Assembly (NCBI RefSeq): GCF_014805525.1
Contig: NZ_JACFSZ010000001.1
Coordinates: forward strand, 62,001-126,000
DNA length: 64,000 nt
Origin: Rhabdothermincola sediminis
GTDB taxonomy: Bacteria > Actinomycetota > Acidimicrobiia > Acidimicrobiales > Acidimicrobilacustridaceae
Reading direction: 5' to 3'
Part shown: positions 1 to 64,000 of the stretch, in pieces
Layout: each line of letters begins with the position of its first letter
Numbering within the stretch: position 1 is the first letter of the stretch
Notes under the pieces: model-generated
Database searches by the model: none
What the model was told of the DNA's origin: nothing
What the model saw: the letters and a program-made list of their open reading frames with translations, nothing else
Position numbers and translations under genes: made by a program

Positions 1-293
1 TCCGCGTCGTAGGCGGCCAGGGGATCGAAGATCGTGAGACCCACCTCGGTGCCGTCCCCGGCCCAGCGGTTGACGGTGGGGTTCCAGCCGTCCGACTCGC
101 TGGCCAGCGCGAAGCGCAAGTTCCCCCCCGAGCGCGGTGGCCCCTCGCTGGGCAGCGTGACGTCGGCTCCCGGCCCGGCGGTGGCGGTGGTGGTGCCGTC
201 CGTCGAGCCGCCGCCACAGGCCGCGACGCCCAGCAGCAGTGCCAGCACGAGCGCGGCCGGTACCGCGCGGCGGGCCCTCCGATCCGTCCCCAT
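1..293 (-). CDS. ABC transporter solute-binding lipoprotein, family 5 (N-terminal part only)
   Basis: The gene runs off the left edge; only about 97 N-terminal residues are present. It starts at the ATG at 293 with a basic n-region, a hydrophobic stretch and a lipobox ending LLGVAAC, so it should be exported and lipid-anchored. A Gly/Thr-rich linker follows, then the start of a binding domain (SGGNLRFALASESDGWNP, then VGLTIFDPLAAYD), typical of peptide/nickel-type family 5 binding proteins. It would deliver oligopeptides or similar ligands to an ABC importer. The permease and ATPase genes are outside the window, so the ligand cannot be judged. Confidence 0.8.
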   Translation of the reverse strand, partial: MGTDRRARRAVPAALVLALLLGVAACGGGSTDGTTTATAGPGADVTLPSEGPPRSGGNLRFALASESDGWNPTVNRWAGDGTEVGLTIFDPLAAYDA

Positions 294-433
294 AGTTCCC
301 CCCTCGGTTCCGGTGAGCGGGAGCATCATCGCACCTGCCGGGGCCCTCCGTCGGTAGCGACGCGGGAGCGGAGCGCGGATCGGGTCGAGATGCCAGACTG
401 CGGACGCTGCCGGACGAGGGGGTTGGCGAGGGC

Positions 434-1531
434 ATGGTGATGGGGAATCGCCCCGAGGTGCGCACCGCTCCCGCCCCCATCGCGCTGGTGGACGTGGTGG
501 GCCTGGCGCAACAGTCGATCAACGCCCTGGCCCGGGTGCCCTTCCGTCGCCCCTGGCAGGGTGCGGGCACCCTCATGGGCAATCTCGGAGCCTCGGTCAC
601 CCGGGAGGTGGTCCGGACCTTCATGGGCTACTCGTCGTCGTTGCCCATCGAGGAGTTCCGCTCGATCGAGCTGCTGCTCGATTCGTTGTGCGGGCTGGTC
701 ATGCCCCCGGTGGTCAGCGCCCTGGACGTCGACACCGAGGAGGCGAGCGTCGGTGGCGTACCCGGGATCTGGTACCGGCCCCGCGCCGGGCGGCCACCCG
801 CCACCATCCTCTATCTCCACGGCGGCGGCTACATCGGCACGTCGCCTCGGATGTACGCGTACTTCACCGCCACCTTGGCCCGGGAGACGGGATGTGAGGT
901 CTTCGTGGCCGACTATCGGCTGGCACCCGAGTTCCCGTTCCCGACAGACGTGGAGGACGCGCTTCGCGTGCTCGAGGCGTTGGTCGCGGACGGCATCGAA
1001 CCGGATCGCATCTTCCTCGCCGGTGATTCGGGCGGCGGAGGCGTGGCCAGCACGGCCATGCTCACACTGGTGCGGTCGGCGATCGGGCAGGTTCCCGGCG
1101 GGATGATCCTGTTCTCGCCGGAGGTGGACCTGAAGCTCGACGAGCCCTCGGTCACGGAGAACGCGTCGTTCGACGTCCTGCCGTGGAACATCCCGACCTC
1201 GGCCTACCTGCACGGCTTCGATGCCAGCAGCGAGTTCGTCTCACCGGTCAACGCGAACCTGCGCGGCTACCCGCCCACCTTCGTCGCCTGGGGCGACGAG
1301 GAGATGTTTCGGGACCCGATCCGCCGGTTCGTCGAACGCCTGGCGGAGGCCGGAGTCGATCACGTGGCGATGGAGGAACAGGGGATGTTCCACGTGTTCC
1401 CGATCCTCATGCCCTGGGCGGACCAGAGCCGACGGGTCTACCGGGCGGTTCGGGACTTCGTGCACCATCGCCTGCCAGGCGTGGTGTCGACGACCCCGCT
1501 GGTGGGGCCACTGCGGTCTCCCGCACGCTGA
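434..1531 (+). CDS. alpha/beta hydrolase, hormone-sensitive lipase (HSL) type esterase
   Basis: A 365-residue cytoplasmic esterase. The HGGGY oxyanion-hole motif is near residue 129 and the nucleophile elbow GDSGGGG near residue 199. The later WGDEEMFRD and GMFHVFP segments supply the expected acid and catalytic histidine. The first 100 residues form a helical cap-like extension usual for HSL-type carboxylesterases, which hydrolyse short acyl esters. The start is the ATG at 434; an ATG two codons downstream is equally possible. The gene stands alone between a divergent lipoprotein gene and the TauE gene, so no physiological substrate can be inferred. Confidence 0.88.
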   Translation: MVMGNRPEVRTAPAPIALVDVVGLAQQSINALARVPFRRPWQGAGTLMGNLGASVTREVVRTFMGYSSSLPIEEFRSIELLLDSLCGLVMPPVVSALDVDTEEASVGGVPGIWYRPRAGRPPATILYLHGGGYIGTSPRMYAYFTATLARETGCEVFVADYRLAPEFPFPTDVEDALRVLEALVADGIEPDRIFLAGDSGGGGVASTAMLTLVRSAIGQVPGGMILFSPEVDLKLDEPSVTENASFDVLPWNIPTSAYLHGFDASSEFVSPVNANLRGYPPTFVAWGDEEMFRDPIRRFVERLAEAGVDHVAMEEQGMFHVFPILMPWADQSRRVYRAVRDFVHHRLPGVVSTTPLVGPLRSPAR

Positions 1532-1599
1532 ACGCCGACGCCGGGCGTTCCCTCGACTCCCGGGGATCCCGCAGGGCCCGCCGCCATTTGCCCATCTTC

Positions 1600-1629
1600 T
1601 TGACCAAGATAGTGGGAAATACCTAAGCT
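1600..1629 (+). promoter_or_regulatory. putative sigma-70-type promoter for the TauE-family gene
   Basis: A local AT-richer patch holds TTGACC at 1600-1605 and TAAGCT at 1624-1629, separated by 18 bases. The expected transcription start would fall within a few bases of the ATG at 1638, suggesting a leaderless or nearly leaderless transcript, which is common in actinobacteria. No Shine-Dalgarno sequence precedes that ATG. This is inference from motif match only. Confidence 0.4.
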
Positions 1630-1637
1630 GCGAGACC

Positions 1638-2537
1638 ATGCACGAGCTGGTGTTCGTCGCCCTGGCAGGATTCGCAGCGTCGTTCGTGGACGGCGCCCTC
1701 GGCATGGGCTTCGGCCCGACGTCGTCGACCATCCTGCTCGGTGCGGGGTTGAGCCCCGCCACCACCTCGACCACGGTGAACCTGGCCAAGGTGGCGACGG
1801 GGCTCGCCGCCGCGGTCTCCCACTGGCGCTTCCGTAACATCGACCACCGCCTGGTGATCCGGCTGGCGGTCGCCGGATCGCTGGGCGCGGTGATCGGGGT
1901 GACGGTGCTCGCCAACATCGACGGCAAGACCCTCCGGCCGATCCTGTCCTCGATGCTGGTGGTGGTGGGGCTGCGGATCCTGTTGCGCTTCAGCCGCCCG
2001 CTGCCGGATGCCGACACCCCGCGGGAGGGTGTGGACGACTACGCCCACGACCCACCGAGCGTGCCGGCGTTCGACCAGCGCGGGACCGGGCTCGTCGCCG
2101 CGGCGGGTGGGGTGACCAATGGCCTGATCGGCGCCTGGGGGCCGGTGGTCACGCCGTTCCTGCTGCAGCGGGGTCTGCGGCCCCGCTTCGCCGTGGGCTC
2201 GGTGAACACCGCGGAGGTCGCGGTGGCAGCGGTCTCGGCCGGCTCCCTGCTCGGCGCGCTCGGTGGCGGGGGCCTCGATCTCGGCGTGATCCTCGCCATG
2301 CTCGGGGGCGGGATCGTCGCCGCCCCCGTGGCCGCCCTGGCCATCCGGTTCATCCCGGCGAGGGCGATGGGGTTGGCAGTGGGTGGGTTGTTGCTGCTGA
2401 CCAACGCTCGCGAACTCGCCGACTGGGCCTCTCTTGCTTCCACACGCTGGGTGCTGTACGCCCTGATCGCCGTGCTGGTGGGCCTCGCCGCGCTCGCGCC
2501 ACGGTGGGCGGTACGCGCCGCCGGGCACACGCCCTGA
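1638..2537 (+). CDS. TauE/SafE family membrane transporter
   Basis: A 299-residue integral membrane protein with about eight hydrophobic segments in two related halves. The first half opens with FAASFVDGALGMGFGPT and the second with a matching glycine-rich stretch, GVTNGLIGAWGPVVTPFLL. These duplicated motifs are typical of the TauE/SafE (DUF81) family, proposed to export sulfite, sulfoacetate or other small organic anions. A hydrophilic loop near residues 120-150 links the halves. The ATG at 1638 was chosen because the first membrane helix begins immediately and a promoter-like element ends just before it. No sulfur genes adjoin it, so the substrate is open. Confidence 0.88.
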   Translation: MHELVFVALAGFAASFVDGALGMGFGPTSSTILLGAGLSPATTSTTVNLAKVATGLAAAVSHWRFRNIDHRLVIRLAVAGSLGAVIGVTVLANIDGKTLRPILSSMLVVVGLRILLRFSRPLPDADTPREGVDDYAHDPPSVPAFDQRGTGLVAAAGGVTNGLIGAWGPVVTPFLLQRGLRPRFAVGSVNTAEVAVAAVSAGSLLGALGGGGLDLGVILAMLGGGIVAAPVAALAIRFIPARAMGLAVGGLLLLTNARELADWASLASTRWVLYALIAVLVGLAALAPRWAVRAAGHTP

Positions 2538-2579
2538 CCGGCCGCGCCCGATCCTCGACGGGCGGGTCGAGGGGTGCGG

Positions 2580-2630
2580 GTTGTCGATGGCGACACAGCG
2601 TCGATATGTTGGCGACACCACGTCGACAAC
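2580..2630. promoter_or_regulatory. tandem operator and promoter of the FtsX/ABC/TetR operon
   Basis: Two 17-bp direct copies of TGGCGACACNNCGTCGA lie at 2588-2604 and 2610-2626, exactly 22 bp apart (about two helical turns). The block is framed by the inverted octamers GTTGTCGA (2580-2587) and TCGACAAC (2623-2630). A plausible promoter (TTGTCG at 2581, TATGTT at 2605, 18-base spacer) is embedded in it, so a bound regulator would block RNA polymerase. The operon encodes its own TetR-family regulator (4444-5049), the obvious candidate ligand. Repeats and spacing are seen directly; the regulator assignment is inference. Confidence 0.6.
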
Positions 2631-2644
2631 GAGGAGGTGTGCAG

Positions 2645-3742
2645 GTGTTCCTCGCACTGCGGGACCTGCGGGTGGCCAGGGGGCGGTTCGTGCTGATCGG
2701 CTCGGTCATCGCGCTGGTGGCGCTCCTGTCGACCCTGCTGTCGGGACTCGCCACCGGCCTGGTCGACGACGGGATCTCCGGCTTGCGAGCACTGCCGATC
2801 TCGCACCTGGCGTTCCAGCGCGGGGCGGAGAGCTCCTTCAGCCGCTCGGTGCTGGGCCCCGACGCCCTGCAGGTCTTCGAAGACGTTCCCGATCTCCGGG
2901 CCACGCCTATCGGGGTGTCGTTCGTGAACGCCTCGTCGAGCCCGGGTACCAGCGTGGACCTGGCTCTCTTCGGGGTGGACCCCCACGGCTTCCTCGCCGA
3001 GGAATCCGCCGGGGCCGCCGAGGCCGACCCGAACGCCTCATCGCTCGACGGGGGGCTGGTGCTGAGCGAGGAGTTGCAGGGCGAGATGGCACTCGGTGAC
3101 CGGCTCGAGATCCTCGGCAGCGACCGGTCGCTGCCGGTGGTGGGCTTCACCTTCGGCGGCACCTACGGCCACGTGCCCATCGCCTACACCAGCCTGGCTA
3201 CGTGGCAGAGCCTCGTCTACGGGCAGGACCCACGAGGGCGGTTCTCCGCCATCGCTCTCCAGGCCGACCGGCCGTTCGACGCCGCGGCCCTCGACGTCGC
3301 CGCCGGCACCGACACGGTCACCAAGACCCAAGCGTTCAACGGCTCGCCCGGCTACAGCGCGGAGACCGCGACCATGACCCTGATCCGGGGGTTCCTCCTG
3401 GTGATCTCCGCGCTGGTGGTGGGCGCGTTCTTCACCGTGTGGACCGTCCAGCGGACCCGCCAGATCGGCCTGCTGAAGGCCATTGGGGCCTCCAACTGGT
3501 ACGTCGTGCGCGACGCCCTGGGGCAGCTCGCGGTGGTGCTGGCGGCGTCGATCGCGGTGGGCACGCTGGTGGGCGTTGGTCTCGGCAGCCTGGTGGGCGA
3601 GGACGTGCCGTTCAGCCTGGCGGCCGGCTCGGTCGGCGCGTCGTCCCTCGCTCTCGCGGTGACGGGTATGGCGGGCAGCCTGGTGGCGTTGCGGCGGCTG
3701 ACCCGCATCGACCCGGCCATCTCCCTCTCGGTGGAGGCGTGA
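2645..3742 (+). CDS. ABC transporter permease, FtsX/DevC/MacB type
   Basis: A 365-residue membrane protein: an N-terminal helix (about residues 15-40), a large extracytoplasmic MacB-like periplasmic core domain (about 45-235), then three C-terminal helices of the FtsX domain containing the conserved coupling segment TRQIGLLKAIGASNWYV. This is the layout of type VII exporters that pump lipids, peptides or drugs, or act mechanically on the envelope. The GTG at 2645 was chosen because GAGGAGG ends seven bases before it. The stop overlaps the region of the ATPase start, indicating co-translation. It forms one operon with the ATPase and a TetR regulator. Confidence 0.88.
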   Translation: MFLALRDLRVARGRFVLIGSVIALVALLSTLLSGLATGLVDDGISGLRALPISHLAFQRGAESSFSRSVLGPDALQVFEDVPDLRATPIGVSFVNASSSPGTSVDLALFGVDPHGFLAEESAGAAEADPNASSLDGGLVLSEELQGEMALGDRLEILGSDRSLPVVGFTFGGTYGHVPIAYTSLATWQSLVYGQDPRGRFSAIALQADRPFDAAALDVAAGTDTVTKTQAFNGSPGYSAETATMTLIRGFLLVISALVVGAFFTVWTVQRTRQIGLLKAIGASNWYVVRDALGQLAVVLAASIAVGTLVGVGLGSLVGEDVPFSLAAGSVGASSLALAVTGMAGSLVALRRLTRIDPAISLSVEA

Positions 3743-3744
3743 CG

Positions 3745-4440
3745 ATGGGGACGAGCGCTCTGCAGCTGTCCGGTGTGGGCGTCGAGGTGCGTGACGGCGA
3801 CGAGACCCTCACGATCCTCGACGGGGTCGACCTGAGCCTGGAGCGTGGCGAGCTGGTGGTGGTCACCGGCCGATCAGGCTCGGGGAAGTCGACCCTGCTC
3901 TCGGTGGCCGGCCTGTTGCGCCGCCCGTCGCGCGGCGAGGTGACCGTCGCCGGGCAACCCACCACCGCGCTCGGGGTCCGCCAGCGGACCCGCCTGCGAC
4001 GGGACCACGTGGCCTTCGTGCACCAGAGCGCGCAGCTGTTCCCTTCCCTGCGCGCGGTCGAGCAGCTCGAGCTGGTGGCGCACGTCCACGGTCGGCTCGA
4101 CCGGGCCGCCCGGCGCCGGGCCCGGGACCTGCTGGGGGAGCTCGGTCTGGGTGATCGCCTGCACCACCTGCCCTCGCACCTGTCGGGTGGGGAGCGCCAG
4201 CGGGTGGCCATCGGGCGGGCGCTGATGGGCCAACCCGCGGTGGTGCTCGCCGACGAGCCCACCGCAGCGCTCGACCCCGAACGCTCCCGCCAGATCATGG
4301 AGGCGCTCGCGCAGGAGACCCGCCTACGCGAGGTGGCCACCCTGGTGGTGATCCACGACCCCGCCCAGCTCGACCTCGCCGACCGGCGCCTGGAGCTACG
4401 CGATCACCGGCTGCACGACGTGGCCATCAACGCGGGGTGA
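3745..4440 (+). CDS. ABC transporter ATP-binding protein, LolD/MacB/DevA type
   Basis: A 231-residue nucleotide-binding subunit for the upstream permease. All motifs are present: Walker A GRSGSGKS, Q-loop VHQSAQ, signature LSGGERQ, Walker B VVLADEP and switch histidine VIHD. Family members of this length pair with FtsX-type permeases as a homodimer. The ATG at 3745 is used; a GTG six bases earlier overlaps the permease stop (GTGA) and could equally be the start. The gene is followed after three bases by a tetR gene, suggesting that the exporter responds to a ligand sensed by that regulator. Confidence 0.9.
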   Translation: MGTSALQLSGVGVEVRDGDETLTILDGVDLSLERGELVVVTGRSGSGKSTLLSVAGLLRRPSRGEVTVAGQPTTALGVRQRTRLRRDHVAFVHQSAQLFPSLRAVEQLELVAHVHGRLDRAARRRARDLLGELGLGDRLHHLPSHLSGGERQRVAIGRALMGQPAVVLADEPTAALDPERSRQIMEALAQETRLREVATLVVIHDPAQLDLADRRLELRDHRLHDVAINAG

Positions 4441-4443
4441 GGC

Positions 4444-5049
4444 GTGCCGCGCATCACCGGGCCCAGCATCGCTGCGCACGTGGCGCACCAGGAGGAGGCG
4501 GTGGTGCGGGCCGCGACCGAGCTGTTCGCGGAGCGGGGGTTCGCCGCGGTGACCATGGCCGACATCGCCGAGCGGGTCGGGCTGGCTCGCAGCTCGCTGT
4601 ACCGATACTTCCCCGATAAGGACCACATCCTGCTGGCGTGGTTGCGGCGCGAGAACGCCGCCCTCGTGGAGCGCAGCGCGGCGATCGCCCGCTCCACCGG
4701 GCCGCCCACACTGCGGCTCCGGCGCTGGCTGCGGCTCCAGCTCGACTACCTGCTGGAGCCCGACCACCAACTCTTCACCCGGATCGCGGTGAACCTCGGT
4801 GATCTCCGGCCGGAGGTGTTCGAGGCGGTCGTGGCCGAGCACCGACGGCTGTACGCCACGGTGGAGCCGATCGTGGCCGAGGCGCTCAGCGCTCGCGCCC
4901 GGGGGCGAGCCCGGCGGGATCCCGCGTTGGTGTCCTCGTTCGTCGTGGGGCTGCTGCGGGCCGCGGGGGACGCCCTGGGGCGGGGAGTGCCGGTCAGGCA
5001 GGTGCGGGCAGAGCTCGAGCGCGCCGCGGTGGCGGTGGTGGAGGCGTGA
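4444..5049 (+). CDS. TetR/AcrR family regulator of the preceding ABC exporter operon
   Basis: A 201-residue protein with a typical N-terminal TetR helix-turn-helix (FAERGFAAVTMADIAERVGL, then SSLYRYFPDKDHIL, about residues 25-70) and a helical ligand-binding domain. The GTG start at 4444 lies three bases after the ATPase stop, so it is the last gene of the exporter operon. It is probably a repressor acting on the tandem operator at 2580-2630 and hence on its own expression. The 3' end overlaps the convergent sulfotransferase gene by 56 bases. The ligand is unknown. Confidence 0.87.
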   Translation: MPRITGPSIAAHVAHQEEAVVRAATELFAERGFAAVTMADIAERVGLARSSLYRYFPDKDHILLAWLRRENAALVERSAAIARSTGPPTLRLRRWLRLQLDYLLEPDHQLFTRIAVNLGDLRPEVFEAVVAEHRRLYATVEPIVAEALSARARGRARRDPALVSSFVVGLLRAAGDALGRGVPVRQVRAELERAAVAVVEA

Positions 5050-5983
5050 GCCGACCGGATCGCGGAGGCTGACCGGAGCGCTCCGGCTGTTCGGTCTCAC
5101 CGGCTCGCCAGGGCCAGGTGAGTGATCGCACGATCAGACGGCTGGCGGCGGGTAACTCCCGCCGCCAGCGGTCGTCGAGTCGCACCTGTATACCTTGGCG
5201 TCCACCCGGCACGCCCGGTGCGGGGTTGTGGAAGAACACCGGGCAGTCGGGGGACGCCGTGTCCGGGAAATCCGAGTTCGCCAACCCGAGCTGATCCAGC
5301 ACGGGGGCGAGGGCCGTCTCGGGGTCCGCGCAGAACGCCTCGTAGCCCACCTGCACGTAGCGGGGACCGATCGCGTCGCCGATGCGGGCCACCGTCGTGT
5401 GCTGGGCCAGCCAGGCCAGAGCCACCCGGGCGTCGGTGTCGGGACCGGCGCTCCCGCGCCGGCGCACCGAGTTGACCACCCCTCGGGGGTCGCGCACGAC
5501 GTGTACCACGAGCGTGCCGATCGTCCCCGCGAGCGAGGTCAGCACGGCGTCGGTGGGGTTCTTCGACACGTCGACGACCAGCCGGGCGTCGTTCGCCCAC
5601 GCCAGCACCTGGACCCGGCTCTCCAGGCGGCGGAGGTAGCGTGCTTCGGCGCCGGTGGGTTCGTCACCGGCGCCGAGCCGGCGGAGCACTGCCCGGGCCC
5701 GCCGCCAGCTCCGGTCGGAGGGAGCGACCTGGCGTTGGAGGGCGAGCAGGCGATCCAGCTCCGCCGGCGCGAGATCGGTGGCGTCTGCCCATACCGGGCA
5801 GGCGCGGGTGGGATCGCCGCACGCGCAGCGCAGATCGGGGTCCCGCCGCAGCGACCGCCACAGGGAGGTGAGCTCCCCGCCGTAGAGGGCGCCGGGCAGT
5901 GCGCCGATCACCCGTCCCACGATGTGCGTGCCTCCTCGCGGAGTGCCGATGACGTGGACCAGGGTCGGCGTCCGTGCGGCCAT
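4994..5983 (-). CDS. PAPS-dependent sulfotransferase family protein
   Basis: A 329-residue protein with the 5'-phosphosulfate-binding loop near the N-terminus (VIGTPRGGTHIVGRVI) and the 3'-phosphate motif VVHVVRDPRGVVNSVRR near residue 165. These place it with bacterial sulfotransferases that move sulfate from PAPS to hydroxyl groups of lipids, glycans or small molecules. Cysteines in the segment CACGDPTRACPVW may form a local structural site. The proline- and arginine-rich C-terminal 40 residues run across the end of the convergent tetR gene and look non-conserved. A second, unrelated-looking sulfotransferase lies at 15461-16597. The acceptor is unknown. Confidence 0.82.
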   Translation of the reverse strand: MAARTPTLVHVIGTPRGGTHIVGRVIGALPGALYGGELTSLWRSLRRDPDLRCACGDPTRACPVWADATDLAPAELDRLLALQRQVAPSDRSWRRARAVLRRLGAGDEPTGAEARYLRRLESRVQVLAWANDARLVVDVSKNPTDAVLTSLAGTIGTLVVHVVRDPRGVVNSVRRRGSAGPDTDARVALAWLAQHTTVARIGDAIGPRYVQVGYEAFCADPETALAPVLDQLGLANSDFPDTASPDCPVFFHNPAPGVPGGRQGIQVRLDDRWRRELPAASRLIVRSLTWPWRAGETEQPERSGQPPRSGRLTPPPPPPRRARALPAPA

Positions 5984-6132
5984 GAGCGCACCATCGCAGG
6001 CGAAGCTGACATCCGGCCCTCCATCGGCCTACGGGAGAGCGAACCTTCGGTGGCTTTCCGGTGCGCGTAATCGCTCGTCGGGGTGACACTCGGGCCGCGC
6101 TGGGCGGGGGACGGCAGGGATGCCGGTGGCGA

Positions 6133-7953
6133 TCAGCGGCCCTCGCCGAGCTGGTCGCGGATGTCGATGATGCCCAGCCGGCGGGTCGAGACCAGGTAGT
6201 CGGGTGAACCGAGCGTGAGGTCGAACGTGGAGGTGGGGAAGCCACCCGCCTTGAGCAGGGTGCCGGCCCGCTGGGAGCTGCTGCCCGTGAGTCCGAAGTG
6301 CGCGAGCATCGCCTTCTGGGTGAGACCACCCATCCGCTGGTCGAATCGGCCGTTGGCCCGGGCCACGATCCAGCAGATGGCCGCCGCCGCGGTGTCCGCC
6401 CTCCCTCGGCGCCGGAACACCTCCGGTCCCCGCCGGGCGATGCGAGCCAGCACCCGCCGGGCCGCGGTGCGGTACTCCACGTCGAGCAGCTCATCGCAGC
6501 ACCGGTCGCATCCCGCGAGCACCTCGGCCACCCGTTGGTGGACGTCCTCGGCGATACCGGACCAGTCGAACGGCTCGTCGGGCAGCGGGGCGTCGTCGAG
6601 TGCGTCGAGTGCCTCGGGTCCACCGACCGCCTGCTCGAGGAGCCCCCGCATGAACGAGTCGTACTCCCAGGGGTCAGTGTCACTGATGCCCTCGTACCAG
6701 GGTTCGTCACCGGGGCGATCCCCGGGCTCTTCCGGGTCGAACGCGCCGAGGCCGGCGAGGAGGGCAGCGGGGCTCTGCGGGCGACGGGAGCAGATGGCGC
6801 GGCGGTACTCGGGCTCCGAGCGGTCGATGGCGTCGAGCGTCTGGTCGGTGAGGTAGGAGGGGATGGCGCGCTCCGCATGGCAGAAGCGCACGAAGGCCCG
6901 CAGCAGGTCTGGCGCCTTCGCCAGGAAGGCCTGCCCGGCCATCACCTTGCGGGGCAACCAGTCGAGGAGGAGGATCTCGACCGCGACGGGACTCCAGCGC
7001 ATCGGGTCGCCGGGGCCGTAGTCGCAGCCGAACCACAGGAAGGTGTCGAGCAGATCCCGCCGATCCCGGTCGTCAAGGGGGGCGCCGACCGGTGAGGCGA
7101 AGAACCGGTCGGTCAGGGCCTGGCGGTCGTCATCCGTCCACACCGGCCGCTCGTAGCCCCGGCCACCGGCGGGCAGCAGGCCGGCCATCCACTCCACCAG
7201 GGCGCGGCACGCTGGCCAGGTGTCGCTCTCGAACGGCGGGTAGGTGATCGAGGCGAGCTCGATCGCCTCGACGATGCGGGCCTTGGCGTCGGCCAGTGGT
7301 ATCTCCGAGAAGGTCGTGTCCGGGTCGTTCGCCGTGGCCCGCATCATCTCGGTGAGCTCGCCGATGGGCTCGGGGACCACGAACGCGTCCTTCACGATGG
7401 TGCCCAGGTTGTGGTCGATGTAGACCACGGCGGTGAGCTCGTGGCCGCTCGGCAGCCGCACCCCCACGACCACGTTGTCGCCGTCGCCGAGCACGTGCAC
7501 CATCTCGATGGTCTGGTAGGCCTGGGAGTCGCCGATGGTGGTCAGCCACGCCGGGAGCCGGTGACCTCGCTGGTCGAGGACCCGGGTGATGCGCCGGGAT
7601 TCGACGTCGTCGGTGCTCAGGGCGGCGATGGCGGCCAGGAGCACGGAGGTCTCCGGGCGGTCGACCTCCAGGAACGAGTGGATCAATTCGTCGCGCGTGA
7701 GGTGATCGGCTCTGGGCTCGGGGGACTCGAACGGGTCGACCCCTCGAGGATCAACAGCACCGAGCAGCGAGCTGGCCAGCGCCAACAGCGGCAGTGGATC
7801 GTCGTCGGCGGCGGCGCGGCGCACGTTGCGCAGCAGGTCGGGCTCCGGGTCGTGCCAGCCCGTCTCGCCGGGCTGGCGCAGTTGGTACGACAGCGGCCGG
7901 GTCCCCTTGGGGGTGACCCGGCCACCCTTGCGGTGCCGGCCTCGTCTTGCCAT
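6133..7953 (-). CDS. conserved actinobacterial protein of unknown function (606 aa)
   Basis: I do not recognise a named family for the whole protein. It begins with a very basic leader (MARRGRHRKGGRVTPKG), has a largely acidic, soluble body without signal or membrane segments, and ends in a compact helical domain (about residues 470-600). That domain has a CDRCCDELLDVEYR start and a C-terminal winged-helix-like part (LTQKAMLAHFGLTGSSSQRAGTLL). The end resembles the DUF6398-type domain found with plasmid pRiA4b ORF-3-like proteins, but this is tentative. The upstream half contains WLTTIGD and a central region with many Asp/Glu. It stands alone next to the toxin-antitoxin island and may be accessory. 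Confidence 0.7.
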   Translation of the reverse strand: MARRGRHRKGGRVTPKGTRPLSYQLRQPGETGWHDPEPDLLRNVRRAAADDDPLPLLALASSLLGAVDPRGVDPFESPEPRADHLTRDELIHSFLEVDRPETSVLLAAIAALSTDDVESRRITRVLDQRGHRLPAWLTTIGDSQAYQTIEMVHVLGDGDNVVVGVRLPSGHELTAVVYIDHNLGTIVKDAFVVPEPIGELTEMMRATANDPDTTFSEIPLADAKARIVEAIELASITYPPFESDTWPACRALVEWMAGLLPAGGRGYERPVWTDDDRQALTDRFFASPVGAPLDDRDRRDLLDTFLWFGCDYGPGDPMRWSPVAVEILLLDWLPRKVMAGQAFLAKAPDLLRAFVRFCHAERAIPSYLTDQTLDAIDRSEPEYRRAICSRRPQSPAALLAGLGAFDPEEPGDRPGDEPWYEGISDTDPWEYDSFMRGLLEQAVGGPEALDALDDAPLPDEPFDWSGIAEDVHQRVAEVLAGCDRCCDELLDVEYRTAARRVLARIARRGPEVFRRRGRADTAAAAICWIVARANGRFDQRMGGLTQKAMLAHFGLTGSSSQRAGTLLKAGGFPTSTFDLTLGSPDYLVSTRRLGIIDIRDQLGEGR

Positions 7954-8158
7954 CGTCCCAGCCTAGGACCCTCATCGGAGCCCTCGGTTCGGGATGGGCA
8001 GATCGTGCGAGCCTTCGATGGTGTCCATGCGCGAGGTGTCTGGGCCATCACGCGCGAAGCGGGTGCCGAACAACGCGCCTACGTGCAGCGTTCGCTTCAC
8101 GACGAGCTCTGGTGTCGGGGCGTCTCGGGTCCCTGCTGCGACCGACGGCCTGAGGGGA

Positions 8159-8692
8159 TCACGGGGTGCCGAGATCGTCGATGGTGCGCCACTCCTCGAC
8201 CAGTGTGGGCTCGACGGTCCCGAGCCCGATGTGCTGGACGAAGACGGCGAGCACGTCGTCGACACCGGCAGCAGACGGCGACAGGACGGCCTGGATCCCG
8301 AGGGTGTGCGCAGTCGCACCGAGGTCTTGGCAGGTCGCCCAGTCCGGACCGGTCAGCACATCGAGACCAATCCCGACTTCGTGTCGCGTGCCAGCGTCCG
8401 TGAGGTCGAGCACACGATCGAGGCGGATGTCGTAGCGATACAGATGGCGCGGCAAGAGCCCATCGACGCCGATCGGTTGCCGCTCGCCCAAGCGCTGGAA
8501 CTCGGCGACCACGCATGGACGTGTGCGGCAGATGTAGAGAACGGGGAAGCTGCCGGCCGGGTTGAAGCGACCGCCATGCAGCCGGGCACCCTCACCGCTC
8601 AGCGGGTCAAGGCGGGGGCTCAGGTGGCGCCAGCCTTCACCGCTGAACGGCGACAGCCTTGCCGCGGCGACACGAGTCGGGTCGACGTCCAT
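8159..8692 (-). CDS. RES-domain toxin of a Xre/RES (MbcTA-type) toxin-antitoxin pair
   Basis: A 177-residue RES-domain protein. The conserved arginine is in HGGRFNPAG (about residue 41), the glutamate in CVVAEFQRLG, and the serine in VLSPSAAG near the C-terminus; these are the R, E and S that name the family. Characterised members such as MbcT degrade NAD+ (phosphorolysis or hydrolysis) and arrest the cell unless bound by the cognate antitoxin. The ATG at 8692 lies four bases after the antitoxin stop, so the two genes are co-transcribed with the antitoxin first, the usual order. GC at third positions is lower than in the surrounding genes. Confidence 0.88.
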   Translation of the reverse strand: MDVDPTRVAAARLSPFSGEGWRHLSPRLDPLSGEGARLHGGRFNPAGSFPVLYICRTRPCVVAEFQRLGERQPIGVDGLLPRHLYRYDIRLDRVLDLTDAGTRHEVGIGLDVLTGPDWATCQDLGATAHTLGIQAVLSPSAAGVDDVLAVFVQHIGLGTVEPTLVEEWRTIDDLGTP

Positions 8693-8696
8693 GCAG

Positions 8697-9032
8697 CTAT
8701 GCGGTCACGCCTTCGGCCATGGCGAGGACCGACGCGATGACTCGGTGGTACTCGCCTTCGGCGATCAGCTCCAAGGGCTTCCGCCAATCGAGATCTGGGT
8801 TCGGGCTACGAAGCCACAGCCGAGCTGGTTCGTCCCGAAGAACGGAGCGGAGTACGTCGACGACGGCCTTCAACTCGAGGAGTCGATCCTCGGCCTCGCG
8901 CCGAGGGTGGGTTTTCGAGGTGGCCCAGCGGCTGACGCTCCTCGGAGTCGCGCCAGTGATCCGAGCGACGTCGCCAACGTCGATGACGTGCGTTTCGATC
9001 AGCTCGTCCAGCACCCCGCTCATCGTTGCCAT
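8697..9032 (-). CDS. Xre/MbcA/ParS-type antitoxin (DUF2384)
   Basis: A 111-residue protein with an N-terminal helix-turn-helix (VIDVGDVARITGATPRSVSR) and a C-terminal toxin-binding domain ending LDWRKPLELIAEGEYHRVI, characteristic of the MbcA/ParS/Xre antitoxins. It should bind and neutralise the RES toxin encoded immediately downstream and repress the shared promoter. The ATG at 9032 was chosen because AAGGAG lies six bases upstream of it on the coding strand. An inverted repeat (GCAGA/TCTGC with a four-base spacer) near 9091 could be part of the operator, but this is speculative. Confidence 0.9.
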   Translation of the reverse strand: MATMSGVLDELIETHVIDVGDVARITGATPRSVSRWATSKTHPRREAEDRLLELKAVVDVLRSVLRDEPARLWLRSPNPDLDWRKPLELIAEGEYHRVIASVLAMAEGVTA

Positions 9033-9877
9033 CGGCCGCTCCTTCTTACCGTCCTGTGATTCAACGGATGTTCGTCAGCTAGTATGTCGCAGAAACGTCT
9101 GCACAACGGCATCGGAGCTGGCATGGACCTCGGCCACGGCTTCATCCCTCGCGTGGACGCCCGCAACTACAAGGCGGTGGAGCGCTGTCTGACCCGTGAC
9201 GGCCCCGGCCTCGGGGAAGGGGAATCGTTCGTCTGCGCGTCCAAAGTGAGGAACCAGGAGCCGAGGGCGGATGGCAGTCGCCCGTCGAAGGTCCCTGACG
9301 GTCGCGTGTCCGTCCCGCATCCGGGCAGATCCGTCTCAGCGCTGGAGTGGTCGCGTCTGATGGCTGTTCCTTCGTTGCGCGGCCAGCTCGTCTGTCGGCT
9401 GCCGTGCTGCGCGTTCGGCCAGCCGGTGGAAACGACACCTTCCCGTGGTCGCGAGCACAGCCTTCACAGCCGAGTCTCGGAGGCGAAGGAGCACAGCGGC
9501 ACCGGCTCAACTGCGCTCGGTCAGGTCGTCCGACTTCTCGAGCAGCGTCAGAGCGTGGCTCGGACCGTGGCGAGCGCTCTCATGGCCGCTGGCCTTCCGC
9601 CGTTGTCGACCGAGCGCACTGAGAACCAATTGGCGGCCGCCCGGTACTTCGCCGAGGCGGTCTCCGACGTTGCGTAGAACCAGAGTCGTATCTGCGTGTG
9701 CTCGGCGTTGCGCGACAACCTTGAAATGGACTCGTGGTCAGTTGCATCTCCGGGATGGTCAGTGGTCTACTGGCGAGCGATGCAGGGCTCCCGGTGGCCC
9801 CTGCCGTCGGGGGGCGCCCGGCGTGAGAGACGCCATGCCGGCGAGAGGAGCCGTCTCTTCCCTGCGACACTGCGACG
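9033..9877. other. 845-bp stretch without a confident gene between the toxin-antitoxin pair and tRNA-Arg
   Basis: Both strands have open frames here, the longest from ATG 9084 to 9677 on the plus strand (197 codons, ending in the plausible helical stretch VARTVASALMAAGLPP). None has a recognisable domain or a good ribosome-binding site, and base composition is less GC-rich at third positions than in core genes. Minus-strand frames also look partly coding but are interrupted. The best reading is degraded mobile-element or accessory DNA. Near the tRNA 3' side a hairpin (GAGAGACG at 9825, CGTCTCTT at 9852) could end the tRNA transcript, although no T-run follows. Confidence 0.4.
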
Positions 9878-9953
9878 TGGCGCCCCCGGCAGGATTCGAA
9901 CCTGCGACACACGGTTTAGGAAACCGTTGCTCTATCCCCTGAGCTACGAGGGC
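9878..9953 (-). tRNA. tRNA-Arg (anticodon CCT)
   Basis: The minus strand folds as a complete cloverleaf. The acceptor stem pairs GCCCTCG with CGGGGGC; the D-arm is GCTCAGGGGATAGAGC; the anticodon arm ACGGT / loop TTCCTAA / ACCGT gives anticodon CCT; and the T-arm GCAGGTTCGAATCCTGC carries the invariant TTCGA. The 3' CCA is encoded (9878-9880), giving 76 nt. It decodes AGG arginine codons, which are rare in this genome. The island with the toxin-antitoxin pair abuts its 3' end, the classic side for site-specific integration. Confidence 0.95.
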
Positions 9954-10070
9954 ATGACGTCCTCGGGAGTGCGCGGTGCGCCGCTCCCGGGCGTCGACCG
10001 GGCATGGTACGCGCCGTGGCGGCCAGCGCCCCTCCGGATGGTCACCAGCCCCGCGGGGTACGGTGTGGTC

Positions 10071-11168
10071 ATGTTGCGACGCTGTGTGGTCGTCTTGGCG
10101 GCGGGCCTACTACTGGCCGCGTGTGCCACCAAGGAAGGCACCTACGTCCAGGTGGACACCGACGCCGACCCGGACTCGCCGGCGGTCGCCGAGCGCCACG
10201 GCGGTGCCGGGCGGGCGTTCGACACGGTGGCGCTCGCCGCCGCTGCCGACCGCACCGCTGCTGCGACGACCGGCAGGTTCCGGGTCACGATGTCGATGGA
10301 CATGTCTGCCGTGGGTGCGCCGACCTCCGTCCCGGGTTCCCTGTCGGTCACGACGTCCGGGGAGGGTGCGTACGACAACGGTCGTCAGCTCTTCTCGCTC
10401 ACGATGCGTACCGAGATGCCCTTCCTCGAGGGCCTCGAGGGCGTGGCTGGCGGTCAGGGCGTGTTCGGCGATCTCGTCAACACGGATACGGCTGTCGTCA
10501 GGACCGGCGACGTCGCCTACCTGCGCATGCCCATGATGGGCGTGCTCGACCCGTCCATCGCCGGCAAGTGGCTCCGCGTCGACGGCTCCCGGCTCGGCGC
10601 GCTCGACAACCTCGGTCTGTCCGGCCCGATGGGCGACCCGCTCACCGATCCCTCCGTCATCCTCGGCTACCTGCGTGGGGTCGGTGCCGATCTGACCACC
10701 GTCGGCGCCGAGGTCATCGACGGGGTCGAGACCACGCACGTGCAGGCGGTGGTATCGGTCGGTCGGGCGCTGGGTGCATCCGGCGCTGACCGGGAGCGCA
10801 TGGAGCAGCTGTTGGGTGGTGTTGGTGGGGAAGTCGACCAGGCGCTTCGGGACGTCACGTTCCCGGTCGACGTCTACCTCGACGCCGACGGGTACGTCCG
10901 GCGGGTCGCGATGACCTACGACTTCGGCGAGCTCTTCGGCGCGCTGTTCGGCGCGCTCGATGGCCTCGAGGGAACAGGCCCCGGATCGGAAGGGCTCGGC
11001 GCCATGCCCGATCTTGGAATGACCATGACCATGACCGTCGACTTCTTCGACCTGGGCCAGCCGGTCACCATCACCGAGCCCTCCCCCGACGACGTGGTCG
11101 ACATCTGTGATGTCGTCCGCACGGCCGACCCTCTCCGGGGGTCGGCGACCGTTCCCTCGATGTGTTGA
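10071..11168 (+). CDS. secreted lipoprotein, LppX/LprG-like fold suspected
   Basis: A 365-residue exported protein. The signal peptide ends in lipobox LLLAACA (Cys near residue 23). The mature part contains AAADRTAAATTGRFRVTMSMDM and later VEVIDGVETTHVQAVVSV-like strands, which resemble the outer-surface lipid-binding lipoprotein fold of the LppX/LprG type or the LolA-like fold. It is repeatedly annotated only as hypothetical in this lineage. The start ATG at 10071 gives a proper signal sequence; upstream in-frame sequence overlaps the tRNA. The TMTMT stretch near the C-terminus is a low-complexity strand. A role in lipid or glycolipid carriage is inference only. Confidence 0.75.
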   Translation: MLRRCVVVLAAGLLLAACATKEGTYVQVDTDADPDSPAVAERHGGAGRAFDTVALAAAADRTAAATTGRFRVTMSMDMSAVGAPTSVPGSLSVTTSGEGAYDNGRQLFSLTMRTEMPFLEGLEGVAGGQGVFGDLVNTDTAVVRTGDVAYLRMPMMGVLDPSIAGKWLRVDGSRLGALDNLGLSGPMGDPLTDPSVILGYLRGVGADLTTVGAEVIDGVETTHVQAVVSVGRALGASGADRERMEQLLGGVGGEVDQALRDVTFPVDVYLDADGYVRRVAMTYDFGELFGALFGALDGLEGTGPGSEGLGAMPDLGMTMTMTVDFFDLGQPVTITEPSPDDVVDICDVVRTADPLRGSATVPSMC

Positions 11169-11339
11169 TCCCGACCTGACCGGTCGGTCCGGTCACCTCG
11201 GCCCGGGTACGCATCGCCCGGGCACCCATCGAAGGCCCGCCCGCGACCGTCGGGCTCGGCGGCCCGATCGCCGGCTGGCGGTCCCGGTGCCGGGCGAACC
11301 ACAATCGTCCGACCCGCCCTCTCCCACCAGCGAGGAGCC

Positions 11340-11582
11340 ATGAGCTACAGCGTCTGGATCGACCAGGATCTCTGCACCGGTGACGGCATCTGCGCGGAGA
11401 TCGCGCCGGACATCTTCGTGCTGCTCGACGACGGCCTCGCTTACGTGAAGGACGGAAGCGGGGTCAAGAAGGACCCCGGCGGCCCGCAGGGCATCGTCGC
11501 CATCCCCGATGGCAACCTCGACGCGGTCATCGAGGCGGCGGAGGAGTGCCCCGGGGAGTGCATCTTCATCGAGCCCAGCTGA
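11340..11582 (+). CDS. small ferredoxin, 3Fe-4S or 4Fe-4S single-cluster type
   Basis: An 80-residue acidic protein. Four cysteines are arranged as DLCTGDGICAEIAPDIF near the N-terminus and EECPGECIFIE at the C-terminus, the pattern of actinobacterial single-cluster ferredoxins that pass electrons to cytochromes P450 and related oxygenases. The middle holds a longer loop (about residues 38-55) than in the shortest members. The ATG at 11340 follows GCGAGGAGCC, a good ribosome-binding site. No P450 adjoins it (one is at 36634-37842), so the redox partner is not known. Confidence 0.9.
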   Translation: MSYSVWIDQDLCTGDGICAEIAPDIFVLLDDGLAYVKDGSGVKKDPGGPQGIVAIPDGNLDAVIEAAEECPGECIFIEPS

Positions 11583-11655
11583 GGTCGCGGGAGACCCTGC
11601 CACCGGCCCGTGACTCGGCCGGGAGACCCGCTGCTCGAGTGGGTAGCGTCTCGGC

Positions 11656-12474
11656 ATGACCCTTCCCGCCCCCGCCCCTGATCGCACCGCACTGGTCACC
11701 GGCGCCTCCTCCGGCATCGGCGCCGAGATCGCCCGTGATCTGGCCCGCCGTGGCCACGGGGTCACCCTCGTCGCCCGCCGGGCCGACCGACTCGACGCCC
11801 TCGCCGCCGAACTGCGTGAGCAGGGCGTCCGAGCCGAGGTGCTCCCCGCCGACCTCGCCGACCGGGCGGCACGGGCCGAGCTCCCCGGGCGCATCGACGC
11901 CCTGGGGGTCACGGTCGACATCCTGGTCAACAACGCCGGGCTCTCGACCGTCGGCCCGGTCGCCCGATCAGACCCCGAGGCGGAGATCAACATGGTCGAG
12001 GTCGACGTGGTGGCGGTGGTCGATCTGTGCAGCCGGTTCCTCCCCGGGATGGTGGAGCGGGGCCGGGGGGCGGTGCTCAACGTGGCCTCCACCGCGGCCT
12101 TCCAGCCGCTGCCCGGCCAGGCCGGCTACGCGGCGGGCAAGGCGTTCGTCCTCTCCTACACCCGCAGCCTGAGTGGCGAGCTGCGCGGCACGGGCGTCAC
12201 CGCCACCGCCCTGTGCCCCGGGCCGGTGAAGACCGAGTTCAGCGACGTGGCCGGCTTCACCGGTGAGGATGAGAGCGCGCTGCCGAGCTTCATGTGGGAG
12301 CGCGCCGACGCGGTGGCCCGGGTCGGTGTCGACGCCCTCGACCGGGGCCGCACCGTGGCCATACCCGGGACCGCCAACCGGGTGGTCGCCTTCGCCGCCT
12401 CCCTGACCCCGAAGGAGCTGCTGGTGCCCATGCTCGCCAGCCGCCACCCCGGTCTTCGGCGGTCCCGATCCTGA
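11656..12474 (+). CDS. short-chain dehydrogenase/reductase (SDR)
   Basis: A 272-residue classical SDR. The cofactor-binding TGASSGIG is near residue 15, the structural NNAG motif near residue 95, and the catalytic set is Ser in NVASTAAF with the YAAGK tyrosine and lysine. An arginine after the second strand (ARRADR) suggests NADP(H). The C-terminal 60 residues (TVAIPGTANRVVAFAASLTPKE) resemble DltE/YqjQ-type reductases acting on acyl or keto substrates. The substrate cannot be deduced. It lies 73 bases after the ferredoxin on the same strand. Confidence 0.9.
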   Translation: MTLPAPAPDRTALVTGASSGIGAEIARDLARRGHGVTLVARRADRLDALAAELREQGVRAEVLPADLADRAARAELPGRIDALGVTVDILVNNAGLSTVGPVARSDPEAEINMVEVDVVAVVDLCSRFLPGMVERGRGAVLNVASTAAFQPLPGQAGYAAGKAFVLSYTRSLSGELRGTGVTATALCPGPVKTEFSDVAGFTGEDESALPSFMWERADAVARVGVDALDRGRTVAIPGTANRVVAFAASLTPKELLVPMLASRHPGLRRSRS

Positions 12475-12554
12475 GCGCCGGCCCCGGCCCCCGGTCACCG
12501 GCCCCCCGGTCACCGGCCCCACCTGCGCCGACCGAACAGGAAGGACCCGATCCC

Positions 12555-13304
12555 ATGGCTCATGATCCCGTCGTCGCGGAGACGGTCCGCGAAGCCGACC
12601 ACCTCGAACCCCGCTTCGTGCTGCCCGACCAGGAGGCGCGGGTGGCGGCCAGGCTCGACGCCTACCGTGGCGCCACCGGCAAGCGACCCAACGTGGTGTT
12701 CATCTACTTCGACGACGTCGGTTGGGGTGACTTCGGGTGCTAAGGCGGTGGGGTGGCGGTCGGGGCCCCCACGCCGAACATCGATCGGCTGGCTCGGCGT
12801 GGCCTGCTGCTCACCTCCTGCTACAGCGAGCCCTCCTGCACGCCGTCGCGGGCGTCGCTGCTGACCGGTCGCCTGCCGATGCGCCACGGCCTGCTGCGCC
12901 CACCGATGTACGGCGAGCCCGGTGGGCTCGCCGGTGAGATCACCCTCGCGCAGTTGCTGTCCGACGCCGGCTACGTGACCCAGGCGGTCGGCAAGTGGCA
13001 CATGGGCGAGAACGTCGAGTCCCAGCCCCAGCACGTCGGCTTCGACGATTTCTACGGGTTCCTGTCCGTGTCGGACATGTACACCGAGTGGCGCGACCCG
13101 TACTTCTTCCCCGAGATCGTCTACAGCGAGGAACGCACCCGCTGGGTGCAGAACCTGCCGTTCAACAAGTGCTTCGTGCACGCCACCCGCGGCGCCGAGC
13201 TCGAGACGGTCGAGGAGGTCACCATCCCGGTGCTGTCGGAGCTCGACGACCGCTGGGCGACCTACTCGCTCGAGTTCATCCGCCGGATGGGGGCCCGGTA
13301 CGCA
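12555..13304 (+). pseudogene. arylsulfatase remnant: in-frame stop and truncated 3' end
   Basis: The frame from ATG 12555 begins as a sulfatase (RPNVVFIYFDDVGWGDFGC) and hits TAA at 12741-12743, exactly where the family has a tyrosine. A change of TAC or TAT to TAA explains it. The same frame continues as GGGVAVGAPTPNIDRLARRG, then the formylglycine site CTPSR (about residue 95), and QAVGKWHMGE. It stays open until about 13304, where sulfatase homology ends abruptly at a palindromic repeat. Intact arylsulfatases of this type are roughly 500-780 residues, so more than half is missing. Readthrough to give an active enzyme is unlikely. A good ribosome-binding site (AGGAAGGA) remains. Confidence 0.85.
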
Positions 13305-13506
13305 CGAACTGGCATGTCAGACGCGTGCTGGGGCACGCGTCTGACATGCCGGTAGGTGGGAGGGGCCGCGGGTCGCCATCGAAATGGCAGGTGGATCGCG
13401 TGCTGGGGCACGCGTCTGACATGCCGGTAGGTGGGAGGGGCCGCGGGTCGCCATCGAAATGGCAGGTGGATCGCGTGCTGGGGCACGCGTTTGACATGCC
13501 GGTTCG
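13305..13506. repeat. palindromic element with two inserted 75-bp tandem units
   Basis: The left end forms a hairpin with 21-bp arms (13308-13328 and 13333-13353, one G-T pair). The segment starting TGCTGGGGCACGCG is then repeated at a period of exactly 75 bp (13326, 13401 and a partial third at 13476). The outer ends (CGAACTGGCATGTC and GACATGCCGGTTCG) match the ends of the 52-bp palindrome at 31980-32031, and the total of 202 bp equals 52 plus two 75-bp units. The two full units are identical, indicating recent amplification. The element sits where the sulfatase frame breaks off. Confidence 0.85.
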
Positions 13507-13520
13507 CGGTTTGCGGGGTC

Positions 13521-14522
13521 TCAGGGGTCGGTGCTCACCGCGAGGGTGACCACGAACGGGCGATGGTCGCTGCCCGCGGCGGGCAGATCCCGCACCCCCA
13601 CCACATCGACCTCGTGCAACAGGGCATGGTCGAGCCGGGTGAAGGGGCCGAGGGCTCGCAACCCCTGACCCTCCATCGGCCACGAGGAGCTGAGCCCCCG
13701 ACCGACCGCCTCGTGGGCGTCCCGGAGAACGCCACGCTCGAGCAGTGACCGGAATGCCGGATGCCAGCGACCGGCGTTGAAGTCCCCCGCGATCACCGTC
13801 GGCCCGTCGAGGCGGGTCGCGAACCGGCGGAGCTGGCCGAGTCGCCACTCCCAGCGTTGCACCTGACCCTCGCCGGTGGGGGCACCCACGTGGACTCCCC
13901 AGACCTCCACGTCCCGATCGCCGACCCGCACCGCGCCGGTGGGCATGTCGATGCCACCGACCTTCTCCACCCGGGCCTCCCGCAGCGGCAGGCGCGAGAA
14001 GATCCCCGTGCCGTAGGTGTCGCGGGCCGCGTCCAGCTCTTGGAACGGATAGTGCTCGTCCGCGCCGCGTCGGTGGAACAGCTTGACGTAGGCCGGGGTG
14101 AGCTCGATCAGGACCAGCACGTCCGCGCCCGACGCCAGGGCCTGGTCGACGGCGCGCTCAGGGGTGGGGTTGTCGAAGCGGAGGTTGGCTACGTACACGT
14201 CGAGCGTGGCCGCCCCCGACCCCTCCGCTGCGTTCGATCCCACAGCGAGGGGGACCATCATCGTGCACACCGCCACGGTCGTGAGTCCGGCCACCACGGC
14301 CAGCCGGCGCCGGCCGAACCACACCGCGACCCCCAGCGCCGCCGACGACGCCAGCACGTAGTAGGGCAACACCATCTGCAGGGCGGCGTGCGTAGGACCC
14401 CACGTGAAGCCCAGGATCGAAGAGAGCACCACGGCGGAGGAACCCACGGTAACGACCCACGTCGTCGCGAGCACCATCGTGCGCCCGACCGGCAGGCGTG
14501 GAACGGCCGGCGTGGTGCGCAT
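13521..14522 (-). CDS. membrane-anchored endonuclease/exonuclease/phosphatase (EEP) family protein
   Basis: A 333-residue protein with three N-terminal transmembrane segments (about residues 15-100) followed by an EEP-fold domain. Metal and catalytic motifs are visible: VYVANLRFDN, the conserved glutamate in LVLIELTP, GTGIFSRLP, VIAGDFNAG, TRLDHALL and the terminal GSDHRPF. The layout matches the YafD/VanX-like EEP proteins with the hydrolase domain outside the membrane. The substrate may be a phosphodiester, nucleic acid or phospholipid; the sequence does not decide. It is convergent with the broken sulfatase gene and the repeat. Confidence 0.85.
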   Translation of the reverse strand: MRTTPAVPRLPVGRTMVLATTWVVTVGSSAVVLSSILGFTWGPTHAALQMVLPYYVLASSAALGVAVWFGRRRLAVVAGLTTVAVCTMMVPLAVGSNAAEGSGAATLDVYVANLRFDNPTPERAVDQALASGADVLVLIELTPAYVKLFHRRGADEHYPFQELDAARDTYGTGIFSRLPLREARVEKVGGIDMPTGAVRVGDRDVEVWGVHVGAPTGEGQVQRWEWRLGQLRRFATRLDGPTVIAGDFNAGRWHPAFRSLLERGVLRDAHEAVGRGLSSSWPMEGQGLRALGPFTRLDHALLHEVDVVGVRDLPAAGSDHRPFVVTLAVSTDP

Positions 14523-14618
14523 CGCACCAGCCTCGCGTTTCCGGCGGGGGGCGTGCAGTCGCCTAGGGTGCCCGGCGAACCCGGCTCCGGCCGATACGGG
14601 TCACCGCAGGAGTTAGGC

Positions 14619-15443
14619 GTGCAGCTCACCGACATCCTGGACCTCGAGGACCACGGGCGAGACACCTTCGTCGGGGCCGGCCCCCGCTACCCCTGGGGAG
14701 GGCTCTACGGCGGTCAGATCGTGGCACAGGCGTTGCGGGCCGCGGCGGCGACCGTCGCCGCGGACTTCGACGTGCACTCCCTGCGGGCCTACTTCATCCG
14801 CCGCGGCGACCACACCGAGCCGGTGCGCTACGAGGTGGACCGCATCCGCGACGGCCGGTCGTTCTGCACTCGCCGGGTGGTGGCTCGTCAGGCCGTCGGG
14901 GCCATCCTCAACCTGGAGGCCTCCTTCCAGGCCGCCGAGCGCAGTGACGACATCGAGACGGTGTCGCTCCCGGCCGGGCTGCCGGTGCCCGGCGAGCTGG
15001 AGCCCAGCTCCTGGAGCCCGGTGTTCGAGCGCCGCTTCGTGCCCCCCTCGCGGATCGCCCCGGGTGAGCGCTCCGGTGCCGGCCGGGCCGCCGCCTGGCT
15101 GCGGGTCCTCGACGAGCTCGACGGCGACCAGCTCCTGCACCGCGCCGCCCTGGCCTACCTCTCCGACGATCTGCCCACCGACGCCGTCGTGCGCGCCCAC
15201 CCGCTCGCCAGCGAGCCCGAGGAGGTGCTGCACCAGGTCCTGTTCACCGCCAGCCTCGACCACACCATCTGGTTCCACCGCCCGATCCGGGCCGATCGCT
15301 GGCACCTGCACGACTTCACCTGCCACACCTTCGTGGGTGGCCGGGGGTTGGCTATCGGCCACGTGTTCACCGAGGACGGCACCCACGCGGCCACGATCGC
15401 CCAGGAGGTGCTGCTGCGCGACAGCCGCGAGCGAGGGACCTGA
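14619..15443 (+). CDS. tesB: acyl-CoA thioesterase II (TesB)
   Basis: A 274-residue double-hotdog thioesterase that hydrolyses acyl-CoA to free acid and CoA. The first half shows YPWGGLYGGQIVAQALRAA and VHSLRAYFIRRGD, and the second half LDHTIWFHRPIRADRW and RGLAIGHVFTEDG, both characteristic of TesB, whose active site uses Asp, Thr/Ser and Gln. The GTG at 14619 was chosen because CAGGAG lies six to seven bases upstream and the protein then has the normal family start. Only 17 bases separate it from the sulfotransferase gene, so the two are likely co-transcribed. Confidence 0.92.
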   Translation: MQLTDILDLEDHGRDTFVGAGPRYPWGGLYGGQIVAQALRAAAATVAADFDVHSLRAYFIRRGDHTEPVRYEVDRIRDGRSFCTRRVVARQAVGAILNLEASFQAAERSDDIETVSLPAGLPVPGELEPSSWSPVFERRFVPPSRIAPGERSGAGRAAAWLRVLDELDGDQLLHRAALAYLSDDLPTDAVVRAHPLASEPEEVLHQVLFTASLDHTIWFHRPIRADRWHLHDFTCHTFVGGRGLAIGHVFTEDGTHAATIAQEVLLRDSRERGT

Positions 15444-15460
15444 CGCCCTACGCTGCGGCG

Positions 15461-16597
15461 ATGCTGGCCGTCGAGGAGCTCCTGGAGTCGGCGTGCGCCG
15501 CCACCGGGCTCGACGATCTCGGCCCGCCGACCTGGCAGGAAGGCCTGGCGGTGCTCGTCGACTCCGCGAACGGCGACGCCCGGCTCACCGAGGTCGGCGA
15601 GCTGATCCTCGCCGCGCAGATCGGCAGCTCTCTCACCAACCGCCTCCGGGTCGTCGACTGGCACCGCACCCACCCCGAAGCTGCCCGGTCCACGGTGGAG
15701 CAGCCCGTGTTCATCCTCGGCCTGCCCCGTACCGGCACCACGCTGCTCAGCTACCTGCTCGACGCCGATCCTCGGAATCGCTCGCTCCTGCGTTGGGAGG
15801 CCTTCGCAGCGGTCCCGCCACCCGACCCGGCCACGGTCGAGGGCGACCCGCGGGTGGCGGCCGCGCAGGCTGAGATGGACGCCCTGTACACGTCGGCCCC
15901 CGAGTTCAAGGCCATCCACTACGAGGCGGCCGACGGCCCCACCGAGTGTGTGACCGTGCTCGGCCAGGACTTCCGCAGCGTCCACTACGAGACCCTCGCC
16001 AACCTGCCTGCCTATGGCGAGTGGCACCAGAGCTGCGACATGGTGCCCGCGTACGAGTGGCACCGAACCATGCTGCAGACGCTGCAGTGGGCCTGGCCTG
16101 GTCGCTGGGTGCTCAAGTCCCCTTGCCACAACCTGGCGCTCGATGCTCTGGACACGGTGTACCCCGACGCCCGTTTCGTGTGCACCCACCGCGACCCCAC
16201 CGAGGTGGTGGCCTCGCTGTGCAGCCTGGTGTCGGTGCTCACCGGTCTGGGCACCGACCACGACTTCGACGCGTACATCGGGCAGCGATGGCTCGACCTC
16301 GCGGCGACGATGATCGACCGCTTCGTCGACTTCCGCCCGCGCGCCGGTGAGGAGCGGTTCCACGACGTCGACTACCGGGCGCTCGCGGCCGACCCGATCG
16401 GCGTGGCTTCCGAGCTGTACCGCTGGTTGGGCTGGCCGTTCGACCCGGAGGCGCACGCAGCGATGGACGCGTACGTGGCCGCCAACCCCAAAGGGCGGTT
16501 CGGCCGCCACGAGTACGACCTCGCCCGGTTCGGCTTGGCGGCGGAGCAGGTGCGGGAGCGGTTCAGCGCGTACCGGGCTCGCTTCGACCTGGGGTAG
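15461..16597 (+). CDS. sulfotransferase family protein
   Basis: A 378-residue protein with the PAPS-binding loop VFILGLPRTGTTLLSYLLDAD (5'-phosphosulfate loop, about residue 85) and the 3'-phosphate motif CTHRDPTEVVASLCSL (about residue 245). This subgroup (Sulfotransfer_3-like) is abundant in actinobacteria with complex lipids and is thought to sulfate lipid or sterol hydroxyls. The conserved segment WVLKSPCHNLALDAL and a YEWHRTMLQTLQW helix are also family features. It follows tesB closely, hinting at a lipid-related acceptor. Confidence 0.9.
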   Translation: MLAVEELLESACAATGLDDLGPPTWQEGLAVLVDSANGDARLTEVGELILAAQIGSSLTNRLRVVDWHRTHPEAARSTVEQPVFILGLPRTGTTLLSYLLDADPRNRSLLRWEAFAAVPPPDPATVEGDPRVAAAQAEMDALYTSAPEFKAIHYEAADGPTECVTVLGQDFRSVHYETLANLPAYGEWHQSCDMVPAYEWHRTMLQTLQWAWPGRWVLKSPCHNLALDALDTVYPDARFVCTHRDPTEVVASLCSLVSVLTGLGTDHDFDAYIGQRWLDLAATMIDRFVDFRPRAGEERFHDVDYRALAADPIGVASELYRWLGWPFDPEAHAAMDAYVAANPKGRFGRHEYDLARFGLAAEQVRERFSAYRARFDLG

Positions 16598-16658
16598 GGG
16601 GACCGGGCTGCGTGGGGGTCGGCTGGTGATGGTCGAGCCGAGCCAGTCCAGGGCGGGG

Positions 16659-17936
16659 TCAGCGCATGTTGCCGGTGTGCCCCAGGCTGTAGCGCCCCGG
16701 CTGGGGCCACACCGTGAGCCCGTGCGGGCCCTTCCCCACCGGGATCCGTCCCGCCAGCGCCCCGGTGGTGGTGTCGAACACGTAGACCTCGTCGTCGTAG
16801 CGACCACCCAGCCACAGCTCCCGGCCGTCGGGCGTCAGGTTGCCCATGTCGGGGCTGCCGCCGCCGGGCACCTCCCAGCGGTCGACGACCTGGTTGGTGG
16901 CGAGGTCCAGCACCGCCACGCTCCCCGGCCCTCGTGGCGGGCCGGGCACCCGGTTCGATCCCCGGTTGATGACGTAGAGCTTCGTCGCGTCCCGGCTGGG
17001 GTACAGGCCGTGCGCGCCGACACCCGTCTCCACGAAGCCGATCTCGGTGAAGGTGGCCGCGTCGATCAGGTACACGCCGTTGCGCATCATCTCGGCCACG
17101 TAGAAGGTCTTGCCGTCGGGCGAGATTCGGACGTCCTGGGGCATCCCCCCGCCGCTGAGCTCCAGCATCCCCACCACCCGCCGCTCGAGCAGGTCGATCT
17201 TCGCCAGGCGTCCGGCGAACTCACAGGTGGCGATCAGGTAGCGGCCGTCGATGGAGAAGTCGATGTGGTTGATCCCCGCGCAGTCGGGTACCTCGAGGCT
17301 GCGGTGCAGCGCCATGGTGTGCGGGTCGCGGAAGTCCAGCCGCCGCAGCGCCTCGGCCACCACGATGGCTTCGCTCCCGTCGGGGGTGAAGTAGAGGTTG
17401 TAGGGATCCTCGACCGCCAGGGTGGCGACCGGCTCGCCGCTCGGCGGGTCGATCGCGGTGAGCGAGTAGCCCTGGTTGCTCAGTACCCACAGCGTCCGCA
17501 GGTCGTACGAAGGCACGACGTGCTGGGGCTCGGCGTCAACCGGGAAGGTGCCGATGACCTGCTTGGTGGCGACGTCGATCACCGTCACGTCGTTGGAACG
17601 GCCGTTCGGCACGTAGACCCTCAGCGGGACCTCGGCGAGCCAGGGTTGCAGCTTGCCGGCCGCGGTCTCGCTGTAGAGGTTCGCGGGATCGACCACCGGT
17701 GGCATGTCCGACACGGTGTCGATCGCCGGCGGCGAGCCACCGCTGTCGGCCGGGTGGGGGGCGGTCGAGGCGTCGTCGGTCGGCGCAGTGGTCGTGGTGG
17801 GTGCCGTGGCCGCATCCCAGCCCGAGCAAGCGAGCGCGCCCGGGGTCAGCGCCAGGGTGATGAGCAGGCCTACGGCACGCCACCATCGTGGGCTGGTCGA
17901 CGCGCGCATCACGGCCGGAGGGTATCCGCGGGGCAT
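16659..17936 (-). CDS. secreted YVTN/YncE-type beta-propeller lipoprotein
   Basis: A 425-residue exported protein. The signal sequence ends in the lipobox LTPGALAC; an alternative ATG at 17909 would remove nine residues and give a tighter signal peptide. After a Thr/Ala-rich linker, the body is made of repeated 40-residue blades (VYVPNGRSNDVTVIDVATKQVI, DGKTFYVAEMMRNGVYLIDA, LYVINRGSNRV and more) typical of the YncE/cytochrome cd1-like seven-bladed propellers. Such proteins bind ligands or act as scaffolds; some belong to surface enzymes. No catalytic residues can be named. It may share a transcript with the upstream sigma-like gene, which ends 11 bases before it. Confidence 0.85.
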   Translation of the reverse strand: MPRGYPPAVMRASTSPRWWRAVGLLITLALTPGALACSGWDAATAPTTTTAPTDDASTAPHPADSGGSPPAIDTVSDMPPVVDPANLYSETAAGKLQPWLAEVPLRVYVPNGRSNDVTVIDVATKQVIGTFPVDAEPQHVVPSYDLRTLWVLSNQGYSLTAIDPPSGEPVATLAVEDPYNLYFTPDGSEAIVVAEALRRLDFRDPHTMALHRSLEVPDCAGINHIDFSIDGRYLIATCEFAGRLAKIDLLERRVVGMLELSGGGMPQDVRISPDGKTFYVAEMMRNGVYLIDAATFTEIGFVETGVGAHGLYPSRDATKLYVINRGSNRVPGPPRGPGSVAVLDLATNQVVDRWEVPGGGSPDMGNLTPDGRELWLGGRYDDEVYVFDTTTGALAGRIPVGKGPHGLTVWPQPGRYSLGHTGNMR

Positions 17937-17947
17937 CCCGCCCCTGG

Positions 17948-19672
17948 TCAGGGTTTGACCGTGAGCTCCTGGGTGCGACTGGCGAGGACCACGCCGTTCC
18001 CGGTGACGGTCAGGCTGTAGACACCGGCGCTACAGGCTTGGGCGGACCCGCCGAGCAGGCTCGAGGACACCCCGGGACCCGAGACGCTCACGGTCACCGG
18101 ACCCGTCGCGCTCACCTCCCAGGTGAGGGTGGCGCACTCACCGCTCGCGACCTTCTTCGGATTGAGGTTCAAGCTGGCGATGCTTACCCGCATGACCGTG
18201 GTGGTGGTCGTCTCGGGCGGCGGTGGTGGTGGGAAGAACCCACCTCCGGCGGTGGTCGTGGTAGGCAGGGTCGTGGTGGTGGTCTCCGCCGTCGGCGCCG
18301 TGGTGGTGGTGATCGGCACGGTGGAGGAGGTGACGAAGGTCGTCGTCGAGCGCTTCGTGGTGGTCGTCGAGTCCTCCGCCACTGCGGCCGTGTCGAGACT
18401 GGTGTCCTGATCACCTGACCGGCTGGCGAGGGCGATCACCGCCACCAGCAGGATCGCCGCCGCGATGCCGATGCCCACCCACCGCTTCGTTCTGCCCGAC
18501 TCCAGGGTCCCGGCCCGGCGGCTGGCCACCGGCGTGTGGACCGGACCGGAGGAACCGTCGCGGGATGCGCCACCCGCACCCGCGCCCCCGTCCGGCGCGG
18601 CTGCCGCGGTCGCGGCGAGGGCGGGCTCCGAGGTCATCGAGGGCTCGAGCTCGGTGGTCGCGGGAGGTTCCGGCTCTCGGGGGGTCTCTGATGCTGCATC
18701 CTGCGAGGTCTCGGCCGCCGCGCCGGGGATCTCGAGCGTCTCGCCGGCGAGGGCCGCACCGGCGAGGGGCGCACCGGTGAGGGCCTCCGTGGCCGGCGAG
18801 GCGTCCTCACCGGTCGTCGTGGCCGGCGGGGCCGGAGCCGTGACGGCACCGAGCACCTGCTCACGCACGTCACCAGGAGCGGGGGAGAGGGGGATGGTGC
18901 CGAACAGCTCCACCGCGGGCAGGGCCACCAGCGATCGGCCGCGGCAGGTCGCGCAGGCGCGGATGTGGCGGTGGATGAGTCGGCTGGCGGTGGGATCGAA
19001 GCTGGTCGCGCCCTCGGCCCGCAGCTCTTCGGCGAGCTGGTCGTGGGCGGGAGTTCCCCCGAGCCACAGCAGCCGGGTGCGCAGCGCGGCGGCGTATCCG
19101 GTGGGCAGCTTGGCCAGCCGGTCCTCCACCGCACCGACGTCCGCGCCCGTGGCGGCCGCGATCTCGGTGGCGTCGAGACCTCCTCGCCAGTGGAGGTCGA
19201 GGACCTCCGCGGTCGGCGCGCCCAGCACCGCCGCGGTCTCCCACAGCAGCGCGGCGACGTCGGGGTCGCTGGCCAGCGCGGTGGCGTCCGTCCCCCGGGT
19301 GATCCGCCCCGCGGCCCGTTTGGGATCCGAGGGGGGTGTGGGGGTGATGGCACCGATCGTGCTGTTGCCCGTCCCGGAGGTGGCCTGCGCCACCCGGGCC
19401 GCGAAGCTGGTGTCGGCTCCGTCGTCGAGCTGGTCGCGCACCTGCCCGAAGGCGTTGATCAGCACCCCGGCCGCGTCCCGGGCGTTGACCCCACGCCGAG
19501 TGACCCGATCGAACGCGAAGTCGAGCCAGTTCTCCACCAGCCCCCGCCAGGCGCTCTCGTCGCCCAGGCGCACCCGGGAGACGGCTTGCTCGTCGCGGAC
19601 CCGGCGCTCGGCGCGGGATCCGTCGCGCCCACCGGCACCCCCCGGTGAGCGCTTGTTCCGTCGTTTGCTCAT
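17948..19672 (-). CDS. sigma-factor-like protein fused to a zinc finger, membrane anchor and extracellular Ig-like domain
   Basis: A 574-residue multi-domain protein. Residues about 25-95 resemble an ECF sigma region 2 helix bundle. Residues about 130-195 resemble region 4 (EVLDLHWRGGLDATEIAAATGADVGAV as a helix-turn-helix). Near 230-242, HRHIRACATC matches the H-x3-C-x2-C zinc site of anti-sigma factors. A long Ala/Pro/Glu linker leads to one transmembrane helix (WVGIGIAAAILLVAVIALAS, about 400-420). Outside follow a Thr-rich linker and an Ig-like domain with two cysteines. The order gives a cytoplasmic DNA-binding half and an exported half in one chain. The ATG at 19672 has an AGGGGG site seven bases upstream. 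Function is inference. Confidence 0.7.
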   Translation of the reverse strand: MSKRRNKRSPGGAGGRDGSRAERRVRDEQAVSRVRLGDESAWRGLVENWLDFAFDRVTRRGVNARDAAGVLINAFGQVRDQLDDGADTSFAARVAQATSGTGNSTIGAITPTPPSDPKRAAGRITRGTDATALASDPDVAALLWETAAVLGAPTAEVLDLHWRGGLDATEIAAATGADVGAVEDRLAKLPTGYAAALRTRLLWLGGTPAHDQLAEELRAEGATSFDPTASRLIHRHIRACATCRGRSLVALPAVELFGTIPLSPAPGDVREQVLGAVTAPAPPATTTGEDASPATEALTGAPLAGAALAGETLEIPGAAAETSQDAASETPREPEPPATTELEPSMTSEPALAATAAAAPDGGAGAGGASRDGSSGPVHTPVASRRAGTLESGRTKRWVGIGIAAAILLVAVIALASRSGDQDTSLDTAAVAEDSTTTTKRSTTTFVTSSTVPITTTTAPTAETTTTTLPTTTTAGGGFFPPPPPPETTTTTVMRVSIASLNLNPKKVASGECATLTWEVSATGPVTVSVSGPGVSSSLLGGSAQACSAGVYSLTVTGNGVVLASRTQELTVKP

Positions 19673-19786
19673 CGCGCACCCCCTTGCGTGCCGGTCCACC
19701 GGGCGCTCCTCGGGAGCCGGCCGCAGCAGACCGCGTGCGTGCAGAAACCCTAGGACGGCGCCAGCGTGGAGCCGGGGATCTGTGCT

Positions 19787-22333
19787 TCAGCGGCGCACGG
19801 TCTTCTCCTGGAGGTTCCTGTCGGACGCCACGTCCTCGTTCTTGAACACGACGGTCCGCCAATCCTTGGCCGAGAAGCGCTCGGTCGCCCCCACGAAGAG
19901 CGGCGAGGTCCGGTCCTGGGTCTGCCCGTAGGTCAGGAACACCTTCGCCTCGGGCCCATCGGGGCCGAAGTGGACGGCCAGGAGAAAGCTGGTGCCGTTG
20001 TTGATCAGGTACCCGTCAGCCGTCAATGCCGAGCGGGGGGCGACGGTCGGTCCCCGCCCGGGAGTGGGCTCCATCGTGGAGGAGCCGGCACCGTAACCGA
20101 CGACGTTGGTCACCCCGTCGGCGTTGTCGCCGCCGTGGATCGGGACCCGTACGCCGGCGCGGTCTGCGGCCTGCAGCTCCCCCAGGCTCGCGGTCAGGGG
20201 ATGGCCCGCAGCCTGGAAGATCTGCACGGCCCGGGCGAGGTTCACGAGCACCGGGTCAGGGGAGGCGTCGGTGGTGGGGGCCAACCCGGCGGGAGTGTCG
20301 ACCGGGCGGGCCGGATCGAAGGGCTCGGCCCACAGTCCCGGCGTATCGCCGAGCAGCTGTGCCGGCTCGAAGCGCCCGATGAACTCTCGCCACAGCGCGG
20401 CACCGACCCGGTCCAGCTCGTAGCGCCCGTCCCAGCGGTCGAGCACCTCGCAGGCGTCGCGCAGGTCGACCGTCGCGGCAGGCAGCACCTCGGTGCCTCC
20501 GTCGGTCAGCGGGGGGACGGCAACGGTGGCCGCGCCACGACACCGCTGCACCACACCGTCCTTGAGCACCCGTGAGGTGTAGCCCCGGTTGGCCAGCGAC
20601 GCCGCTGCGAGCTCGTCGAGGTCGAACCGACCGTCCGCGCCGGCCGGGCCCGATGCGCTGGTGTCGCGCAGGACCACCGCGTTCTCACGGGTGCGCGGCG
20701 AGCGCGCGGTGCGAGGTGGGCCGTGCAGGGGTGAGTAGTCGCCTTCGAGGGTCTCGGTCGCGTTCGCCAGCCAGTAGCTGTCGTTGGCGTTGAAGACGTG
20801 GTCGCGTCGCTCGACTTTGGGCATGGCGGCGTAGGGCACGAGGCCGGGATCTCGCGCGCCGGGTAGGTCGAGCCATTCGAACCGCGAGTCCGACCCGTCG
20901 AGCAGCACTGCCCGGTTCTGGGCGGCGATCGCCACCATGGGGTCGGTGCGTTTGGCCTCCTCGTAGGCCGCGATCGCCTCGGTGGAGAGTGCCGGGGTGG
21001 CCGAGGTGTCCGCGTACCAGGCCCGGCCGTCCGCGCTGACAGCGATGGTGTTGAAAAGAGGCACGCCGGTGTGGGTCTGGTGTGCGGCGATGAACTCGTC
21101 GAGGTCGGCGGCTCGGTTCATGGCCAGGTACTGGTCGACGAACTCGTCGTTGTCGATGTTCGCGTCCCGGTAGGTGATCGTGGTGCTCTCGGTCCAGCCG
21201 ACCCCGGGGAAGTCGAGCACGGGGCCGTAGTGGGTGGACCACAAGGTGCGGGTCTCGCTGCCCATGGTGCCGTCGGGCTGGCGCACCTGGACCGTGATCG
21301 CTCGCGAGGTCATGGGTCGCTCCTCGCCGTCGTAGAGGTAGCTGGTGGGCTTCCCCGGCACCAGGTCGACCGTGTAGGCGGTGAAGCGGTTGCCCGCCGA
21401 GACCGTATGCGACCAGGCGAAGTTCTCGGTGAAGCCGATGCCGACGCCTGGTAGCCCCGCGAGCTGCGCGCCGTAGAGGTCCAGCTCGCCGGGGATGGTG
21501 AGGTGCACCTCCCAGAACCGCAGTTCCCCCTCCCAGGGGAAGTGCGGGTTGGCGAGCAGCAGGCCGCCGCCGTCGGCGCTCCGCTCGGAGCCGATCGCCC
21601 ACGCATTGCTGGCGGAGGGGGCCGCGCCGAGCACGGCCAGGTCGGTCGGTGCCCGCCCGCGGTGCGAGGCGGTGGCTGCTCCCTCGCCGGGGGGTGCGCT
21701 CGCGTCGCCGGAGGGCCCACCAGCGGTCACGGCGGGCGGCTGGGCCCCGGCGATGAACTCGATCAGCCGGGCACCGCTGGCCTGCAGGGCGACGGATCGA
21801 GCGTACGCGTACGCGTCCACGGCGCTGATCGGGGCCACCCAGGGCTGCCCGGCGCACCACCCGTCGATGCCGTCGACACCGGCGTCCTCGAGGTACGCGT
21901 TCCAGCCGGCGGCGAACCCCTCGAACAGCTCGTGCACCCCGTCGCTCTTGTCGGGCCACTCCTGCCGGGCACGGGCGTCGATGCCCAGCGCGAGCCACCC
22001 GAAATCCGACGTCAGGTTGCGGTCGTTCTCGCCGGGCCCGAACCACTTCGATCGCTCACCGCGGATCTTGAGGACCTGATCCGCCAGGTCACAGGAGTGG
22101 TCCTCGGCACTGGCGTAGCCCTGCCCGAACGCCAGGCTCCCCAGGTCGCCGGCGGTTATGTGCGCGACGCCGTCGGTAGTGCGGCGGATGGTGGCCTCGT
22201 AGCCCCGCCGCTCCGGGCGGTCATCGGTGCTGCCGGCGGGGCCGGAGCGCTCACCGTCGTTGGTGCACCCCGCGAGGAGCAGCGCCAATCCGGCGAGGAG
22301 GGCCATGAGCCGGCTGGTGGTGCGTGCGTGCAT
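19787..22333 (-). CDS. penicillin acylase family (Ntn-hydrolase) lipoprotein
   Basis: An 848-residue exported protein whose signal peptide ends in LALLLAGCTN. The A-chain motif LAFGQGYASAEDHSCDLADQ is followed by the autoprocessing site ASNAWAIGS with the nucleophilic serine near residue 240. The B-chain motifs LLANPHFPWEG and FTENFAWSHTVSAG are also present. Proteins of this family self-cleave into two chains and hydrolyse amide bonds such as beta-lactam side chains, acyl-homoserine lactones or aculeacin-type lipopeptides. The natural substrate cannot be told from sequence. Lipid anchoring puts the enzyme on the outer face of the cell membrane. Confidence 0.9.
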   Translation of the reverse strand: MHARTTSRLMALLAGLALLLAGCTNDGERSGPAGSTDDRPERRGYEATIRRTTDGVAHITAGDLGSLAFGQGYASAEDHSCDLADQVLKIRGERSKWFGPGENDRNLTSDFGWLALGIDARARQEWPDKSDGVHELFEGFAAGWNAYLEDAGVDGIDGWCAGQPWVAPISAVDAYAYARSVALQASGARLIEFIAGAQPPAVTAGGPSGDASAPPGEGAATASHRGRAPTDLAVLGAAPSASNAWAIGSERSADGGGLLLANPHFPWEGELRFWEVHLTIPGELDLYGAQLAGLPGVGIGFTENFAWSHTVSAGNRFTAYTVDLVPGKPTSYLYDGEERPMTSRAITVQVRQPDGTMGSETRTLWSTHYGPVLDFPGVGWTESTTITYRDANIDNDEFVDQYLAMNRAADLDEFIAAHQTHTGVPLFNTIAVSADGRAWYADTSATPALSTEAIAAYEEAKRTDPMVAIAAQNRAVLLDGSDSRFEWLDLPGARDPGLVPYAAMPKVERRDHVFNANDSYWLANATETLEGDYSPLHGPPRTARSPRTRENAVVLRDTSASGPAGADGRFDLDELAAASLANRGYTSRVLKDGVVQRCRGAATVAVPPLTDGGTEVLPAATVDLRDACEVLDRWDGRYELDRVGAALWREFIGRFEPAQLLGDTPGLWAEPFDPARPVDTPAGLAPTTDASPDPVLVNLARAVQIFQAAGHPLTASLGELQAADRAGVRVPIHGGDNADGVTNVVGYGAGSSTMEPTPGRGPTVAPRSALTADGYLINNGTSFLLAVHFGPDGPEAKVFLTYGQTQDRTSPLFVGATERFSAKDWRTVVFKNEDVASDRNLQEKTVRR

Positions 22334-22404
22334 CAGTGCTTCCCCCTGGTGCGCCGGGCGGACCGGGCCGGCGCACCGCCCGCCATGTTTGCAGGATCCG
22401 ATGT

Positions 22405-22866
22405 TCAGGGTCGCTCGGTGCTCTTCGCCGTGTCCCCCGCCCGATCACCGGGCTCGCTCGCGCCGGTATCGGGTCGCGCCGGGTCGAGAGAGTCGGAGGC
22501 GGGCTCGCAGCCCTCCGGTCGCAGGTCGAGCACCTCCCGCAGGTCGATCACCGGATCGCCGCTCGGTCGTCGAGTGCGGGCACCTGGTGGCTCGAGGACC
22601 AGCACCACGTGCCACCGCCGGAGCCGATCACGGTGGGGCGGGTGGTGGTCGTCCAGGCTGACCCACACCGCCAGGTCGCGCCGCCCGACGTGCAGCACCG
22701 CCTCGCTGGGCCGGAGGAAATGGTGCCACCAGCGCAGCCCGCGGGCGAAGGCGAGTAGGCGCCCACCGTCCACGGTGACCTGCACCCGGCGACGGCGCTG
22801 CCGCAGGTCGCGGTTGCGGAGCCATCGAAGGCTGGCCCGCCGAGCGGGCGGGGGGTGAGAGCCCAT
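22405..22866 (-). CDS. small conserved hypothetical protein (153 aa)
   Basis: Not recognised. A basic N-terminal half contains an alternating beta-rich stretch (VQVTVDGGRLLAFARGLRWW, then AVLHVGRRDLAVWVSLDDH), followed by a hydrophilic, probably disordered C-terminus rich in Asp, Glu, Pro and Ser. There is no signal or membrane segment. This frame was preferred over the overlapping plus-strand frame because it shows a folded-domain-like pattern and lies in the same direction as the penicillin acylase gene 72 bases downstream. Existence as a gene is likely but not certain. Confidence 0.5.
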   Translation of the reverse strand: MGSHPPPARRASLRWLRNRDLRQRRRRVQVTVDGGRLLAFARGLRWWHHFLRPSEAVLHVGRRDLAVWVSLDDHHPPHRDRLRRWHVVLVLEPPGARTRRPSGDPVIDLREVLDLRPEGCEPASDSLDPARPDTGASEPGDRAGDTAKSTERP

Positions 22867-22967
22867 CGCGGGGTCCTCCTCGATCCTGTCGCCCCCAAAC
22901 CTGCCTCAGCGGAGCGGAAACCGCAAGGGGTGATCTTGGAAACGCCCTGGGTGCCGGCCCTGACCGT

Positions 22968-23816
22968 CTACTCGAACACGACCGTGCGGTTGGCGTAGGC
23001 GATCACCCGGTGCTCCAGATGGGCTCGCACGGCCCTGGCCAGGACGAGCGCTTCGAGGTCCCGGCCCCGGCGAGCCATGGTCGCCGGGTCATCGGCGTGG
23101 GAGACCCGGGTGACGTCCTGGGCGATGATCGGCCCCGCGTCGAGCTCGGCGGTCACGTAGTGCGCAGTGGCGCCGATCAGCTTCACCCCCCGCTCCCAGG
23201 CCTGGTGGTAGGCCCGGGGACCGGCGAACGCGGGCAGGAACGAGTGGTGGATGTTGATCGTCCGCTCGCCGAACGCTTCGCAGAACGCCGGGGAGAGGAC
23301 CCGCATGTAGCGGGCCAGCACCACCAGGTCGGGCTCGAGCTCGCGCAGCAAGGAGACGACCCGTTGCTCCTGGTCTACCCGGCTCGCCCCGCCTTCGTCC
23401 GCCACCGGGACGTGGTGGAAGGCGAGGTCGAAGCGCCGGGCGATCGGGGCGTGGAGATCGTGGTTCGAGATGACCGCCACGACCTCGGCGGGCAGGTCAC
23501 CGGTGGCACAGCGCCCCAGCAGGTCGTACAGGCAGTGCGGCTCGCGGGAGGTGAGCACCGCCAGGCGTGCGGGGCCGGGGACGTGGAGCTGCCAGCTCAT
23601 CGACCAGCGCTCGGCCACCGGCTCGAAGCTCGCCCGCAGGGCGGTGGCGTCCGCGGGGTGCTCGAACTCCACCCGCTGGAGGAACAGCCCGTGCTCGGTG
23701 TCGCTGTACTGGCCGGCGTCGACGATGTTGCCGCCGTCCTCGGCCACCCAGCGGGCCACGTCGGCGACGATGCCCGGCCGGTCCGGGCAGGTCAGCAGCA
23801 GCACGGCCCGGGTCAC
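22968..23816 (-). CDS. purU: formyltetrahydrofolate deformylase
   Basis: A 282-residue enzyme that hydrolyses 10-formyltetrahydrofolate to formate and tetrahydrofolate, balancing one-carbon pools and supplying formate for purine synthesis. The N-terminal ACT domain (LTCPDRPGIVADVARWVAEDGGNI, about residues 8-85) is followed by a formyltransferase-like catalytic domain with VISNHD, NIHHSFLPAF and the aspartate in ELDAGPIIAQ, matching the Asn-His-Asp catalytic set. Length is typical. The start at 23816 faces the mauE-like gene across a 54-bp divergent intergenic region. Confidence 0.95.
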   Translation of the reverse strand: MTRAVLLLTCPDRPGIVADVARWVAEDGGNIVDAGQYSDTEHGLFLQRVEFEHPADATALRASFEPVAERWSMSWQLHVPGPARLAVLTSREPHCLYDLLGRCATGDLPAEVVAVISNHDLHAPIARRFDLAFHHVPVADEGGASRVDQEQRVVSLLRELEPDLVVLARYMRVLSPAFCEAFGERTINIHHSFLPAFAGPRAYHQAWERGVKLIGATAHYVTAELDAGPIIAQDVTRVSHADDPATMARRGRDLEALVLARAVRAHLEHRVIAYANRTVVFE

Positions 23817-23870
23817 TGGCGGGAGGCTAGTGCTCCCCGTCGGCCCGGTCAGCGCGCCGCGGCGCCTACC

Positions 23871-24449
23871 ATGACCCCCGTGACGGAGCTGGTCGCCCCC
23901 CTCGCCATCGTCGCCGGGGTCGTCGCGGTCGGGGGGGCGATGAAGATCGCCGACCCCGGCGCCACCCAGGGGATGCTCCGAGCGCTCGGGATGCCCGCTG
24001 CCCCCTGGCTCGCTCGCGGCGTCGGCCTGCTCGAGCTGGCTACCGGCCTCGCCGCCGCGCTGCTCGGCGGCCGGGTGGCATCAGCCGCCGTGGCCGGCCT
24101 CTACCTGGTTTTCGCCGCCGTCGCCTGGCGGCTGGTGCGCGGTGGGCAGGCCTCGTCGTGTGGCTGTTTCGGTCGGCTGTCCGCCCCCGCGACGAGAGTC
24201 CACGTGACCGCCGACCTCACCGCCGGCGCCGTCGCCGCCGGGGCCGCGGTCGCCGCCGCCCCGGGGTTGGCCGGGCTCGACGCCGGCGGGCCCCTGCAAC
24301 AGGTCACGCTCTTGGCCCTGGTGGCCGTCGGCACCTGGCTCGGGGTCGCCATCCACACGGTGTTGCCGGCGACCCTGGTGTCCGCCCGCCGGGTTCCGGC
24401 GCGGGCCGCCGTGCAGGAGTTCCGCATCGGCCCGCCCGCCGCCCGATGA
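23871..24449 (+). CDS. MauE-type (DoxX-like) membrane protein
   Basis: A 192-residue protein with four to five transmembrane helices. The segment SSCGCFGRLS after the second pair of helices is the conserved CGCFG motif of the MauE family, thought to supply reducing equivalents or disulfides for maturation of methylamine dehydrogenase light chain. Here it directly precedes a MauA-like cysteine-rich secreted protein and a MauD-like thioredoxin-fold protein, so a disulfide-forming or isomerising role for that protein is a reasonable inference. The ATG at 23871 is followed immediately by the first helix. Confidence 0.85.
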   Translation: MTPVTELVAPLAIVAGVVAVGGAMKIADPGATQGMLRALGMPAAPWLARGVGLLELATGLAAALLGGRVASAAVAGLYLVFAAVAWRLVRGGQASSCGCFGRLSAPATRVHVTADLTAGAVAAGAAVAAAPGLAGLDAGGPLQQVTLLALVAVGTWLGVAIHTVLPATLVSARRVPARAAVQEFRIGPPAAR

Positions 24450-24474
24450 GCACCACCTCGCAGCCCTCTCGCCC

Positions 24475-26667
24475 ATGACCACCAGGACGCCACCCTCCAC
24501 CCGCTTCGCCGACACCGTCGCTCGCTACCTCGGCCGGCGCTTCGACCGCCGAGGGTTCTTCGCCCGCTCGGCAGTGGTGGGCAGCGCCTTGGCCGTCAAC
24601 CCCGTCACCTACGCGCTGCGGCCCACCACGGCGTACGCCGCCATCTGCAACTGCAACGGCTCCAACTGCGACTGCGGCGCGCTGTGCTGCGACGGCTACA
24701 CCGAGTTCTGCTGCACCCTCACCGGGCAGAACACCTGTCCGCCAGGCACCCTGCTCGGTGGTTGGTGGAAGGCCGACGGCACCGCCTTCTGCAACGGGCC
24801 CCGCTACTACATGGACTGCAACGCGCCGTGCAACGGGTGCGGCTGCGGGGCCAACGGCATCTGCTCGGGCTCCTGCTCGGGCACGGGCTGTGGCTGCGCG
24901 CAGGGCGACTGCAACAACCGCAAGTCCGGCTGCACCATGTTCCGCTACGGGCAGTGCAACCAGCACGTGCCCTGCCTGGGCCCGATCGTCTGCCGGGTGG
25001 TGACCTGCGTGCCGCCCTGGGCCATCGAGCCCTCCTGCACCACGACCCTGCGCATCGACCAGGCCACCGCCGGCCACGACCGGCCCTGCCTGCACCGCAC
25101 GGTTGGTTCGCTCGACTCGGCGGTCGAGGTCGCAGGTGGGGTCCGGGTGCAAGGGTGGGCGCTCGACTTCGACACCCAGGAGCCCGTCGACGTCCACGTC
25201 TACGTCGACGGGCGCTGGGCGGGCCAAGGCCTCGCCGACCGATCCCGCCCGGACGTGGGCGCGGCGTACCCCGGCTACGGGAACGGGCACGGCTACGACC
25301 TCACAGTGCCCGCCCCCAGCGGCGGGGTGCGCAACGTGTGCGTGTACGGGATCAACAAGGGCGCGGGCTCCGAGAACGCGCTGCTCGGTTGCCGCCAGGT
25401 GCGAATGGCCAACCCCTTCGGCTCGCTCGACGGGGTCGCGGTCGGAGAGGGCACCATCCGCCTGACCGGGTGGGCAATCGATCCCGACACCACCGGACCG
25501 GTCACGGTTCACGTCTACGTCAACGACAAGTACGTCACCCAGGCGATCGCCAACCGCTCCCGCCCCGACGTCGGTGCGGCCTACCCCGGGTACGGAAACC
25601 AGCACGGCTTCGACGTCACCTTCCCCTTCGGACCAGGACGGCACCGGGTGTGCGTGTACGCCATCAACGTGGGCGACGGCACCACCAACCCGCTCATCGC
25701 CTGCCGCACGGTGGAGATCGGCGTCCCGTTCGGGTCGCTCGACTCGGTCGCGCCCGGGCCCGGGCGGATCGCGGTGGGAGGCTGGGTGATCGATCCGGAC
25801 ACCGTGGCGCCCACCCAGGTGCGGGTGACCGTCGACGGCCAGCTCGCAGCCACGCTGGACGCCGACCTCGATCGACCTGACGTGGGCGCGGCGTACCCCG
25901 CCTACGGCTCCCAGCACGGCTTCGCCGGCACCGTGCCGGCCACACCAGGGACGCGCCAGGTGTGCATCAGCGCGGTCAACATCGGGCCGGGTCCCGACCC
26001 GCTCATCGCCTGCCGCACCGTGAACGTTCGGTCCGGCAACCCGTTCGGCTCCCTCGACGGCGTGGCCGCCGGCCCGGGGGTCGTGAAGGTCTCGGGCTGG
26101 GTGCTCGACCCCGACAGCGACTCGCCGGTGACGGTGCACGTCTACGTCGATGGGCGCTGGGGCGGGCAGAGCGTGGCGAACCAGCCCCGGCCGGACGTGG
26201 CCGCCGCCCACCCCGGCTACGGATCGGCGCGGGGATTCGAGCTGACCCTGCCCGTGGCCGCCGGGTGGCGGGAGGTGTGCGTGTACGGCATCAACATCGG
26301 TGCCGGTACCACGAACCCCCTCATCGGCTGTCGGAGCGTCTTCGTCGGCGGTGCGCCCTTCGGTTCCCTCGACGGCGTCGCGACTGGTGTCGGGTCGTTG
26401 CGGGTCACCGGGTGGACGATCGACCCCGACGTCGCCGGGCCGATCAGCGTGCACGTGTACGTGGACGGCCGCTGGGCGGGCCAGGGACTCGCCGATCGCC
26501 CTCGCCCCGATGTCGGCGCCGCATATCCCCTGTACGGGCCGAACCACGGCTTCGACCTCTCGGTGGCGGCGGCGGCAGGGAGCCGACAGGTGTGCGTGTA
26601 CGCGATCAACAGCGCGGGCCACGAGACCAACCCGCTGCTCGCCTGCCGCCGGGTGGTGGTGCCATGA
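24475..26667 (+). CDS. Tat-exported MauA-like cysteine-rich protein with five C-terminal repeats
   Basis: A 730-residue protein. Residues 1-52 are a twin-arginine signal (RRFDRRGFFARSA, then a hydrophobic stretch). Residues about 53-200 hold some 26 cysteines and the segment QNTCPPGTLLGGWW, resembling the light chain of methylamine dehydrogenase (MauA) around its first cofactor tryptophan. I see no clear counterpart of the second tryptophan, so a TTQ cofactor is doubtful. From about residue 210, five repeats of roughly 100 residues follow, each starting GSLD and carrying GW-x-(I/L)D, VHVYVDG, RPDVGAAYPGYG and VCVYAIN motifs. The large subunit gene and mauG are not adjacent. It is exported folded or cofactor-loaded and likely cell-surface or secreted. 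Confidence 0.8.
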   Translation: MTTRTPPSTRFADTVARYLGRRFDRRGFFARSAVVGSALAVNPVTYALRPTTAYAAICNCNGSNCDCGALCCDGYTEFCCTLTGQNTCPPGTLLGGWWKADGTAFCNGPRYYMDCNAPCNGCGCGANGICSGSCSGTGCGCAQGDCNNRKSGCTMFRYGQCNQHVPCLGPIVCRVVTCVPPWAIEPSCTTTLRIDQATAGHDRPCLHRTVGSLDSAVEVAGGVRVQGWALDFDTQEPVDVHVYVDGRWAGQGLADRSRPDVGAAYPGYGNGHGYDLTVPAPSGGVRNVCVYGINKGAGSENALLGCRQVRMANPFGSLDGVAVGEGTIRLTGWAIDPDTTGPVTVHVYVNDKYVTQAIANRSRPDVGAAYPGYGNQHGFDVTFPFGPGRHRVCVYAINVGDGTTNPLIACRTVEIGVPFGSLDSVAPGPGRIAVGGWVIDPDTVAPTQVRVTVDGQLAATLDADLDRPDVGAAYPAYGSQHGFAGTVPATPGTRQVCISAVNIGPGPDPLIACRTVNVRSGNPFGSLDGVAAGPGVVKVSGWVLDPDSDSPVTVHVYVDGRWGGQSVANQPRPDVAAAHPGYGSARGFELTLPVAAGWREVCVYGINIGAGTTNPLIGCRSVFVGGAPFGSLDGVATGVGSLRVTGWTIDPDVAGPISVHVYVDGRWAGQGLADRPRPDVGAAYPLYGPNHGFDLSVAAAAGSRQVCVYAINSAGHETNPLLACRRVVVP
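25102..26661 (+). repeat. five tandem protein-coding repeats (about 310 bp each)
   Basis: The DNA encodes five successive copies of a domain of about 100 residues, beginning at GSLD near 25103, 25420, 25732, 26046 and 26362. Protein motifs are strongly conserved while the DNA copies differ, so this is an old domain duplication rather than a recent DNA repeat. Each copy ends in a conserved (L/I)xCR pattern with paired cysteines. Similar repeats occur in secreted proteins of other actinobacteria. Confidence 0.8.
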
Positions 26668-26695
26668 GCCGCGGCGCCGGGAGGTCGAGCTGATC

Positions 26696-27520
26696 GTGGT
26701 GGCGCTGGTGATCGCCCTGGCGGTCGTGGTGGCGCTGCTCGGGGTGCTGGTGGTCGGCCTGCTCCGCAGCCACGCCGAGATCCTCCGGCGGCTCCACGAG
26801 CTCGGTGCCGGTGTGTACGACGACGACGAAGCCCCCGGTGAGGAGGGTGGGGTGCGGTCCCCGGTGGTGCTGGGTGACCGGGACCGGATCCGCACCCGCG
26901 ATGGGGTGGCCGAGCCCCGGCCCGACTCGACCCCGGCCCACGACCTGGCCGGCACGACCCCCGACGGTCGGGCGAAGGCGGTGGGAGTGGTCGGCGCGGC
27001 GCACACGACGTTGCTGGCCTTCCTCTCCACCGGGTGCGGCACCTGCGCCGACTTCTGGCGAGCCTTCGCCGGGGGGGAAGCCGACGAGCTGCCCGGCCGC
27101 GACACCCGGCTGGTGATCGTCACCAAGGGCCCGGAGGAGGAGAGCCCCGCCGCGGTCGCGAACCTCGCACCCGCCGGCCACGTCACCTTGATGTCGAGCC
27201 AGGCGTTCGCCGACTACGGCGTGCCCATCAGCCCGTACTTCATCCTGGTCGACGGGCCGGAGGGGCGGATCGTCGGCGAAGGCGCGGCGGCCACCTGGGC
27301 TCAGGTGGCCAACCTCCTGCGGCAGGCAGCCGGCGATGCGGGCCTGGGGTCGGGCCCGCCGGGTACGGCACGCCGGCGCGGTCGGCTCGACGGCCCGGCC
27401 CGAGAAGCCCGTGCCGATGAGGAGCTGCTGCGAGCCGGCATCACCCCGGGGCACGCCAGCCTCTACCCGGACCGGATCGTGACCGAGCTGGCCTCGCCGG
27501 AGGACGAACACCCCGGATGA
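26696..27520 (+). CDS. MauD-like membrane-anchored thioredoxin-fold protein
   Basis: A 274-residue protein with an N-terminal membrane helix (VVALVIALAVVVALLGVLVV) followed by an extracytoplasmic thioredoxin-like domain. The redox motif is CGTC in LAFLSTGCGTCADFW, near residue 115, and the cis-proline loop is YGVPISPYFILVD. MauD proteins are required for correct disulfide formation in MauA. The gene lies directly after the MauA-like gene, supporting a dedicated pair. The start is uncertain: GTG at 26696 lies 11 bases after GGGAGG, and no ATG is in frame. The C-terminal 60 residues are an arginine-rich tail. Confidence 0.8.
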   Translation: MVALVIALAVVVALLGVLVVGLLRSHAEILRRLHELGAGVYDDDEAPGEEGGVRSPVVLGDRDRIRTRDGVAEPRPDSTPAHDLAGTTPDGRAKAVGVVGAAHTTLLAFLSTGCGTCADFWRAFAGGEADELPGRDTRLVIVTKGPEEESPAAVANLAPAGHVTLMSSQAFADYGVPISPYFILVDGPEGRIVGEGAAATWAQVANLLRQAAGDAGLGSGPPGTARRRGRLDGPAREARADEELLRAGITPGHASLYPDRIVTELASPEDEHPG

Positions 27521-27557
27521 GTGGGCGGAGCGGAGCTGAGTAGGTGGAGCGGAGCAG

Positions 27558-28067
27558 ATGAGACTCGAAGGATTCGGCCTGGCTGCCACCACGCTGCGGG
27601 GCTGGGACGGCGAGATCTACCGGCGCGACGCCGAGGCAGCCCTCACCCTCGCCGGGGGCGGGAGCGACCGGTCCCCGCTGAGCGGCGGGGCGCAGGGTCC
27701 CGGCGAGACACCCACCCCGATCCTGCACTTGGCGAACTTCCCCTTGCCCGCGGTGCGCGGCGACTACGGCGGGGGGGCGGTCGAGCTCATGGGTCGGGGC
27801 GGGGTCTTCATCTCGTTGCTCGAGCACGACCCCGCCGAAGCGTCCACCGCACTGTTCCGACACTCGGGGATCCCCTGGCCGCTGCGGGAGTCCGACTTCG
27901 ACCCTCGCCAGATGCAGCGCACCATCAGCGGGCAGGCGGGCTGCCAGCGGTTCTTCACCCACGCCGGGCGGGCGTTCTGCCTGTACGTGGCGATCGGCAG
28001 CTACGTGCTGCGATCGGTGCTGGTGCCGGAGGTCAACGCCGCGCTGGCCACCGTCGAGTTCGGCTGA
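27558..28067 (+). CDS. conserved hypothetical protein of the Mau-like cluster (169 aa)
   Basis: No known family recognised. A soluble alpha/beta protein without signal or membrane segment, with two cysteines (SGQAGCQRFFTHAGRAFCLYVAIG). It starts at ATG 27558 with GGAG about six bases upstream and lies 37 bases after the mauD-like gene, so it is probably the last gene of the four-gene cluster. The segment LEHDPAEASTALFRHSGIPWPL looks like part of a folded domain. A role in processing or regulating the MauA-like protein is guesswork from position only. Confidence 0.65.
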   Translation: MRLEGFGLAATTLRGWDGEIYRRDAEAALTLAGGGSDRSPLSGGAQGPGETPTPILHLANFPLPAVRGDYGGGAVELMGRGGVFISLLEHDPAEASTALFRHSGIPWPLRESDFDPRQMQRTISGQAGCQRFFTHAGRAFCLYVAIGSYVLRSVLVPEVNAALATVEFG

Positions 28068-28094
28068 GCCATTCCGCCACTGGTGAACCGGGGC

Positions 28095-29210
28095 TCAGCC
28101 CACGCGGCGCACCGCGGCCGAGATGGGCGAAGGTGAGCCGTCCGCCAGCTGCCAGCGGAAGTAGACGAAGCCCGTGAGGTGGCCGGCGGTGTCCACCCAG
28201 TTCGGCTCGCCGGGATCGTCGGGCCCCACGAAGATCCTCCACGACCCGTCGGGCTCGAGGGTGATCTGGCGTGCGTTGAGCGAGACCCGGTGGTAGCGGG
28301 CGTCGTAGGACTGCATGTACTGGTTCCACACCTGCACCCCCCACCACACCGATTCCGGCGACCGGCCCCGCAGCTCGAGCACCTGCCCCGGTTCCAGCCG
28401 GTAGAAGCCGTAGGCGTGGAGGTTGTCCGGCGTGGACCACGGTCCCGCGGCCTGGTGCGGCTCGCAGATGGTGTTGAAGGCGTCCGGTGAGTCGGGTGCG
28501 GGGAGGGGTGCCAGGCCGGTCCAGCCCCGGACGTGGTTGGCCACCGCTCGTAGCCGGTCAGCGACGGCGGCGAACGACAGCGGTGGCGGGGGAGCCACCG
28601 GTGCGGGTTCGCCACGGCCGTCGACGACCTCGATGGTGAACGACGCCGGTCGCTCGGTGGCGGGGTCGAAGAAGTACTGGCGGGCGATGACCGAGATCGT
28701 GTCGGGAGCGAGCTCGATCGCCGGCTCCAGCTCGGGACGGGCGCTCAGGATCAGCTCGAAGCTGTCGCCGGGGCCGGGTGCGAAGGCGGTGTGGTTAACG
28801 TTTTCGACCACCCGCTCGGCCGGGCTGCCGTCGGCTCGGCCGCCGTACACGCAGAAACCCAGGTAGCACTCGTCGCCTCGCCGGCCGGTGATGCGGTAGC
28901 TGCGGGTCGGGTTCAGCAGCGCCAGGTGGTAGAGCGAGTCGGTGTTGTCCCCACCGAACTTGCGGACAGGGGTGATCATGCGGATGAACGCCGGCCGGTC
29001 GGCGTCGCCGTGGAGGAAGAACTCCAGCCCGGTGGCCAGCAGGTCGAGCAGGTGGACGTAGCCCTCGGCGCGAGTGACCTCGTCGTCCCACCCCCGCCCC
29101 GGCCGGTCGAAGCTGGCCTCGAGGTCGGCGAGCAGGCCGAGCAGCTCGCGGTACGCCCCCGACGCGTCGTCGGGCGGTATGGGTGGCGGTTGGGCGGCGT
29201 CTCCGCTCAT
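28095..29210 (-). CDS. DUF1214 domain-containing protein
   Basis: A 371-residue soluble protein. The C-terminal 120 residues (YGFYRLEPGQVLELRGRSPES, WWGVQVWNQYMQSYD, and the ending GFVYFRWQLADG) form the DUF1214 domain. The N-terminal half has a helical domain and PAFIRMITPVRKFGGDNTDSLYH, as in actinobacterial two-domain members with a partial DUF1254-like region. The biochemical role of the family is not established. It is convergent with the Mau-like cluster and ends 28 bases from it. Confidence 0.8.
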   Translation of the reverse strand: MSGDAAQPPPIPPDDASGAYRELLGLLADLEASFDRPGRGWDDEVTRAEGYVHLLDLLATGLEFFLHGDADRPAFIRMITPVRKFGGDNTDSLYHLALLNPTRSYRITGRRGDECYLGFCVYGGRADGSPAERVVENVNHTAFAPGPGDSFELILSARPELEPAIELAPDTISVIARQYFFDPATERPASFTIEVVDGRGEPAPVAPPPPLSFAAVADRLRAVANHVRGWTGLAPLPAPDSPDAFNTICEPHQAAGPWSTPDNLHAYGFYRLEPGQVLELRGRSPESVWWGVQVWNQYMQSYDARYHRVSLNARQITLEPDGSWRIFVGPDDPGEPNWVDTAGHLTGFVYFRWQLADGSPSPISAAVRRVG

Positions 29211-29252
29211 CGGCCGACGACGCTACCCGCCAGCGCCCCGTCGGGGCCTCGA

Positions 29253-30272
29253 TCAGGGCTCGGGGCCGACCTTGACCACCACCTTGCCGATGTTCTCGCC
29301 CGTGAACAGCATGTTGAGCGCGTTCGGTGCCTGCTCGAGACCGTCCACGATGTGCTCCCGCCAGCGCAGCAGGCCGGCCTCGGCCCATGCCCGCAGCTGG
29401 TTGAAGCACTCGGGGAAGCGGTCCCAGTGGTCGAGGGTGATGAAGCCTTCCATCCGTCCTCGGCGCGAGATCAGGTTCAGGTAGTTCGACGGCCCGGGCG
29501 GCTTACCCCGTTCGTTGTAGATGGCGATGGCCCCGCAGAGCACCACCCGGCCGTGCATGTTGAGCGCGCCGAGCACCGCGTCGAGGACCGCTCCGCCGAC
29601 GTTGTCGAAGTACACGTCGACCCGATCGGGGCAGGTTTCGCGCAGCCGGTCAGGAAGGTCTTGCGTGCGGTGGTTGATGCACGCGTCGAAGCCCAGCTCG
29701 TCGACGACCCAGGCGCACTTCTCGTCCGACCCAGCGATGCCCACGACCCGGCAGCCCTTGATCTTGGCGATCTGGCCCGCGAGCGACCCCGTGGCCCCGG
29801 CGGCGGCCGACACCACCACGGTCTCGCCCTCCTTGGGTTGCCCGATGTCGAGCAGCCCGAAGTACGCCGCCGCCCCGGTGGCCCCGAAGACGCTCATCAT
29901 GGGCAGCAGCGGGGTGCCCGGCTCGAGGCGAGTGGTGAACACGTCGTCGCGGCAGATGCCGTACTCCTGCCAGCCCGGCATCGAGTAGACGATGTCGCCC
30001 ACCTCGAAGGCATCGCAGCGGGACTCGACGATCTGCCCGATCCCGCTGCAGCGCACCACTTCCCCGAGCTCCACCGGGGGGAGGTAGCCCTCGGCACGGC
30101 TCATCCAGGTTCGCACCGTGGCGTCCATCGACAGGTACACCGTGCGCATCAGGGCTTCGCCTTCGTCGAGCGCCGGCGGCGGAGCCTCGATCAGCTCCAC
30201 GTCACCCTCGGAGAGGAGGCCCTCGGGTCGGTGTCGCAGCACCAGCTGGCGGTTGGTCTCGGGTCGTGCCAT
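29253..30272 (-). CDS. NADP-dependent medium-chain oxidoreductase, prostaglandin/2-alkenal reductase type
   Basis: A 339-residue zinc-independent medium-chain dehydrogenase/reductase. An N-terminal GroES-like fold contains TVYLSMDATVRTWMS; a Rossmann domain carries VVVSAAAGATGSLAGQIAKIKGCRVVGIAGS; and VDVYFDNVGGAVLDAVL together with the C-terminal GENIGKVVVKVG complete the pattern of CurA/leukotriene B4 12-hydroxydehydrogenase-like enzymes that reduce alpha,beta-unsaturated carbonyls with NADPH. The ATG at 30272 (MARPETNRQL) matches the family start and avoids overlap with the divergent L,D-transpeptidase gene. Confidence 0.9.
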   Translation of the reverse strand: MARPETNRQLVLRHRPEGLLSEGDVELIEAPPPALDEGEALMRTVYLSMDATVRTWMSRAEGYLPPVELGEVVRCSGIGQIVESRCDAFEVGDIVYSMPGWQEYGICRDDVFTTRLEPGTPLLPMMSVFGATGAAAYFGLLDIGQPKEGETVVVSAAAGATGSLAGQIAKIKGCRVVGIAGSDEKCAWVVDELGFDACINHRTQDLPDRLRETCPDRVDVYFDNVGGAVLDAVLGALNMHGRVVLCGAIAIYNERGKPPGPSNYLNLISRRGRMEGFITLDHWDRFPECFNQLRAWAEAGLLRWREHIVDGLEQAPNALNMLFTGENIGKVVVKVGPEP

Positions 30273-30309
30273 GCCTACTGGATAGCCCACCGCGTACCCT
30301 GGCGCGCTC

Positions 30310-31164
30310 ATGTGGCGTTTCCGGCCGCTGAGTGCCATCCCAGGACTGGGCCTCATGGCCATCGTCACGGCGCTGGCACTGGTGCTCGGGGCCTGCTCGG
30401 CCCGCGACCGGGACGAGGCTGTTCCTTCCGGCCCCGATCAGGCTGGGACTTCGCTGCCCGTCGAGACGACCACCACCGCGCCCCCGACCACGACCACCCT
30501 GCCCCCCACCACCACGCCACCCCCGCCCACCTACCGCCCGGGGTCGGCGGGGCCGGAGGTGCTCGCGCTCGAGCAGCGACTGGCGGAGCTGGGGTTCCGG
30601 CCTGGCCCGGTGGACGGCACCTACACGGCGGAGACGTCGTCCGCGGTGATGGCGTACCAGAAGCACGAGGGGCTCGGCCGGGACGGCATCGCCGGGCCCG
30701 AGACGATGGGCGCGGTCTTCGCCCCGCTCCGGGGCCCGGGCCCGCTGCCGTGGGGCCCGGCGCCCCGGCTGGAGATCGATCTCGACCGCCAGATCATGTT
30801 CGTGCTGCTCGACGACAGCGTCACGGCGCTCAACATCTCCAGCGGCAACAACCAGGCCTACCGCCACCCGGCGGGGTACACCGCGGTGGCCGCGACACCG
30901 GTGGGGGAGTTCGCCGTCGAGCGCAAGATCGACGCCGCGGAGCACGCCCCGCTCGGCATCCTGTACCGCCCCATGTACTTCAAGGGAGGGTTCGCGGTGC
31001 ACGGCTCGACCAGCGTGCCCGGTTACCCGGCCAGCCACGGCTGCGTGCGCACCAGCTACGCGGATCAGGACTGGTTGTTCCCCCTGATCCCCCGCGGCAC
31101 CCCGGTGGTGGTGCGCAGTGGCGGCCCGGTCATCGATCCCGGCACTGACGCACCGCTGGCGTGA
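30310..31164 (+). CDS. L,D-transpeptidase lipoprotein with peptidoglycan-binding domain
   Basis: A 284-residue exported enzyme that makes 3-3 cross-links in peptidoglycan or attaches proteins to it. The signal peptide ends in lipobox LVLGACS. A Thr/Pro linker leads to a PG_binding_1 domain (GPEVLALEQRLAELGFRPGPVDGTY, about residues 78-135) and a YkuD catalytic domain (about 155-280) with HGSTSVPGYPASHGCVR, holding the catalytic His, Ser/Gly pair, Cys and Arg. The length is normal. It is divergently placed to the oxidoreductase gene. Confidence 0.92.
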   Translation: MWRFRPLSAIPGLGLMAIVTALALVLGACSARDRDEAVPSGPDQAGTSLPVETTTTAPPTTTTLPPTTTPPPPTYRPGSAGPEVLALEQRLAELGFRPGPVDGTYTAETSSAVMAYQKHEGLGRDGIAGPETMGAVFAPLRGPGPLPWGPAPRLEIDLDRQIMFVLLDDSVTALNISSGNNQAYRHPAGYTAVAATPVGEFAVERKIDAAEHAPLGILYRPMYFKGGFAVHGSTSVPGYPASHGCVRTSYADQDWLFPLIPRGTPVVVRSGGPVIDPGTDAPLA

Positions 31165-31195
31165 CGGACGGCGGCGGGACGGTCGCCCGCGAGGG

Positions 31196-31909
31196 TCAGC
31201 GTGCGGGTCGTGTGCCCCAGCGTTCGGGGTTGCCCCACCTCGACGTCCCGAGCACCAGGAACAGCTCGCAGACCACGTCGATGAGCTGGTCGAGCGATCC
31301 GGGCTCGTCGCGCTCCATCCAGTCGATGATGATCTCGTTGATGGCGCCAACCATGCCGAGGGCCACGAGCTCGAAGTCGTGCCCGGGGTCGGTGCCCTCG
31401 GGGAAGTAGTCGAGGAAGAAGTTGGCCAGCGCTTCGGCGTACCGCAGATGAGCGGAGCGCCGGCGAGCTTCGAGCGCGGGGCTGACGCCCACGGCTTCGA
31501 GGCACACGATCCGCGCCGCGCGGGGATCGTCGAGGAGCGCGTGGACGAAGGCCCCCACCCGGGCGCGGGTGTCGCGGCGGAGGTAGTCGGGCCCCGGCTC
31601 CACCTCGGCTGCCAGGACCTCCTCCCAGGCCCGAGCCAGGAGGTCCTCGTAGAGGGAGGCGAGGAGGTCCTCGCGGTTCTGGAACTCCTCGTAGAAGTAG
31701 CGGGTGCTGACGAACGAGGTCCGGCAGAGCTCCTCGATCGAGGTGGCGGCGTAGCCCTTGGTGCCGAACAGCTCGAGGGCGCTGTCGAGCAGGGCCTGGC
31801 GCCGCTGGGCCCGCCGCTCGCTCAGGGTGAGACCGCGGTGGAGCCGCTCCCGTGGTGGCCGCGGGGCGTGGGCTCGGCCCCGAGCCTGCCCGCCTCGTTG
31901 ATCGGTCAC
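31196..31909 (-). CDS. TetR family transcriptional regulator
   Basis: A 237-residue regulator. After a basic 25-residue leader comes a TetR helix-turn-helix (LFGTKGYAATSIEELCRTSFV, split at STRYFYEEFQNREDLL), followed by a helical ligand domain. No operator was identified in front of it with confidence; the palindrome at 31980-32031 lies 70 bp upstream but has a dispersed copy elsewhere, so it is probably not its operator. The likely target gene is unknown. The start may be later (for example a start nearer LTLSERRAQRR), because the leader is poorly conserved in such proteins. Confidence 0.85.
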   Translation of the reverse strand: MTDQRGGQARGRAHAPRPPRERLHRGLTLSERRAQRRQALLDSALELFGTKGYAATSIEELCRTSFVSTRYFYEEFQNREDLLASLYEDLLARAWEEVLAAEVEPGPDYLRRDTRARVGAFVHALLDDPRAARIVCLEAVGVSPALEARRRSAHLRYAEALANFFLDYFPEGTDPGHDFELVALGMVGAINEIIIDWMERDEPGSLDQLIDVVCELFLVLGTSRWGNPERWGTRPAR

Positions 31910-31979
31910 GGACTCAGGCTACGTCCCGCACCAACCCGGGTCCCGCACGACTCGCTCCCACACCGACTCGGCTCCCATA

Positions 31980-32031
31980 CGAACTGGCATGTCAAACGCG
32001 TGCCCTGGCACGCGTTTGACATGCCAGTTCG
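31980..32031. repeat. 52-bp near-perfect palindromic element (copy of the one at 13305-13506)
   Basis: Perfect 25-bp inverted arms (31980-32004 and 32007-32031) are separated by CT. The sequence contains TGTCAAACGCGTG and its complement. The outer and inner motifs match those at 13305-13506, including GAACTGGCATGTC, ACGCGTGC and GCACGCGTTTGACATGCC. A single-stranded copy would form an extremely stable hairpin. It lies between a tetR gene and a small plus-strand gene, transcribed away from each other. Confidence 0.9.
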
Positions 32032-32188
32032 GCAGTTGGAGAGATGAACGTTCGGGAGTCGAAGAGGTGAAAAGGGGCCTTTCCAAATCGTCCAGCTTGT
32101 GGCATCGTGGCCAGGACGGGTTGGTCGGGCCCGCCGTGAGCGGCCATGTGGGAGGGGCCGCACGCCTCGGAGCGCCCTCGGAGGGATC

Positions 32189-32380
32189 ATGACGGAGAAC
32201 CGATCGATCCTCGAGCCCCTCGATCCCGAGGTGGCTGGCACGCCTCTGGCGGGCGTCCTCGCCGACGTGCGGGCCGCGTACCTGGCCCCCCTCGACGAGG
32301 GCGTGGCGGCCCGCCAGCTGGCGGTGCTCCTCGCCCTCGCCGGCGTCGAGCCGGCGTGCTCGCCCGCGGGCAGCCGTTGA
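32189..32380 (+). CDS. small hypothetical protein (63 aa)
   Basis: A 63-residue acidic, helical protein starting at ATG 32189 behind the strong site GGAGGG. The sequence (PLAGVLADVRAAYLAPLDEGVAARQLAVL) resembles the short helical segments at the start of some actinobacterial anti-sigma or sigma-associated proteins, but it is too short for assignment. It is followed after 75 bases by ssuD on the same strand. It could be a truncated remnant of a larger gene, since it stops soon after a cysteine-containing turn. Confidence 0.5.
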   Translation: MTENRSILEPLDPEVAGTPLAGVLADVRAAYLAPLDEGVAARQLAVLLALAGVEPACSPAGSR

Positions 32381-32455
32381 CCCGGCCCCGGCGTCGGGTC
32401 GGGCCGGGCCGGTCGAGCGCAAACCGAGGGTGCGCGCGGCTGCCAAGATGGCGCC

Positions 32456-33574
32456 GTGTCGCCGATCACCCTCCACTGGTTCCTCCCCACGGGCGGTGAC
32501 AGCCGGGAGCTGATGCCCACCGGCGAGGCCGCCCACCGCCGCCAGCCCGACCACGACTACCTGGCACAGGTCGCCCGGGCGGCCGAACGTCTCGGATTCA
32601 CCGGGGTGCTGACACCGGCCGGCACCATGTGCGAGGACGCCTGGGTCACCACCGCGTCGCTGCTCGCCGACACCGAGACCCTGCGCTTCCTGGTGGCGTT
32701 CCGGCCCGGGCTGCTGTCGCCCACGCTGGCGGCGCAGATGGCGTCGAGCTACCAGCGCATGTCCGGTGGTCGCCTCCTGCTCAACATCGTCACCGGCGCG
32801 GACACCTCTGAGCTCGGTCGGTTCGGCGACTGGCTCGACCACGACCAGCGGTACGAGCGAACCGACGAGTTCCTCACCGTGCTGCGGGGGGCGTGGTCCG
32901 GGGAGCCGTTCGACTTCGAGGGCCGCTACTACCGGGTGCGAGGCGCGACCAGCCGTGCCGTTCCCGACCCCCTCCCGGCCATCTACTTCGGCGGCGCCTC
33001 GCCGGCGGCAGAAGCCGTCGCGGCCCGCCACGCGGACGTGTACCTGGCCTGGGGCGAGCCGCCCGCGATGGTGGCCGAGCGGCTGGATCGGGTCCGGGCG
33101 TCGACCGCCGCGGAGGGTCGGTCGGTGCGGTTCGGCATCCGCTTCCACGTCATCGCCCGCGAGCGCGCCGGGGACGCCTGGGCGGAGGCCGAGCGCCTCC
33201 TCGCCGGCATCGACCCCGCAGCGGTGGCTGCAGCCCAGGCCGATTACGCCGCCACCCAGTCGGTGGGCCAGCAGCGCATGGCCTCGCTGCACGGGGGCCG
33301 GACCGATCAGCTCGAGGTGTACCCCAACGTGTGGGCGGGGGTCGGGCTGGTCCGGGGCGGAGCGGGCACGGCCCTGGTCGGCAGCCACACCGAGGTGGCC
33401 GACCGCATCGAGGAGTACCACCGGCTGGGCTTCGACGAGTTCATCCTCTCCGGGTACCCGCACCTCGAGGAGGCCTACTGGTTCGGCGAGGGCGTCATCC
33501 CCGAGCTCCGCCGCCGGGGGTTGGTGGCACCCGACCACCATCCCGCACCGCCCGCCTTCGCCAGTTTCCGCTGA
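32456..33574 (+). CDS. ssuD: FMNH2-dependent alkanesulfonate monooxygenase (SsuD-type LLM)
   Basis: A 372-residue flavin-dependent monooxygenase of the luciferase-like superfamily that cleaves C1 or longer alkanesulfonates to aldehyde and sulfite during sulfur starvation. SsuD-type signatures are seen: ITLHWFLPTGGDSRELM at the start, RFLVAFRPGLLSPTLAAQMASS, GRLLLNIVTGADTSE, and GFDEFILSGYPHLEEAYWFGE near the end. The start is the GTG at 32456. The reductase (SsuE) and ABC importer genes are not adjacent, so flavin supply must come from elsewhere. The TauE-type exporter at 1638 is too far away to be linked. Confidence 0.9.
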   Translation: MSPITLHWFLPTGGDSRELMPTGEAAHRRQPDHDYLAQVARAAERLGFTGVLTPAGTMCEDAWVTTASLLADTETLRFLVAFRPGLLSPTLAAQMASSYQRMSGGRLLLNIVTGADTSELGRFGDWLDHDQRYERTDEFLTVLRGAWSGEPFDFEGRYYRVRGATSRAVPDPLPAIYFGGASPAAEAVAARHADVYLAWGEPPAMVAERLDRVRASTAAEGRSVRFGIRFHVIARERAGDAWAEAERLLAGIDPAAVAAAQADYAATQSVGQQRMASLHGGRTDQLEVYPNVWAGVGLVRGGAGTALVGSHTEVADRIEEYHRLGFDEFILSGYPHLEEAYWFGEGVIPELRRRGLVAPDHHPAPPAFASFR

Positions 33575-33589
33575 CCGTTCCCGCTGGAC

Positions 33590-34363
33590 TCAGCCCCGCC
33601 GGATCAGGTCCTTCCAGGATCGGCGGGGTTGGAGCTCCCCCTGGCGGGCCGCCCGGATCCGCTCCTCGCGCAGCATCTCGACCTCACGGTCGTCCAGCGG
33701 AGCCAGTTCCCCGGCCACCCAGCCGAGCAGCAGGTCCGCGAGAGCCGGGTTGCGCGCCAGCGCCGGCCCGTGGAGGTAGGTGCCGACCACCCGCCCGCTG
33801 ACCGCGCCCTCCTCACCCCAGCCGTTCCCTTCCCCCACCTCCACCCGCCCGAGAGGCCGGGCCGCGGGACCGAGCCGGGTGCGCCCCCCGTGGTTCTCGA
33901 ACCCGGTGAGCTCGGGCAGCCCCCAGCACGGATCCGGCTGCACGAGCAGCTCCCCGACGGCGCGGGGGCGCTGCAGGCGCACGGTCTGCACGTCGAGCAG
34001 CGCCAGCCCCGGCCGTGGCTGCCCGACAGCGTCGGGGAACTGGTGGCCCAGGATCTGCATGCCGGCGCAGACCGCGAAGACCACCGCCCCCCGCTCGACC
34101 GCCCGATGGAGCGCCCCCTGCTCGGCCAGCTCCCGAGCCGCCTCGACCTGGGGGCCGTCCTCGCCCCCACCGAGCAGATAGAGGTCACCCTGCTCCGGGA
34201 TCGGCGCGCCGCTCTCGACGGTCACCAGCTCGTGGGGGATGCCGCGCCACGCCAACCGCTTGGCCAGGACGGTGGCGTTGCCACCATCGCCGTAGGTGCC
34301 GAGCAGGTCGGGGTAGAGCTGCACCAGGCGCACCGCCGAGTCGCCACCGGTCCCCGTCCCCAT
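33590..34363 (-). CDS. gatD: lipid II isoglutaminyl synthase, glutaminase subunit
   Basis: A 257-residue type I glutamine amidotransferase. Nucleophile Cys99 is in VFAVCAGMQILGHQF and the histidine in GTYLHGPAL (His198). With MurT it converts the alpha-carboxyl of D-Glu in the lipid II stem peptide to the amide (D-isoGln), needed for efficient cross-linking. The ATG at 34363 overlaps the murT stop by one base (TGATG), showing strict coupling. The length is normal. It is the last gene of the pair. Confidence 0.93.
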   Translation of the reverse strand: MGTGTGGDSAVRLVQLYPDLLGTYGDGGNATVLAKRLAWRGIPHELVTVESGAPIPEQGDLYLLGGGEDGPQVEAARELAEQGALHRAVERGAVVFAVCAGMQILGHQFPDAVGQPRPGLALLDVQTVRLQRPRAVGELLVQPDPCWGLPELTGFENHGGRTRLGPAARPLGRVEVGEGNGWGEEGAVSGRVVGTYLHGPALARNPALADLLLGWVAGELAPLDDREVEMLREERIRAARQGELQPRRSWKDLIRRG

Positions 34364-35667
34364 CAGCGGAGCGTCTCCAGCGCGTCCTGGAACGCGGTGT
34401 AGTTCGCGGCGACGTCCACCGCGGGGCTGCCCGCGGCCTGCACCGCCGCGGCGAGAGTGTCGGCGACCACGTGATCTACCGCCGCGTAGCGCAACCGCAC
34501 CGCCAGGTCGTGGCGGCGCTCGCCCGTCGCCACCACCCGCCGGCCCCGGAGCCGCTCGAAGGGCACGTCCCACAGCCAGGAGGGGTCGTGGCCGTCGGCG
34601 ACCCGAGCGTTGATGGCCACGACCACCGGCTGCGGTGGGGGAGCCAGCATGTCGAGCGCTTCGCGCCAGCCTGCCGGGTTCTTGGCCAGCAGGAGCCTCG
34701 CCCGGCAACCGTCGACGGTCACGGTGCGGTAGCGGCCCGCCACGTCGTCGACGTCCGCCATCGCGGCCGCAGCCGCCTCGGGGGTGGCACCCATCGCCTC
34801 GGCAGCGGCCAGGGCCAAGGCCGCGTTGGCCCGGTTCACCCGGCCCGGGAGGCGCAGCTCGAGCGCGGTGCGCCTCCCGTCCCGGTGGGCGACCGCATCA
34901 CCGTCGAGCCACAGGTCGGGCTCGGGTCGAGCCAGGTCGCACCCGAGGCAGCTCCACCCGCCGCCCTCGAACGAGAGACGACCACCACAGGCGGGGCAAC
35001 CGGTGGCATCCCCTCGCCAGGTGTCGCCGGTGCCGACCCAGATGGTCCGCCATCCACGACCCGGGTGCACACCGGGAGCATCCGGATCGGTGGCGTCGGT
35101 CCCCATGGCTGCCCACACCACGAGCGGGTCGTCCGCGTTGGCCACCACCTGCCGGGGCGGGTCGGCGGCCAGCGCGCCACGCCATCGCTGCGCGATCTGG
35201 CGCACCTCGAAGGAACGGTCGAGCTGGTCGCGACTCAGGTTCAACAGCACCACGGTGCCTGCCCGGGTCTCGGCCAGCACGACGCCGAGCCACCGCTCGT
35301 CGACCTCGAGCACCGCGGTGGCGTCGAGCCGGGCCCGCCCCAGCGCGGCGACGTGACCGGGGGGCATGTTGGCGCCGAGCGTGTTGGACACGACGGGTCG
35401 ATCCGCGGCCAGTGCGGCCGAGAGCAGCCGGGTGGTGGTGGTCTTGCCGTTCGTGGCGCTCACCAGCGCGACCTCGCGACCCACCCTGGCGGTGAGGTGG
35501 GCGAGGAGGTGCCGGTCGAGCAGGAGCGAGACCCGCCCACCGATGACGCTGCCCGATCCGAGCCCGCTGAGCCGGGACGCGTCGGCCACCGCCCGGCCAG
35601 CGGCGACGGCGATGCGGCTCCGCCAGCGGGGCCTGCGGCCGGGCTGGGCGGGGGCTGCGGCATCCAC
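34363..35667 (-). CDS. murT: lipid II isoglutaminyl synthase, Mur-ligase-like subunit
   Basis: A 434-residue Mur-ligase-like protein that activates D-Glu of lipid II with ATP for amidation by ammonia from GatD. ATP-binding P-loop SATNGKTTTTRLL, the NTLGANMPPGH segment and LEVDERWL are family features. A zinc ribbon inserted in the middle domain (CPACGG near residue 223 and CLGC near residue 241) is typical of MurT and absent from ordinary Mur ligases. The DUF1727 C-terminal domain includes LLLAKNPAGWREALDML. It forms an operon with gatD. Confidence 0.94.
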   Translation of the reverse strand: MDAAAPAQPGRRPRWRSRIAVAAGRAVADASRLSGLGSGSVIGGRVSLLLDRHLLAHLTARVGREVALVSATNGKTTTTRLLSAALAADRPVVSNTLGANMPPGHVAALGRARLDATAVLEVDERWLGVVLAETRAGTVVLLNLSRDQLDRSFEVRQIAQRWRGALAADPPRQVVANADDPLVVWAAMGTDATDPDAPGVHPGRGWRTIWVGTGDTWRGDATGCPACGGRLSFEGGGWSCLGCDLARPEPDLWLDGDAVAHRDGRRTALELRLPGRVNRANAALALAAAEAMGATPEAAAAAMADVDDVAGRYRTVTVDGCRARLLLAKNPAGWREALDMLAPPPQPVVVAINARVADGHDPSWLWDVPFERLRGRRVVATGERRHDLAVRLRYAAVDHVVADTLAAAVQAAGSPAVDVAANYTAFQDALETLR

Positions 35668-35869
35668 GGTCGAGCGATCGTACCGCCCCGGCCGGGCCCG
35701 CCGGTGAGGGCGCCGGCTCGCCGCGGCGCGGGGGACCGGTCCGCCGGGGTGGGACGTCGGACCGGGGACGGCGACAGTGGGCCACCGTGGGCCGTTCGGT
35801 CCATGACCGGGCCGGGCATTTGACGCCCGCTATGGTCGGCAGCGCGATGTGGTCGGAGGAACGTGGAAC

Positions 35870-36598
35870 GTGACGAACCGGTGGCGGGTGGCGGCATCCC
35901 GAGATCGTCGCGGCCGTCTCCTCGGCGACGGCGGTGAGGTCCGACTCCCCACCATCCTGGGTGTGGGGATCGGTCTGGTGGTGTTGGTGGTCCTCGCCAT
36001 CCGCATCGCCTACCTCACAGGGGTGATCGACGACCACCGTGACGACCGGCCCAGGGTCCTGATCCTCGGGGACTCCATCACCGATCGGGGTCAGCGAGCC
36101 CTGCGGGCCGAGCTCGGCGCCGCCTACGACCTGTCGATCGACGGGAAGGCGAGCTTCCGGATCGACCAGCAACTCCCCTCCGCGCAGCGGTGGTCGACCC
36201 GTCCCTTTTCCCAGGTGGTCATCAACCTGGGCACGAACGACGCCGACCAGGGGTGGCCGCCGGCGGAGTCCGCGGCCGCGCTCACCGAGATGGTCGGTCT
36301 ATTCCCCGACGCCACGTGCATCCACCTGGTGACCATCAACGAGCGCCCGCCGGACCTCCACGGCGGCGAACCGGCGCGCGCCGCCAAGGCCCTCAACGAG
36401 CACATCCGCGAGCTCAGCGTGAGCGACCCGCGGGTCCGCATGGTCGACTTCGACGCCATCCTGCGACGGCTGAGCGCGGAGGGGTTCGAGCCCACCCTCG
36501 ACGGTATCCACCCCACCGACGAGACCCACGAGCTGCTCGCGCAGGCCATCGCCGAGTCGCTCGACGCCTGCAACGTCACGAGCGGCACCACCGGCTGA
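35870..36598 (+). CDS. membrane-anchored SGNH/GDSL hydrolase
   Basis: A 242-residue protein with an N-terminal membrane helix (TILGVGIGLVVLVVLAIRIAYL) and an outward SGNH hydrolase domain. Block I is VLILGDSITDRG with the catalytic serine, block III INLGTNDAD, and block V LDGIHPTDETH with the catalytic Asp and His. Such enzymes remove O-acyl groups from glycans, lipids or peptidoglycan, or transfer acyl groups. The GTG at 35870 is favoured because GGAGGA lies nine bases upstream. The gene diverges from murT across about 200 bp without other recognisable features. Confidence 0.87.
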   Translation: MTNRWRVAASRDRRGRLLGDGGEVRLPTILGVGIGLVVLVVLAIRIAYLTGVIDDHRDDRPRVLILGDSITDRGQRALRAELGAAYDLSIDGKASFRIDQQLPSAQRWSTRPFSQVVINLGTNDADQGWPPAESAAALTEMVGLFPDATCIHLVTINERPPDLHGGEPARAAKALNEHIRELSVSDPRVRMVDFDAILRRLSAEGFEPTLDGIHPTDETHELLAQAIAESLDACNVTSGTTG

Positions 36599-36633
36599 CC
36601 GGACGCCGCGCGCCGGGGCCCGGCCCCGTCGTG

Positions 36634-37842
36634 CTAGGCGGCTGCGCCCACCGGGGCGGTGGGTGTGAACCGGACCGGCATGGATTCGAACCCGCTGATG
36701 AAGTTCGCCGGCCGCAGCGGGGTCGGACCCGCAAGCTCCAGATCGGGCAGCCGGGCGAGCAGGCGCTCGGTCATCACCTTCACCTCGAGCCGGGCGAGGC
36801 TGGCTCCGAGACAGAAGTGGGTACCGAACCCGAACGCCACGTGCTCGTTCGGGGATCGCTCGATGTCGAAGGTCTGGGGGTCCTCGAAGACGTCCTCGTC
36901 GCGGTTGGCGGAGTGGTACAGCAACAGCACCTTCTGGCCGGCCCGGAGTCGCTGGCCCCGTAGGTCGACGTCGCGGGTGACCGTGCGGGCCATGTTCTTG
37001 ATCGGCGTGACCCAGCGCAGCATCTCCTCGACCGCGGACCCGAGCAGGGACGGGTCCTCGATCAGCTTCTGCCGCTGGTCGGGGTGGCGGATGAGCTGTT
37101 CCATGCCGCCGCTCACCACGTGGCGGGTGGTCTCGTCGCCGCCGACGAGGATCAGCAGCGATTCCTGGACCAGCTCGTCGTCCGCCAGGCGATCGCCGTC
37201 GACCTCGGCGTGCACCAGGATGCTCATGAGATCGGTGTCGGGCGGGCGTGACCGGCGGTCCGCGATGACCTTCGTGGCGTAGGCGGTGTAGTTGGCGAAC
37301 GCTTCCGCGGCCTTCGCCATGAGCTCCTCGCTGGCCTGGTTGCTCTGGGCGGAGACCATCTCGTCGGACCATCGCAGCAGGTCGGCTCGGTCCTCGGGCG
37401 CGACGCCGAGCGCGTCGCCGATCATGATCATCGGCAGTGGAGCGGCGATGTCCATGACCAGGTCGCACTCCCCGCGCTCGCACACCGAGTCGATGATCTC
37501 GTCGCACACCCGGCGGATCTTCGGCTCCAGATCGCGCACCTGGCGTGGGGTGAAGCCCCGGTTGACCAGCTTCCGGCGCCGCAGGTGATCGGGGTCGTCC
37601 ATGTCGATCATCATCGGCAGGGGATCGAAGTTGGGGCGGATGCCGCCCGCGTTCGAGAACGTCGCCGGGTCGCGGGCGACGGCCTTCAGGTCGTGGTACT
37701 TGGCGATCCCCCACACCCCGTTGCGCTCGTCGAAGTACACCGGCGCGTTGGTGCGCATCCAGGCGTACAGCTCCTGAGGATCCGACGCATAGAACTCGCC
37801 GTCCACCAGGTCGATGTCGGGATGGGTCGGATGGTCGGGCAT
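36634..37842 (-). CDS. cytochrome P450
   Basis: A 402-residue bacterial P450. The heme-binding loop FGFGTHFCLGASLARLE carries the axial cysteine, the I-helix oxygen-binding motif is LVGGDETTRHV, and EEMLRWVTPIKNMART and SANRDEDVF are further family marks. The enzyme inserts oxygen into an unknown hydrophobic substrate, taking electrons from a ferredoxin such as the one at 11340. A palindrome TGACGGTCTGTCA lies just upstream (37864-37876). Family assignment (CYP number) is not possible by eye; the sequence resembles CYP107/CYP125-adjacent actinobacterial groups only in general features. Confidence 0.93.
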   Translation of the reverse strand: MPDHPTHPDIDLVDGEFYASDPQELYAWMRTNAPVYFDERNGVWGIAKYHDLKAVARDPATFSNAGGIRPNFDPLPMMIDMDDPDHLRRRKLVNRGFTPRQVRDLEPKIRRVCDEIIDSVCERGECDLVMDIAAPLPMIMIGDALGVAPEDRADLLRWSDEMVSAQSNQASEELMAKAAEAFANYTAYATKVIADRRSRPPDTDLMSILVHAEVDGDRLADDELVQESLLILVGGDETTRHVVSGGMEQLIRHPDQRQKLIEDPSLLGSAVEEMLRWVTPIKNMARTVTRDVDLRGQRLRAGQKVLLLYHSANRDEDVFEDPQTFDIERSPNEHVAFGFGTHFCLGASLARLEVKVMTERLLARLPDLELAGPTPLRPANFISGFESMPVRFTPTAPVGAAA

Positions 37843-37863
37843 GCCTCCACCTTGGCAGATGTC

Positions 37864-37876
37864 TGACGGTCTGTCA
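37864..37876. promoter_or_regulatory. putative TetR-type operator upstream of the P450 gene
   Basis: TGACGGTCTGTCA is a palindrome with one mismatch (extended form CTGAC-GGTCT-GTCAG). It lies 22-34 bases upstream of the P450 start codon. A closely related perfect form is found at 41068-41080 before the LLM oxidoreductase gene, which makes a shared regulator plausible. No regulator gene is adjacent. Confidence 0.45.
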
Positions 37877-37901
37877 GGTGCGGTGGAGGGCCCGGGTCAG
37901 C

Positions 37902-38582
37902 TCAGGTCAGCTCGGCGAACCCTTCCACCGCCGCGACGTCGCCCGCGACCAGCACCAAGCAGTCCTGGTCCAGCACCGAGTCCGGGTTGGCATAGGTGAA
38001 GCGCTCGCCGCGGGGCTTGACGAACACCACGGTCACCCCGTAGCGGGCGCGGACCTGCGACTCGCCGAGGGTGCGGCCCCACAGCTCCCTCGGCACCCGG
38101 GTCTCGACCAGGGCGAAGCCCTCACCGAGCTCGATGTAGTCCACGATCTTGCCGGTGACCTGGTGGGCGATGCGTCGGCCCATCTCGTGCTCGGGCAGGA
38201 CCACGTGCGACGCGCCCACCTTCTCGAGGATCCGCTTGTGGGAGTCCGTCACCGCTTTGGCCCACACGTCCCGCACGCCGAGCGCGACCAGCTCCGCGGT
38301 GGTGAGGATGCTGGCTTCGACGTCGCCGATCCCGACCACCACGTGGTTGAACTCGGTGGCGCCGATCTGGCGCAGCACCTCGGGTCGGGTCGCATCGGCC
38401 GCGATGACCTTGGTCAGGAGGGGCGCGAACTGCTGAACGGTGTCGGTGTCGACGTCCACGCCGAGCACCTCGTGGCCGAGGGCGACGAGCTCCAGGGCGA
38501 GGTGACCGCCGAAACGGCCGAGCCCGATCACGAGCATCTCCTCGTCGTGGCGCACGACGCGGCGGCGAGCCCGTTCAGCCAA
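37902..38582 (-). CDS. ktrA: potassium uptake regulatory subunit, KtrA/TrkA type
   Basis: A 226-residue RCK protein. The N-terminal Rossmann domain starts MLVIGLGRFGGHLALEL and binds nucleotide to gate the channel; the C-terminal TrkA_C domain begins around VTGKIVDYIELGEGFALVE. It forms a ring on the cytoplasmic face of the KtrB channel. The gene overlaps the end of ktrB by eight bases, so they are translationally coupled. The N-terminus has a few extra basic residues before the Rossmann strand, so the start could be slightly later. Confidence 0.9.
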   Translation of the reverse strand: MAERARRRVVRHDEEMLVIGLGRFGGHLALELVALGHEVLGVDVDTDTVQQFAPLLTKVIAADATRPEVLRQIGATEFNHVVVGIGDVEASILTTAELVALGVRDVWAKAVTDSHKRILEKVGASHVVLPEHEMGRRIAHQVTGKIVDYIELGEGFALVETRVPRELWGRTLGESQVRARYGVTVVFVKPRGERFTYANPDSVLDQDCLVLVAGDVAAVEGFAELT

Positions 38583-39948
38583 GGAGGGGCCTCCCTTCCG
38601 GGTAGCGGTAGAGCGTCTCGCGGCTGCGGAGTACCAGCGCGGTGCCGACCGTGACCGGTCCGAGACGGCCGAGCAACATGAGCGCGGTGAGCACCAGCTT
38701 GCCCCCGAGGGGTAGCTGGGGGGTGACCCCGGTGCTCAGGCCCACGGTGTTCAGCGCGGACAGGGTCTCGAACGAGGCCGCGTCGGCGGGCAGGTCACCG
38801 ACACTGGCCAGCGCCACAGTGCCGGCCATCGCCAGGCCGACCCCGAGCAGGGCGATGGTCACCGCCTGGCGTTGCGCGCGTTCGTCGACGCGGCGCCCGA
38901 ACACCGCCACGTCGCGCTCGCCGCGCACCTCGGACCAGATCACGAAGCCCAGCAGCGCGAACGTGCTGACCTTGATGCCCCCGGCGGTCGAGCCGCTCCC
39001 CCCACCGATGAGCATGAGGGCCTGGGTCACCAGCGAGGTCGGCTCGCGGACCAGCGCGTAGTCGACCGTGTTGAACCCGGCGGTGCGGGGGGTGATGGAG
39101 GCGAACACGGTGTTGACGAGCCGGTCGGGCGCCGGCATCGCGCCGAACGTGTCGCGGTTGGTCCACTCGAAGAAGCCGATCGCCACTGCGCCCGCGATCA
39201 GCAGTGCCGCCGTGGCGGAGAGCGTGAGGCGGGTGTGCAGCGACCACCACCGCCATGACGCCCCTCGCCGGGCGACGTCGAGCACCACGGGGAAGCCGAT
39301 GCCCCCGACGACCACCAGCGCTGCCACGATCAGTAGCACCGCCGGGTTGCCGGCGAAGCCGATCAGGTTGTCGTTCGATGTGGAGAACCCCGCGTTGTTG
39401 AACGCCGAGACGCAGTGGAACAGCCCGAACCACAGCGACTCACCGATCGAGGAACGGGTGGTGAGCCACACCGCGGTGCTGAGGGCCACGAAGCCGATGC
39501 CCTCCACCACGGCATAGAACAGCGCGATCCGCCCGATGAGGTGGCGGATGCCCCCGAATCCCGCTTCGTTGAGCTCCACCTGCGTGCTGAGCCGGCTGCG
39601 CAGGCCCAGCCGGCGGAAGACCACCACCCCGAGCAGCGACGCCATCGTCGTGATGCCGAAGCCTCCGATCTGGATGAGCAGGAGGATCACCACCTGGCCG
39701 AACACGCTCCAGTACCCGTCGGCCTCGACCACGATCAGGCCGGTGACGCTGATGGCCGACACGGCGGTGAACAGTGCGTCGGCGAGCGGCGGCGCCTCAC
39801 CGGACACCGTGGCGAACGGCAACCACAGCAGCACGGCGCCCACCAGCGCGGCCGCGGCGTATGACAGCACCACCAGCCGGGCCGGGTGCAGCAGCGACGT
39901 GTGGGACGCGCTCGCGGGTTCGGCGCTGCGGCGCAACAGGACACGCAC
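38575..39948 (-). CDS. ktrB: potassium uptake channel subunit, KtrB/TrkH type
   Basis: A 457-residue membrane protein with four M1-P-M2 units. The selectivity-filter-like segments (for example AVSAISVTGLIV, FHCVSAFNNAGFST, SITPRTAGFNTVDY, SALNTVGLSTGVTPQL) are spaced along the chain as in KtrB. It imports potassium with sodium or proton coupling, gated by KtrA. The gene order ktrB-ktrA with overlap shows a complete system. The N-terminal ATG lies close to a stretch of basic residues preceding the first helix. Confidence 0.92.
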   Translation of the reverse strand: MRVLLRRSAEPASASHTSLLHPARLVVLSYAAAALVGAVLLWLPFATVSGEAPPLADALFTAVSAISVTGLIVVEADGYWSVFGQVVILLLIQIGGFGITTMASLLGVVVFRRLGLRSRLSTQVELNEAGFGGIRHLIGRIALFYAVVEGIGFVALSTAVWLTTRSSIGESLWFGLFHCVSAFNNAGFSTSNDNLIGFAGNPAVLLIVAALVVVGGIGFPVVLDVARRGASWRWWSLHTRLTLSATAALLIAGAVAIGFFEWTNRDTFGAMPAPDRLVNTVFASITPRTAGFNTVDYALVREPTSLVTQALMLIGGGSGSTAGGIKVSTFALLGFVIWSEVRGERDVAVFGRRVDERAQRQAVTIALLGVGLAMAGTVALASVGDLPADAASFETLSALNTVGLSTGVTPQLPLGGKLVLTALMLLGRLGPVTVGTALVLRSRETLYRYPEGRPLLG

Positions 39949-40034
39949 CGCCGCGGGACCCTAGTAGCGAGTACGCGGCGAGGGAACGATCCAGCCGGCG
40001 CGAGCGGCGCTCCCAGCCGGCGTCCCGCCGCCGC

Positions 40035-41045
40035 TCAGGACAACACCAGCTCGGCGACGGTGCGCAACCCCTCGATGCCGGGGGAGTAGACGAGCAGGGT
40101 CGACACGGGGCTCTCCTCCCAGGCCTGGAGCCGGTCGCGGATGCGCTCGGGCGGGCCGCACAGCGAGATGGCGTCGGCGAACTCGGCGGGCACCAGGGCG
40201 ATCGCTTCGTCACGGCGGCCCTCGAAGAAGGCCTCCTGGATCTGGACCGCCTCCTTCTCGAAGCCGAAGCGGCTCATCAGCTTGGTGTGGTAGTTCTGGC
40301 CCTTCGCCCCCATGCCGCCGATGTAGAACCCGAGCATCATCTTCACCGGCGCCAGGGCGGCCTCGAGGTCATCGCCGATGTTGACCTGGACGCCGGCGAC
40401 GATGTCGAAGTCCGGGGGAGCGCCGGCGAGGGACTCGGCGTACACCTCCGGGTGGAACGGCGAGTAGTACAGGGGCAGCCACCCGTCGGCGATCTCCGCG
40501 GCCATGGCCACGTTCTTCGGCCCCTCGGCTCCCAGGTAGATCGGCAGGTCACGGCGCAGCGGATGGGTGATCGACTTGAGTGGCTTGCCGAGCCCGGTGC
40601 TGCCCGGCCCGTGGTAGGGATGCTGGTAGAACTCGCCCTGGAAGTCGAGGGGCTCATCCCGTCGCAGCACCCGGCGGATGATCTCGACGTACTCGCGGGT
40701 GCGGGCCAGCGGCTTGTCCGCCGGTCTCCCGTACCAGCCCTCCACGACCTGAGGCCCCGAGACGCCGAGCCCCAGCATCATCCGCCCACCGGAGATGTGG
40801 TCGAGGGTGAGTGCCGCCATGGCGGTGGCGGTCGGGGTGCGGGCGGCGATCTGCACGACGCTGGTGCCGAGCTTGATCGTCGAGGTGTGCCCCGCGATCC
40901 ACGCCAGCGGGGTGAACGCGTCGGATCCCCACGCCTCGGCGGTCCACACCGAGTCGTAGCCGAGGCGCTCGGCCTCCTGGGTGGTGGCGATCACGTCGGG
41001 GGGTGGGAGCTGACCCCAGTAGCCCCACATCAGGCCGAGCTTCAT
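40035..41045 (-). CDS. LLM class F420-dependent oxidoreductase
   Basis: A 336-residue TIM-barrel protein of the luciferase-like family. The start MKLGLMWGYWG, IKLGTSVVQIAARTPTATAMAALTLDHISGGRMMLGLGVSGPQVVEGWYG and DLPIYLGAEGPKNVAMAAEIADGWLPLYYSP are typical of mycobacterial-type F420H2-dependent reductases/dehydrogenases. The substrate is unknown. A palindrome (41061-41080) lies directly upstream in the divergent region shared with the Ddn-like gene, which also uses a deazaflavin, so both may respond to one regulator. Confidence 0.9.
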   Translation of the reverse strand: MKLGLMWGYWGQLPPPDVIATTQEAERLGYDSVWTAEAWGSDAFTPLAWIAGHTSTIKLGTSVVQIAARTPTATAMAALTLDHISGGRMMLGLGVSGPQVVEGWYGRPADKPLARTREYVEIIRRVLRRDEPLDFQGEFYQHPYHGPGSTGLGKPLKSITHPLRRDLPIYLGAEGPKNVAMAAEIADGWLPLYYSPFHPEVYAESLAGAPPDFDIVAGVQVNIGDDLEAALAPVKMMLGFYIGGMGAKGQNYHTKLMSRFGFEKEAVQIQEAFFEGRRDEAIALVPAEFADAISLCGPPERIRDRLQAWEESPVSTLLVYSPGIEGLRTVAELVLS

Positions 41046-41060
41046 GGCCGTCGACGCTAG

Positions 41061-41080
41061 CGGTCCGTGACGGACCGTCA
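41061..41080. promoter_or_regulatory. palindromic operator between LLM and Ddn-like genes
   Basis: Two overlapping perfect palindromes are seen: CGGTCCGT-G-ACGGACCG (41061-41077) and TGACGG-A-CCGTCA (41068-41080). The latter is the same pattern as at 37864-37876 in front of the P450 gene. The position, 16 bases from the LLM start codon, suits repression of that gene. The regulator is not identified. Confidence 0.5.
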
Positions 41081-41122
41081 GAAATGAGGACCTGCTCTCC
41101 CGAGGCGGGTAGACACGGACCC

Positions 41123-41473
41123 GTGGTGGACGACGACTACTGCTACCTCACCACGACCGGGAGGCAGACCGGCCGCGACCACCGGGTCGAGATGTGGTAC
41201 GTGCGCGACGGTTCCACCGTGTACCTGCTGGCCGGGGCGGGGCGGTCGACCGACTGGGTGCGCAACCTCGAGGCGGACCCGCGGGCGAGGATCCGCATCG
41301 GCGACCAGGAGCTCACCGCCACGGGCCGAGTGCTCGACGCGCCCGGCGATCGCGAGGAGGCGGCGATGGCTCGGGAGCTGCTCTACACCAAGTACCAGCC
41401 CCGCTACGAGGGGTTGCTCGACGACTGGCGGGATCGCGCCCTGCCCGTCGCCCTCGATCTCCAGCTCAGCTGA
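41123..41473 (+). CDS. nitroreductase/deazaflavin-dependent (Ddn-like) protein
   Basis: A 116-residue split-barrel protein. The start CYLTTTGRQTGRDHRVEMWYV and VYLLAGAGRSTDWVRNLEADPRARI are typical of the F420H2-dependent quinone reductase family to which Mycobacterium Ddn belongs (PF04075). The GTG at 41123 was chosen because family similarity begins right after it; an in-frame ATG at 41084 would add 13 unconserved residues. It lies divergent to an LLM oxidoreductase that also fits F420. The physiological substrate is unknown. Confidence 0.85.
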   Translation: MVDDDYCYLTTTGRQTGRDHRVEMWYVRDGSTVYLLAGAGRSTDWVRNLEADPRARIRIGDQELTATGRVLDAPGDREEAAMARELLYTKYQPRYEGLLDDWRDRALPVALDLQLS

Positions 41474-41479
41474 GCGCCC

Positions 41480-42364
41480 TCAGACGTAGCGACGGAGGGT
41501 CGCCAGCACGGAGGCGCCGTAGCCGCCACCGAAGAGGATGGTGTGCACCAGCAGCGGGTACAGCTGCCACAGCGCCACCCGCTCGGGCCATCCTCCGGCC
41601 AGCGGGTGGACCTCCTGGTAGGCGGCGAAGCAGCGATCGTCGAAGCCGCCGAAGAGCCGCATCATCGCCAGGTCCATCTCCCGGTGGCCGCCGTAGACGG
41701 CCGGGTCCACCAGCCACGGCCGGCCTGTGTGGTCCGCCAGGGCGTTGCCGGCCCAGAGGTCGCCGTGCAGCCGGGCGGGAGGTTCCTCGGGCCCCGCCAG
41801 CGACGGGAGCCTGGTGACCAGGCGGTCGAAGCTCGCGAGAGACTCGGAGGGCAGCCGACCGGCGGCGACGGCTCGCCGGGCGAGCGGGAGCAGGCGGCGA
41901 TGCGCGTAGAACTCGGGCCAGGTCGGCAGCGGCGCGTTCGGCTGCGGCAGCGAGCCGATCACGTTGTCGTGGACGTACCCGAAGCCGGGCGCACCGGACC
42001 GGTGCAGTCCGGCGAGTCGACGACCGAGCTCCTCGTCGCTCGCCGGCGAGCGACGAGCGGTCTCGATCCATTCGAGGGCCAGGAACCTCCGGCCCAGGGT
42101 GGTCTCGCCGTCGCGCAGCGCCCGCACCTCGGGCACCCGCACGGTGCGGGTCTCCCGCAGCCAGTCGAGCCCGGCGGCCTCCGCGGCGAAGCTGCCCGCG
42201 GGCCCGCCCCGGTCGGTCTTGACGAACACCACCTCCCCGCTCGCCAGCACCATCCGGTGGGCATCGTTGATGTCGCCGCCGGTGACCCGCTCGACCGCGG
42301 TCACCCGCGACCGAAGGGCCCGCCCGACCTCGGCGGCGAGCCAGCCCTGCCCGGACACCCTCAT
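41480..42364 (-). CDS. fructosamine kinase/aminoglycoside-phosphotransferase-like protein
   Basis: A 294-residue kinase-fold protein. TGGDINDAHRMVLASGEVVFVK at the N-terminus, the catalytic loop LHGDLWAGN and VDPAVYGGHREMDLAMM are the pattern of the fructosamine-3-kinase family, which phosphorylates ketosamines on glycated proteins so that they fall apart. The ATG at 42364 overlaps the phosphatase stop codon (ATGA). Pairing of such kinases with low-molecular-weight protein-tyrosine-phosphatase-like genes is known in bacteria and suggests joint protein deglycation. Confidence 0.9.
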   Translation of the reverse strand: MRVSGQGWLAAEVGRALRSRVTAVERVTGGDINDAHRMVLASGEVVFVKTDRGGPAGSFAAEAAGLDWLRETRTVRVPEVRALRDGETTLGRRFLALEWIETARRSPASDEELGRRLAGLHRSGAPGFGYVHDNVIGSLPQPNAPLPTWPEFYAHRRLLPLARRAVAAGRLPSESLASFDRLVTRLPSLAGPEEPPARLHGDLWAGNALADHTGRPWLVDPAVYGGHREMDLAMMRLFGGFDDRCFAAYQEVHPLAGGWPERVALWQLYPLLVHTILFGGGYGASVLATLRRYV

Positions 42365-42867
42365 CTCGTCAGGCGCTCGGCGCGCAGGTGCCCGAGCAGC
42401 CCCCGGCAGGCGGCGTCGATCTGGTCGAACGTGGTGGCGAACCCGCGGGTGCCGCCGTAGTAGGGGTCGGGCACCTCGAGGTCGCCGTCGGCGTGCGGGT
42501 CGAACTCCCGGAGGAGCCTGGCCTTGGACCGGTGGGCCACGGTCGGTGCCCGGTCGTGGAGCTCGGTGAGGTTCTGGCGGTCCATGGCCAGGACGAGGTC
42601 GAACCACTCGAAGTCGCCAGGGTGGAACTGACGGGCCCGGCCCGTGATCTCGATGCCTCGGCGGCGGGCCTCGGCCCGGGCGCGCTCGTCGGCCGGCTCA
42701 CCGACGTGCCATCCGCCGATGCCCGCCGAGTCGACCTCGATGCGGTCGTCGAGCCCCGCCCGGTTGACGTGGTGGCGCATCACCGCCTCGGCCGTGGGCG
42801 AGCGGCAGATGTTGCCGAGGCACACGAAGAGGATCCGCACCGGCTCCACCGGGTCGTGCTGGCCCAT
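42361..42867 (-). CDS. low molecular weight protein-tyrosine-phosphatase family protein
   Basis: A 168-residue phosphatase. The P-loop VCLGNICRSPTAE contains the C-x5-R nucleophile motif at the N-terminus, and the general-acid aspartate is in VPDPYYGG near the C-terminus. The ATG at 42867 (MGQHDPVEPVRILFVCLGN) gives the standard family N-terminus; upstream in-frame sequence is not conserved. It is translationally coupled to the fructosamine kinase-like gene, pointing either to phosphosugar removal after deglycation or to tyrosine dephosphorylation. Confidence 0.92.
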   Translation of the reverse strand: MGQHDPVEPVRILFVCLGNICRSPTAEAVMRHHVNRAGLDDRIEVDSAGIGGWHVGEPADERARAEARRRGIEITGRARQFHPGDFEWFDLVLAMDRQNLTELHDRAPTVAHRSKARLLREFDPHADGDLEVPDPYYGGTRGFATTFDQIDAACRGLLGHLRAERLTR

Positions 42868-42932
42868 CGACGCCAGTGTCGCGCGGTGCCCGTAGGCTGC
42901 CCGGCGGTGACGGGCTCGCACCACCCCGTGAG

Positions 42933-43197
42933 GTGAGCTGGCAGGCGCCGGTCACCATCGTGCTGGCCGGCGCCGGTGCGGCGCTCACCCGGTCGGCGCT
43001 GTGGGTGCGGCCGCCCCCGGCCGGCACCGTGCTCGCGGCCCGCGGCGCCCAGGCCAGGGGCACCCCCGTGCTGATCGTGAATCCCCGATCGGGCGGTGGT
43101 CGAGCCGAGGAGGACGGGCTGTGTCGGCTGGCGTCATCGATGGGCATCGAGGTGGTGGCGCTGGAGGAGGGAGCCGAGGGGCGGCGGTTGACGGGCC
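42933..43197 (+). pseudogene. N-terminal remnant of a diacylglycerol-kinase-family gene
   Basis: The frame starting at the GTG at 42933 encodes TPVLIVNPRSGGGRA followed by LASSMGIEVVALEEG, the nucleotide-binding start of the DAGK/lipid kinase family (the NPRSGGG motif contacts ATP). Similarity ends near 43195 just as the cobalamin riboswitch begins, and the remaining 200 or more residues of a normal kinase are absent. A basic region before the motif is also unlike an intact gene start. It is most simply a truncated remnant left when the riboswitch and importer operon arrived or the kinase gene was deleted. Confidence 0.65.
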
Positions 43198-43214
43198 CGC
43201 CACACCTGTGGTGT

Positions 43215-43345
43215 TCTCGACCCGGTACGCGCCCTCGCAGGGGAAGCCGGTCGAAGTCCGGCGCTGACCCGCAACCGTGGGCCGGGCACGCTCGCTGCCC
43301 GGCAAGCCGGAATGCCTGCGAGAGCGAACGCTCCATCGGACACCG
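43215..43345 (+). promoter_or_regulatory. cobalamin (adenosylcobalamin-type) riboswitch
   Basis: The conserved core is seen directly: AAGCCGG-TCGAAGTCCGGCGC, CTGACCCGCAACCGT (the B12 box), a variable hairpin (GGGC...GCCC), then GGCAAGCCGGAATGCC. Closing arms CTCGCAGG (43234-43241) and CCTGCGAG (43315-43322) pair perfectly over eight bases. The element precedes a vitamin-type ECF importer operon and should turn it off when cobalamin is plentiful. The exact 5' and 3' ends are approximate. Confidence 0.93.
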
Positions 43346-43388
43346 TCGAGGTTTGCGGGAGATGGGGCTCGGATCAGCCGGTGACCGG

Positions 43389-43416
43389 CTCCTCCGGGCT
43401 CTTCCACCCGGAGGAG
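43389..43416 (+). promoter_or_regulatory. ribosome-binding-site-sequestering hairpin (riboswitch expression platform)
   Basis: A perfect 10-bp stem pairs CTCCTCCGGG (43389-43398) with CCCGGAGGAG (43407-43416), with an eight-base loop. The right arm contains the Shine-Dalgarno GGAGGAGG of the first operon gene (start GTG 43423). When the hairpin forms, ribosome access should be blocked. This fits translational control by the upstream cobalamin riboswitch; no T-run follows, so it is not a terminator. Confidence 0.8.
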
Positions 43417-43422
43417 GCAAGG

Positions 43423-44352
43423 GTGCAGATGATCCGCCCACCGTCGAGGCGCTCGGGCTCCACTCGGCGCGCGGTGGTGAGGGCACTCATGGCCCTGGCC
43501 GCCGTGCTGGCCGCCCTCGGGGTCGGCGATCCCGTGGGGGCGGCGGAGCTCTGCGGCGGATCGGCGCCCGCGGGCCACATCAGGGTGGCGGTGGTGGTCG
43601 ACCACGGCACGGAACCGGACTCCCAGGGCACCATCTCGGTCCGGTGCCTCACGGTCGCGGACGGCTCCAGGGGCGCGGACCTGCTGCGCGAGCGCGCCGC
43701 GCTGCTCGGTCTCCCGCCACCCCGCTACGCGCCCAGCGGGCTGCTGTGCGCCCTCGACGGGTACCCCGAGGCACCGGAGTGCGCGCAGGGTTCGGGGGCC
43801 GTGCGCTACTGGTCCTACTGGTCGGGCAACGACGGGCACTGGGTGTACGGCAGCGGCAACCCGTTCACCCGCCGACTGCGGGACGGGGACATCGAGGGCT
43901 GGCGGTTCGTGCGTGCCACCGAAGCCCAGGCACCGCCGCCCCGGCTGTCCCCGGACCGGGCCGCGCTCTTCCCCCGCCCACCGGCGACCGACCCGACCGT
44001 GCCGGCAGGGAGCGGGGCGGCAGGCTCCCAGACCCCCCGGACCGGTCCGGCCCCGACCGGACCGAGCGCGGACCACCCGGCGGTCCCGGGAGCAGGCGCC
44101 GGTGGTGGGCCCGAGGCGCCGCCCAGCGCACTCACCGAAGGCGGGGAGGGGCGAGGCGCCGACCCCGGCCCGTCGAGCCCCACGGGCCCGCCGGCGAGCA
44201 CCGGCGAGGCGGCACCGCCGATCGGTGAGCTGGCAGCCGGCGTGGAGCCGGGCGAAGGCGGCGTCCCCGCCGGAGCGGTCGCGGGGCTGGCGGTCGTGGT
44301 GATGGTGGGCGCGGCCGCGCTCGTGCGGTTCCGGCGGAGCAGCGGCTCGTGA
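43423..44352 (+). CDS. membrane-anchored DUF4430/SCO2322-like protein of a cobalamin ECF importer
   Basis: A 309-residue exported protein. The signal region (about residues 8-40) is followed by a DUF4430-like domain (DGSRGADLLRERAALLGL, then YWSYWSGNDGHWVYGSGNPF, about residues 60-165). That domain is related to the transcobalamin C-terminal domain and to the SCO2322 family seen beside actinobacterial CbiQ-type transporters. A long Pro/Gly/Ala linker and a C-terminal transmembrane helix (AGLAVVVMVGAAALVRF) anchor it. It likely captures cobalamin or an intermediate for the importer. The start GTG at 43423 follows the sequestered GGAGGAGG; an ATG six bases later is the alternative. Confidence 0.8.
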   Translation: MQMIRPPSRRSGSTRRAVVRALMALAAVLAALGVGDPVGAAELCGGSAPAGHIRVAVVVDHGTEPDSQGTISVRCLTVADGSRGADLLRERAALLGLPPPRYAPSGLLCALDGYPEAPECAQGSGAVRYWSYWSGNDGHWVYGSGNPFTRRLRDGDIEGWRFVRATEAQAPPPRLSPDRAALFPRPPATDPTVPAGSGAAGSQTPRTGPAPTGPSADHPAVPGAGAGGGPEAPPSALTEGGEGRGADPGPSSPTGPPASTGEAAPPIGELAAGVEPGEGGVPAGAVAGLAVVVMVGAAALVRFRRSSGS

Positions 44353-45569
44353 TCCGCCGCGCCCCGACGCCCGCTCCAGCCGGTCCGCCGGTCGTGCGCC
44401 GGCCCGTCTGGTGGCTCACCAGCCGCGTCCCCCGCCCGCTGCACCCGCTGGCGTGGTGGGCGTGGGCCGGGATGCTCGCCGCGGCCGCGCTGCGCACCAC
44501 CAACCCCTTGCTGCTGGGGCTGGTCGCCAGCGTCGTGGCCTACACCGTGGCCGCCCGCCGCACCGGCGCACCCTGGGCCCGCTCCTTCGGCAGCTTCCTG
44601 CGCCTCGGGGTGATCGTCATCGTCATCCGGGTGGTGTTCGGGGCCCTGTTCGGGAACCGGGTGCCGGGCACCACGCTGTTCACCCTCCCCGAGGTCGAGC
44701 TGCCCGGGTGGGCTGCGGGGGTCAGCCTCGGCGGCCCTGTGACCGCCGAGGCCCTGGTGCTCGCCTTCCAGCAGGGCCTGCAGCTCGCGGTGCTCCTGAT
44801 GTGCTTCGGTGCCGCCTCCTCGCTCACCAGCCCCTACCGCCTCCTGCGCTGCCTGCCTGCGGCGCTCTACGAGGTCGGGGTGGCGCTCACCGTCGCGCTG
44901 GCCTTCGCCCCCCAAGCCGTCATCTCGGCCGGCCGGGTGCGGGAGGCGCAGCGCCTGCGCGGCCGGCCGTCCCGGGGCTGGCGGTCCTGGCGTGGCATCG
45001 CCCTGCCGGTCCTCGAAGGCGCGCTCGACCGCGCCATCGCCTTGGCTGCGTCGATGGACGGGCGTGGCTACGGCCGCCGGGCGTCGGTCCCGCCGCGGGC
45101 GCGGGTCGCCTCCGCCGCACTCACCCTGGGAGGCCTGGTGGCGGTGGCGATCGGCACCTACGGACTGCTCGACGGTTCCGCGCCGTCGGGGTTGGGGCTG
45201 CCGGTCCTGGCGTTCGGTTCGCTGGCCCTGGTCGGCGCCCTGGTCACCGCGGGGAAGCGCAGCGTCCGCACCCGCTATCGGCCGGACCCGTGGAGCCGGC
45301 CGGAGTGGGTCACGGCCGCCAGCGGGGCCGCGGCGCTGGTCACGGTGGTCATCGCCGCCCGCCACGGCACCGCCCTGCACCCGTCCGTGCAGCCCCTGGA
45401 GGTGCCGACCCTCCCCCTGATCCCGGCCCTGGGCGTGCTCGGGGCCCTCGCCCCGGCCCATCTCGCACCCCCGGCGCCGGCGCAGGTCACCGGGGAGATC
45501 CGGCGACCGTCCCGGAGCACCGGCGAGCCGGCGCCCCTCGGCGCGCACCCCGAGGAGGCGGTGGCATGA
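44349..45569 (+). CDS. ECF transporter transmembrane subunit EcfT (CbiQ family)
   Basis: A 406-residue membrane protein. The CbiQ/EcfT coupling motifs are present: AQRLRGRPSRGWRSW (second Ala-Arg-Gly signature) and ASMDGRGYGRR, which bind the ATPases. It has four to six helices in its N-terminal 250 residues and a longer, less conserved C-terminal part with extra helices. It forms the energy-coupling module with the ATPase encoded next. The GTG at 44349 overlaps the preceding stop (GTGA). The downstream gene overlaps as well (ATGA), so the operon is tightly coupled. Confidence 0.9.
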   Translation: MIRRAPTPAPAGPPVVRRPVWWLTSRVPRPLHPLAWWAWAGMLAAAALRTTNPLLLGLVASVVAYTVAARRTGAPWARSFGSFLRLGVIVIVIRVVFGALFGNRVPGTTLFTLPEVELPGWAAGVSLGGPVTAEALVLAFQQGLQLAVLLMCFGAASSLTSPYRLLRCLPAALYEVGVALTVALAFAPQAVISAGRVREAQRLRGRPSRGWRSWRGIALPVLEGALDRAIALAASMDGRGYGRRASVPPRARVASAALTLGGLVAVAIGTYGLLDGSAPSGLGLPVLAFGSLALVGALVTAGKRSVRTRYRPDPWSRPEWVTAASGAAALVTVVIAARHGTALHPSVQPLEVPTLPLIPALGVLGALAPAHLAPPAPAQVTGEIRRPSRSTGEPAPLGAHPEEAVA

Positions 45570-47185
45570 TCCGCTTCGAGCACGTGTCGTTCACCTACGC
45601 CGGCGCCACTACGCCCGTGCTGCAGGACGTCCAGCTGACCGTGCCCGAGGGCGAGCTGTGCCTGGTGGTGGGAGGGACCGGGTCGGGCAAGAGCACCCTG
45701 CTGCGGGCGGTCAACGGGCTGGTCCCGCGCTTCACCGGCGGCACGCTGTCCGGCACGGTGTCCGTCGCCGGACGGCGCACCGACGCCTACCCACCCCGGG
45801 AGCTCGCGGACGTGGTCGGCCTGGTGGGGCAGGACCCGGCCGCCGGCTTCGTCACCGACGTGGTCGAGGACGAGTTGGCCTACGCCCTCGAGAACCTCGG
45901 GGTCCCGCCGGCGGCGATGCGCAGGCGGGTGGAGGAGACCCTCGACCTGCTCGGCCTCGAGGACCTCCGTCATCGCCCCCTCACCGAGCTGTCCGGCGGG
46001 CAGCAGCAGCGGGTGGCGATCGCCGCGGTGCTCACCGCGGCGCCGCGGGTGCTGGTGCTCGACGAGCCCACCTCGTCGCTCGACCCGGCCGCGGCGGAGG
46101 ACGTGCTCGCCGCGCTGTCCCGGTTGGTGCACGACCTCGGCCTCACGGTCCTCGTCGCCGAGCACCGCCTGGAGCGGGTGGTGCAGTTCGCGGACCGCGT
46201 CGTGTACCTCCCCGGCCCGGGGTGTCCCCCGCAGGTGGGCGAGCCGGCCGAGGTCATGCGGGCCAGCGCCGTGGCCCCGCCGGTGGTCGAGTTGGGGAGG
46301 CGGTGCCGCTGGGATCCGCTACCCCTGTCGGTGCGCGACGCCCGCCGGTTGGCCGCGCCGGTGCGGGATCGTCTCGCGGCGCTCCCCCCGCCCGCACCGA
46401 GAGTCGTCGTGGGTGACACCGTCGCCACCGTTGCCGGTCTGGTCGCGGCCTACGGGGCGCTGCCGGCCCTGCGCGGCGTCGACCTCGACCTGCGCCGGGG
46501 GGAGGTGGTCGCGCTCATGGGCCGCAACGGCGCCGGCAAGTCCACCCTGCTGGCCCACCTGGCCGGCTTGCGGGCCCCGCTCGGCGGGCAGGTGCGGATC
46601 GGTGGTCAGGCACCCCACCGGCTCCCCGGCGTGCAGGTGCTGCGTCTCGCCGGCCTGGTACCGCAGGACCCCGGTCTGCTGCTGTTCCACGACTCCGTGG
46701 CCGCCGAGTGCCGCACCGCGGATCGGGACCTGCGGCTGGCCGGCGGCACGACCGCCCGGTTGCTCGAGCGGCTCCTGCCGGGCATCGACCCCGCGGCTCA
46801 CCCTCGCGACCTGTCCGAGGGTCAGCGGCTGGCGGTGGCGATGGCGGTGGTGCTGGCAGCGCAGCCCGCGCTGGTGCTGCTCGACGAACCGACCCGGGGG
46901 CTCGACTACGCGGCGAAGCACCGGCTGGTGGGGGTGCTGCGCGAGCTCGCCGCTGGTGGGCGCTCGGTGGTGCTCGCCACTCATGACGTGGAGGTCGCGG
47001 CGCAGGTCGCGGACCGGGTGGTGGTCCTCGCGGCCGGCGAGGTCGTCGCGGATGGCCCGGCTCGGGAGGTGGTGGTGCACTCGCCGGTGTTCGCCCCCCA
47101 GGTCGCCAAGGTGCTCGCCCCGGCGTCCTGGCTGACCGTGGACGAGGTCAACGCGGCCTTGGCCGCGGCGGGGAGCAGGCCGTGA
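45566..47185 (+). CDS. ECF transporter fused double ATPase (EcfA-EcfA')
   Basis: A 539-residue protein with two complete ABC domains. Domain 1 (about residues 1-240): GGTGSGKSTLL, LSGGQQQR, VLVLDEPTSSLD. Domain 2 (about 285-520): GRNGAGKSTLL, LSEGQRLAV, LVLLDEPTRGLD. The second signature motif deviates from LSGGQ, which is common in EcfA' halves. It powers uptake through EcfT and the S component. Many actinobacteria fuse the two ATPases in this way. The start overlaps the ecfT stop codon; the end overlaps the start of the S-component gene. Confidence 0.93.
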   Translation: MIRFEHVSFTYAGATTPVLQDVQLTVPEGELCLVVGGTGSGKSTLLRAVNGLVPRFTGGTLSGTVSVAGRRTDAYPPRELADVVGLVGQDPAAGFVTDVVEDELAYALENLGVPPAAMRRRVEETLDLLGLEDLRHRPLTELSGGQQQRVAIAAVLTAAPRVLVLDEPTSSLDPAAAEDVLAALSRLVHDLGLTVLVAEHRLERVVQFADRVVYLPGPGCPPQVGEPAEVMRASAVAPPVVELGRRCRWDPLPLSVRDARRLAAPVRDRLAALPPPAPRVVVGDTVATVAGLVAAYGALPALRGVDLDLRRGEVVALMGRNGAGKSTLLAHLAGLRAPLGGQVRIGGQAPHRLPGVQVLRLAGLVPQDPGLLLFHDSVAAECRTADRDLRLAGGTTARLLERLLPGIDPAAHPRDLSEGQRLAVAMAVVLAAQPALVLLDEPTRGLDYAAKHRLVGVLRELAAGGRSVVLATHDVEVAAQVADRVVVLAAGEVVADGPAREVVVHSPVFAPQVAKVLAPASWLTVDEVNAALAAAGSRP

Positions 47186-48009
47186 GCGCGGGGCGCTCCC
47201 CGGCGAGCCGTCGGCCGGCGGCGGTGGTGCGGCTCCGGCCGCGGGCGTGGATCCTGCTGCTCGCCACGTCCGCGCTGGGGCTGGTGGCGTTCTGCTGGCC
47301 GCTGCTGGCCACGCCCCGGGGAACGGAGAACCTGGCCCATGCCGGCGATGCCCCGTGGATCTTTGTACTGCTCGTGCCGCTCCTGATCGCCGTGGTGGTG
47401 AGCGAACTGGCGGAGGGCCTGATCGACGCCAAGGCTGTGGCCCTGCTCGGGGTGTTGGCGGCGTGCGGGGCCGCGCTGCGGTTCCCGGGCGGCGGCGCCG
47501 CCGGATTCGAGCCGGTGTTCTTCCTCCTCGTGCCCGCCGGGCGGGTACTGGGCCGGGGACTGGGCTTCGTCCTCGGGGCCTTCACGCTGTTCGCTTCCGC
47601 TCTGCTCACGGGAGGCGTGGGGCCGTGGCTGCCGTTCCAGATGTTCGGCGCGGCCTGGATCGGGTTCTTCGCCGGTTGCCTGCCCCCCGCCAGAGGCCGG
47701 GCGGAGATCGCGCTCCTCGCCGGGTACGCCGCCGTGGCCTCGCTGGCGTACGGGCTGCTGCTCAACCTGTGGTTCTGGCCCTTCGTCGCCGGTGGCGACA
47801 CCGCCATCTCGTTCGTGCCGGGTGCCCCGCTGGCCGAGAACCTCAGGCGGTTCTGGGCCTTCCACCTGGCCACCTCGCTGGGCTTCGACATCCCCCGGGC
47901 GGTGTTTACCGCCACCTTCCTGGTGGTCGCCGGTCGGCCGCTGCTCGGCGCGCTTCGGCGGGCGACCCGGCGAGCGGCCTTCGGGGCCCCGGTCGAGTTC
48001 GCCGGCTGA
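47182..48009 (+). CDS. ECF transporter substrate-binding (S) component, probably cobalamin-specific
   Basis: A 275-residue membrane protein with six or more hydrophobic helices (WILLLATSALGLVAFCWPLL, IFVLLVPLLIAVVVS, LLGVLAACGAALRF, LGRGLGFVLGAFTLFASALL and others). Its position as the last overlapping gene of an EcfT/EcfAA' operon under a cobalamin riboswitch makes it the vitamin-binding S component. This part resembles the CbrT-type and related cobalamin or cobalamin-precursor S proteins in outline, but the ligand (cobalamin, cobinamide or a lower-ligand base) is inferred from the riboswitch only. Confidence 0.85.
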   Translation: MSAGRSPASRRPAAVVRLRPRAWILLLATSALGLVAFCWPLLATPRGTENLAHAGDAPWIFVLLVPLLIAVVVSELAEGLIDAKAVALLGVLAACGAALRFPGGGAAGFEPVFFLLVPAGRVLGRGLGFVLGAFTLFASALLTGGVGPWLPFQMFGAAWIGFFAGCLPPARGRAEIALLAGYAAVASLAYGLLLNLWFWPFVAGGDTAISFVPGAPLAENLRRFWAFHLATSLGFDIPRAVFTATFLVVAGRPLLGALRRATRRAAFGAPVEFAG

Positions 48010-48034
48010 GCGGCGAGATGGCCAGACTCACAGG

Positions 48035-49006
48035 GTGCCCACGGTGCTCGTCACCCGTCGCTTACCGCCGCCGGGCACCGCGGCGTTGCGCGACGCAGGG
48101 GTGGAGGTCCGGGAGTCACCCTCCGACGCCCCCCTGGACCGTGGCGAGCTGCTGGTTGGGGTGCGCGACGTGGACGCCCTGCTGTGCATGCTCACCGACC
48201 GGGTCGACGCGGAGGTCTTCGATGCCGCGCCGTCGCTGTCGATCGTCGCCAACTTCGCGGTGGGGTTCGACAACGTCGACGTGGCCGAGGCCGCGCGACG
48301 GGGGATCGTGGTCACCAACACCCCCGACGTCCTCACCGAGGCCACCGCGGATCTCGCCTGGGCGCTGCTGCTCGCGGCGGCTCGGCGGGTCGGCGAGGGC
48401 GATCGACTGGTGCGCACCGGGAGCTGGACCGGCTGGAGCCCCACCCAGCTGCTCGGGGCCCCGGTCCACGGCGCCACCCTGGGCATCGTCGGGCTGGGGC
48501 GGATCGGCACCGCGGTGGCCCGCCGGGCCCGGGGATTCGACATGGACGTCTGCTACACCAGCCGGCGGCGCCACGAGGCGGCGGAGGCCGAGACAGGGGC
48601 CCGGTACGTGACGCTCGGGGAGCTGCTGCGCACCAGCGACGTGGTCTCGCTGCACGCCCCCCTGGGCGAGACCACTCGTCACCTCATCGACGAGGCCGCG
48701 CTCGGTTCCATGAAGCCCACGGCCGTGCTCGTGAACACCGCCCGAGGGGCGCTGGTCGACGAAGATGCCCTGGTGCGGGCGCTGCGGGACGGGACGATCG
48801 CTGCTGCCGGTCTCGACGTGTTCGAGCACGAGCCGGCGCTGGCGGCAGGCCTGCGGGATCTGCCGAACGTGGTGCTCGCCCCGCACATCGGCTCGGCGAC
48901 CACCCAGGCCCGGGCGGCGATGGTCAAGCTGTGCTGCGAGAACATCGTCAGGGTGCTCGCCGGCCGCCCCCCGCTGACGCCGGTGCGCCCCGAGGCCACC
49001 GGATGA
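48035..49006 (+). CDS. D-2-hydroxyacid dehydrogenase, glyoxylate/hydroxypyruvate reductase type
   Basis: A 323-residue NAD(P)-dependent enzyme. The dinucleotide loop is GIVGLGRIGTAVARR, followed by the arginines of YTSRRRHE (suggesting NADP preference is possible). Catalytic Arg is in VNTARGALVDE, Glu in DVFEHEP, and His in LAPHIGSAT. It reduces glyoxylate or hydroxypyruvate to glycolate or glycerate. The GTG at 48035 matches the family start (PTVLVTRRLPPPG). It follows the importer operon by 25 bases on the same strand and overlaps the next gene (ATGA). Confidence 0.92.
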   Translation: MPTVLVTRRLPPPGTAALRDAGVEVRESPSDAPLDRGELLVGVRDVDALLCMLTDRVDAEVFDAAPSLSIVANFAVGFDNVDVAEAARRGIVVTNTPDVLTEATADLAWALLLAAARRVGEGDRLVRTGSWTGWSPTQLLGAPVHGATLGIVGLGRIGTAVARRARGFDMDVCYTSRRRHEAAEAETGARYVTLGELLRTSDVVSLHAPLGETTRHLIDEAALGSMKPTAVLVNTARGALVDEDALVRALRDGTIAAAGLDVFEHEPALAAGLRDLPNVVLAPHIGSATTQARAAMVKLCCENIVRVLAGRPPLTPVRPEATG

Positions 49007-50025
49007 GCGAGGCACCGGCGCCGGCCGGCAACCCGCTGGGGGTGATGGTCCCGCAGCTGTTCTGCGGCCCGGGCAACGACGGGTCGACCCTCCGTGGCGC
49101 GGTCGCCGCCGACTACCTGGTGCCCCATCTGGCCCGGTTGCCCGGCGAAGGGTTCGGCGCGGTCGAGTTGGCCCGCATGCACGGGCGAGCGTTGCGGGCG
49201 CGGGTGGCCGAGGCCGTCGCCGGGCTCGACGTCACCTTCGGGGCGTACGTGACCCAGTTGCTGAACGTGGAGCGTCTGCACCCGTTCGACCTGTCGCACC
49301 CCGAGGAGCGCGAGCGCCGGCGGGCCGTCGAGCGCCTCCGGGTCTGCCTGCGTGAAGCCGAGCAGCTCGCCGCCCGGCGGGTGGGGGTGATGTCGGGCCG
49401 GGACCCGCTGCTGGCCGGCGAGGCGCCCGGCTCGCCGGCCCGCGCCCGGCCGCCGGCCGGGGGTGACGATCTGCGGGCCCGGCACCGTGATGCCCTGGTG
49501 CGCTCACTGGTGGAGCTGGCGGGGGAGACGGCGCTCGACGTGGTCGTGATGGCCTTCGATCGCCAACCCTCACCGGCGGCGGTGCCGGGCGCGTACAAGG
49601 GGGCCTTGCTCGGGCCGGTGGACGAGGTGGTCGAGGTGGTGGCTCGGGCTCGGGACCAGGGGGCCACGAACGTATGGGTCGCGCTCGACACGGCACACCT
49701 CCGCGAGAACGGTGAGGGCCCGCGCGAGCTGGCCGGTGCGGTGGGCCTGCTGGGGCTGCTCCACGTCTCGAACTGTGTGGTCGACCCTGGTGCACCCGAT
49801 GCCGCCGCTCGCCTGGGTGACCGTCACCCTGCCTTCGGTTGCCCCGGTTCAGCGGTAGATGCGGCCACGCTCGCGGGGTGCGCCCGAGCCATCGCCGGGC
49901 GGTACCAGGGTCCGGTGACCTTCGAGATCCGTCCCGTCGGCGACGAGGACCCCTGGGTGCTGCTCGGCCAGGCTCGTGCTGCCTGGGAGGCGGCGGTGAG
50001 GACGGTGGCCGCCGGGTCGTCCTGA
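49003..50025 (+). CDS. sugar phosphate isomerase/epimerase-like TIM barrel protein
   Basis: A 340-residue AP endonuclease 2/xylose isomerase-like TIM barrel. Family features are LPGEGFGAVELARMHGRALR near the N-terminus, the middle segment VMAFDRQPSPAAVPGAYKGALLGP, the metal-site-like VWVALDTAHLRENG and VTFEIRPVGDED near the end. Substrate and reaction cannot be told. Overlap with the hydroxyacid dehydrogenase gene suggests a shared pathway for a small sugar acid or related compound. It ends eight bases from the convergent photoreceptor gene. Confidence 0.75.
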   Translation: MSEAPAPAGNPLGVMVPQLFCGPGNDGSTLRGAVAADYLVPHLARLPGEGFGAVELARMHGRALRARVAEAVAGLDVTFGAYVTQLLNVERLHPFDLSHPEERERRRAVERLRVCLREAEQLAARRVGVMSGRDPLLAGEAPGSPARARPPAGGDDLRARHRDALVRSLVELAGETALDVVVMAFDRQPSPAAVPGAYKGALLGPVDEVVEVVARARDQGATNVWVALDTAHLRENGEGPRELAGAVGLLGLLHVSNCVVDPGAPDAAARLGDRHPAFGCPGSAVDAATLAGCARAIAGRYQGPVTFEIRPVGDEDPWVLLGQARAAWEAAVRTVAAGSS

Positions 50026-50032
50026 GGTCCGC

Positions 50033-50884
50033 TCACGCCGGCTGGTCACGACCCGGCCGGTTCCGCTGCTGGGCGAGCTGGTCGAACAGCTCGACCGCCT
50101 CGGGCGCCGACGCGCTGTGGTGGTCCGCTCCCAGCTGGCGTGCCCGGGCGGGCGTAGGTACGGCGGCCCCACCGAGGACGATCGGCGCCAAGCCCTGATC
50201 GCGCACCGCGGCGACCGCGGAGCGGATCCCGTCGTCGTTGCCGGTGCGCGTCGCCGCGATGCCCACGGCCACCAGCCGCTCGGCGTGTTCGGCGGCATCG
50301 GTGAAGGACTCCGCGGGTGTGTCCGCACCGAGGTCGATCACCGAGAAGCCCCGGGAGCGGAGCAGGTCGGCGACCAGGGCGGAGGGGATGCCGTGGTGGT
50401 CGCCGGGCGGTGCGCCCAGCACCACCGTGCCCCGGGTGCGGCCCCGGCGACGGAACAGGGGGCCGAGCCGGCCGATGAGCCGGAGCACGACCGCGGAGGC
50501 CTGGTGCTCCTGGGCGACGCTGATCGTTCCCGCGGCCCAGTCATCTCCGATGGCCGCGAGCGCGGGGGCGATGAGGTCGAGATACAGCTCCTCGGCGGGC
50601 ATCCCCGCGGCCAGCGCGTCCTGCAGCACGATCCACGCGCCTGGTTCGTCCGCGACCACTAGGCGGCCCGCGAGCCGCCGGGGGTAGTCGCGCCGGCGGG
50701 AGGCGCGACCGCTCGGCGCTTCTCGCGGTCGGCCCAGCCGGCGCACGTCGCTGGGGTCGACCAGCCAGATCCCGTCGGCCTTGCTGGCCGGCAGCCGGCC
50801 GGTGCGCACGTAGCGGTAGGCCGTCATGTAGTGGACGCCGAGCCGGCGGGCGGCCTCTTCGAGGGTGATGGGCGGTTCGCTCAC
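50033..50884 (-). CDS. B12-dependent photoreceptor-type transcriptional regulator (CarH/LitR-like)
   Basis: A 283-residue regulator. The N-terminal helix-turn-helix (TLEEAARRLGVHYMTAYRYV, about residues 7-45) is MerR/excisionase-like. The middle helical bundle carries W116 followed by nine residues and E126-H127 (WAAGTISVAQEH), the W-x9-EH signature of the light-sensing CarH/LitR cap domain. The C-terminal Rossmann B12-binding domain holds the D-x-H motif with His164 as likely cobalt ligand (GDHHG) and GFSVIDLGADTP. In known members the dark adenosylcobalamin tetramer represses carotenoid genes and light breaks the Co-C bond. It is encoded next to the carotenoid genes and divergent to fni. 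Confidence 0.9.
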   Translation of the reverse strand: MSEPPITLEEAARRLGVHYMTAYRYVRTGRLPASKADGIWLVDPSDVRRLGRPREAPSGRASRRRDYPRRLAGRLVVADEPGAWIVLQDALAAGMPAEELYLDLIAPALAAIGDDWAAGTISVAQEHQASAVVLRLIGRLGPLFRRRGRTRGTVVLGAPPGDHHGIPSALVADLLRSRGFSVIDLGADTPAESFTDAAEHAERLVAVGIAATRTGNDDGIRSAVAAVRDQGLAPIVLGGAAVPTPARARQLGADHHSASAPEAVELFDQLAQQRNRPGRDQPA

Positions 50885-50916
50885 CCAGGTCTCATTCGTG
50901 CAGACACCCGATACAG

Positions 50917-50928
50917 TTTAGCGCTAAA
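50917..50928. promoter_or_regulatory. palindromic operator TTTAGCGCTAAA in the photoreceptor/fni intergenic region
   Basis: A perfect 12-bp palindrome lies in the only AT-rich patch of this region, between the divergent regulator and fni genes. An almost identical site (TTTAGCACTAAA) sits upstream of crtE at 55596-55607. Sharing between both edges of the carotenoid block marks it as the likely binding site of the B12 photoreceptor, with autoregulation. The match is direct; the binding is inferred. Confidence 0.7.
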
Positions 50929-50951
50929 TCAGGCCCCCATGAGGAGCTGCG

Positions 50952-52058
50952 ATGGGCACCACCAACCCCAGTCCGACCGCTCGAGTCGTCGAAGCCCGCA
51001 AGGCTCACCACCTGGCGCTGGCACTGAGCTCCGGCTCGCAGTCGGCCCTGGACCCGGGTTGGGACGACGTGCATCTCGTGCCGGCTTCGCTACCCGAGCT
51101 GTCGCTCGACGAGATCGATCTCTCGACCACCCTCTTGGGGCACCGCCTGGCGGCGCCGGTGGTGCTCGCACCGATGACGGGCGGGTATCCCGATGCCTCG
51201 CGGGTCAACGCGGTGCTGGGCGAGGCCGCGGAACATCTCGGGTTGGCGGTGGGCGTGGGCAGTCAGCGGGCCGCGCTGCTCGCGACCGAACTTGTCCCCA
51301 CCTACACCGCGGTGCGGGCCCGGGCGGCAACGGCGCCGGTCTTCGCCAACATCGGGGCATGCCAGCTGGTCGATCAACCCGGGTCGCCGGCGCTCGGGCG
51401 GGACGAGATCCTACGGGTCATCGAGATGGTGCGCGCCGACGTGCTCACCGTTCACCTCAACGTCGTGCAGGAGCTGCTCCAGCCCGAGGGCGATCGCCGC
51501 ACTGACTCGCTCGCCCGGGCGATCGCCGCCGTCGTGGACTGGTCGCCCGTGCCGGTGCTGGTGAAGGAGACCGGTGCGGGGATGACGCGAGAGTCGGCCG
51601 GCCTTCTCGCTGCCGCCGGCGTGGCCGCCTTGGACGTCGGGGGCGCGGGTGGCACCAGCTTCGCCCGGATCGAGGGTGCCCGAGCAGCGCGAGCCGGAGA
51701 TGACCGCCGAGCGGAGCTAGGCCGGGTCTTCGCCGATTGGGGGCTGCCGACCGCGGCATCGGTGTTCGAGGTCCGTGGCACCGGCCTGCCGGTGGTGGCC
51801 ACCGGCGGGGTCCGGACCGGTCTCGACGCGGCTAAAGCGTTGGCGATCGGCGCGGTGGTGGTCGGCGTGGGCCGGGTGGCGATCAGAGCGGCGGTGCGCG
51901 GCACCGAGGAGCTGGTGGCGCGACTCGAGCAGCTGCTGGATGAGTTGCGGCTGGCGATGTTGTTGACCGGTTCCCGCACGCCGGCCGATCTGCGCCGATC
52001 CCCTCCGGTGCTGACCGGCTTCACCTCGGAGTGGGTCCGCCAACGGGCTCTGTGCTGA
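50952..52058 (+). CDS. fni: type 2 isopentenyl-diphosphate delta-isomerase
   Basis: A 368-residue FMN- and NADPH-dependent enzyme converting IPP to DMAPP, the starter for carotenoid chains. Family signatures: PVVLAPMTGGYPDASRVN, LAVGVGSQRAAL, VHLNVVQELLQPEGDR, VLVKETGAGMTRESAGLLAAAGVAALDVGGAGGTSFARIE and VVATGGVRTGLDAAKALAIGA. The start ATG is at 50952 with GAGGAG about five bases upstream. Its 3' end overlaps the convergent crtB by 38 bases. It is the first gene on this side of the carotenoid block and lies behind the TTTAGCGCTAAA site. Confidence 0.95.
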   Translation: MGTTNPSPTARVVEARKAHHLALALSSGSQSALDPGWDDVHLVPASLPELSLDEIDLSTTLLGHRLAAPVVLAPMTGGYPDASRVNAVLGEAAEHLGLAVGVGSQRAALLATELVPTYTAVRARAATAPVFANIGACQLVDQPGSPALGRDEILRVIEMVRADVLTVHLNVVQELLQPEGDRRTDSLARAIAAVVDWSPVPVLVKETGAGMTRESAGLLAAAGVAALDVGGAGGTSFARIEGARAARAGDDRRAELGRVFADWGLPTAASVFEVRGTGLPVVATGGVRTGLDAAKALAIGAVVVGVGRVAIRAAVRGTEELVARLEQLLDELRLAMLLTGSRTPADLRRSPPVLTGFTSEWVRQRALC

Positions 52059-52923
52059 CCACCGCCGTGGTGGGCCACCGCGAGACGAGCAACGCCCGAG
52101 CCACCGCTACCGCCTTGCGGGCCGCCGGGACCCGAGCCCGCATGCTGAATACGTCGTAGCCATTGCGCTCGATCTCGCGGAGGATTCCCCCGTAGAGCGT
52201 GCTGGCGGTGGCGATGCAGCGCGCCGACGAGGGCGGCAGGAACGCGATGCCCCGCTCCGCCTCGGCGTAGAGGGCGCGGGCCCGTTCGATCTCGAAGCGC
52301 ATGAGCGCCACCCACGCCGGGTCGACCCGCCGCCGGGCCGGGTCCGCGCCGAAGGCCCGCAGATCCTCCTGGGGGAGATAGACCCGACCCCGGTCGAGGT
52401 CCTCGCCCACGTCCCGGAGGAAGTTGGTGAGCTGGAACGCCTCGCCCAGCGCGCGGGCGGGGCGGACGGCCGCGGTGCCCGACGGCTCGAGCAGTGGGAG
52501 CATCATCTCACCGATGACCGACGCCGAGCCGTCCATGTAGTCCTGTAGGTCGGCGTACGTCTCGTACCGCTCGACGGTCAGGTCCATGGCCATCGAGCGC
52601 AGGAAGCGGCGGAAGAGGTCGGCGTCGATGTCGAACGCGTGCACGGTGTGCACCACCGCCTTGAGGACGGGGTGCTCAGAGCGGCCGGCGGCCAGATCGG
52701 CGAAGAAGTGTTCGGCGAGCCGGTCGAGGGCGGCTCGCCGGTCATCGACCGAACGCCAGCCGGGCGCGTCCACGATCTCGTCCGCGAACCGGCAGAAGGC
52801 GTACAGCGCCCACACGTGGTGGCGCTTGACCGCGGGCAGCACGAAACCGGCCCAGTAGTAGGTGGTGCCGTGCCGGCGGTTCAGGTCCCGGCACACGGCG
52901 TAGGACTGCTCGAGGGTGATCAT
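52021..52923 (-). CDS. crtB: phytoene synthase
   Basis: A 300-residue trans-isoprenyl synthase joining two geranylgeranyl diphosphates into phytoene. The first Asp-rich motif is YAFCRFADEIVDA and the second QLTNFLRDVGEDLDRGRVYLPQEDL, both intact. The start ATG at 52923 overlaps the crtI stop, so crtE-crtI-crtB form one operon on the minus strand. The length is that of bacterial CrtB. A squalene-synthase-like alternative is unlikely because of the crtI neighbour. Confidence 0.95.
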   Translation of the reverse strand: MITLEQSYAVCRDLNRRHGTTYYWAGFVLPAVKRHHVWALYAFCRFADEIVDAPGWRSVDDRRAALDRLAEHFFADLAAGRSEHPVLKAVVHTVHAFDIDADLFRRFLRSMAMDLTVERYETYADLQDYMDGSASVIGEMMLPLLEPSGTAAVRPARALGEAFQLTNFLRDVGEDLDRGRVYLPQEDLRAFGADPARRRVDPAWVALMRFEIERARALYAEAERGIAFLPPSSARCIATASTLYGGILREIERNGYDVFSMRARVPAARKAVAVARALLVSRWPTTAVVSTEPVGGPTPR

Positions 52924-54410
52924 CGGCGCCCCGACGCTTCGAGGGCCGACACCCGCCGGGCAGCCAGCTTGCCCGACAGCAACACCATCGGCACGCCCAC
53001 CCCGGGCACCGTCCCGGAGCCGCTGAAGACCAGGCCCGGCGCTCGCCGGTCGACGTTCGGGGGCCGGAACGGGCCGGTCTGGAAGAAGGCGTGCGAGAGC
53101 GCGAACGGCGTGCCCCGCTCGAGGCCCTGCCGCTCCCAGTCGAGCGGGTCGACCAGTGCCTCGACCTCCACGTCGGTGGGGTAGCCCAGCGTCGCGAGCC
53201 GCTCGTAGAGGCCGTCCCGCACCCGTGATCGCTCACGGAGCCAGTCGATGCGCCCGTCGAGGTTGGGAACCGGCTCAAGCACATAGAGAGTGTGACGTTC
53301 CGGTGGGGCCATCGCGGGGTCGTCGCGGGTGGGGATGGTCACCAACATCGACGGGTCGGGCATCCGGGTCCCGTCTTCGAGCAGGGCCCGGAACGCACCG
53401 GCCCACTGCCGGCCGAAGTGGATGTTGTGGTGGGCGGCGCCGACCGGGAGCTCGCCGCGCACGCCCACGTGCCACACGACGCACGAGGGCGAATAGGTGC
53501 CCCTGCGGGTGACCCGGGGAGGGGCGAGGCCCGGCAGCAGGGTGCGGTAGGCGACGGGTAGGTCGGCGTTGCAGACCACCGCGTCGACCCGGAGGATCTC
53601 GCCGTCGTCGAGGCGCACGCCGCGCACCGGACCGCTGCTGCCGTGCGCCAGCAGGATGCGCTCGACCCCGGTGCGGTAGTGGAAGGTCACGCCGGCCTTC
53701 TCGGCGGCGGCGGCGAGGGCGGCGGGGAGCGCGTGCATGCCGCCTTCGGGCACGTAGACCCCGGCCACGGTGTCCATGTAGGTGATGACGCCGTAGAGCG
53801 CCAGGGCCTCGTAAGGCGCGAGCCCCGCGTACATGGACTGGAAGCCGAAGACCCGGTGCAGGCGCTCGTCGCCGAAGAACTGCTCCAGCTTGCTGGCGAG
53901 GCGGCGGAAGCCGCCCAGGCGGGCCAACTGCACGCCGGCCCGCAGCGGCCGAGCCAGGTCCAGCACCGAGTCGTAGTTCCGGTCGATGAAGTGCGGAAGC
54001 TCGACATCGTGGAGCGCGGTCAGCCAGTCGCAGAACCGGTGGAAGGCCGCGGCCTCGCGGGGCCCGCAGACCTCGTCGATCTCGGCTGCCATGGCTTCGC
54101 GCCCATGGCGCACATGCAGCACCGTACCGTCGGCGAATGAGGCCAGGTACATGGGATCGACCCTCCGGAAGGACACGAAGTCGGGGCGGCTCAGCCCGAC
54201 GGCGTCGAAGCACTCGTCGGCGAGCTCGGGCATGGTGAGCACCGTCGGTCCGGTGTCGAACTGGTAGCCATCGATGATCAGGCGACCGGCTCGCCCCCCG
54301 GGGGTGTCGCCCCGTTCGAGGACCGTCACCTGGTGGCCGGCGCCCGCGAGGTGGCAGGCAGCCGACAGCCCGCCCAGGCCGGCCCCGACGATCGCGACCC
54401 GCATCGTCAA
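52920..54410 (-). CDS. crtI: phytoene desaturase (CrtI type)
   Basis: A 496-residue FAD enzyme that desaturates phytoene to lycopene. The N-terminal dinucleotide fold is VAIVGAGLGGLSAACHLAGAGHQVTVLERG with PGGRAG after it, and the C-terminal FAD motif is VFSGSGTVPGVGVPMVLLSGKLAA. Length and both motifs match CrtI of actinobacteria. The start overlaps the crtE stop; either ATG at 54410 or ATG at 54404 could be used. It is central in the crtE-crtI-crtB operon. Confidence 0.95.
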   Translation of the reverse strand: MTMRVAIVGAGLGGLSAACHLAGAGHQVTVLERGDTPGGRAGRLIIDGYQFDTGPTVLTMPELADECFDAVGLSRPDFVSFRRVDPMYLASFADGTVLHVRHGREAMAAEIDEVCGPREAAAFHRFCDWLTALHDVELPHFIDRNYDSVLDLARPLRAGVQLARLGGFRRLASKLEQFFGDERLHRVFGFQSMYAGLAPYEALALYGVITYMDTVAGVYVPEGGMHALPAALAAAAEKAGVTFHYRTGVERILLAHGSSGPVRGVRLDDGEILRVDAVVCNADLPVAYRTLLPGLAPPRVTRRGTYSPSCVVWHVGVRGELPVGAAHHNIHFGRQWAGAFRALLEDGTRMPDPSMLVTIPTRDDPAMAPPERHTLYVLEPVPNLDGRIDWLRERSRVRDGLYERLATLGYPTDVEVEALVDPLDWERQGLERGTPFALSHAFFQTGPFRPPNVDRRAPGLVFSGSGTVPGVGVPMVLLSGKLAARRVSALEASGRR

Positions 54411-55534
54411 TGCTCCCGGTGCACGACGAAGGCCGCGGCCTCGGTGAGGGATCGGGCCGCGTGGGGCGGGAGCGAGTCGATGGCGAGGGCCCGGACCGCG
54501 TCGCCGGCGAGCCGCTCGATGCGCTCCTCGATCGCCTCCACGGCGCCGGTCCGGATCAAGGCCGCCTGGATGTCCGCCACGGCGGCGTCGTCGAGGCCCG
54601 GCGCACCGGCCGTCTCGAGCACCTGCCGGTCATGGGCGCTGGCCCGCTCCAGGGCGAGGGCGAGCAGCGGCGTGGGCTTGCCGTCGCGCAGGTCCGCGCC
54701 CACCGGTTTGCCGACGGTGTCGGGCTGCCCGAAGGCGCCGAGTAGATCGTCGCGCAGCTGGAACGCCAGCCCGAGCGCCCGGCCATAGGTGCTGAGTGCG
54801 TGGTGGATCGGGAACGGTGCTTCGGCCAGCGTGGCGCCGATCCGCAACGGCCACTCGATGGTGTAGCGGGCGGACTTCAGCACGGCGATGCGCTCCGCTT
54901 GCGCGACGCCGGGGCGGCCGTGGGCGGTGCGCAGGACGTCGAGGTACTGGCCCATCATCAGTTCCGCCTGCATCTCCCGCCACAGCGGCTGCACGACCGG
55001 GGGGAGCTTGCCGGCGAGGTGCTCCGCCCAGGCGTGCGCGAGGTCACCGATCAGGATGGCGACGCTCTCCCCGAACCGGCGGCTCTCACCCCGGGCGCGC
55101 AGGAGCTGGTGCTGGGCTTCGAAGCGCACGTGCGTGGTGGTCCGGCCGCGGCGGGTGAACGAGCCATCCATCACGTCGTCGTGGATCAGGGCGAAGGCGT
55201 GCAGCAGCTCGAGCGCCGCACCCGCATCGTCGAGCTGCTCGCGTCCGGGAGAGGCGTCGGGATCGGCCCCACCGGCCTCGAAGCCGAGCCGGCAGAAGGC
55301 CGGGCGTAGGCGCTTGCCGCCGGCGAGGACCGCGTCCGAGAGTGCTTCGAGGGGTGCGGCGAGGTCGGGGTCGAGCGCGGTCCAGCGCGCGTACTGGTCG
55401 GCGAGGAAGCGGCCGAGGTGCTCGTCGATCCTCGCTCCGGCGTACCGGATGGCGGCCGGAGCGGCGACCGGAGCAGCGACCGGCCGGGCACTCCCGGATG
55501 GGAGAACGGGAGGTTGGGTAAAGGTGAGGGTCAC
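54407..55534 (-). CDS. crtE: geranylgeranyl diphosphate synthase
   Basis: A 375-residue prenyltransferase extending FPP or DMAPP to C20. The first Asp-rich motif is FALIHDDVMDGSFTRRG and the second FQLRDDLLGAFG. The GTG at 55534 was chosen because AAGGA lies about eight bases upstream and the extra upstream residues in frame are not conserved. An Ala/Pro-rich 30-residue leader precedes the family core. It is the first gene of the minus-strand operon and carries the TTTAGCACTAAA site 62-73 bp upstream of its start. Confidence 0.93.
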   Translation of the reverse strand: MTLTFTQPPVLPSGSARPVAAPVAAPAAIRYAGARIDEHLGRFLADQYARWTALDPDLAAPLEALSDAVLAGGKRLRPAFCRLGFEAGGADPDASPGREQLDDAGAALELLHAFALIHDDVMDGSFTRRGRTTTHVRFEAQHQLLRARGESRRFGESVAILIGDLAHAWAEHLAGKLPPVVQPLWREMQAELMMGQYLDVLRTAHGRPGVAQAERIAVLKSARYTIEWPLRIGATLAEAPFPIHHALSTYGRALGLAFQLRDDLLGAFGQPDTVGKPVGADLRDGKPTPLLALALERASAHDRQVLETAGAPGLDDAAVADIQAALIRTGAVEAIEERIERLAGDAVRALAIDSLPPHAARSLTEAAAFVVHREH

Positions 55535-55595
55535 AGGTGGTCCTTCGCAGTTGCGGGCCGGTGCCCGGAGTGCAGGCCGGTTGGCGCTGCACGTA

Positions 55596-55607
55596 TTTAG
55601 CACTAAA
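55596..55607. promoter_or_regulatory. palindromic operator TTTAGCACTAAA between crtE and crtYc
   Basis: A 12-bp palindrome with one mismatch, nearly identical to the site at 50917-50928. It lies in the divergent control region that drives crtEIB to the left and crtYc-crtYd-crtZ to the right, so one protein could control both operons. The flanking CTAG and TATTTAG sequences are AT-rich and may be part of promoter elements. Confidence 0.7.
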
Positions 55608-55677
55608 CTCTAGCCCGGACGCTCCGCAGTCCCACCCCCGGAGGGCAGGAAATCCACCCTCGACCAGACCATCGACC

Positions 55678-56073
55678 ATGGACCGCTTCCAGTACCTCGC
55701 CCTGATGGGTCTGTGCCTCGCGCTGACCCTCCCTCTCGAGTTCGCCTTCCGGGCCCGGGTCTACCGGCGCCCCCGGCGGCTGCTGCGGACGCTGGCGCCC
55801 GTGGTCGGTGTCTTCTACGTCTGGGACGCGGTGGCGATCGCCCGCGGGCACTGGTGGTTCGACCGGCGGTACGTGACCGGGGTCGAGCTCCCGCTCGGGG
55901 TGCCGCTGGAGGAGCTGGTGTTCTTCGTGGCCATCCCCCTGTGCGCGCTCCTGACCTTCGAAGCCGTACGCAACCTGCTGGAAGGGACGGCGCCACGTGA
56001 TCGGCGGGGCGAGCACTCGATCGAGGCGGCCAGCGCGGGCGCCGATCTCTCGGGAGGGCGGGGCGGTGGCTGA
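55678..56073 (+). CDS. crtYc: lycopene cyclase domain protein, CrtYc-type subunit
   Basis: A 131-residue membrane protein with three helices. The catalytic-type motif PLEELVFFVAIPL is present. In actinobacteria CrtYc and CrtYd together form the heterodimeric lycopene cyclase that makes beta or gamma end groups. The ATG at 55678 begins MDRFQYLALMG, as in the family. Its stop lies inside the start of the next gene, crtYd, an eight-base overlap, showing coupling. Confidence 0.88.
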   Translation: MDRFQYLALMGLCLALTLPLEFAFRARVYRRPRRLLRTLAPVVGVFYVWDAVAIARGHWWFDRRYVTGVELPLGVPLEELVFFVAIPLCALLTFEAVRNLLEGTAPRDRRGEHSIEAASAGADLSGGRGGG

Positions 56074-56389
56074 GTACACGGCGCTCGCCGTCACCGCGGT
56101 GGTCGCGATCGTGGCCCTCGAGCTCGCCGTGCTGCGCACCGGACTGTTCCGCCGACCCGCCTACTGGGTGACCATCGGCATCTGCGCGGCGTTCATGGTG
56201 CCGGTCAACGGGTGGCTGACCAAGCTGTCGGCCCCCATCGTGTGGTACTCGCCGGCGATGCGCACCGGCTGGCGCTTCCCGCTGGACATCCCCGTCGAGG
56301 ACTTCGCGTTCGGCTTCGCCCTGCTCACCCTGGTGCTCCTGTCGTGGTGGCGAGCCGGCATCCAGGGATCGACCGAGGATCGGCCGTGA
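56066..56389 (+). CDS. crtYd: lycopene cyclase domain protein, CrtYd-type subunit
   Basis: A 107-residue membrane protein with three helices and the conserved acidic motif PVEDFAFGFALL that pairs with PLEE of CrtYc. The GTG at 56066 (VAEYTALAV) was chosen because a GC-rich GGGAGGGCGGGG tract precedes it and the first helix follows at once. It overlaps both neighbours, so the three genes are translated as a unit. Confidence 0.87.
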   Translation: MAEYTALAVTAVVAIVALELAVLRTGLFRRPAYWVTIGICAAFMVPVNGWLTKLSAPIVWYSPAMRTGWRFPLDIPVEDFAFGFALLTLVLLSWWRAGIQGSTEDRP

Positions 56390-56877
56390 GCCCCGGGTGG
56401 TCGTTCGCGGCCATCGCCCTGCTGGCCTTCGCCGTGATGGAGCCGATCACCTACGCCGTGCATCGCTGGGTGATGCACGGGCCGGGGATGGCGTGGCATG
56501 CGAGCCATCACCGGGCTCGCCGCGGGCGGTTCGAGCGAAACGACCTGTTCCCCGTGTGCTTCGGTCTGCTCACGGTCGCCGTCCTCATCGCGGGGAAGGC
56601 TGTGCCCGCTCTGGCGGTGCTCCTGCCGGTAGGAGCCGGCATCACGGCCTACGGAGTGGCGTACCTCGTCGTGCACGACCTCTACGCCCATCGCCGGTTC
56701 GTGCGGCTCCCCCGAGGGCTCCCCGTGCTCGAGCGGCTGGCCGCGGCCCACCGGGTGCACCACCGAAGCTCCGGGGAGCCGTACGGGTTCCTGGTGCCGT
56801 TCAGGTCGTTCAGGGCCGGAGCGTCGGCAGCAACGGCACGGCGAGTGACGGCTCGCGATCGTGCCGGCCGGGACTAG
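56386..56877 (+). CDS. crtZ: beta-carotene hydroxylase (CrtZ-type, sterol desaturase superfamily)
   Basis: A 163-residue membrane enzyme with four histidine clusters typical of diiron hydroxylases: HRWVMHG, HASHHRAR, HDLYAHRR and HRVHHR. It hydroxylates beta-ionone rings to give zeaxanthin from beta-carotene. The start GTG at 56386 overlaps the crtYd stop codon (GTGA). The C-terminal 15 residues are arginine/alanine-rich and unconserved. Together with the neighbours, zeaxanthin-like xanthophylls are the predicted product. Confidence 0.9.
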   Translation: MSPGWSFAAIALLAFAVMEPITYAVHRWVMHGPGMAWHASHHRARRGRFERNDLFPVCFGLLTVAVLIAGKAVPALAVLLPVGAGITAYGVAYLVVHDLYAHRRFVRLPRGLPVLERLAAAHRVHHRSSGEPYGFLVPFRSFRAGASAATARRVTARDRAGRD

Positions 56878-58022
56878 GAGGGCGCGCCGCGCGACCAGGA
56901 GCCGGCGAGGCGGGCCATCGCCTCGCGGAACGGGCGTGAGCCCGCCGTGGGGGTCACCGCCAGGTTCGCATCGGCCGGCACCACGGTGGCCAGCGGCAGG
57001 CCGATGGCGTGGGCGATGTCGTGCGGGTCGGGCACGGTGCCGTGCGGCCCCTCCGCGAAGCGGTTCAGAACCAGTTGCATGTTCGGCGGCTGGCAGAACA
57101 GCTCGGCGATCACCTTGGCGTTCTTGACGCTGCTGAGCGAGGTCCGGCTCACGAGCAGGAGGTGGTCGGCGGTCGACACCAGACCTGCCTCCGCCACCAG
57201 CGCGATGGGCACGTCGGCGACGACCACGTCCACCCGGTGGGCCAACCCGTCGACCAAGGCGAGCAACGCGGGGCCGCCGAGCGGGGTGAGCGGGTCCAGC
57301 GGGCGGGGCGGCAGCACGACGTCGAGGCCGGTCGGGGCGTCGTGATGGGTGATCCGCGCCACGTCCGGAATCTCCGCGGTGAGCCCGGCGGCGTCCGGCG
57401 GGTGCAGGCCGAGCCGCAGCGCGAGATCGCCCAGTCCCGGGTCTCCCTCCAGCAGCGCCACCCGGAGGCGGCTGCCGGGACCGGTGCCGGTGCCACCGTC
57501 GGACGCGGACACCAAGTGGAGCGCGACCCCGAGCGCGACGGTGGTGGCACCTTCACCCGCTTTCGCTCCGGTGACGGCCACCAGCCGGGGTCGCGGCCCC
57601 GGCCCCTTTTCTGCCGACCCTGTCGTGGCGAGGGCCCGCGTCTGCTCGAACAGCTCGGTGGCTCGCCGGGCGATGGCGTCCGCCGGCAGGTCGCTCGGCT
57701 CGACCTCGTGGATGCCCGCCCGCAGCGCGGACAACGCCACCTGGTCGAGGTTGTCGAGGACAGCGAGGAACCGGACCGCGGGGAACGACGCCCGGAACGC
57801 CACGAGGTGTTCGAGCGCGTCGTCGAGCGCGTGGGGACCGAGCACCACCACCGCCGGCGCGGACGGGGTGAGCACATCGGCGGCCTCCAGCAGCGTGGCC
57901 GCGCTGTGGGTGTTGAGCCCACGGAACTCGTTCGCGTGCTCGACCCGCCAGAGCAGGTCGGGCTCCACCACGACCAGGTCGACGTCCTGGATCCCGTCGG
58001 CGTCGGAATCACGGCTGGCCAT
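56874..58022 (-). CDS. CpaE-like pilus-assembly/MinD-type ATPase with degenerate P-loop
   Basis: A 382-residue protein. A receiver-like N-terminal half (about residues 15-130, VVVEPDLLWRVEHANEFRG, then HALDDALEHL) precedes a ParA/MinD-type ATPase domain starting LVAVTGAKAGEGATTVALGVALHL near residue 150. The P-loop has GAKAGEGATT instead of KGGxGKT, so the second lysine is missing, as in many CpaE proteins. VALLEGDPGLGDLALRLGL and VVVADVPIALVAEAGL continue the fold. CpaE proteins position Tad-type pilus machines, but no tad genes are adjacent, so the role is open. It overlaps crtZ by four bases at the convergent end. Confidence 0.8.
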   Translation of the reverse strand: MASRDSDADGIQDVDLVVVEPDLLWRVEHANEFRGLNTHSAATLLEAADVLTPSAPAVVVLGPHALDDALEHLVAFRASFPAVRFLAVLDNLDQVALSALRAGIHEVEPSDLPADAIARRATELFEQTRALATTGSAEKGPGPRPRLVAVTGAKAGEGATTVALGVALHLVSASDGGTGTGPGSRLRVALLEGDPGLGDLALRLGLHPPDAAGLTAEIPDVARITHHDAPTGLDVVLPPRPLDPLTPLGGPALLALVDGLAHRVDVVVADVPIALVAEAGLVSTADHLLLVSRTSLSSVKNAKVIAELFCQPPNMQLVLNRFAEGPHGTVPDPHDIAHAIGLPLATVVPADANLAVTPTAGSRPFREAMARLAGSWSRGAPS

Positions 58023-58087
58023 GCCCCATCTTCGACGCTCGCCGCGCCGCCCACCAATCCGGCTCCGATCCGGCTAGACAAAGGGTG

Positions 58088-59011
58088 ATGGCAGTGAGCT
58101 ACCGGGCTCAGGTGGCGACGGCGTTCGAGGTGCTCGCCGACGGGCTGGCCCCGTTCGTCGACGACCGCATGAGCGCCGCCTACCCGGACGAGGACTGGGT
58201 CCTGATGGCGGCGACGAAGCTGGGCAAGCGCCGCGACGTGCTGGTCTCGCTGTCGGACCCGCACTTCCAGCTGGAGGTCATCAACCGATGGTGGGGCCCG
58301 GCGTTCGCCGCGGTGCTCGGCGAGAACATGCGCCAGACCATCACCGACCTCCGCACCGCTCGCAATCACTGGGCCCACCCCGACGAGGACCACCCCTTCG
58401 ATCTCGACTACGCCCTCCGGGTGCATCAGTGGGTGGAGGACGTGCTCCGGGCGTGCGACGCTCCCGAGGCCGACCATGTCGTGGCGCTGGCCGACCAGCT
58501 CCGGTGGGACGGGGTGCGGGACCAGGCTCGCGAGAAGGGCATGTCGGAGGCCGACGCGCTGATGGAGCAGCTCACCGAGCTGCAGAAGGCCTACGACGAG
58601 CTCAATGCCCACCTCGCCGAGGCCCGGGCAGCCGCCCGCTCCGCGACCGGGCGCCAGCGAGCCGTCGCCCGCCAGCTCGCTGAGCTGCAGAGCCAGTACG
58701 CCGCGGTGTCGGGCTTGCGGGACGAGTACCTCGTGCTGCGCCGCCAGCTCGACGAGGAGCGCACCAAGCGCGAGGCCCTGCTGCAGGACACCACCGCGGT
58801 CCGGGAGCAGCTCGCCCGGGCCGAAGCGGTGCTCGACGGCCTGCAGGAGGAATCCACCTCGTTGCGCCAGCAGCTCGCGACCACCCGGGCCTCGCTCAGC
58901 GACGTCGATCCGGTGGAGACCGAGGCCGGTCGTCGCTGGATCTGGCTCATCACGGCGCTGGTGGTGGTGATGGGCGTGGTCATCGTTCTCGCCTCCGAGT
59001 TGCCTCGGTAG
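58088..59011 (+). CDS. tail-anchored HEPN-domain coiled-coil protein
   Basis: A 307-residue protein. The N-terminal domain (about residues 1-150) resembles the Swt1-type HEPN domain and contains the RNase-associated motif R-x4-H as RNHWAH (Arg92, His97). A long coiled coil (about 165-275, rich in Leu/Glu/Gln with LTELQKAYDELNAHLAE) follows. The C-terminus is a single transmembrane helix (IWLITALVVVMGVVIVLAS) with a very short tail, so the protein should be membrane-anchored with its HEPN head in the cytoplasm. The ATG at 58088 follows AAAGGG. Such heads are often RNA-cleaving or NTP-dependent defence modules; function here is unknown. Confidence 0.78.
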   Translation: MAVSYRAQVATAFEVLADGLAPFVDDRMSAAYPDEDWVLMAATKLGKRRDVLVSLSDPHFQLEVINRWWGPAFAAVLGENMRQTITDLRTARNHWAHPDEDHPFDLDYALRVHQWVEDVLRACDAPEADHVVALADQLRWDGVRDQAREKGMSEADALMEQLTELQKAYDELNAHLAEARAAARSATGRQRAVARQLAELQSQYAAVSGLRDEYLVLRRQLDEERTKREALLQDTTAVREQLARAEAVLDGLQEESTSLRQQLATTRASLSDVDPVETEAGRRWIWLITALVVVMGVVIVLASELPR

Positions 59012-59043
59012 CGGGCGGCCCGGCGAGCGTTCGGCCGGCAACG

Positions 59044-59055
59044 AGAACCCGTTCT
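59044..59055. promoter_or_regulatory. KstR-like operator upstream of an LLM oxidoreductase gene
   Basis: AGAACCCGTTCT is a perfect palindrome (arms AGAAC and GTTCT). In context it matches 13 of 14 positions of the published TAGAACnnGTTCTA consensus of KstR, the repressor of sterol catabolism genes in mycobacteria and rhodococci. It lies 12-23 bases upstream of the start codon of the LLM gene, a position suited to repression. No kstR gene is in the window. Confidence 0.55.
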
Positions 59056-59066
59056 AATCTGCGCCG

Positions 59067-60203
59067 ATGGAGTTCGGGCTGTTCTGTGGTGGGTTCACGC
59101 CGCGCGGGCTGTGGGGTCTGGACGACCCTGCCCGGGCCGAGCACGAGCGTCTGCTCAGCGAGGTGGAGTTGGCGGTGCTCGCCGATCGCACCAACTGGAA
59201 GTATTGGTGGACCACCGAGCACCACTTTCTGGATGAGTACTCCCACATCTCGGCGAACGAGGTGCTGCTGCCCTGGGTGGGTGCTCGCACGGAGCGCATC
59301 CATCTCGGCTCGGGGATCTTCAACATCACCCCGCCGGTGAACCATCCGGCACGGGTGGCCGAGCGGGTGGCGATGCTCGACCACCTGACCGAGGGCCGTT
59401 TCGAGTTCGGCACCGGTCGCGGGTCGTCCACCACCGAGCAGCAGGGCTTCGGCATCTCCGATCCGGACCTCACCAAGGACATGTTCGACGAGGTGATCGG
59501 CGAGTTCCGGCGCATGTGGTCGGAGAGCGACTACTCCTTCGAGGGCAGGTTCTTCTCCATGCCGACTCGCAACGTGCTGCCCAAGCCGTGGATCAAGCCG
59601 CACCCGCCGATGTGGGTGGCGGCGGGCAATCCCGGCACCTTCGAGAAGGCCGCTCGCATGGGGCTCGGCGTGCTGTGCTTCACCCGGGGCAGCCCCCGCG
59701 ACCTGGCGCCGCTGGTCGAGATCTACAAGACCGCCATCGCCGACGCGGACCCGGTGGGGGAGTACGTGAACGACAACGTGGCGGTAGTGAGTCAGTTCCT
59801 CTGTCTCGAGGACCGCGAGCAGGCGCGGGACTGGATGGTCCGCGCGGGATCCAACTACCACAGCAGCCTGTTGTACCGGTACCTCGACACCTTCCCCCGC
59901 CCGCCGGGCGTCCCCGAGTGGCCCGCCGTGCTGCCGCCGGCCACCCGGGACGTGGTCGACGAGCGCATCGAGCAGGACGCCAGCGTGGTCGGCAACCCCG
60001 AGGACTGCCTGGCCGCCCTGCGACAGTTCGAGGCCATCGGCTGCGACCAGGTGCTCATGGGTCCCAGCTCCACCACCTGGCCGCACGACCTGTGCGTGGA
60101 GTCGGTGGAGCTGTTCGGCAAGCAGGTGATCCCCGAGCTCGACCGTGACCCGGAGCACCGCACCAGCCGTTTCCGCCGGGAAGCCGCGGCCGCGGCGAGT
60201 TAG
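59067..60203 (+). CDS. LLM class flavin-dependent oxidoreductase
   Basis: A 378-residue luciferase-like TIM barrel protein. WKYWWTTEHHFLDEYSHISANEVLLPWVGART, IHLGSGIFNITPPVNHPARVAERVAMLDHLTEGRFEFGTGRG and MWVAAGNPGTFEKAARMGLGV are typical of bacterial luciferase-like monooxygenases (FMN- or F420-dependent). The presence of a KstR-like site suggests a role in degradation of steroid-like or other hydrophobic compounds. Length and start are normal. No reductase partner adjoins. Confidence 0.9.
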   Translation: MEFGLFCGGFTPRGLWGLDDPARAEHERLLSEVELAVLADRTNWKYWWTTEHHFLDEYSHISANEVLLPWVGARTERIHLGSGIFNITPPVNHPARVAERVAMLDHLTEGRFEFGTGRGSSTTEQQGFGISDPDLTKDMFDEVIGEFRRMWSESDYSFEGRFFSMPTRNVLPKPWIKPHPPMWVAAGNPGTFEKAARMGLGVLCFTRGSPRDLAPLVEIYKTAIADADPVGEYVNDNVAVVSQFLCLEDREQARDWMVRAGSNYHSSLLYRYLDTFPRPPGVPEWPAVLPPATRDVVDERIEQDASVVGNPEDCLAALRQFEAIGCDQVLMGPSSTTWPHDLCVESVELFGKQVIPELDRDPEHRTSRFRREAAAAAS

Positions 60204-60222
60204 CGGCGCAGGACAGCCGGTC

Positions 60223-61488
60223 TCAGGTGGGGGTGGGGGAGAGGTCCTCGCCCCGGACCAGGCGGCCGACCAGGTCGATCTTCTGCTCGTACTCCTCGGC
60301 GGTGAGGATGCCCGCTCGATGGAGGTCGCCGAGCTTGCGGAGCAGGTCGGCCTCGTCGATGTGGCGCGGTCTCGGAGGCGTGGCGGGGCTCGCCGGCGCG
60401 GGTCCGGGCCGGCCCGCTCGGGCCTTGCGGTCGACCGGGCCGACGGGACGGGTCTTCTTCATGATGAGGGTGCGGGCCTCGTCGGCCTGTTCGGCCCGCA
60501 GCCCCTTGGCCACGATGGCGGGCCCGTCCACGCTCTCGATGCTGAGCACCGCGCCGGTGAGCTTCTTGTGGACCACCACGTCGGTGATCTCCTCGCCGCG
60601 GATCACCTGCCGCACCCGGTCGTTGCGGTCGCGCAGCTCGACCCGATCGCCGAAGATGGCGAGCCGGTCCCCGAGCCGGTCGAGGTCGGTGGCCAGGGGG
60701 GAGGGCCTCACCTCGAGCAGCGGGCCTTCACCCGGCGGGGGTCCATCGGGTCGGGGTGGTTGCGGGGCGCCCGACGCCGTGGCTCGACCAGCGGCGCCGG
60801 GCTTCGGGGTCTGGGTGCGGGGCGGCGCGCTCGGTGTCGCCGGAGCGGCGGCCGGGGTGGCAGGGGTCGCCGCGACCGCGGTCTCGATCGACGGGTTCGA
60901 TGCCTTGGCGGCCGCTCTGGCCGCCTCCAGCTCCGCCTGCAGGGTGGCGAGGGCCCGCGAGGCCGCGGCCGCCCGCCTCGGCGCGAGCACCGCGGCGTCC
61001 TCACGTGACGCCGCGTTCCGCCGCTCGAACTGGGTGAGCGGGTCGAGTCTGCGGCGAGGGGCCGGCGGCGCCGGCGCCGCACCGGCAGCCGGGGGCGCCG
61101 ATCGGGGCGGCGCAGCCCTGCTGGTGCGCCCCGCTGCCCCCGACCGGTCACGTCCCTTGCCGGCAGCCCGGGACCCCGATGGGCCAGGCTTCGTCTCAGC
61201 GGCCCGGGCAGCGCTTCCCTTAGCCTTCGTAGCCCTCGGGGCCTTCGATGCCGACGGGTCGGCCTTCCCGCCGCTCGCCTCGGCCCGATCGCCCGCCGCC
61301 TTGGTGCGTGCCGCCACGGCCGCGGCGCCGCTCACCCCAGCGGACGCCGACCGCAACTCCGGCGGGTACCACTTCCCGTCGGATGCCAGCCACCAACCCG
61401 GGCCGGGAGGGTCGTCGCGCTCTCTGGGGGGGTACCACTTGCCGTCGGATGCCTGCCACCAGCCGGGACCTTGCGAAACGTCGCTCAC
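60223..61488 (-). CDS. DUF2510 / PH-like / SHOCT domain protein
   Basis: A 421-residue protein of modular, partly disordered build. Two DUF2510 motifs open it (GPGWWQASDGKWYPP and GPGWWLASDGKWYPP, residues about 5-45). A long Ala/Arg/Pro/Thr linker (about 60-260) carries no recognisable fold. Near the end is a bacterial PH-like region (LATDLDRLGDRLAIFGDRVELRDRNDR, then VVVHKKLTGAVLSI), and the last 40 residues are a SHOCT motif (LLRKLGDLHRAGILTAEEYEQKIDLVGRLV). Such actinobacterial proteins are thought to oligomerise or sit at membranes; function is unknown. The GTG at 61488 starts directly before the first DUF2510 motif. Confidence 0.8.
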   Translation of the reverse strand: MSDVSQGPGWWQASDGKWYPPRERDDPPGPGWWLASDGKWYPPELRSASAGVSGAAAVAARTKAAGDRAEASGGKADPSASKAPRATKAKGSAARAAETKPGPSGSRAAGKGRDRSGAAGRTSRAAPPRSAPPAAGAAPAPPAPRRRLDPLTQFERRNAASREDAAVLAPRRAAAASRALATLQAELEAARAAAKASNPSIETAVAATPATPAAAPATPSAPPRTQTPKPGAAGRATASGAPQPPRPDGPPPGEGPLLEVRPSPLATDLDRLGDRLAIFGDRVELRDRNDRVRQVIRGEEITDVVVHKKLTGAVLSIESVDGPAIVAKGLRAEQADEARTLIMKKTRPVGPVDRKARAGRPGPAPASPATPPRPRHIDEADLLRKLGDLHRAGILTAEEYEQKIDLVGRLVRGEDLSPTPT

Positions 61489-61858
61489 CTGCCCACCACT
61501 TCCCGCCGTCCATGCGCTCCGCCAAGGCGCGGCGAGGTCGCCCCGACCCGCATCCCTCGCCTCAGGACCCCTCGGTGGATCGACACCTTCTCCCTCTGCT
61601 CCTCGCTGCGGCACCGTAGGCCCCACCGGGCCTACCGGCCACACCTCCGCATTAGTTCTTCGGCCCGCGGGGCCCTCGGGTTGAGCGTTCGTCGGTCGGG
61701 CCGTCCCACCATGATCTGCCACCCGCAGCCCGGATGACGCATGATTCCCGCACACCAGCGAGGATGGAGGTCCCCCGCGGCATGAGCGACACCGACGGCA
61801 TGAACCCGGAGCCCCCGAGTCCGAGGCCCGGCGTGAGCCGGAGCTGCCCACCGAGGAC
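61489..61858. other. 370-bp region without a confident gene; one hairpin
   Basis: Between the DUF2510 gene and the small acidic protein I see no convincing open frame. An 8-bp hairpin, GTAGGCCC-CACC-GGGCCTAC, lies at 61616-61635 without a T-run. The 61782 ATG with GGAGG upstream looks like a real gene start (MSDTDGMNPEPPSPRPG), but its frame does not lead into the conserved downstream sequence; see the next feature. Confidence 0.4.
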
Positions 61859-62038
61859 GTGGAGGACGCCCGCTTGCTGGCCAACGAGGCCCGGGCCCGG
61901 CTCCGAGCGGAGGGCTTCGACGACGACGAGATCGATGCGTGGGCTCGCGTGTACTTCGAGCGAGGGCACGAAGGCTCGGTCGAGGGGCTGGTGGCGTTCA
62001 TCCGCGCCGAGCAGGAGGCGGGGCGAGACCACGCCTGA
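61859..62038 (+). CDS. small acidic conserved protein, possible frameshift with upstream start
   Basis: The frame ending at TGA 62038 encodes DARLLANEARARLRAEGFDDDEIDAWARVYFERGHEGSV, a clearly protein-like acidic helical domain of about 60 residues. In this frame the only usable start is GTG 61859, without a ribosome-binding site. The plausible natural start, ATG 61782 with GGAGG 11 bases upstream (MSDTDGMNPEP...), is in a different frame. A one-base insertion or deletion between about 61820 and 61840 would join them. Either a sequence error or a real frameshift could explain it. No family is recognised. Confidence 0.5.
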   Translation: MEDARLLANEARARLRAEGFDDDEIDAWARVYFERGHEGSVEGLVAFIRAEQEAGRDHA

Positions 62039-62053
62039 GCGGTGGGCTGCGGC

Positions 62054-62743
62054 TCAGGCCAACCGGGCGGCCAGCTCGCCGATCCCGGTCACCACCTCTG
62101 AGCCGGCCCGGTCAGCCAGCCACCGGCGGTTGCGGCGGTGCAGCTCGACGTGCTCGTCGAAGCGGTTGAGGTGCACGATCAGGCGGGCCTGGTGGGCGCC
62201 GCGCTCGAGCGCCTCCACGGTGAGCCGCACCGCGTTGATCGTGCCGAGGCCGGCGTCGGCGACCACCACGACCACGTCGGGTCGCAGGGCCTCGACCAAC
62301 GTGATCGAATCCCCGTCGACCGCGAGCGGTGAACGCACCCCTCCCGCGGTCTCGACCACCGCCACCCGCGGGCTGGGCCACTGCCAGTGGATCTCGGCCA
62401 CCAGGTCCGCGATCGTGAAGGCCGGCCGCCCGAGCACCTCGGCGGCCATCGGTGGCGCCATGGGCACCTCGTACCAACGATGCGGCGGGCACACCGATGT
62501 CGGGTCCTCGCCGGATGCCGCCCCCAGCAGGTGAGCGTCGGTCTCGGGGTCGCCTGGGTCGAACGACTGGGCGGGCTTGCGCGCCGCCACGGTGGTGCCA
62601 CCGGCGCGCAGCTCCTGCAGCACCCGCGCCGCTACCCAGGTCTTGCCGACCTCCGTCCCGGTCCCGGCCACGACCACCAGCCGCTCGGGCCGCGCGCCCG
62701 GGGCCCCCGGGTCGTGCTCATGCCGGGAGGGGACGGAGGTCAT
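62054..62743 (-). CDS. bioD: dethiobiotin synthetase
   Basis: A 229-residue ATP-dependent enzyme inserting CO2 into 7,8-diaminopelargonate to form dethiobiotin, the penultimate step of biotin synthesis. Walker A GTGTEVGKTWVAARVL near the N-terminus, KPAQSFDPGD and VETAGGVRSPLA (substrate loop) are the family marks. The first 20 residues are poorly conserved, so the start may lie a little later. It overlaps bioF by four bases (ATGA). The bioA and bioB genes are not in the window. Confidence 0.93.
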   Translation of the reverse strand: MTSVPSRHEHDPGAPGARPERLVVVAGTGTEVGKTWVAARVLQELRAGGTTVAARKPAQSFDPGDPETDAHLLGAASGEDPTSVCPPHRWYEVPMAPPMAAEVLGRPAFTIADLVAEIHWQWPSPRVAVVETAGGVRSPLAVDGDSITLVEALRPDVVVVVADAGLGTINAVRLTVEALERGAHQARLIVHLNRFDEHVELHRRNRRWLADRAGSEVVTGIGELAARLA

Positions 62744-63876
62744 GGCGTGGACACCGCCAGGCCGAGCTCGTCGAGCGCAGCACGCAGCCGGAGGACCTGC
62801 TCACCGGTGTGGGCCGCGCTCAGGGCGACGCGCAGCCGGCAGGTCCCCGGCGGCACCGTCGGCGGCCGGATGGCGGGCACCAGCAGGCCGCGTTCGGCGA
62901 GGGCGGTGCTGGCCGCCACGGCGTCGGGCTCATCGCCGATCACGACCGGCAGGATAGGAGTGGGGTGGCCGGGTGCGACCACCCCGATGTGTTCCCGCAG
63001 CCTGCGGCGCCGCGCCTCGCCCTCCGCCGAGCGGAGGATCTCGAGCGCGGCCAGGGCCGCGGCGGTGTCGGCCGGGGTGAGGGCGGTGGTGAACACGAAG
63101 GGCCGTGCCCGGTTGACGAGCAGCTCGACGACCCGTCGGCTCGCGGCCACGAAGCCGCCGAGCGAGCCGAGCGTCTTGGACAGGGTGCCCACCCGCACCA
63201 CCTCGACACCGCCGAGGTCCGCGCCGACGTCGAAGACCGCGTGCGCGTCGTCCACGACCAACAGCGCGCCGTGCGCCCGGCACACGCCAGCGATAGCGCC
63301 GAGCGGAGCCACGTCACCGTCCATCGAGAAGACCGTGTCGGTGACGACCAGCGCTCGGCGGCCGTCCAGGCCGGCGAGCTGCGCCCGCAGGTGCTCGGGA
63401 TCGGCATGGCGGTACACGCGCACCTCGGCGCCGCGTCGGCCGGCGAGCCGGCAGCCGTCGATGATCGACGCGTGGTTGAGCTCGTCGGAGCACACCACCG
63501 TCCCGGGGCCGGCCAGCGTCGCCAGAGTGCCGGTGTTGGCGGCGTAGCCGGTGGGGAACACCAGCGCGGCCTGCGTGCCCCGCCACGCCGCGAGCTGCGC
63601 TTCCAGCTCGTCGTGGATCGGGCGGGAGCCGACGATGAGTCGCGAGGCGCCCGCGCCGGTGCCCCACCGCTGGATGGCCTCGATGGCGGCCGCCTTCACT
63701 GCCGGGTGCTGCGAGAGACCGAGGTAGTCGTTGGACGCGAACGACACGACCGGCACGCCGGTGCTCGTGATGGCAGTCTCGGGCGCCCCGCCGTCGAGCG
63801 CCCGTAGCGTCCGCCACCGTCCGGCCTGCTCGATGAGCCGGCACTCGCCGTCCACCCACTCGGCCCACCCGGTCAC
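62740..63876 (-). CDS. bioF: 8-amino-7-oxononanoate synthase
   Basis: A 378-residue PLP enzyme condensing pimeloyl-ACP with alanine to give 8-amino-7-oxononanoate (KAPA). Core motifs: SFASNDYLGLSQHPAV, LIVGSRPIHDELE, VFPTGYAANTGTLATLAG, DELNHASIIDG, VVDDAHAVFDVGADLGG and the PLP lysine in GTLSKTLGSLGG. The GTG at 63876 overlaps the stop codon of the upstream membrane-protein gene. The glycine C-acetyltransferase alternative is less likely given bioD next to it. Confidence 0.93.
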   Translation of the reverse strand: MTGWAEWVDGECRLIEQAGRWRTLRALDGGAPETAITSTGVPVVSFASNDYLGLSQHPAVKAAAIEAIQRWGTGAGASRLIVGSRPIHDELEAQLAAWRGTQAALVFPTGYAANTGTLATLAGPGTVVCSDELNHASIIDGCRLAGRRGAEVRVYRHADPEHLRAQLAGLDGRRALVVTDTVFSMDGDVAPLGAIAGVCRAHGALLVVDDAHAVFDVGADLGGVEVVRVGTLSKTLGSLGGFVAASRRVVELLVNRARPFVFTTALTPADTAAALAALEILRSAEGEARRRRLREHIGVVAPGHPTPILPVVIGDEPDAVAASTALAERGLLVPAIRPPTVPPGTCRLRVALSAAHTGEQVLRLRAALDELGLAVSTP

Positions 63877-64000
63877 GGGCCGGCACCCCGGTGCGATCGG
63901 CGCCTGGCGATGGCGATGGCGATCACGAGCGCGGTCGACAGCACGGCAGCGGCGACGGCGAGCAGGAGGGCGCGGCGGTCACGGCCGGTGAAGTCGATCG
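63873..64000 (-). CDS. C-terminal fragment of a membrane protein (truncated by window edge)
   Basis: Only about 42 C-terminal residues are visible: a short basic segment (IDFTGRDRR), one transmembrane helix (ALLLAVAAAVLSTALVIAIAIA) and a basic cytoplasmic tail (RRRSHRGAGP). The stop overlaps the bioF start (GTGA), so the gene is part of the biotin operon in arrangement. The C-terminal helix with an arginine-rich tail would fit a membrane-anchored enzyme or transporter; it cannot be identified from this piece. Confidence 0.55.
   Translation of the reverse strand, partial: IDFTGRDRRALLLAVAAAVLSTALVIAIAIARRRSHRGAGP

Follow-up and report, generated by a model that had tools for sequence, protein, structure and literature searches.

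What are maturation genes of the methylamine dehydrogenase (mau) type doing beside an exported, cysteine-rich protein? The question is posed by four forward-strand genes of the window, by which we mean the whole 64,000-nucleotide stretch of Rhabdothermincola sediminis DNA analysed here; their order is the MauE gene, the Cys-rich protein gene, a MauD-like gene and a fourth gene, orf4. The sequence-only reading saw in the Cys-rich protein a methylamine dehydrogenase light chain (MauA) scaffold reused for a structural or different redox role. Its Tat export, its kinship of MauE and MauD and its lack of MauB and MauG have held; homology of the mature Cys-rich head to MauA found no clear support.

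The cysteine-rich protein and MauA

The Cys-rich gene (24475..26667, +) encodes a putatively Tat-exported protein of 730 aa with a repeat tail. Its predicted leader, residues 1-55 (24475..24639, +; DRRGFF ... AYA), is of the RR Tat type (FDRRGFFARS, ending in AYA), and the RR pair is invariant in 51/51 relatives, lending support from sequence to the export already proposed. The head that follows (residues 56-207; 24640..25095, +) does contain the CPPGTLLGGWW sequence and roughly the number of cysteines first reported: 26 in the 153 residues from 55 to 207. In alignments of 51 and 48 relatives GWW (residues 96-98) and FRYG (156-159) are invariant, and the AlphaFold model of the head is confident (pLDDT 92.1, pTM 0.86).

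The five fused repeats (25096..26664, +), each of about 104 residues with the pattern GSLD..GWxxDPD..RPDV, are real in the window, the second to fifth sharing 49-58% identity with the first, but the system does not always include them: relatives carry other tail domains, or none, in their place. This interchangeability of tails had been overlooked. Assignment of the repeats to a known domain was rejected: the only Pfam match is WXXGXW at E=0.1, NCBIfam gives weak cross-matches only, a weak amidase match was seen, PHROGs and phages yielded no match, and a search with a repeat profile gave nothing useful.

How close is the head to MauA? Both have a Tat leader, many cysteines and, by eye, a common order of CPPGT then Trp, YxxDC and CxC; the invariant GWW retains a Trp at the position of MauA Trp57 in the alignment. 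Unlike MauA, the head has about twice as many cysteines, no Trp108, and no significant match by Pfam, mature profile or Foldseek. PF02975 was not among the Pfam matches of any of 48 head members, the head had no sequence match in the PDB, and Foldseek with its model returned 32 PDB matches, none meaningful and none MauA, at a sensitivity that is uncalibrated for so small a fold. Full-length head and MauA do align in hhalign with a probability of 94.7%, but this was rejected as proof of homology because the score is carried mostly by the Tat leader: the leader of E. coli TorA does just as well as that of a typical head, and the mature head alone reaches 2-4%, with 5/150 column shuffles equally good.

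The earlier doubt about the second cofactor tryptophan proved justified. The FRYGQC region has no Trp matching Trp108, W97 and W98 are the only invariant tryptophans in the 51- and 48-relative alignments, leaving no invariant partner, and W182 is Tyr or missing in several relatives. The suggested genome search has a similar outcome: in the 3.29 Mb genome of the window neither PF06433 (MauB) nor PF02975 was found, in searches without a ringing control, nor PF03150 (MauG), in a search with one.

A conserved actinobacterial gene set

The MauE-like membrane protein (23871..24449, +; 192 aa) sits just outside the interval first marked. It matches PF07291 at E=3.9e-14 (53.5 bits, cut-off 27), its family profile matches Paracoccus denitrificans MauE (E=1.9e-7), and its CGCF motif (SSCGCFG) belongs to a CGC[FLYW]G pattern found in 81/84 relatives; Paracoccus MauE has DCGCF. 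The MauD-like gene (26696..27520, +; GTG start) encodes a membrane-anchored thioredoxin-fold protein with a CGTC motif, whose two cysteines, C114 and C117, are invariant in 44 relatives. The window protein has no Pfam match; its family profile finds MauD of Paracoccus (E=2.7e-8) and of Novosphingobium (E=1.4e-10) and nothing else notable in those mau regions. On these two matches, the second of them MauD-specific, the proposed flanking pair is borne out. The fourth gene is likewise confirmed as orf4 (27558..28067, +; 169 aa), with no family match and no leader seen; its AlphaFold model (pLDDT 90.3) has a predicted fold that is weakly PsbP/Mog1-like, and Foldseek gives only weak matches to Tsi3, MTC28, MucB and PsbP, with E of at least 0.045.

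Together with a further mau maturation protein, MauF, the head, MauE, MauD and orf4 form a widely conserved actinobacterial module, most of which is in the window. The head is present in 52/247 genomes of the class (51 of them strong), and this distribution, with the conserved gene set, indicates that the arrangement in the window is not due to chance. Of 112 non-redundant loci, 100 have orf4 and 100 have MauD, 91 plus the window have MauE, and 81 have MauF; the gene order is shuffled in many ways. In the class, orf4 accompanies the head in 50/51 head-bearing genomes, and strong MauF occurs in 49/51 head genomes, unlinked cases included, versus 3/196 others. The co-occurrence of the four genes in actinobacteria, offered earlier as a check, extends beyond the class, where the module is present at 20/20 loci save for genes lost at contig ends. 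No head was found on a plasmid, and an Rfam search of four operons gave no match.

MauF and an in-frame TGA

By profile comparison, the module member overlooked by the sequence-only reading, together with its selenocysteine (Sec) form in relatives, is MauF: the family aligns with Paracoccus MauF over 148 columns (hhalign, E=7.9e-11), the top score among 28 mau-region proteins, and both contain a STWSPCG motif, which lies outside the aligned profile. The gene is usually within the operon in relatives; in the window's genome it is unlinked and of Cys form, and the neighbours of unlinked mauF include no conserved gene. MauF resembles the CcdA/DsbD membrane thiol carriers in being a membrane protein with weak DsbD_2 matches (8/38 MauF-like proteins, best E=3.8e-7), but differs in that most copies have no match and that operon MauF, where it aligns, conserves no second Cys.

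In the operon MauF of most relatives the Cys codon of STWSPCG is replaced by an in-frame TGA. Where operon copies have a stop at this site, it is TGA in 88/88 and never TAA or TAG, and about 27 other copies have Cys at the aligned position, as does Paracoccus MauF. A bSECIS-like hairpin lies 3' of the TGA and is missing from the Cys copies. In the class the pairing GATGCT-N4-AGCATC is found in 57/57 sequences and CCGCTC-GGN-GAGCGG in 55/57, versus 8.5% and 4.3% after synonymous shuffling; a compensatory C-G to T-A change occurs in 9 sequences; and outside the class there is a different hairpin, CTCCCC-GGTC-GGGGAG. The hairpin is maintained through synonymous codon choice and compensatory changes. 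The published bSECIS rules ask for a loop of 3-9 nt with G in the first two positions and a stem of 4-16 bp, 16-37 nt from the UGA, with an MFE of at most -7.5; the MauF hairpin, which conforms to them, has a GGN or GGTC loop on 6 bp, 33 or 29 nt from the UGA (full stem in 71/75), and the 45 nt that follow the UGA have an MFE of -13 to -26 in 75/75 sequences.

The genomes concerned are equipped accordingly: SelA is found in 30/30 TGA genomes versus 138/217 others (p=4.6e-6 by a Fisher test that ignores genome relatedness), and tRNA-Sec scores at least 57 bits in 26/30, the remaining 4 being drafts without a clear match. One further TGA genome (G188, 79% complete) has tRNA-Sec, with SelA not found. 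The selenium reading concerns relatives: the window's organism has Cys-form MauF and lacks SelA. Head, MauD, MauE and orf4 were rejected as selenoproteins, their listed internal TGAs being gene-end, upstream or off-frame stops except in one draft head.

Known prokaryotic selenoproteins share with MauF a UGA at the redox Cys of homologs, a bSECIS-like hairpin and Sec machinery in the genome. Neither the family nor an SPUG motif is in the table of 119 prokaryotic selenoprotein families in a 2026 catalogue (PMC13188914), whose one entry with even a vague resemblance is a rhodanese/DsbD fusion (TsoB); MauF is also missing from NCBIfam. Sec-MauF in relatives is probably a new selenoprotein family, to judge from these sequences.

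A proposed thiol relay and its alternatives

MauF, MauE and MauD are thought to perform disulfide formation or correction for MauA. The Paracoccus denitrificans mau cluster has homologous F, E and D proteins with the same types of redox motif (STWSPCG, CGCF, CxxC) adjoining a small, Tat-exported, Cys-rich protein; unlike it, the module has no mauB, mauG or amicyanin, has the extra orf4 and a substrate with variable tails, and its MauF is often unlinked or TGA/Sec. The kinship of the three proteins, their co-occurrence and the Sec signature are direct results of computation. From them we infer, with a good deal of confidence, that the window's four genes and the unlinked mauF make up a five-gene module of Acidimicrobiia and other Actinomycetota, in which a thiol relay folds a Cys-rich surface protein. 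Tat would carry the head protein across the membrane, and its interchangeable tail, often wall- or sugar-binding, would anchor it to the cell surface, a location suggested by the leader and tail domains only. MauF (STWSP[C/Sec]G), MauE (CGCF) and anchored MauD (CxxC) would act as a dedicated thiol/selenol relay, making or correcting up to 13 disulfides in the window's head; its direction is presumed, and because no second Cys is conserved where operon MauF aligns, the electron path is a guess. Orf4, conserved along with the head, may act in the cytosol as a chaperone of the precursor before it folds. Most relatives would insert selenocysteine into MauF at the UGA via the hairpin.

Could the head be a true MauA relative after all, with a new cofactor formed from its own residues (a modified Trp98, perhaps with a cross-link to Tyr158 or Trp182), serving as a redox enzyme or electron carrier and not only structurally? 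The invariance or near-invariance of its non-Cys residues (GWW, FRYG, RYY.DC, CPPGT type), the MauA-like motif order and the presence of F, E and D, all MauA-type maturation genes, are in keeping with this, but we think it unlikely given the failure to find MauB, MauG or PF02975, the variable W182 and lack of a second invariant Trp, and the dissimilarity of the mature head by profile and Foldseek. Slightly less likely again is the combined version, in which the Sec-MauF/MauE/MauD relay serves such a MauA-derived surface protein with its own Trp-derived cofactor, acting outside the cell as a redox enzyme or electron carrier without MauB/MauG.

Two other explanations seem to us highly improbable. 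The operon TGA might be an ordinary stop, with the first helix lost or separate and a restart at the conserved Met encoded three further codons on in nearly all copies; yet the upstream helix and RSTWSP are in frame in every TGA copy, and the exclusive use of TGA, the synonymous constraint and compensatory pairs, the Cys of homologs and the SelA distribution all speak for selenocysteine. The cluster might instead be a ribosomal-peptide-like pathway with the Cys-rich protein as a MauE/MauD modification substrate, as proposed for Streptomyces mauE clusters (one also with mauD) whose precursors have at least 8 Cys (PMC7794033). Here the Cys-rich part is predicted to fold into a domain about 150 residues long (pLDDT 92), putatively Tat-exported and fused to large tail domains, and no peptidase or RiPP enzyme family is recurrent among the clustered neighbours.

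What MauF, MauE and MauD do has been difficult to disentangle from methylamine dehydrogenase and its cofactor. Retention of the trio with another Cys-rich client, in a system without MauB and MauG, points to oxidative folding as its core job, and the module offers a clean test system for it. Existing annotation is expected to split or truncate TGA-containing mauF genes at the TGA. The Sec form directly marks the Cys of STWSPCG as the likely catalytic residue of MauF and, if confirmed, would add a membrane thiol carrier to the known selenoprotein families.

A conserved module around an exported cysteine-rich protein

The 730-residue protein of the window (24475-26667) has an RR-type Tat leader ending in AYA, a cysteine-rich head (26 Cys in residues 55-207) and a tail of five repeats of about 104 residues each, 49-58% identical to the first. 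Its gene is preceded by that of MauE (23871-24449; PF07291, E=3.9e-14), adjoined on its 3' side by a thioredoxin-like, MauD-like gene (26696-27520), and followed by orf4 (27558-28067), the gene arrangement that the sequence-only reading had given. Gaps between the genes are only 25-37 bases, suggesting a single shared transcript. A second MauE/DoxX-type gene in this genome (G000:C15:27501-27863; L031, L225) has a PF07291 score above that of the window's MauE.

Co-occurrence, proposed earlier as a check, bears the grouping out. Across 112 non-redundant loci, in many gene arrangements, the head is accompanied by orf4 and a MauD-like protein (100 each), a MauE-like protein (91 plus the window) and one more membrane protein (81), and 20 of 20 loci outside the class Acidimicrobiia carry the same module genes, bar losses at contig ends. 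Over the 247 genomes of the class, a strong match to this membrane protein turns up in 49 of the 51 head genomes and 3 others, and orf4 is found in 50 of the 51. In the window's own genome the membrane protein gene is on a separate contig (C19), so the association is not a matter of adjacency alone. Three draft genomes of the class, 80-94% complete, have a strong match to it and no head found (G158, G172, G191): either the head has been lost or its sequence is missing from the draft.

By profile comparison, this fifth module gene is MauF: of the 28 proteins encoded in two mau regions, its profile matches Paracoccus denitrificans MauF alone (E=7.9e-11, 148 columns). A motif outside the matched profile is further evidence: LLSTWSPCGYSSISLL in Paracoccus MauF, RSTWSP[C/U]GxSMLS in the family. 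Against the same regions the MauD-like and MauE-like proteins, which keep CxxC and CGCF respectively, match only MauD and MauE. Taken together, these matches give the module the entire MauF-MauE-MauD set without MauB or MauG. PMC7794033 records the view that MauE takes part in making disulfides and calls the role of MauD unclear. The absence of MauB and MauG, previously noted nearby, extends to the whole 3.29-Mb genome (100% complete), where neither they nor PF02975 were found; the PF02975 and MauB searches were also without a match in any control genome, leaving the absence of MauG the firmer.

Head and tail

The proposal that the head is a reused MauA light chain fared less well. Mature head and MauA profiles match with a probability of 2-4%, a score equaled by 5 of 150 column shuffles, and a Foldseek search of the PDB with a confident AlphaFold model (pLDDT 92.1, pTM 0.86) found nothing. 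The head and MauA leaders look alike, but a typical head leader scores no better than that of TorA. By eye, CPPGT, Trp, YxxDC and CxC of MauA recur in similar order, but a counterpart of Trp108 is absent, as had been suspected: only W97 and W98 are invariant among head tryptophans (W182 is frequent). The position beside MauF, E and D does fit a maturation client, and in this predicted role the head would work like MauA.

The head is a real protein family, present in 52 of 247 class genomes (51 strong) and 31 of 397 genomes of the phylum Actinomycetota, in which PF02975 had one, sub-threshold, match. It matched 252 places in the genome collection, the best 80 being mostly labeled Acidimicrobiia or Actinobacteria. 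Invariant positions include 13 Cys, GWW (96-98), R110, Y111, D114, FRYG (156-159) and R174.

The tail, by contrast with this conserved head, is interchangeable among relatives. By rough counts of simple patterns, GWxxDPD repeats occur in about a dozen of 109, others carry GDWNGDG or GYWLVASDGG repeats, SLH, CWB2, LGFP, a ricin-type lectin or tails of other kinds, and a few are nearly tailless. Since several of these alternatives belong to families that bind cell wall or sugars, the simplest reading makes the tail a surface tether and leaves the head as the conserved part that does the work. The tail repeats belong to no family in Pfam or PHROGs. The repeat region at 25096-26664 is weakly like a stretch of an amidase of known structure (8c4d, E=0.037) and cross-matches an anhydro-N-acetylmuramic acid kinase model (E=9.7e-5); perhaps all three share a wall-binding module.

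A selenocysteine signature in the MauF of relatives

Operon copies of MauF have an apparent start at MLSSI; in frame upstream lie a helix and RSTWSP, then a stop, which is TGA in 88 of 88 matched loci and never TAA or TAG. The same pattern search gave nine copies with TGC or TGT, and most remaining loci, found by profile, are of the Cys form, with one extra TGA form (locus L073). Downstream of the TGA, GATGCT-N4-AGCATC forms a hairpin in 57 of 57 class sequences and CCGCTC-GGN-GAGCGG a second in 55 of 57 (8.5% and 4.3% expected, respectively, with synonymous codons reshuffled). In nine sequences, one stem pair is T-A instead of C-G, and most sequences outside the class have CTCCCC-GGTC-GGGGAG in place of the second hairpin. 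AGC encodes the first-stem Ser in 75 of 75 TGA copies, compared with 2 of 9 Cys copies, and all nine Cys copies lack the full second hairpin. With a loop starting GG 33 or 29 nt downstream of UGA and a 6-bp stem, the structure fits published rules for bacterial selenocysteine insertion hairpins (bSECIS).

SelA, above cut-off in 168 of 247 class genomes, occurs in every one of the 30 verified TGA genomes versus 138 of 217 others (p=4.6e-6, ignoring the genomes' kinship). Full-length tRNA-Sec of at least 57 bits was found in 26 of the 30, the rest being drafts; weaker matches, seen in every genome including controls, were taken as cross-matches to other tRNAs. One further TGA genome (G188, 79% complete) has tRNA-Sec and no SelA found. 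The window's genome has Cys-form MauF, and neither SelA nor a strong tRNA-Sec match was found there. A SelA in another Cys-form genome (G162:C418:1666-3024, L246; E=2.9e-181) scores far above those of all other class genomes, and is perhaps transferred or contaminating. In one draft (L202 in G544, which also carries a TGA MauF), the head reading frame has TGA in the place of the Cys79 codon (WTAF-TGA-CTINQ), near a contig end: possibly selenocysteine in the head itself, possibly an assembly error.

Neither MauF nor such a motif is among the 119 prokaryotic selenoprotein families of a 2026 review (PMC13188914), the deep-Sep paper does not mention MauF, and NCBIfam (June 2026) offers no model that matches. 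No open-access paper found joins selenoproteins with Acidimicrobiia; other papers or unpublished catalogs could include the family.

A putative relay to the head

The Mau kinships, the co-occurrence and the selenocysteine signature are computational observations. The mechanism that they most likely reflect is a relay in which MauF, MauE and MauD would carry thiol/disulfide equivalents through the membrane to the Tat-exported head, with orf4, whose predicted fold is PsbP/Mog1-like by weak matches, helping in the cytosol; we infer the relay, the direction in which it runs, chaperoning by orf4 and the location at the surface. The head itself may be a structural shield, a binding protein or a redox protein. 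In Streptomyces, clusters with mauE (one also with mauD) lie beside peptides of at least eight Cys, proposed to be RiPPs (PMC7794033): these could be small relatives of such a folding module.

Follow-up and report, generated by a model that had tools for sequence, protein, structure and literature searches.

A putative B12 photoreceptor regulator with an excisionase-type DNA-binding domain and its candidate palindromic operator at a carotenoid locus of Rhabdothermincola sediminis

Introduction

In Rhabdothermincola sediminis the gene of a regulator with a cobalamin-type sensor adjoins a set of carotenoid genes, and two short palindromes lie in the control regions of this locus, which raises the question of what this regulator is, whether the palindrome is its operator and which genes the pair controls. 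A preliminary description of the window (the whole stretch of 64,000 nucleotides analysed here) had proposed a CarH/LitR photoreceptor that governs a carotenoid regulon through a shared operator in response to light and vitamin B12. Our best reading of the sequences, to which we assign a probability of roughly 70%, is a CarH-like B12 photoreceptor regulator whose DNA-binding domain is of the excisionase type and whose operator is palindromic; in the dark it would repress its own gene, fni and the crt promoters via TTTAGYRCTAAA, and in the light it would release them.

Results and Discussion

The gene names proposed before, from fni to crtZ, are all supported by Pfam or TIGRFAM profiles (Table 1). 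The true start of crtI is probably the ATG at 54404. For crtE the sequence makes the GTG at 55534 more likely than the start at 55603; the longest open reading frame, beginning at the latter position, would overrun operator 2, whereas with the GTG as start the operator is intergenic. The two nearly identical palindromes had been said to bracket the cluster, which holds for fni and crtE-crtI-crtB between the sites, but crtYc-crtYd-crtZ is located beyond the second one. Both palindromes could be confirmed and are the only exact matches to TTTAGYRCTAAA in the 3.29 Mb genome, while TTTAGCNCTAAA, also searched genome-wide, occurs nowhere beyond operators 1 and 2 and a reversed control pattern gave no match in the genome. 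If the window (72% GC) is modelled by a Markov chain of order 3, about 0.0005 such palindromes per genome would be expected. Apart from one tRNA, neither a cobalamin riboswitch nor any other RNA family was detected in the window.

Table 1. Features of the regulator and carotenoid locus; nucleotide positions are counted from the first letter of the window, domains are given in residues of the regulator.
Feature	Position	Strand	Evidence or remark
Regulator gene	50033..50884	-	Pfam PF12728, PF02607, PF02310; AlphaFold; Foldseek
HTH_17/excisionase-type DNA-binding domain	residues 7-49		PF12728
Four-helix cap with Wx9EH	residues 70-139		PF02607 (B12-binding_2)
Rossmann B12-binding domain with DxH	residues 153-255		PF02310 (B12-binding)
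Operator 1, TTTAGCGCTAAA	50917..50928		perfect palindrome; 32 bp upstream of regulator GTG, 23 bp upstream of fni ATG
fni, type 2 isopentenyl-diphosphate isomerase	50952..52058	+	TIGR02151, 351.6 bits (cut-off 281.3)
crtB, phytoene synthase family	52021..52923	-	PF00494 (SQS_PSY), 7.9e-76
crtI, phytoene desaturase family	52920..54410	-	TIGR02734, 436.9 bits
crtE, geranylgeranyl diphosphate synthase-like	54407..55534	-	PF00348 (polyprenyl_synt), 1.6e-48
Candidate crtYc promoter, TTGGCG-17 bp-TAAACT	55581..55609	+	read by eye; below threshold of consensus scan
Operator 2, TTTAGCACTAAA	55596..55607		between crtE (61 bp) and crtYc (70 bp)
crtYc, heterodimeric lycopene cyclase subunit	55678..56073	+	TIGR03462, 72.8 bits
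crtYd, heterodimeric lycopene cyclase subunit	56066..56389	+	TIGR03462, 61.1 bits
crtZ-like carotenoid hydroxylase	56386..56877	+	PF04116 (FA_hydroxylase), 45.2 bits

To take the protein first, its domains score 39.4 bits for HTH_17 (PF12728, cut-off 27), 29.8 bits for the excisionase profile TIGR01764 (cut-off 28.8) and 46.9 bits for PF02310. The W-x9-EH cap and the D-x-H motif of cobalt ligands reported earlier are indeed there, as W116-x9-E126-H127, with G113-x-x-W116, and as D162-H-H164. The B12-binding motif D/ExHx2G/P ... GG is present (D162-H-H164-G-I-P167 and G238-G239), and so is L185-G-A-D-T-P190. GxxW, EH, GxxH and GxxxP are proposed and partly tested signatures of light-responsive cobalamin domains (PMC11796333); all four are found in the regulator (GDDW, EH, GDHH and GADTP) and in most orthologs. 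Across 33 aligned orthologs G113, W116, E126, H127 and H164 are invariant, as are most of H18, Y19, M20, T21, Y23 and R27 in the recognition helix. In the AlphaFold model (mean pLDDT 93.4) the winged helix is small, with helices 8-15 and 19-27, a wing of two strands and helix 44-51; a disordered linker leads from it to a bundle of four helices, which the Rossmann domain follows, and the chain ends about 8 residues past the final helix of the B12 domain. The genome encodes an ATP:cobalamin adenosyltransferase and thus the step from a corrinoid to AdoCbl.

The proposed CarH/LitR relationship stands for the sensor half with its B12-photosensor signatures but not for the DNA-binding half. With CarH/LitR, the class I MerR-type AdoCbl repressor of crt genes, the regulator shares the Wx9EH cap, the DxH-type B12 domain, a gene position next to crt genes and a photo-protective regulon, and full-length CarH structures align with its model over 280-295 columns in Foldseek, where photocobilins (SasPcob) and CtMerR were matched as well. 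In contrast to the MerR-type domain of CarH/LitR with its RxWERRY helix, the DNA-binding domain is of the HTH_17/excisionase type: neither a MerR-type match nor an RxWERRY recognition helix was found in the regulator sequence, and HTH_17 is detected in 33 of 33 orthologs (MerR in 1 of 33). Also the operator differs from those of CarH, as had been suspected with regard to Thermus, being a 12-bp palindrome instead of the 11-bp direct repeats nnnnTnnACAn (PMC9304148), and TnnACA is missing on both strands in 50860-50975 and 55500-55700. With the CarH equivalog model NF052513 of NCBIfam the regulator reaches 75.8 bits, under the cut-off of 400. It would work like CarH, but as it lacks the MerR domain and the direct-repeat operator and stays below the NCBIfam cut-off, we do not file it as CarH.

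Among solved sensors the nearest by profile are SasPcob (125.8 bits) and, as second-best group, CtMerR (107 bits), followed by AbDPcob, methionine synthase and CarH (77.8 bits). The photocobilins SasPcob and AbDPcob (PDB 8j2w, 8j2y), whose light response is based on AdoCbl (PMC10979010), are closest to the sensor domain by both profile and fold, but in them a globin-like domain that binds biliverdin forms the C-terminal part and a DNA-binding domain is lacking, whereas the regulator has no bilin or enzyme domain. CtMerR, the B12 photoreceptor of Chloracidobacterium thermophilum (PDB 8jbs/8jbt), differs by its MerR-family DNA-binding domain and shares with the regulator the same signatures and the lack of His132, having Arg at this position (PMC11796333). 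In the regulator A117 follows the cap Trp where Thermus CarH has His132, which precludes the bis-His light state of Thermus. As the H132A mutant of Thermus CarH is reported to be unable to monomerise in light (PMC11796333), the light switch of the regulator, if any, must differ and is perhaps CtMerR-like; CtMerR shows that a light route without His132 exists. The open-access literature yielded no paper in which an excisionase-type regulator is combined with cobalamin light sensing.

Among the genes that recur behind the sites in relatives are an operon of a COG2907-like FAD oxidoreductase, DUF1365 and cyclopropane-fatty-acid (CFA) synthase, a whiB-regulator-Nei-ferrochelatase operon (Nei being a Nei-type glycosylase) adjoining a glutaredoxin gene, and a further whiB gene outside this operon, which diverges from a uroporphyrinogen methylase/HemD gene. 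A site precedes a glycosyltransferase gene in two family members, and in one of them (G221) the carotenoid acyltransferase gene crtO comes next; the carotenoid link is thus independently seen at this crtO locus, and in the other (G223) via the glycosyltransferase alone. DUF4397 secreted proteins are a probable further target, their genes being preceded by an exact site in a third genome (G222) and by a one-mismatch site in R. sediminis (C2:154292). Ferrochelatase removes the photosensitiser protoporphyrin, and the candidate targets taken together fit photo-oxidative stress. Light induces a CFA synthase gene of Vibrio cholerae (PMC5241685). In Pseudomonas the class II LitR regulon includes light-inducible photolyase and the fatty-acid-modifying UfaM (PMC9758184), comparable to the CFA synthase operons here, although class II LitR has a MerR-type domain, TGTACA/TRTACA sites and a sensor half without B12 binding.

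That the regulator binds the palindrome but reads the B12 (AdoCbl) status or the redox state instead of light is the strongest of the alternatives, yet an unlikely one. Light-independent cobalamin proteins belong to the same domain family, MetH and corrinoid proteins being nearly as similar, the His132 equivalent is absent, and in several family members whiB and a tetrapyrrole methylase/uroporphyrinogen-III synthase gene have a site between them. Against it, the orthologs show no variation in the Wx9EH cap or the adenosyl-pocket signatures, and the targets (carotenoids, CFA synthase, ferrochelatase, Nei, whiB and CrtO) point to photo-oxidative stress and not to B12 metabolism. For the photoreceptor reading, binding in the dark and release in the light would be expected by analogy to CarH, and we infer that the regulator binds B12 and directly binds DNA, that light is its signal and that it represses rather than activates.

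Regarding this last point, operator 1 is located within the divergent regulator/fni promoter region and operator 2 would cover the spacer end and most of the -10 of a possible crtYc promoter, which is only suggestive. A sigma-70 consensus scan gave nothing at either operator, and for this reason the repressor geometry is a guess. Activation of the crt genes in light instead of derepression, with the sites being real, would agree with promoters without a consensus -35 and with the fact that known excisionase-type proteins include architectural co-factors; we regard it as still less probable, as in several promoters the site overlaps or sits just downstream of the likely -10, which repression fits better.

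The control of crt genes itself looks lineage-specific and not conserved. Two relatives (G180 and G095) possess the same fni-crtBIE-crtYcYdZ cluster with the regulator located elsewhere, and their clusters, like six other crt loci, show no motif at up to two mismatches. An operator at crtBIE/crtYcYdZ was seen in R. sediminis only, whose genus is represented by this genome alone. Of the regulon proposed earlier, comparative genomics lends good support to the shared operator and a photo-protective gene set but not to a conserved crt control.

Absence of the palindrome beside orthologous regulator genes had been named as a finding that would refute the regulon; on inspection the palindrome recurs even beside distant orthologs of 38-50% identity, and the proposal withstood this check. 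We analysed 198 genomes of the order (relatives labelled Acidimicrobiales), 39 of them with a clear regulator ortholog. The exact motif is present in 23 of these 39 and in 14 of the 159 regulator-negative genomes (Fisher p 9e-11, an optimistic value, the genomes being related), where several of the inspected matches fall within open reading frames. A collection of 80 regulator loci from public genomes, mostly Acidimicrobiales, Acidimicrobiia, Microthrixaceae and Ilumatobacteraceae, contains 23 exact and 35 one-mismatch sites, whereas the reversed control gave 0 exact and 2 one-mismatch sites. Tandem pairs of sites, 16-21 bp apart, are common, an arrangement that an oligomeric protein might use. 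A class-wide motif scan gave too much noise in small genomes rich in AT and adds nothing to the association.

Within the family the regulator occurs in 33 of 37 sampled genomes and in 12 of 12 genera, and a site upstream of one whiB-like gene is found family-wide. The 22 aligned regions conserve essentially the palindrome alone, which on this alignment is a strict phylogenetic footprint across the family; the whiB ortholog of R. sediminis has no palindrome. In the regulator promoter of two genomes (G180 and G216) the site reads TTCAGCACTGAA, a symmetric double change with both arms altered together. Many orthologs, even within the family, have no site adjoining the regulator. In subfamily A (helix HYMTAYRYVR) a site within 1.5 kb is present at 11 of 38 loci, and in the sister subfamily B (helix HYQTAYRWVR) at 0 of 14, whose upstream regions, read by eye, revealed no obvious common palindrome.

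Ownership of the palindrome by another regulator (e.g. LacI-, MarR- or WhiB-associated) that shares the regulon by chance, for which one could cite that gapless 12-bp palindromes are more typical of other families than of MerR-type proteins and that 16 of the 39 regulator-positive genomes have no exact site, is very improbable in view of the presence/absence association, which already disfavours the unrelated regulator considered at the outset, the autoregulatory site positions, the loss of the site along with the recognition-helix change and the lack of any other regulator gene recurring beside the sites except whiB, itself a downstream target.

A mechanism of the following kind would combine these observations. 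The sensor half would be of the light-responsive CarH/photocobilin type and the DNA-binding half a short winged helix of the excisionase type. In the dark the AdoCbl-bound protein would assemble and occupy TTTAGYRCTAAA over or beside the promoters and thereby silence the regulator gene, fni, crtE-crtI-crtB and crtYc-crtYd-crtZ. Cleavage of the Co-C bond by light would free the operator and switch on carotenoid synthesis. In relatives the same pair of regulator and palindrome would control other photo-oxidative-stress genes.

Conclusion

On balance we consider it probable that the regulator stands for a lineage of its own among B12 photoreceptor transcription factors, one that is widespread in Acidimicrobiia and has a CarH-type sensor, an excisionase-type domain, the gapless palindrome TTTAGYRCTAAA used class-wide and a regulon in which WhiB control and DNA repair are coupled to pigment, membrane lipid and porphyrin (ferrochelatase) functions. 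In the lineage of R. sediminis this regulon would have been rewired onto carotenoid synthesis. If this is true, B12 photoreceptors would gain a second type of DNA-binding head, whose operator is short and clearly defined, and light-sensor domains could be re-plugged onto a new DNA-binding domain with the photo-oxidative regulon being kept. The compact site would also suit a gene switch operated by green light. With the operator defined, the sequence alone would suffice to predict the regulon in many metagenome-assembled genomes, which would help to follow light responses of uncultured actinobacteria from freshwater and soil.

Operators and a candidate third target

Paired operators stand in tandem with a spacing of 16–21 bp at loci L036, L041, L047, L049, L050 and others, and a few pairs are spaced 32–34 bp instead. 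In the R. sediminis genome (G000), a one-mismatch site is found just upstream of a gene encoding a secreted DUF4397 protein, which is probably a third target of the regulator in this genome; in genome G222 an exact site also precedes a DUF4397 gene. The gene downstream of the regulator itself is listed separately.

Coordinates of the additional site and of the gene downstream of the regulator
Feature	Position	Sequence	Description
One-mismatch site	G000:C2:154292-154303 (= locus L204, 1501-1512)	TTTAGCACTAAC	upstream of DUF4397 gene
Gene downstream of regulator	window 49000-50025		xylose-isomerase-like TIM-barrel protein (PF01261)

Regulator variants

In the orthologs at L054, L056, L065, L068, L070, L071 and L073 the Wx9EH motif is lost and the cap is degenerate, but the DNA-binding domain is still intact or near-intact. 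These are possibly light-blind forms of the regulator, and might be comparable to CarA, which stands beside CarH.

The sister subfamily B (L072, L074–L078 and L080–L087; n = 14) is marked by the recognition helix HYQTAYRWVR, and all members except one carry Wx9EH (13/14). The palindrome is absent within 1.5 kb at these 14 regulator loci, and in several genomes their neighbours are housekeeping genes (ppdK, dnaG, an rpoD-like sigma gene, glyS, recO and uppS). Subfamily B may perhaps comprise B12-sensing regulators that use a different site and have a different role.
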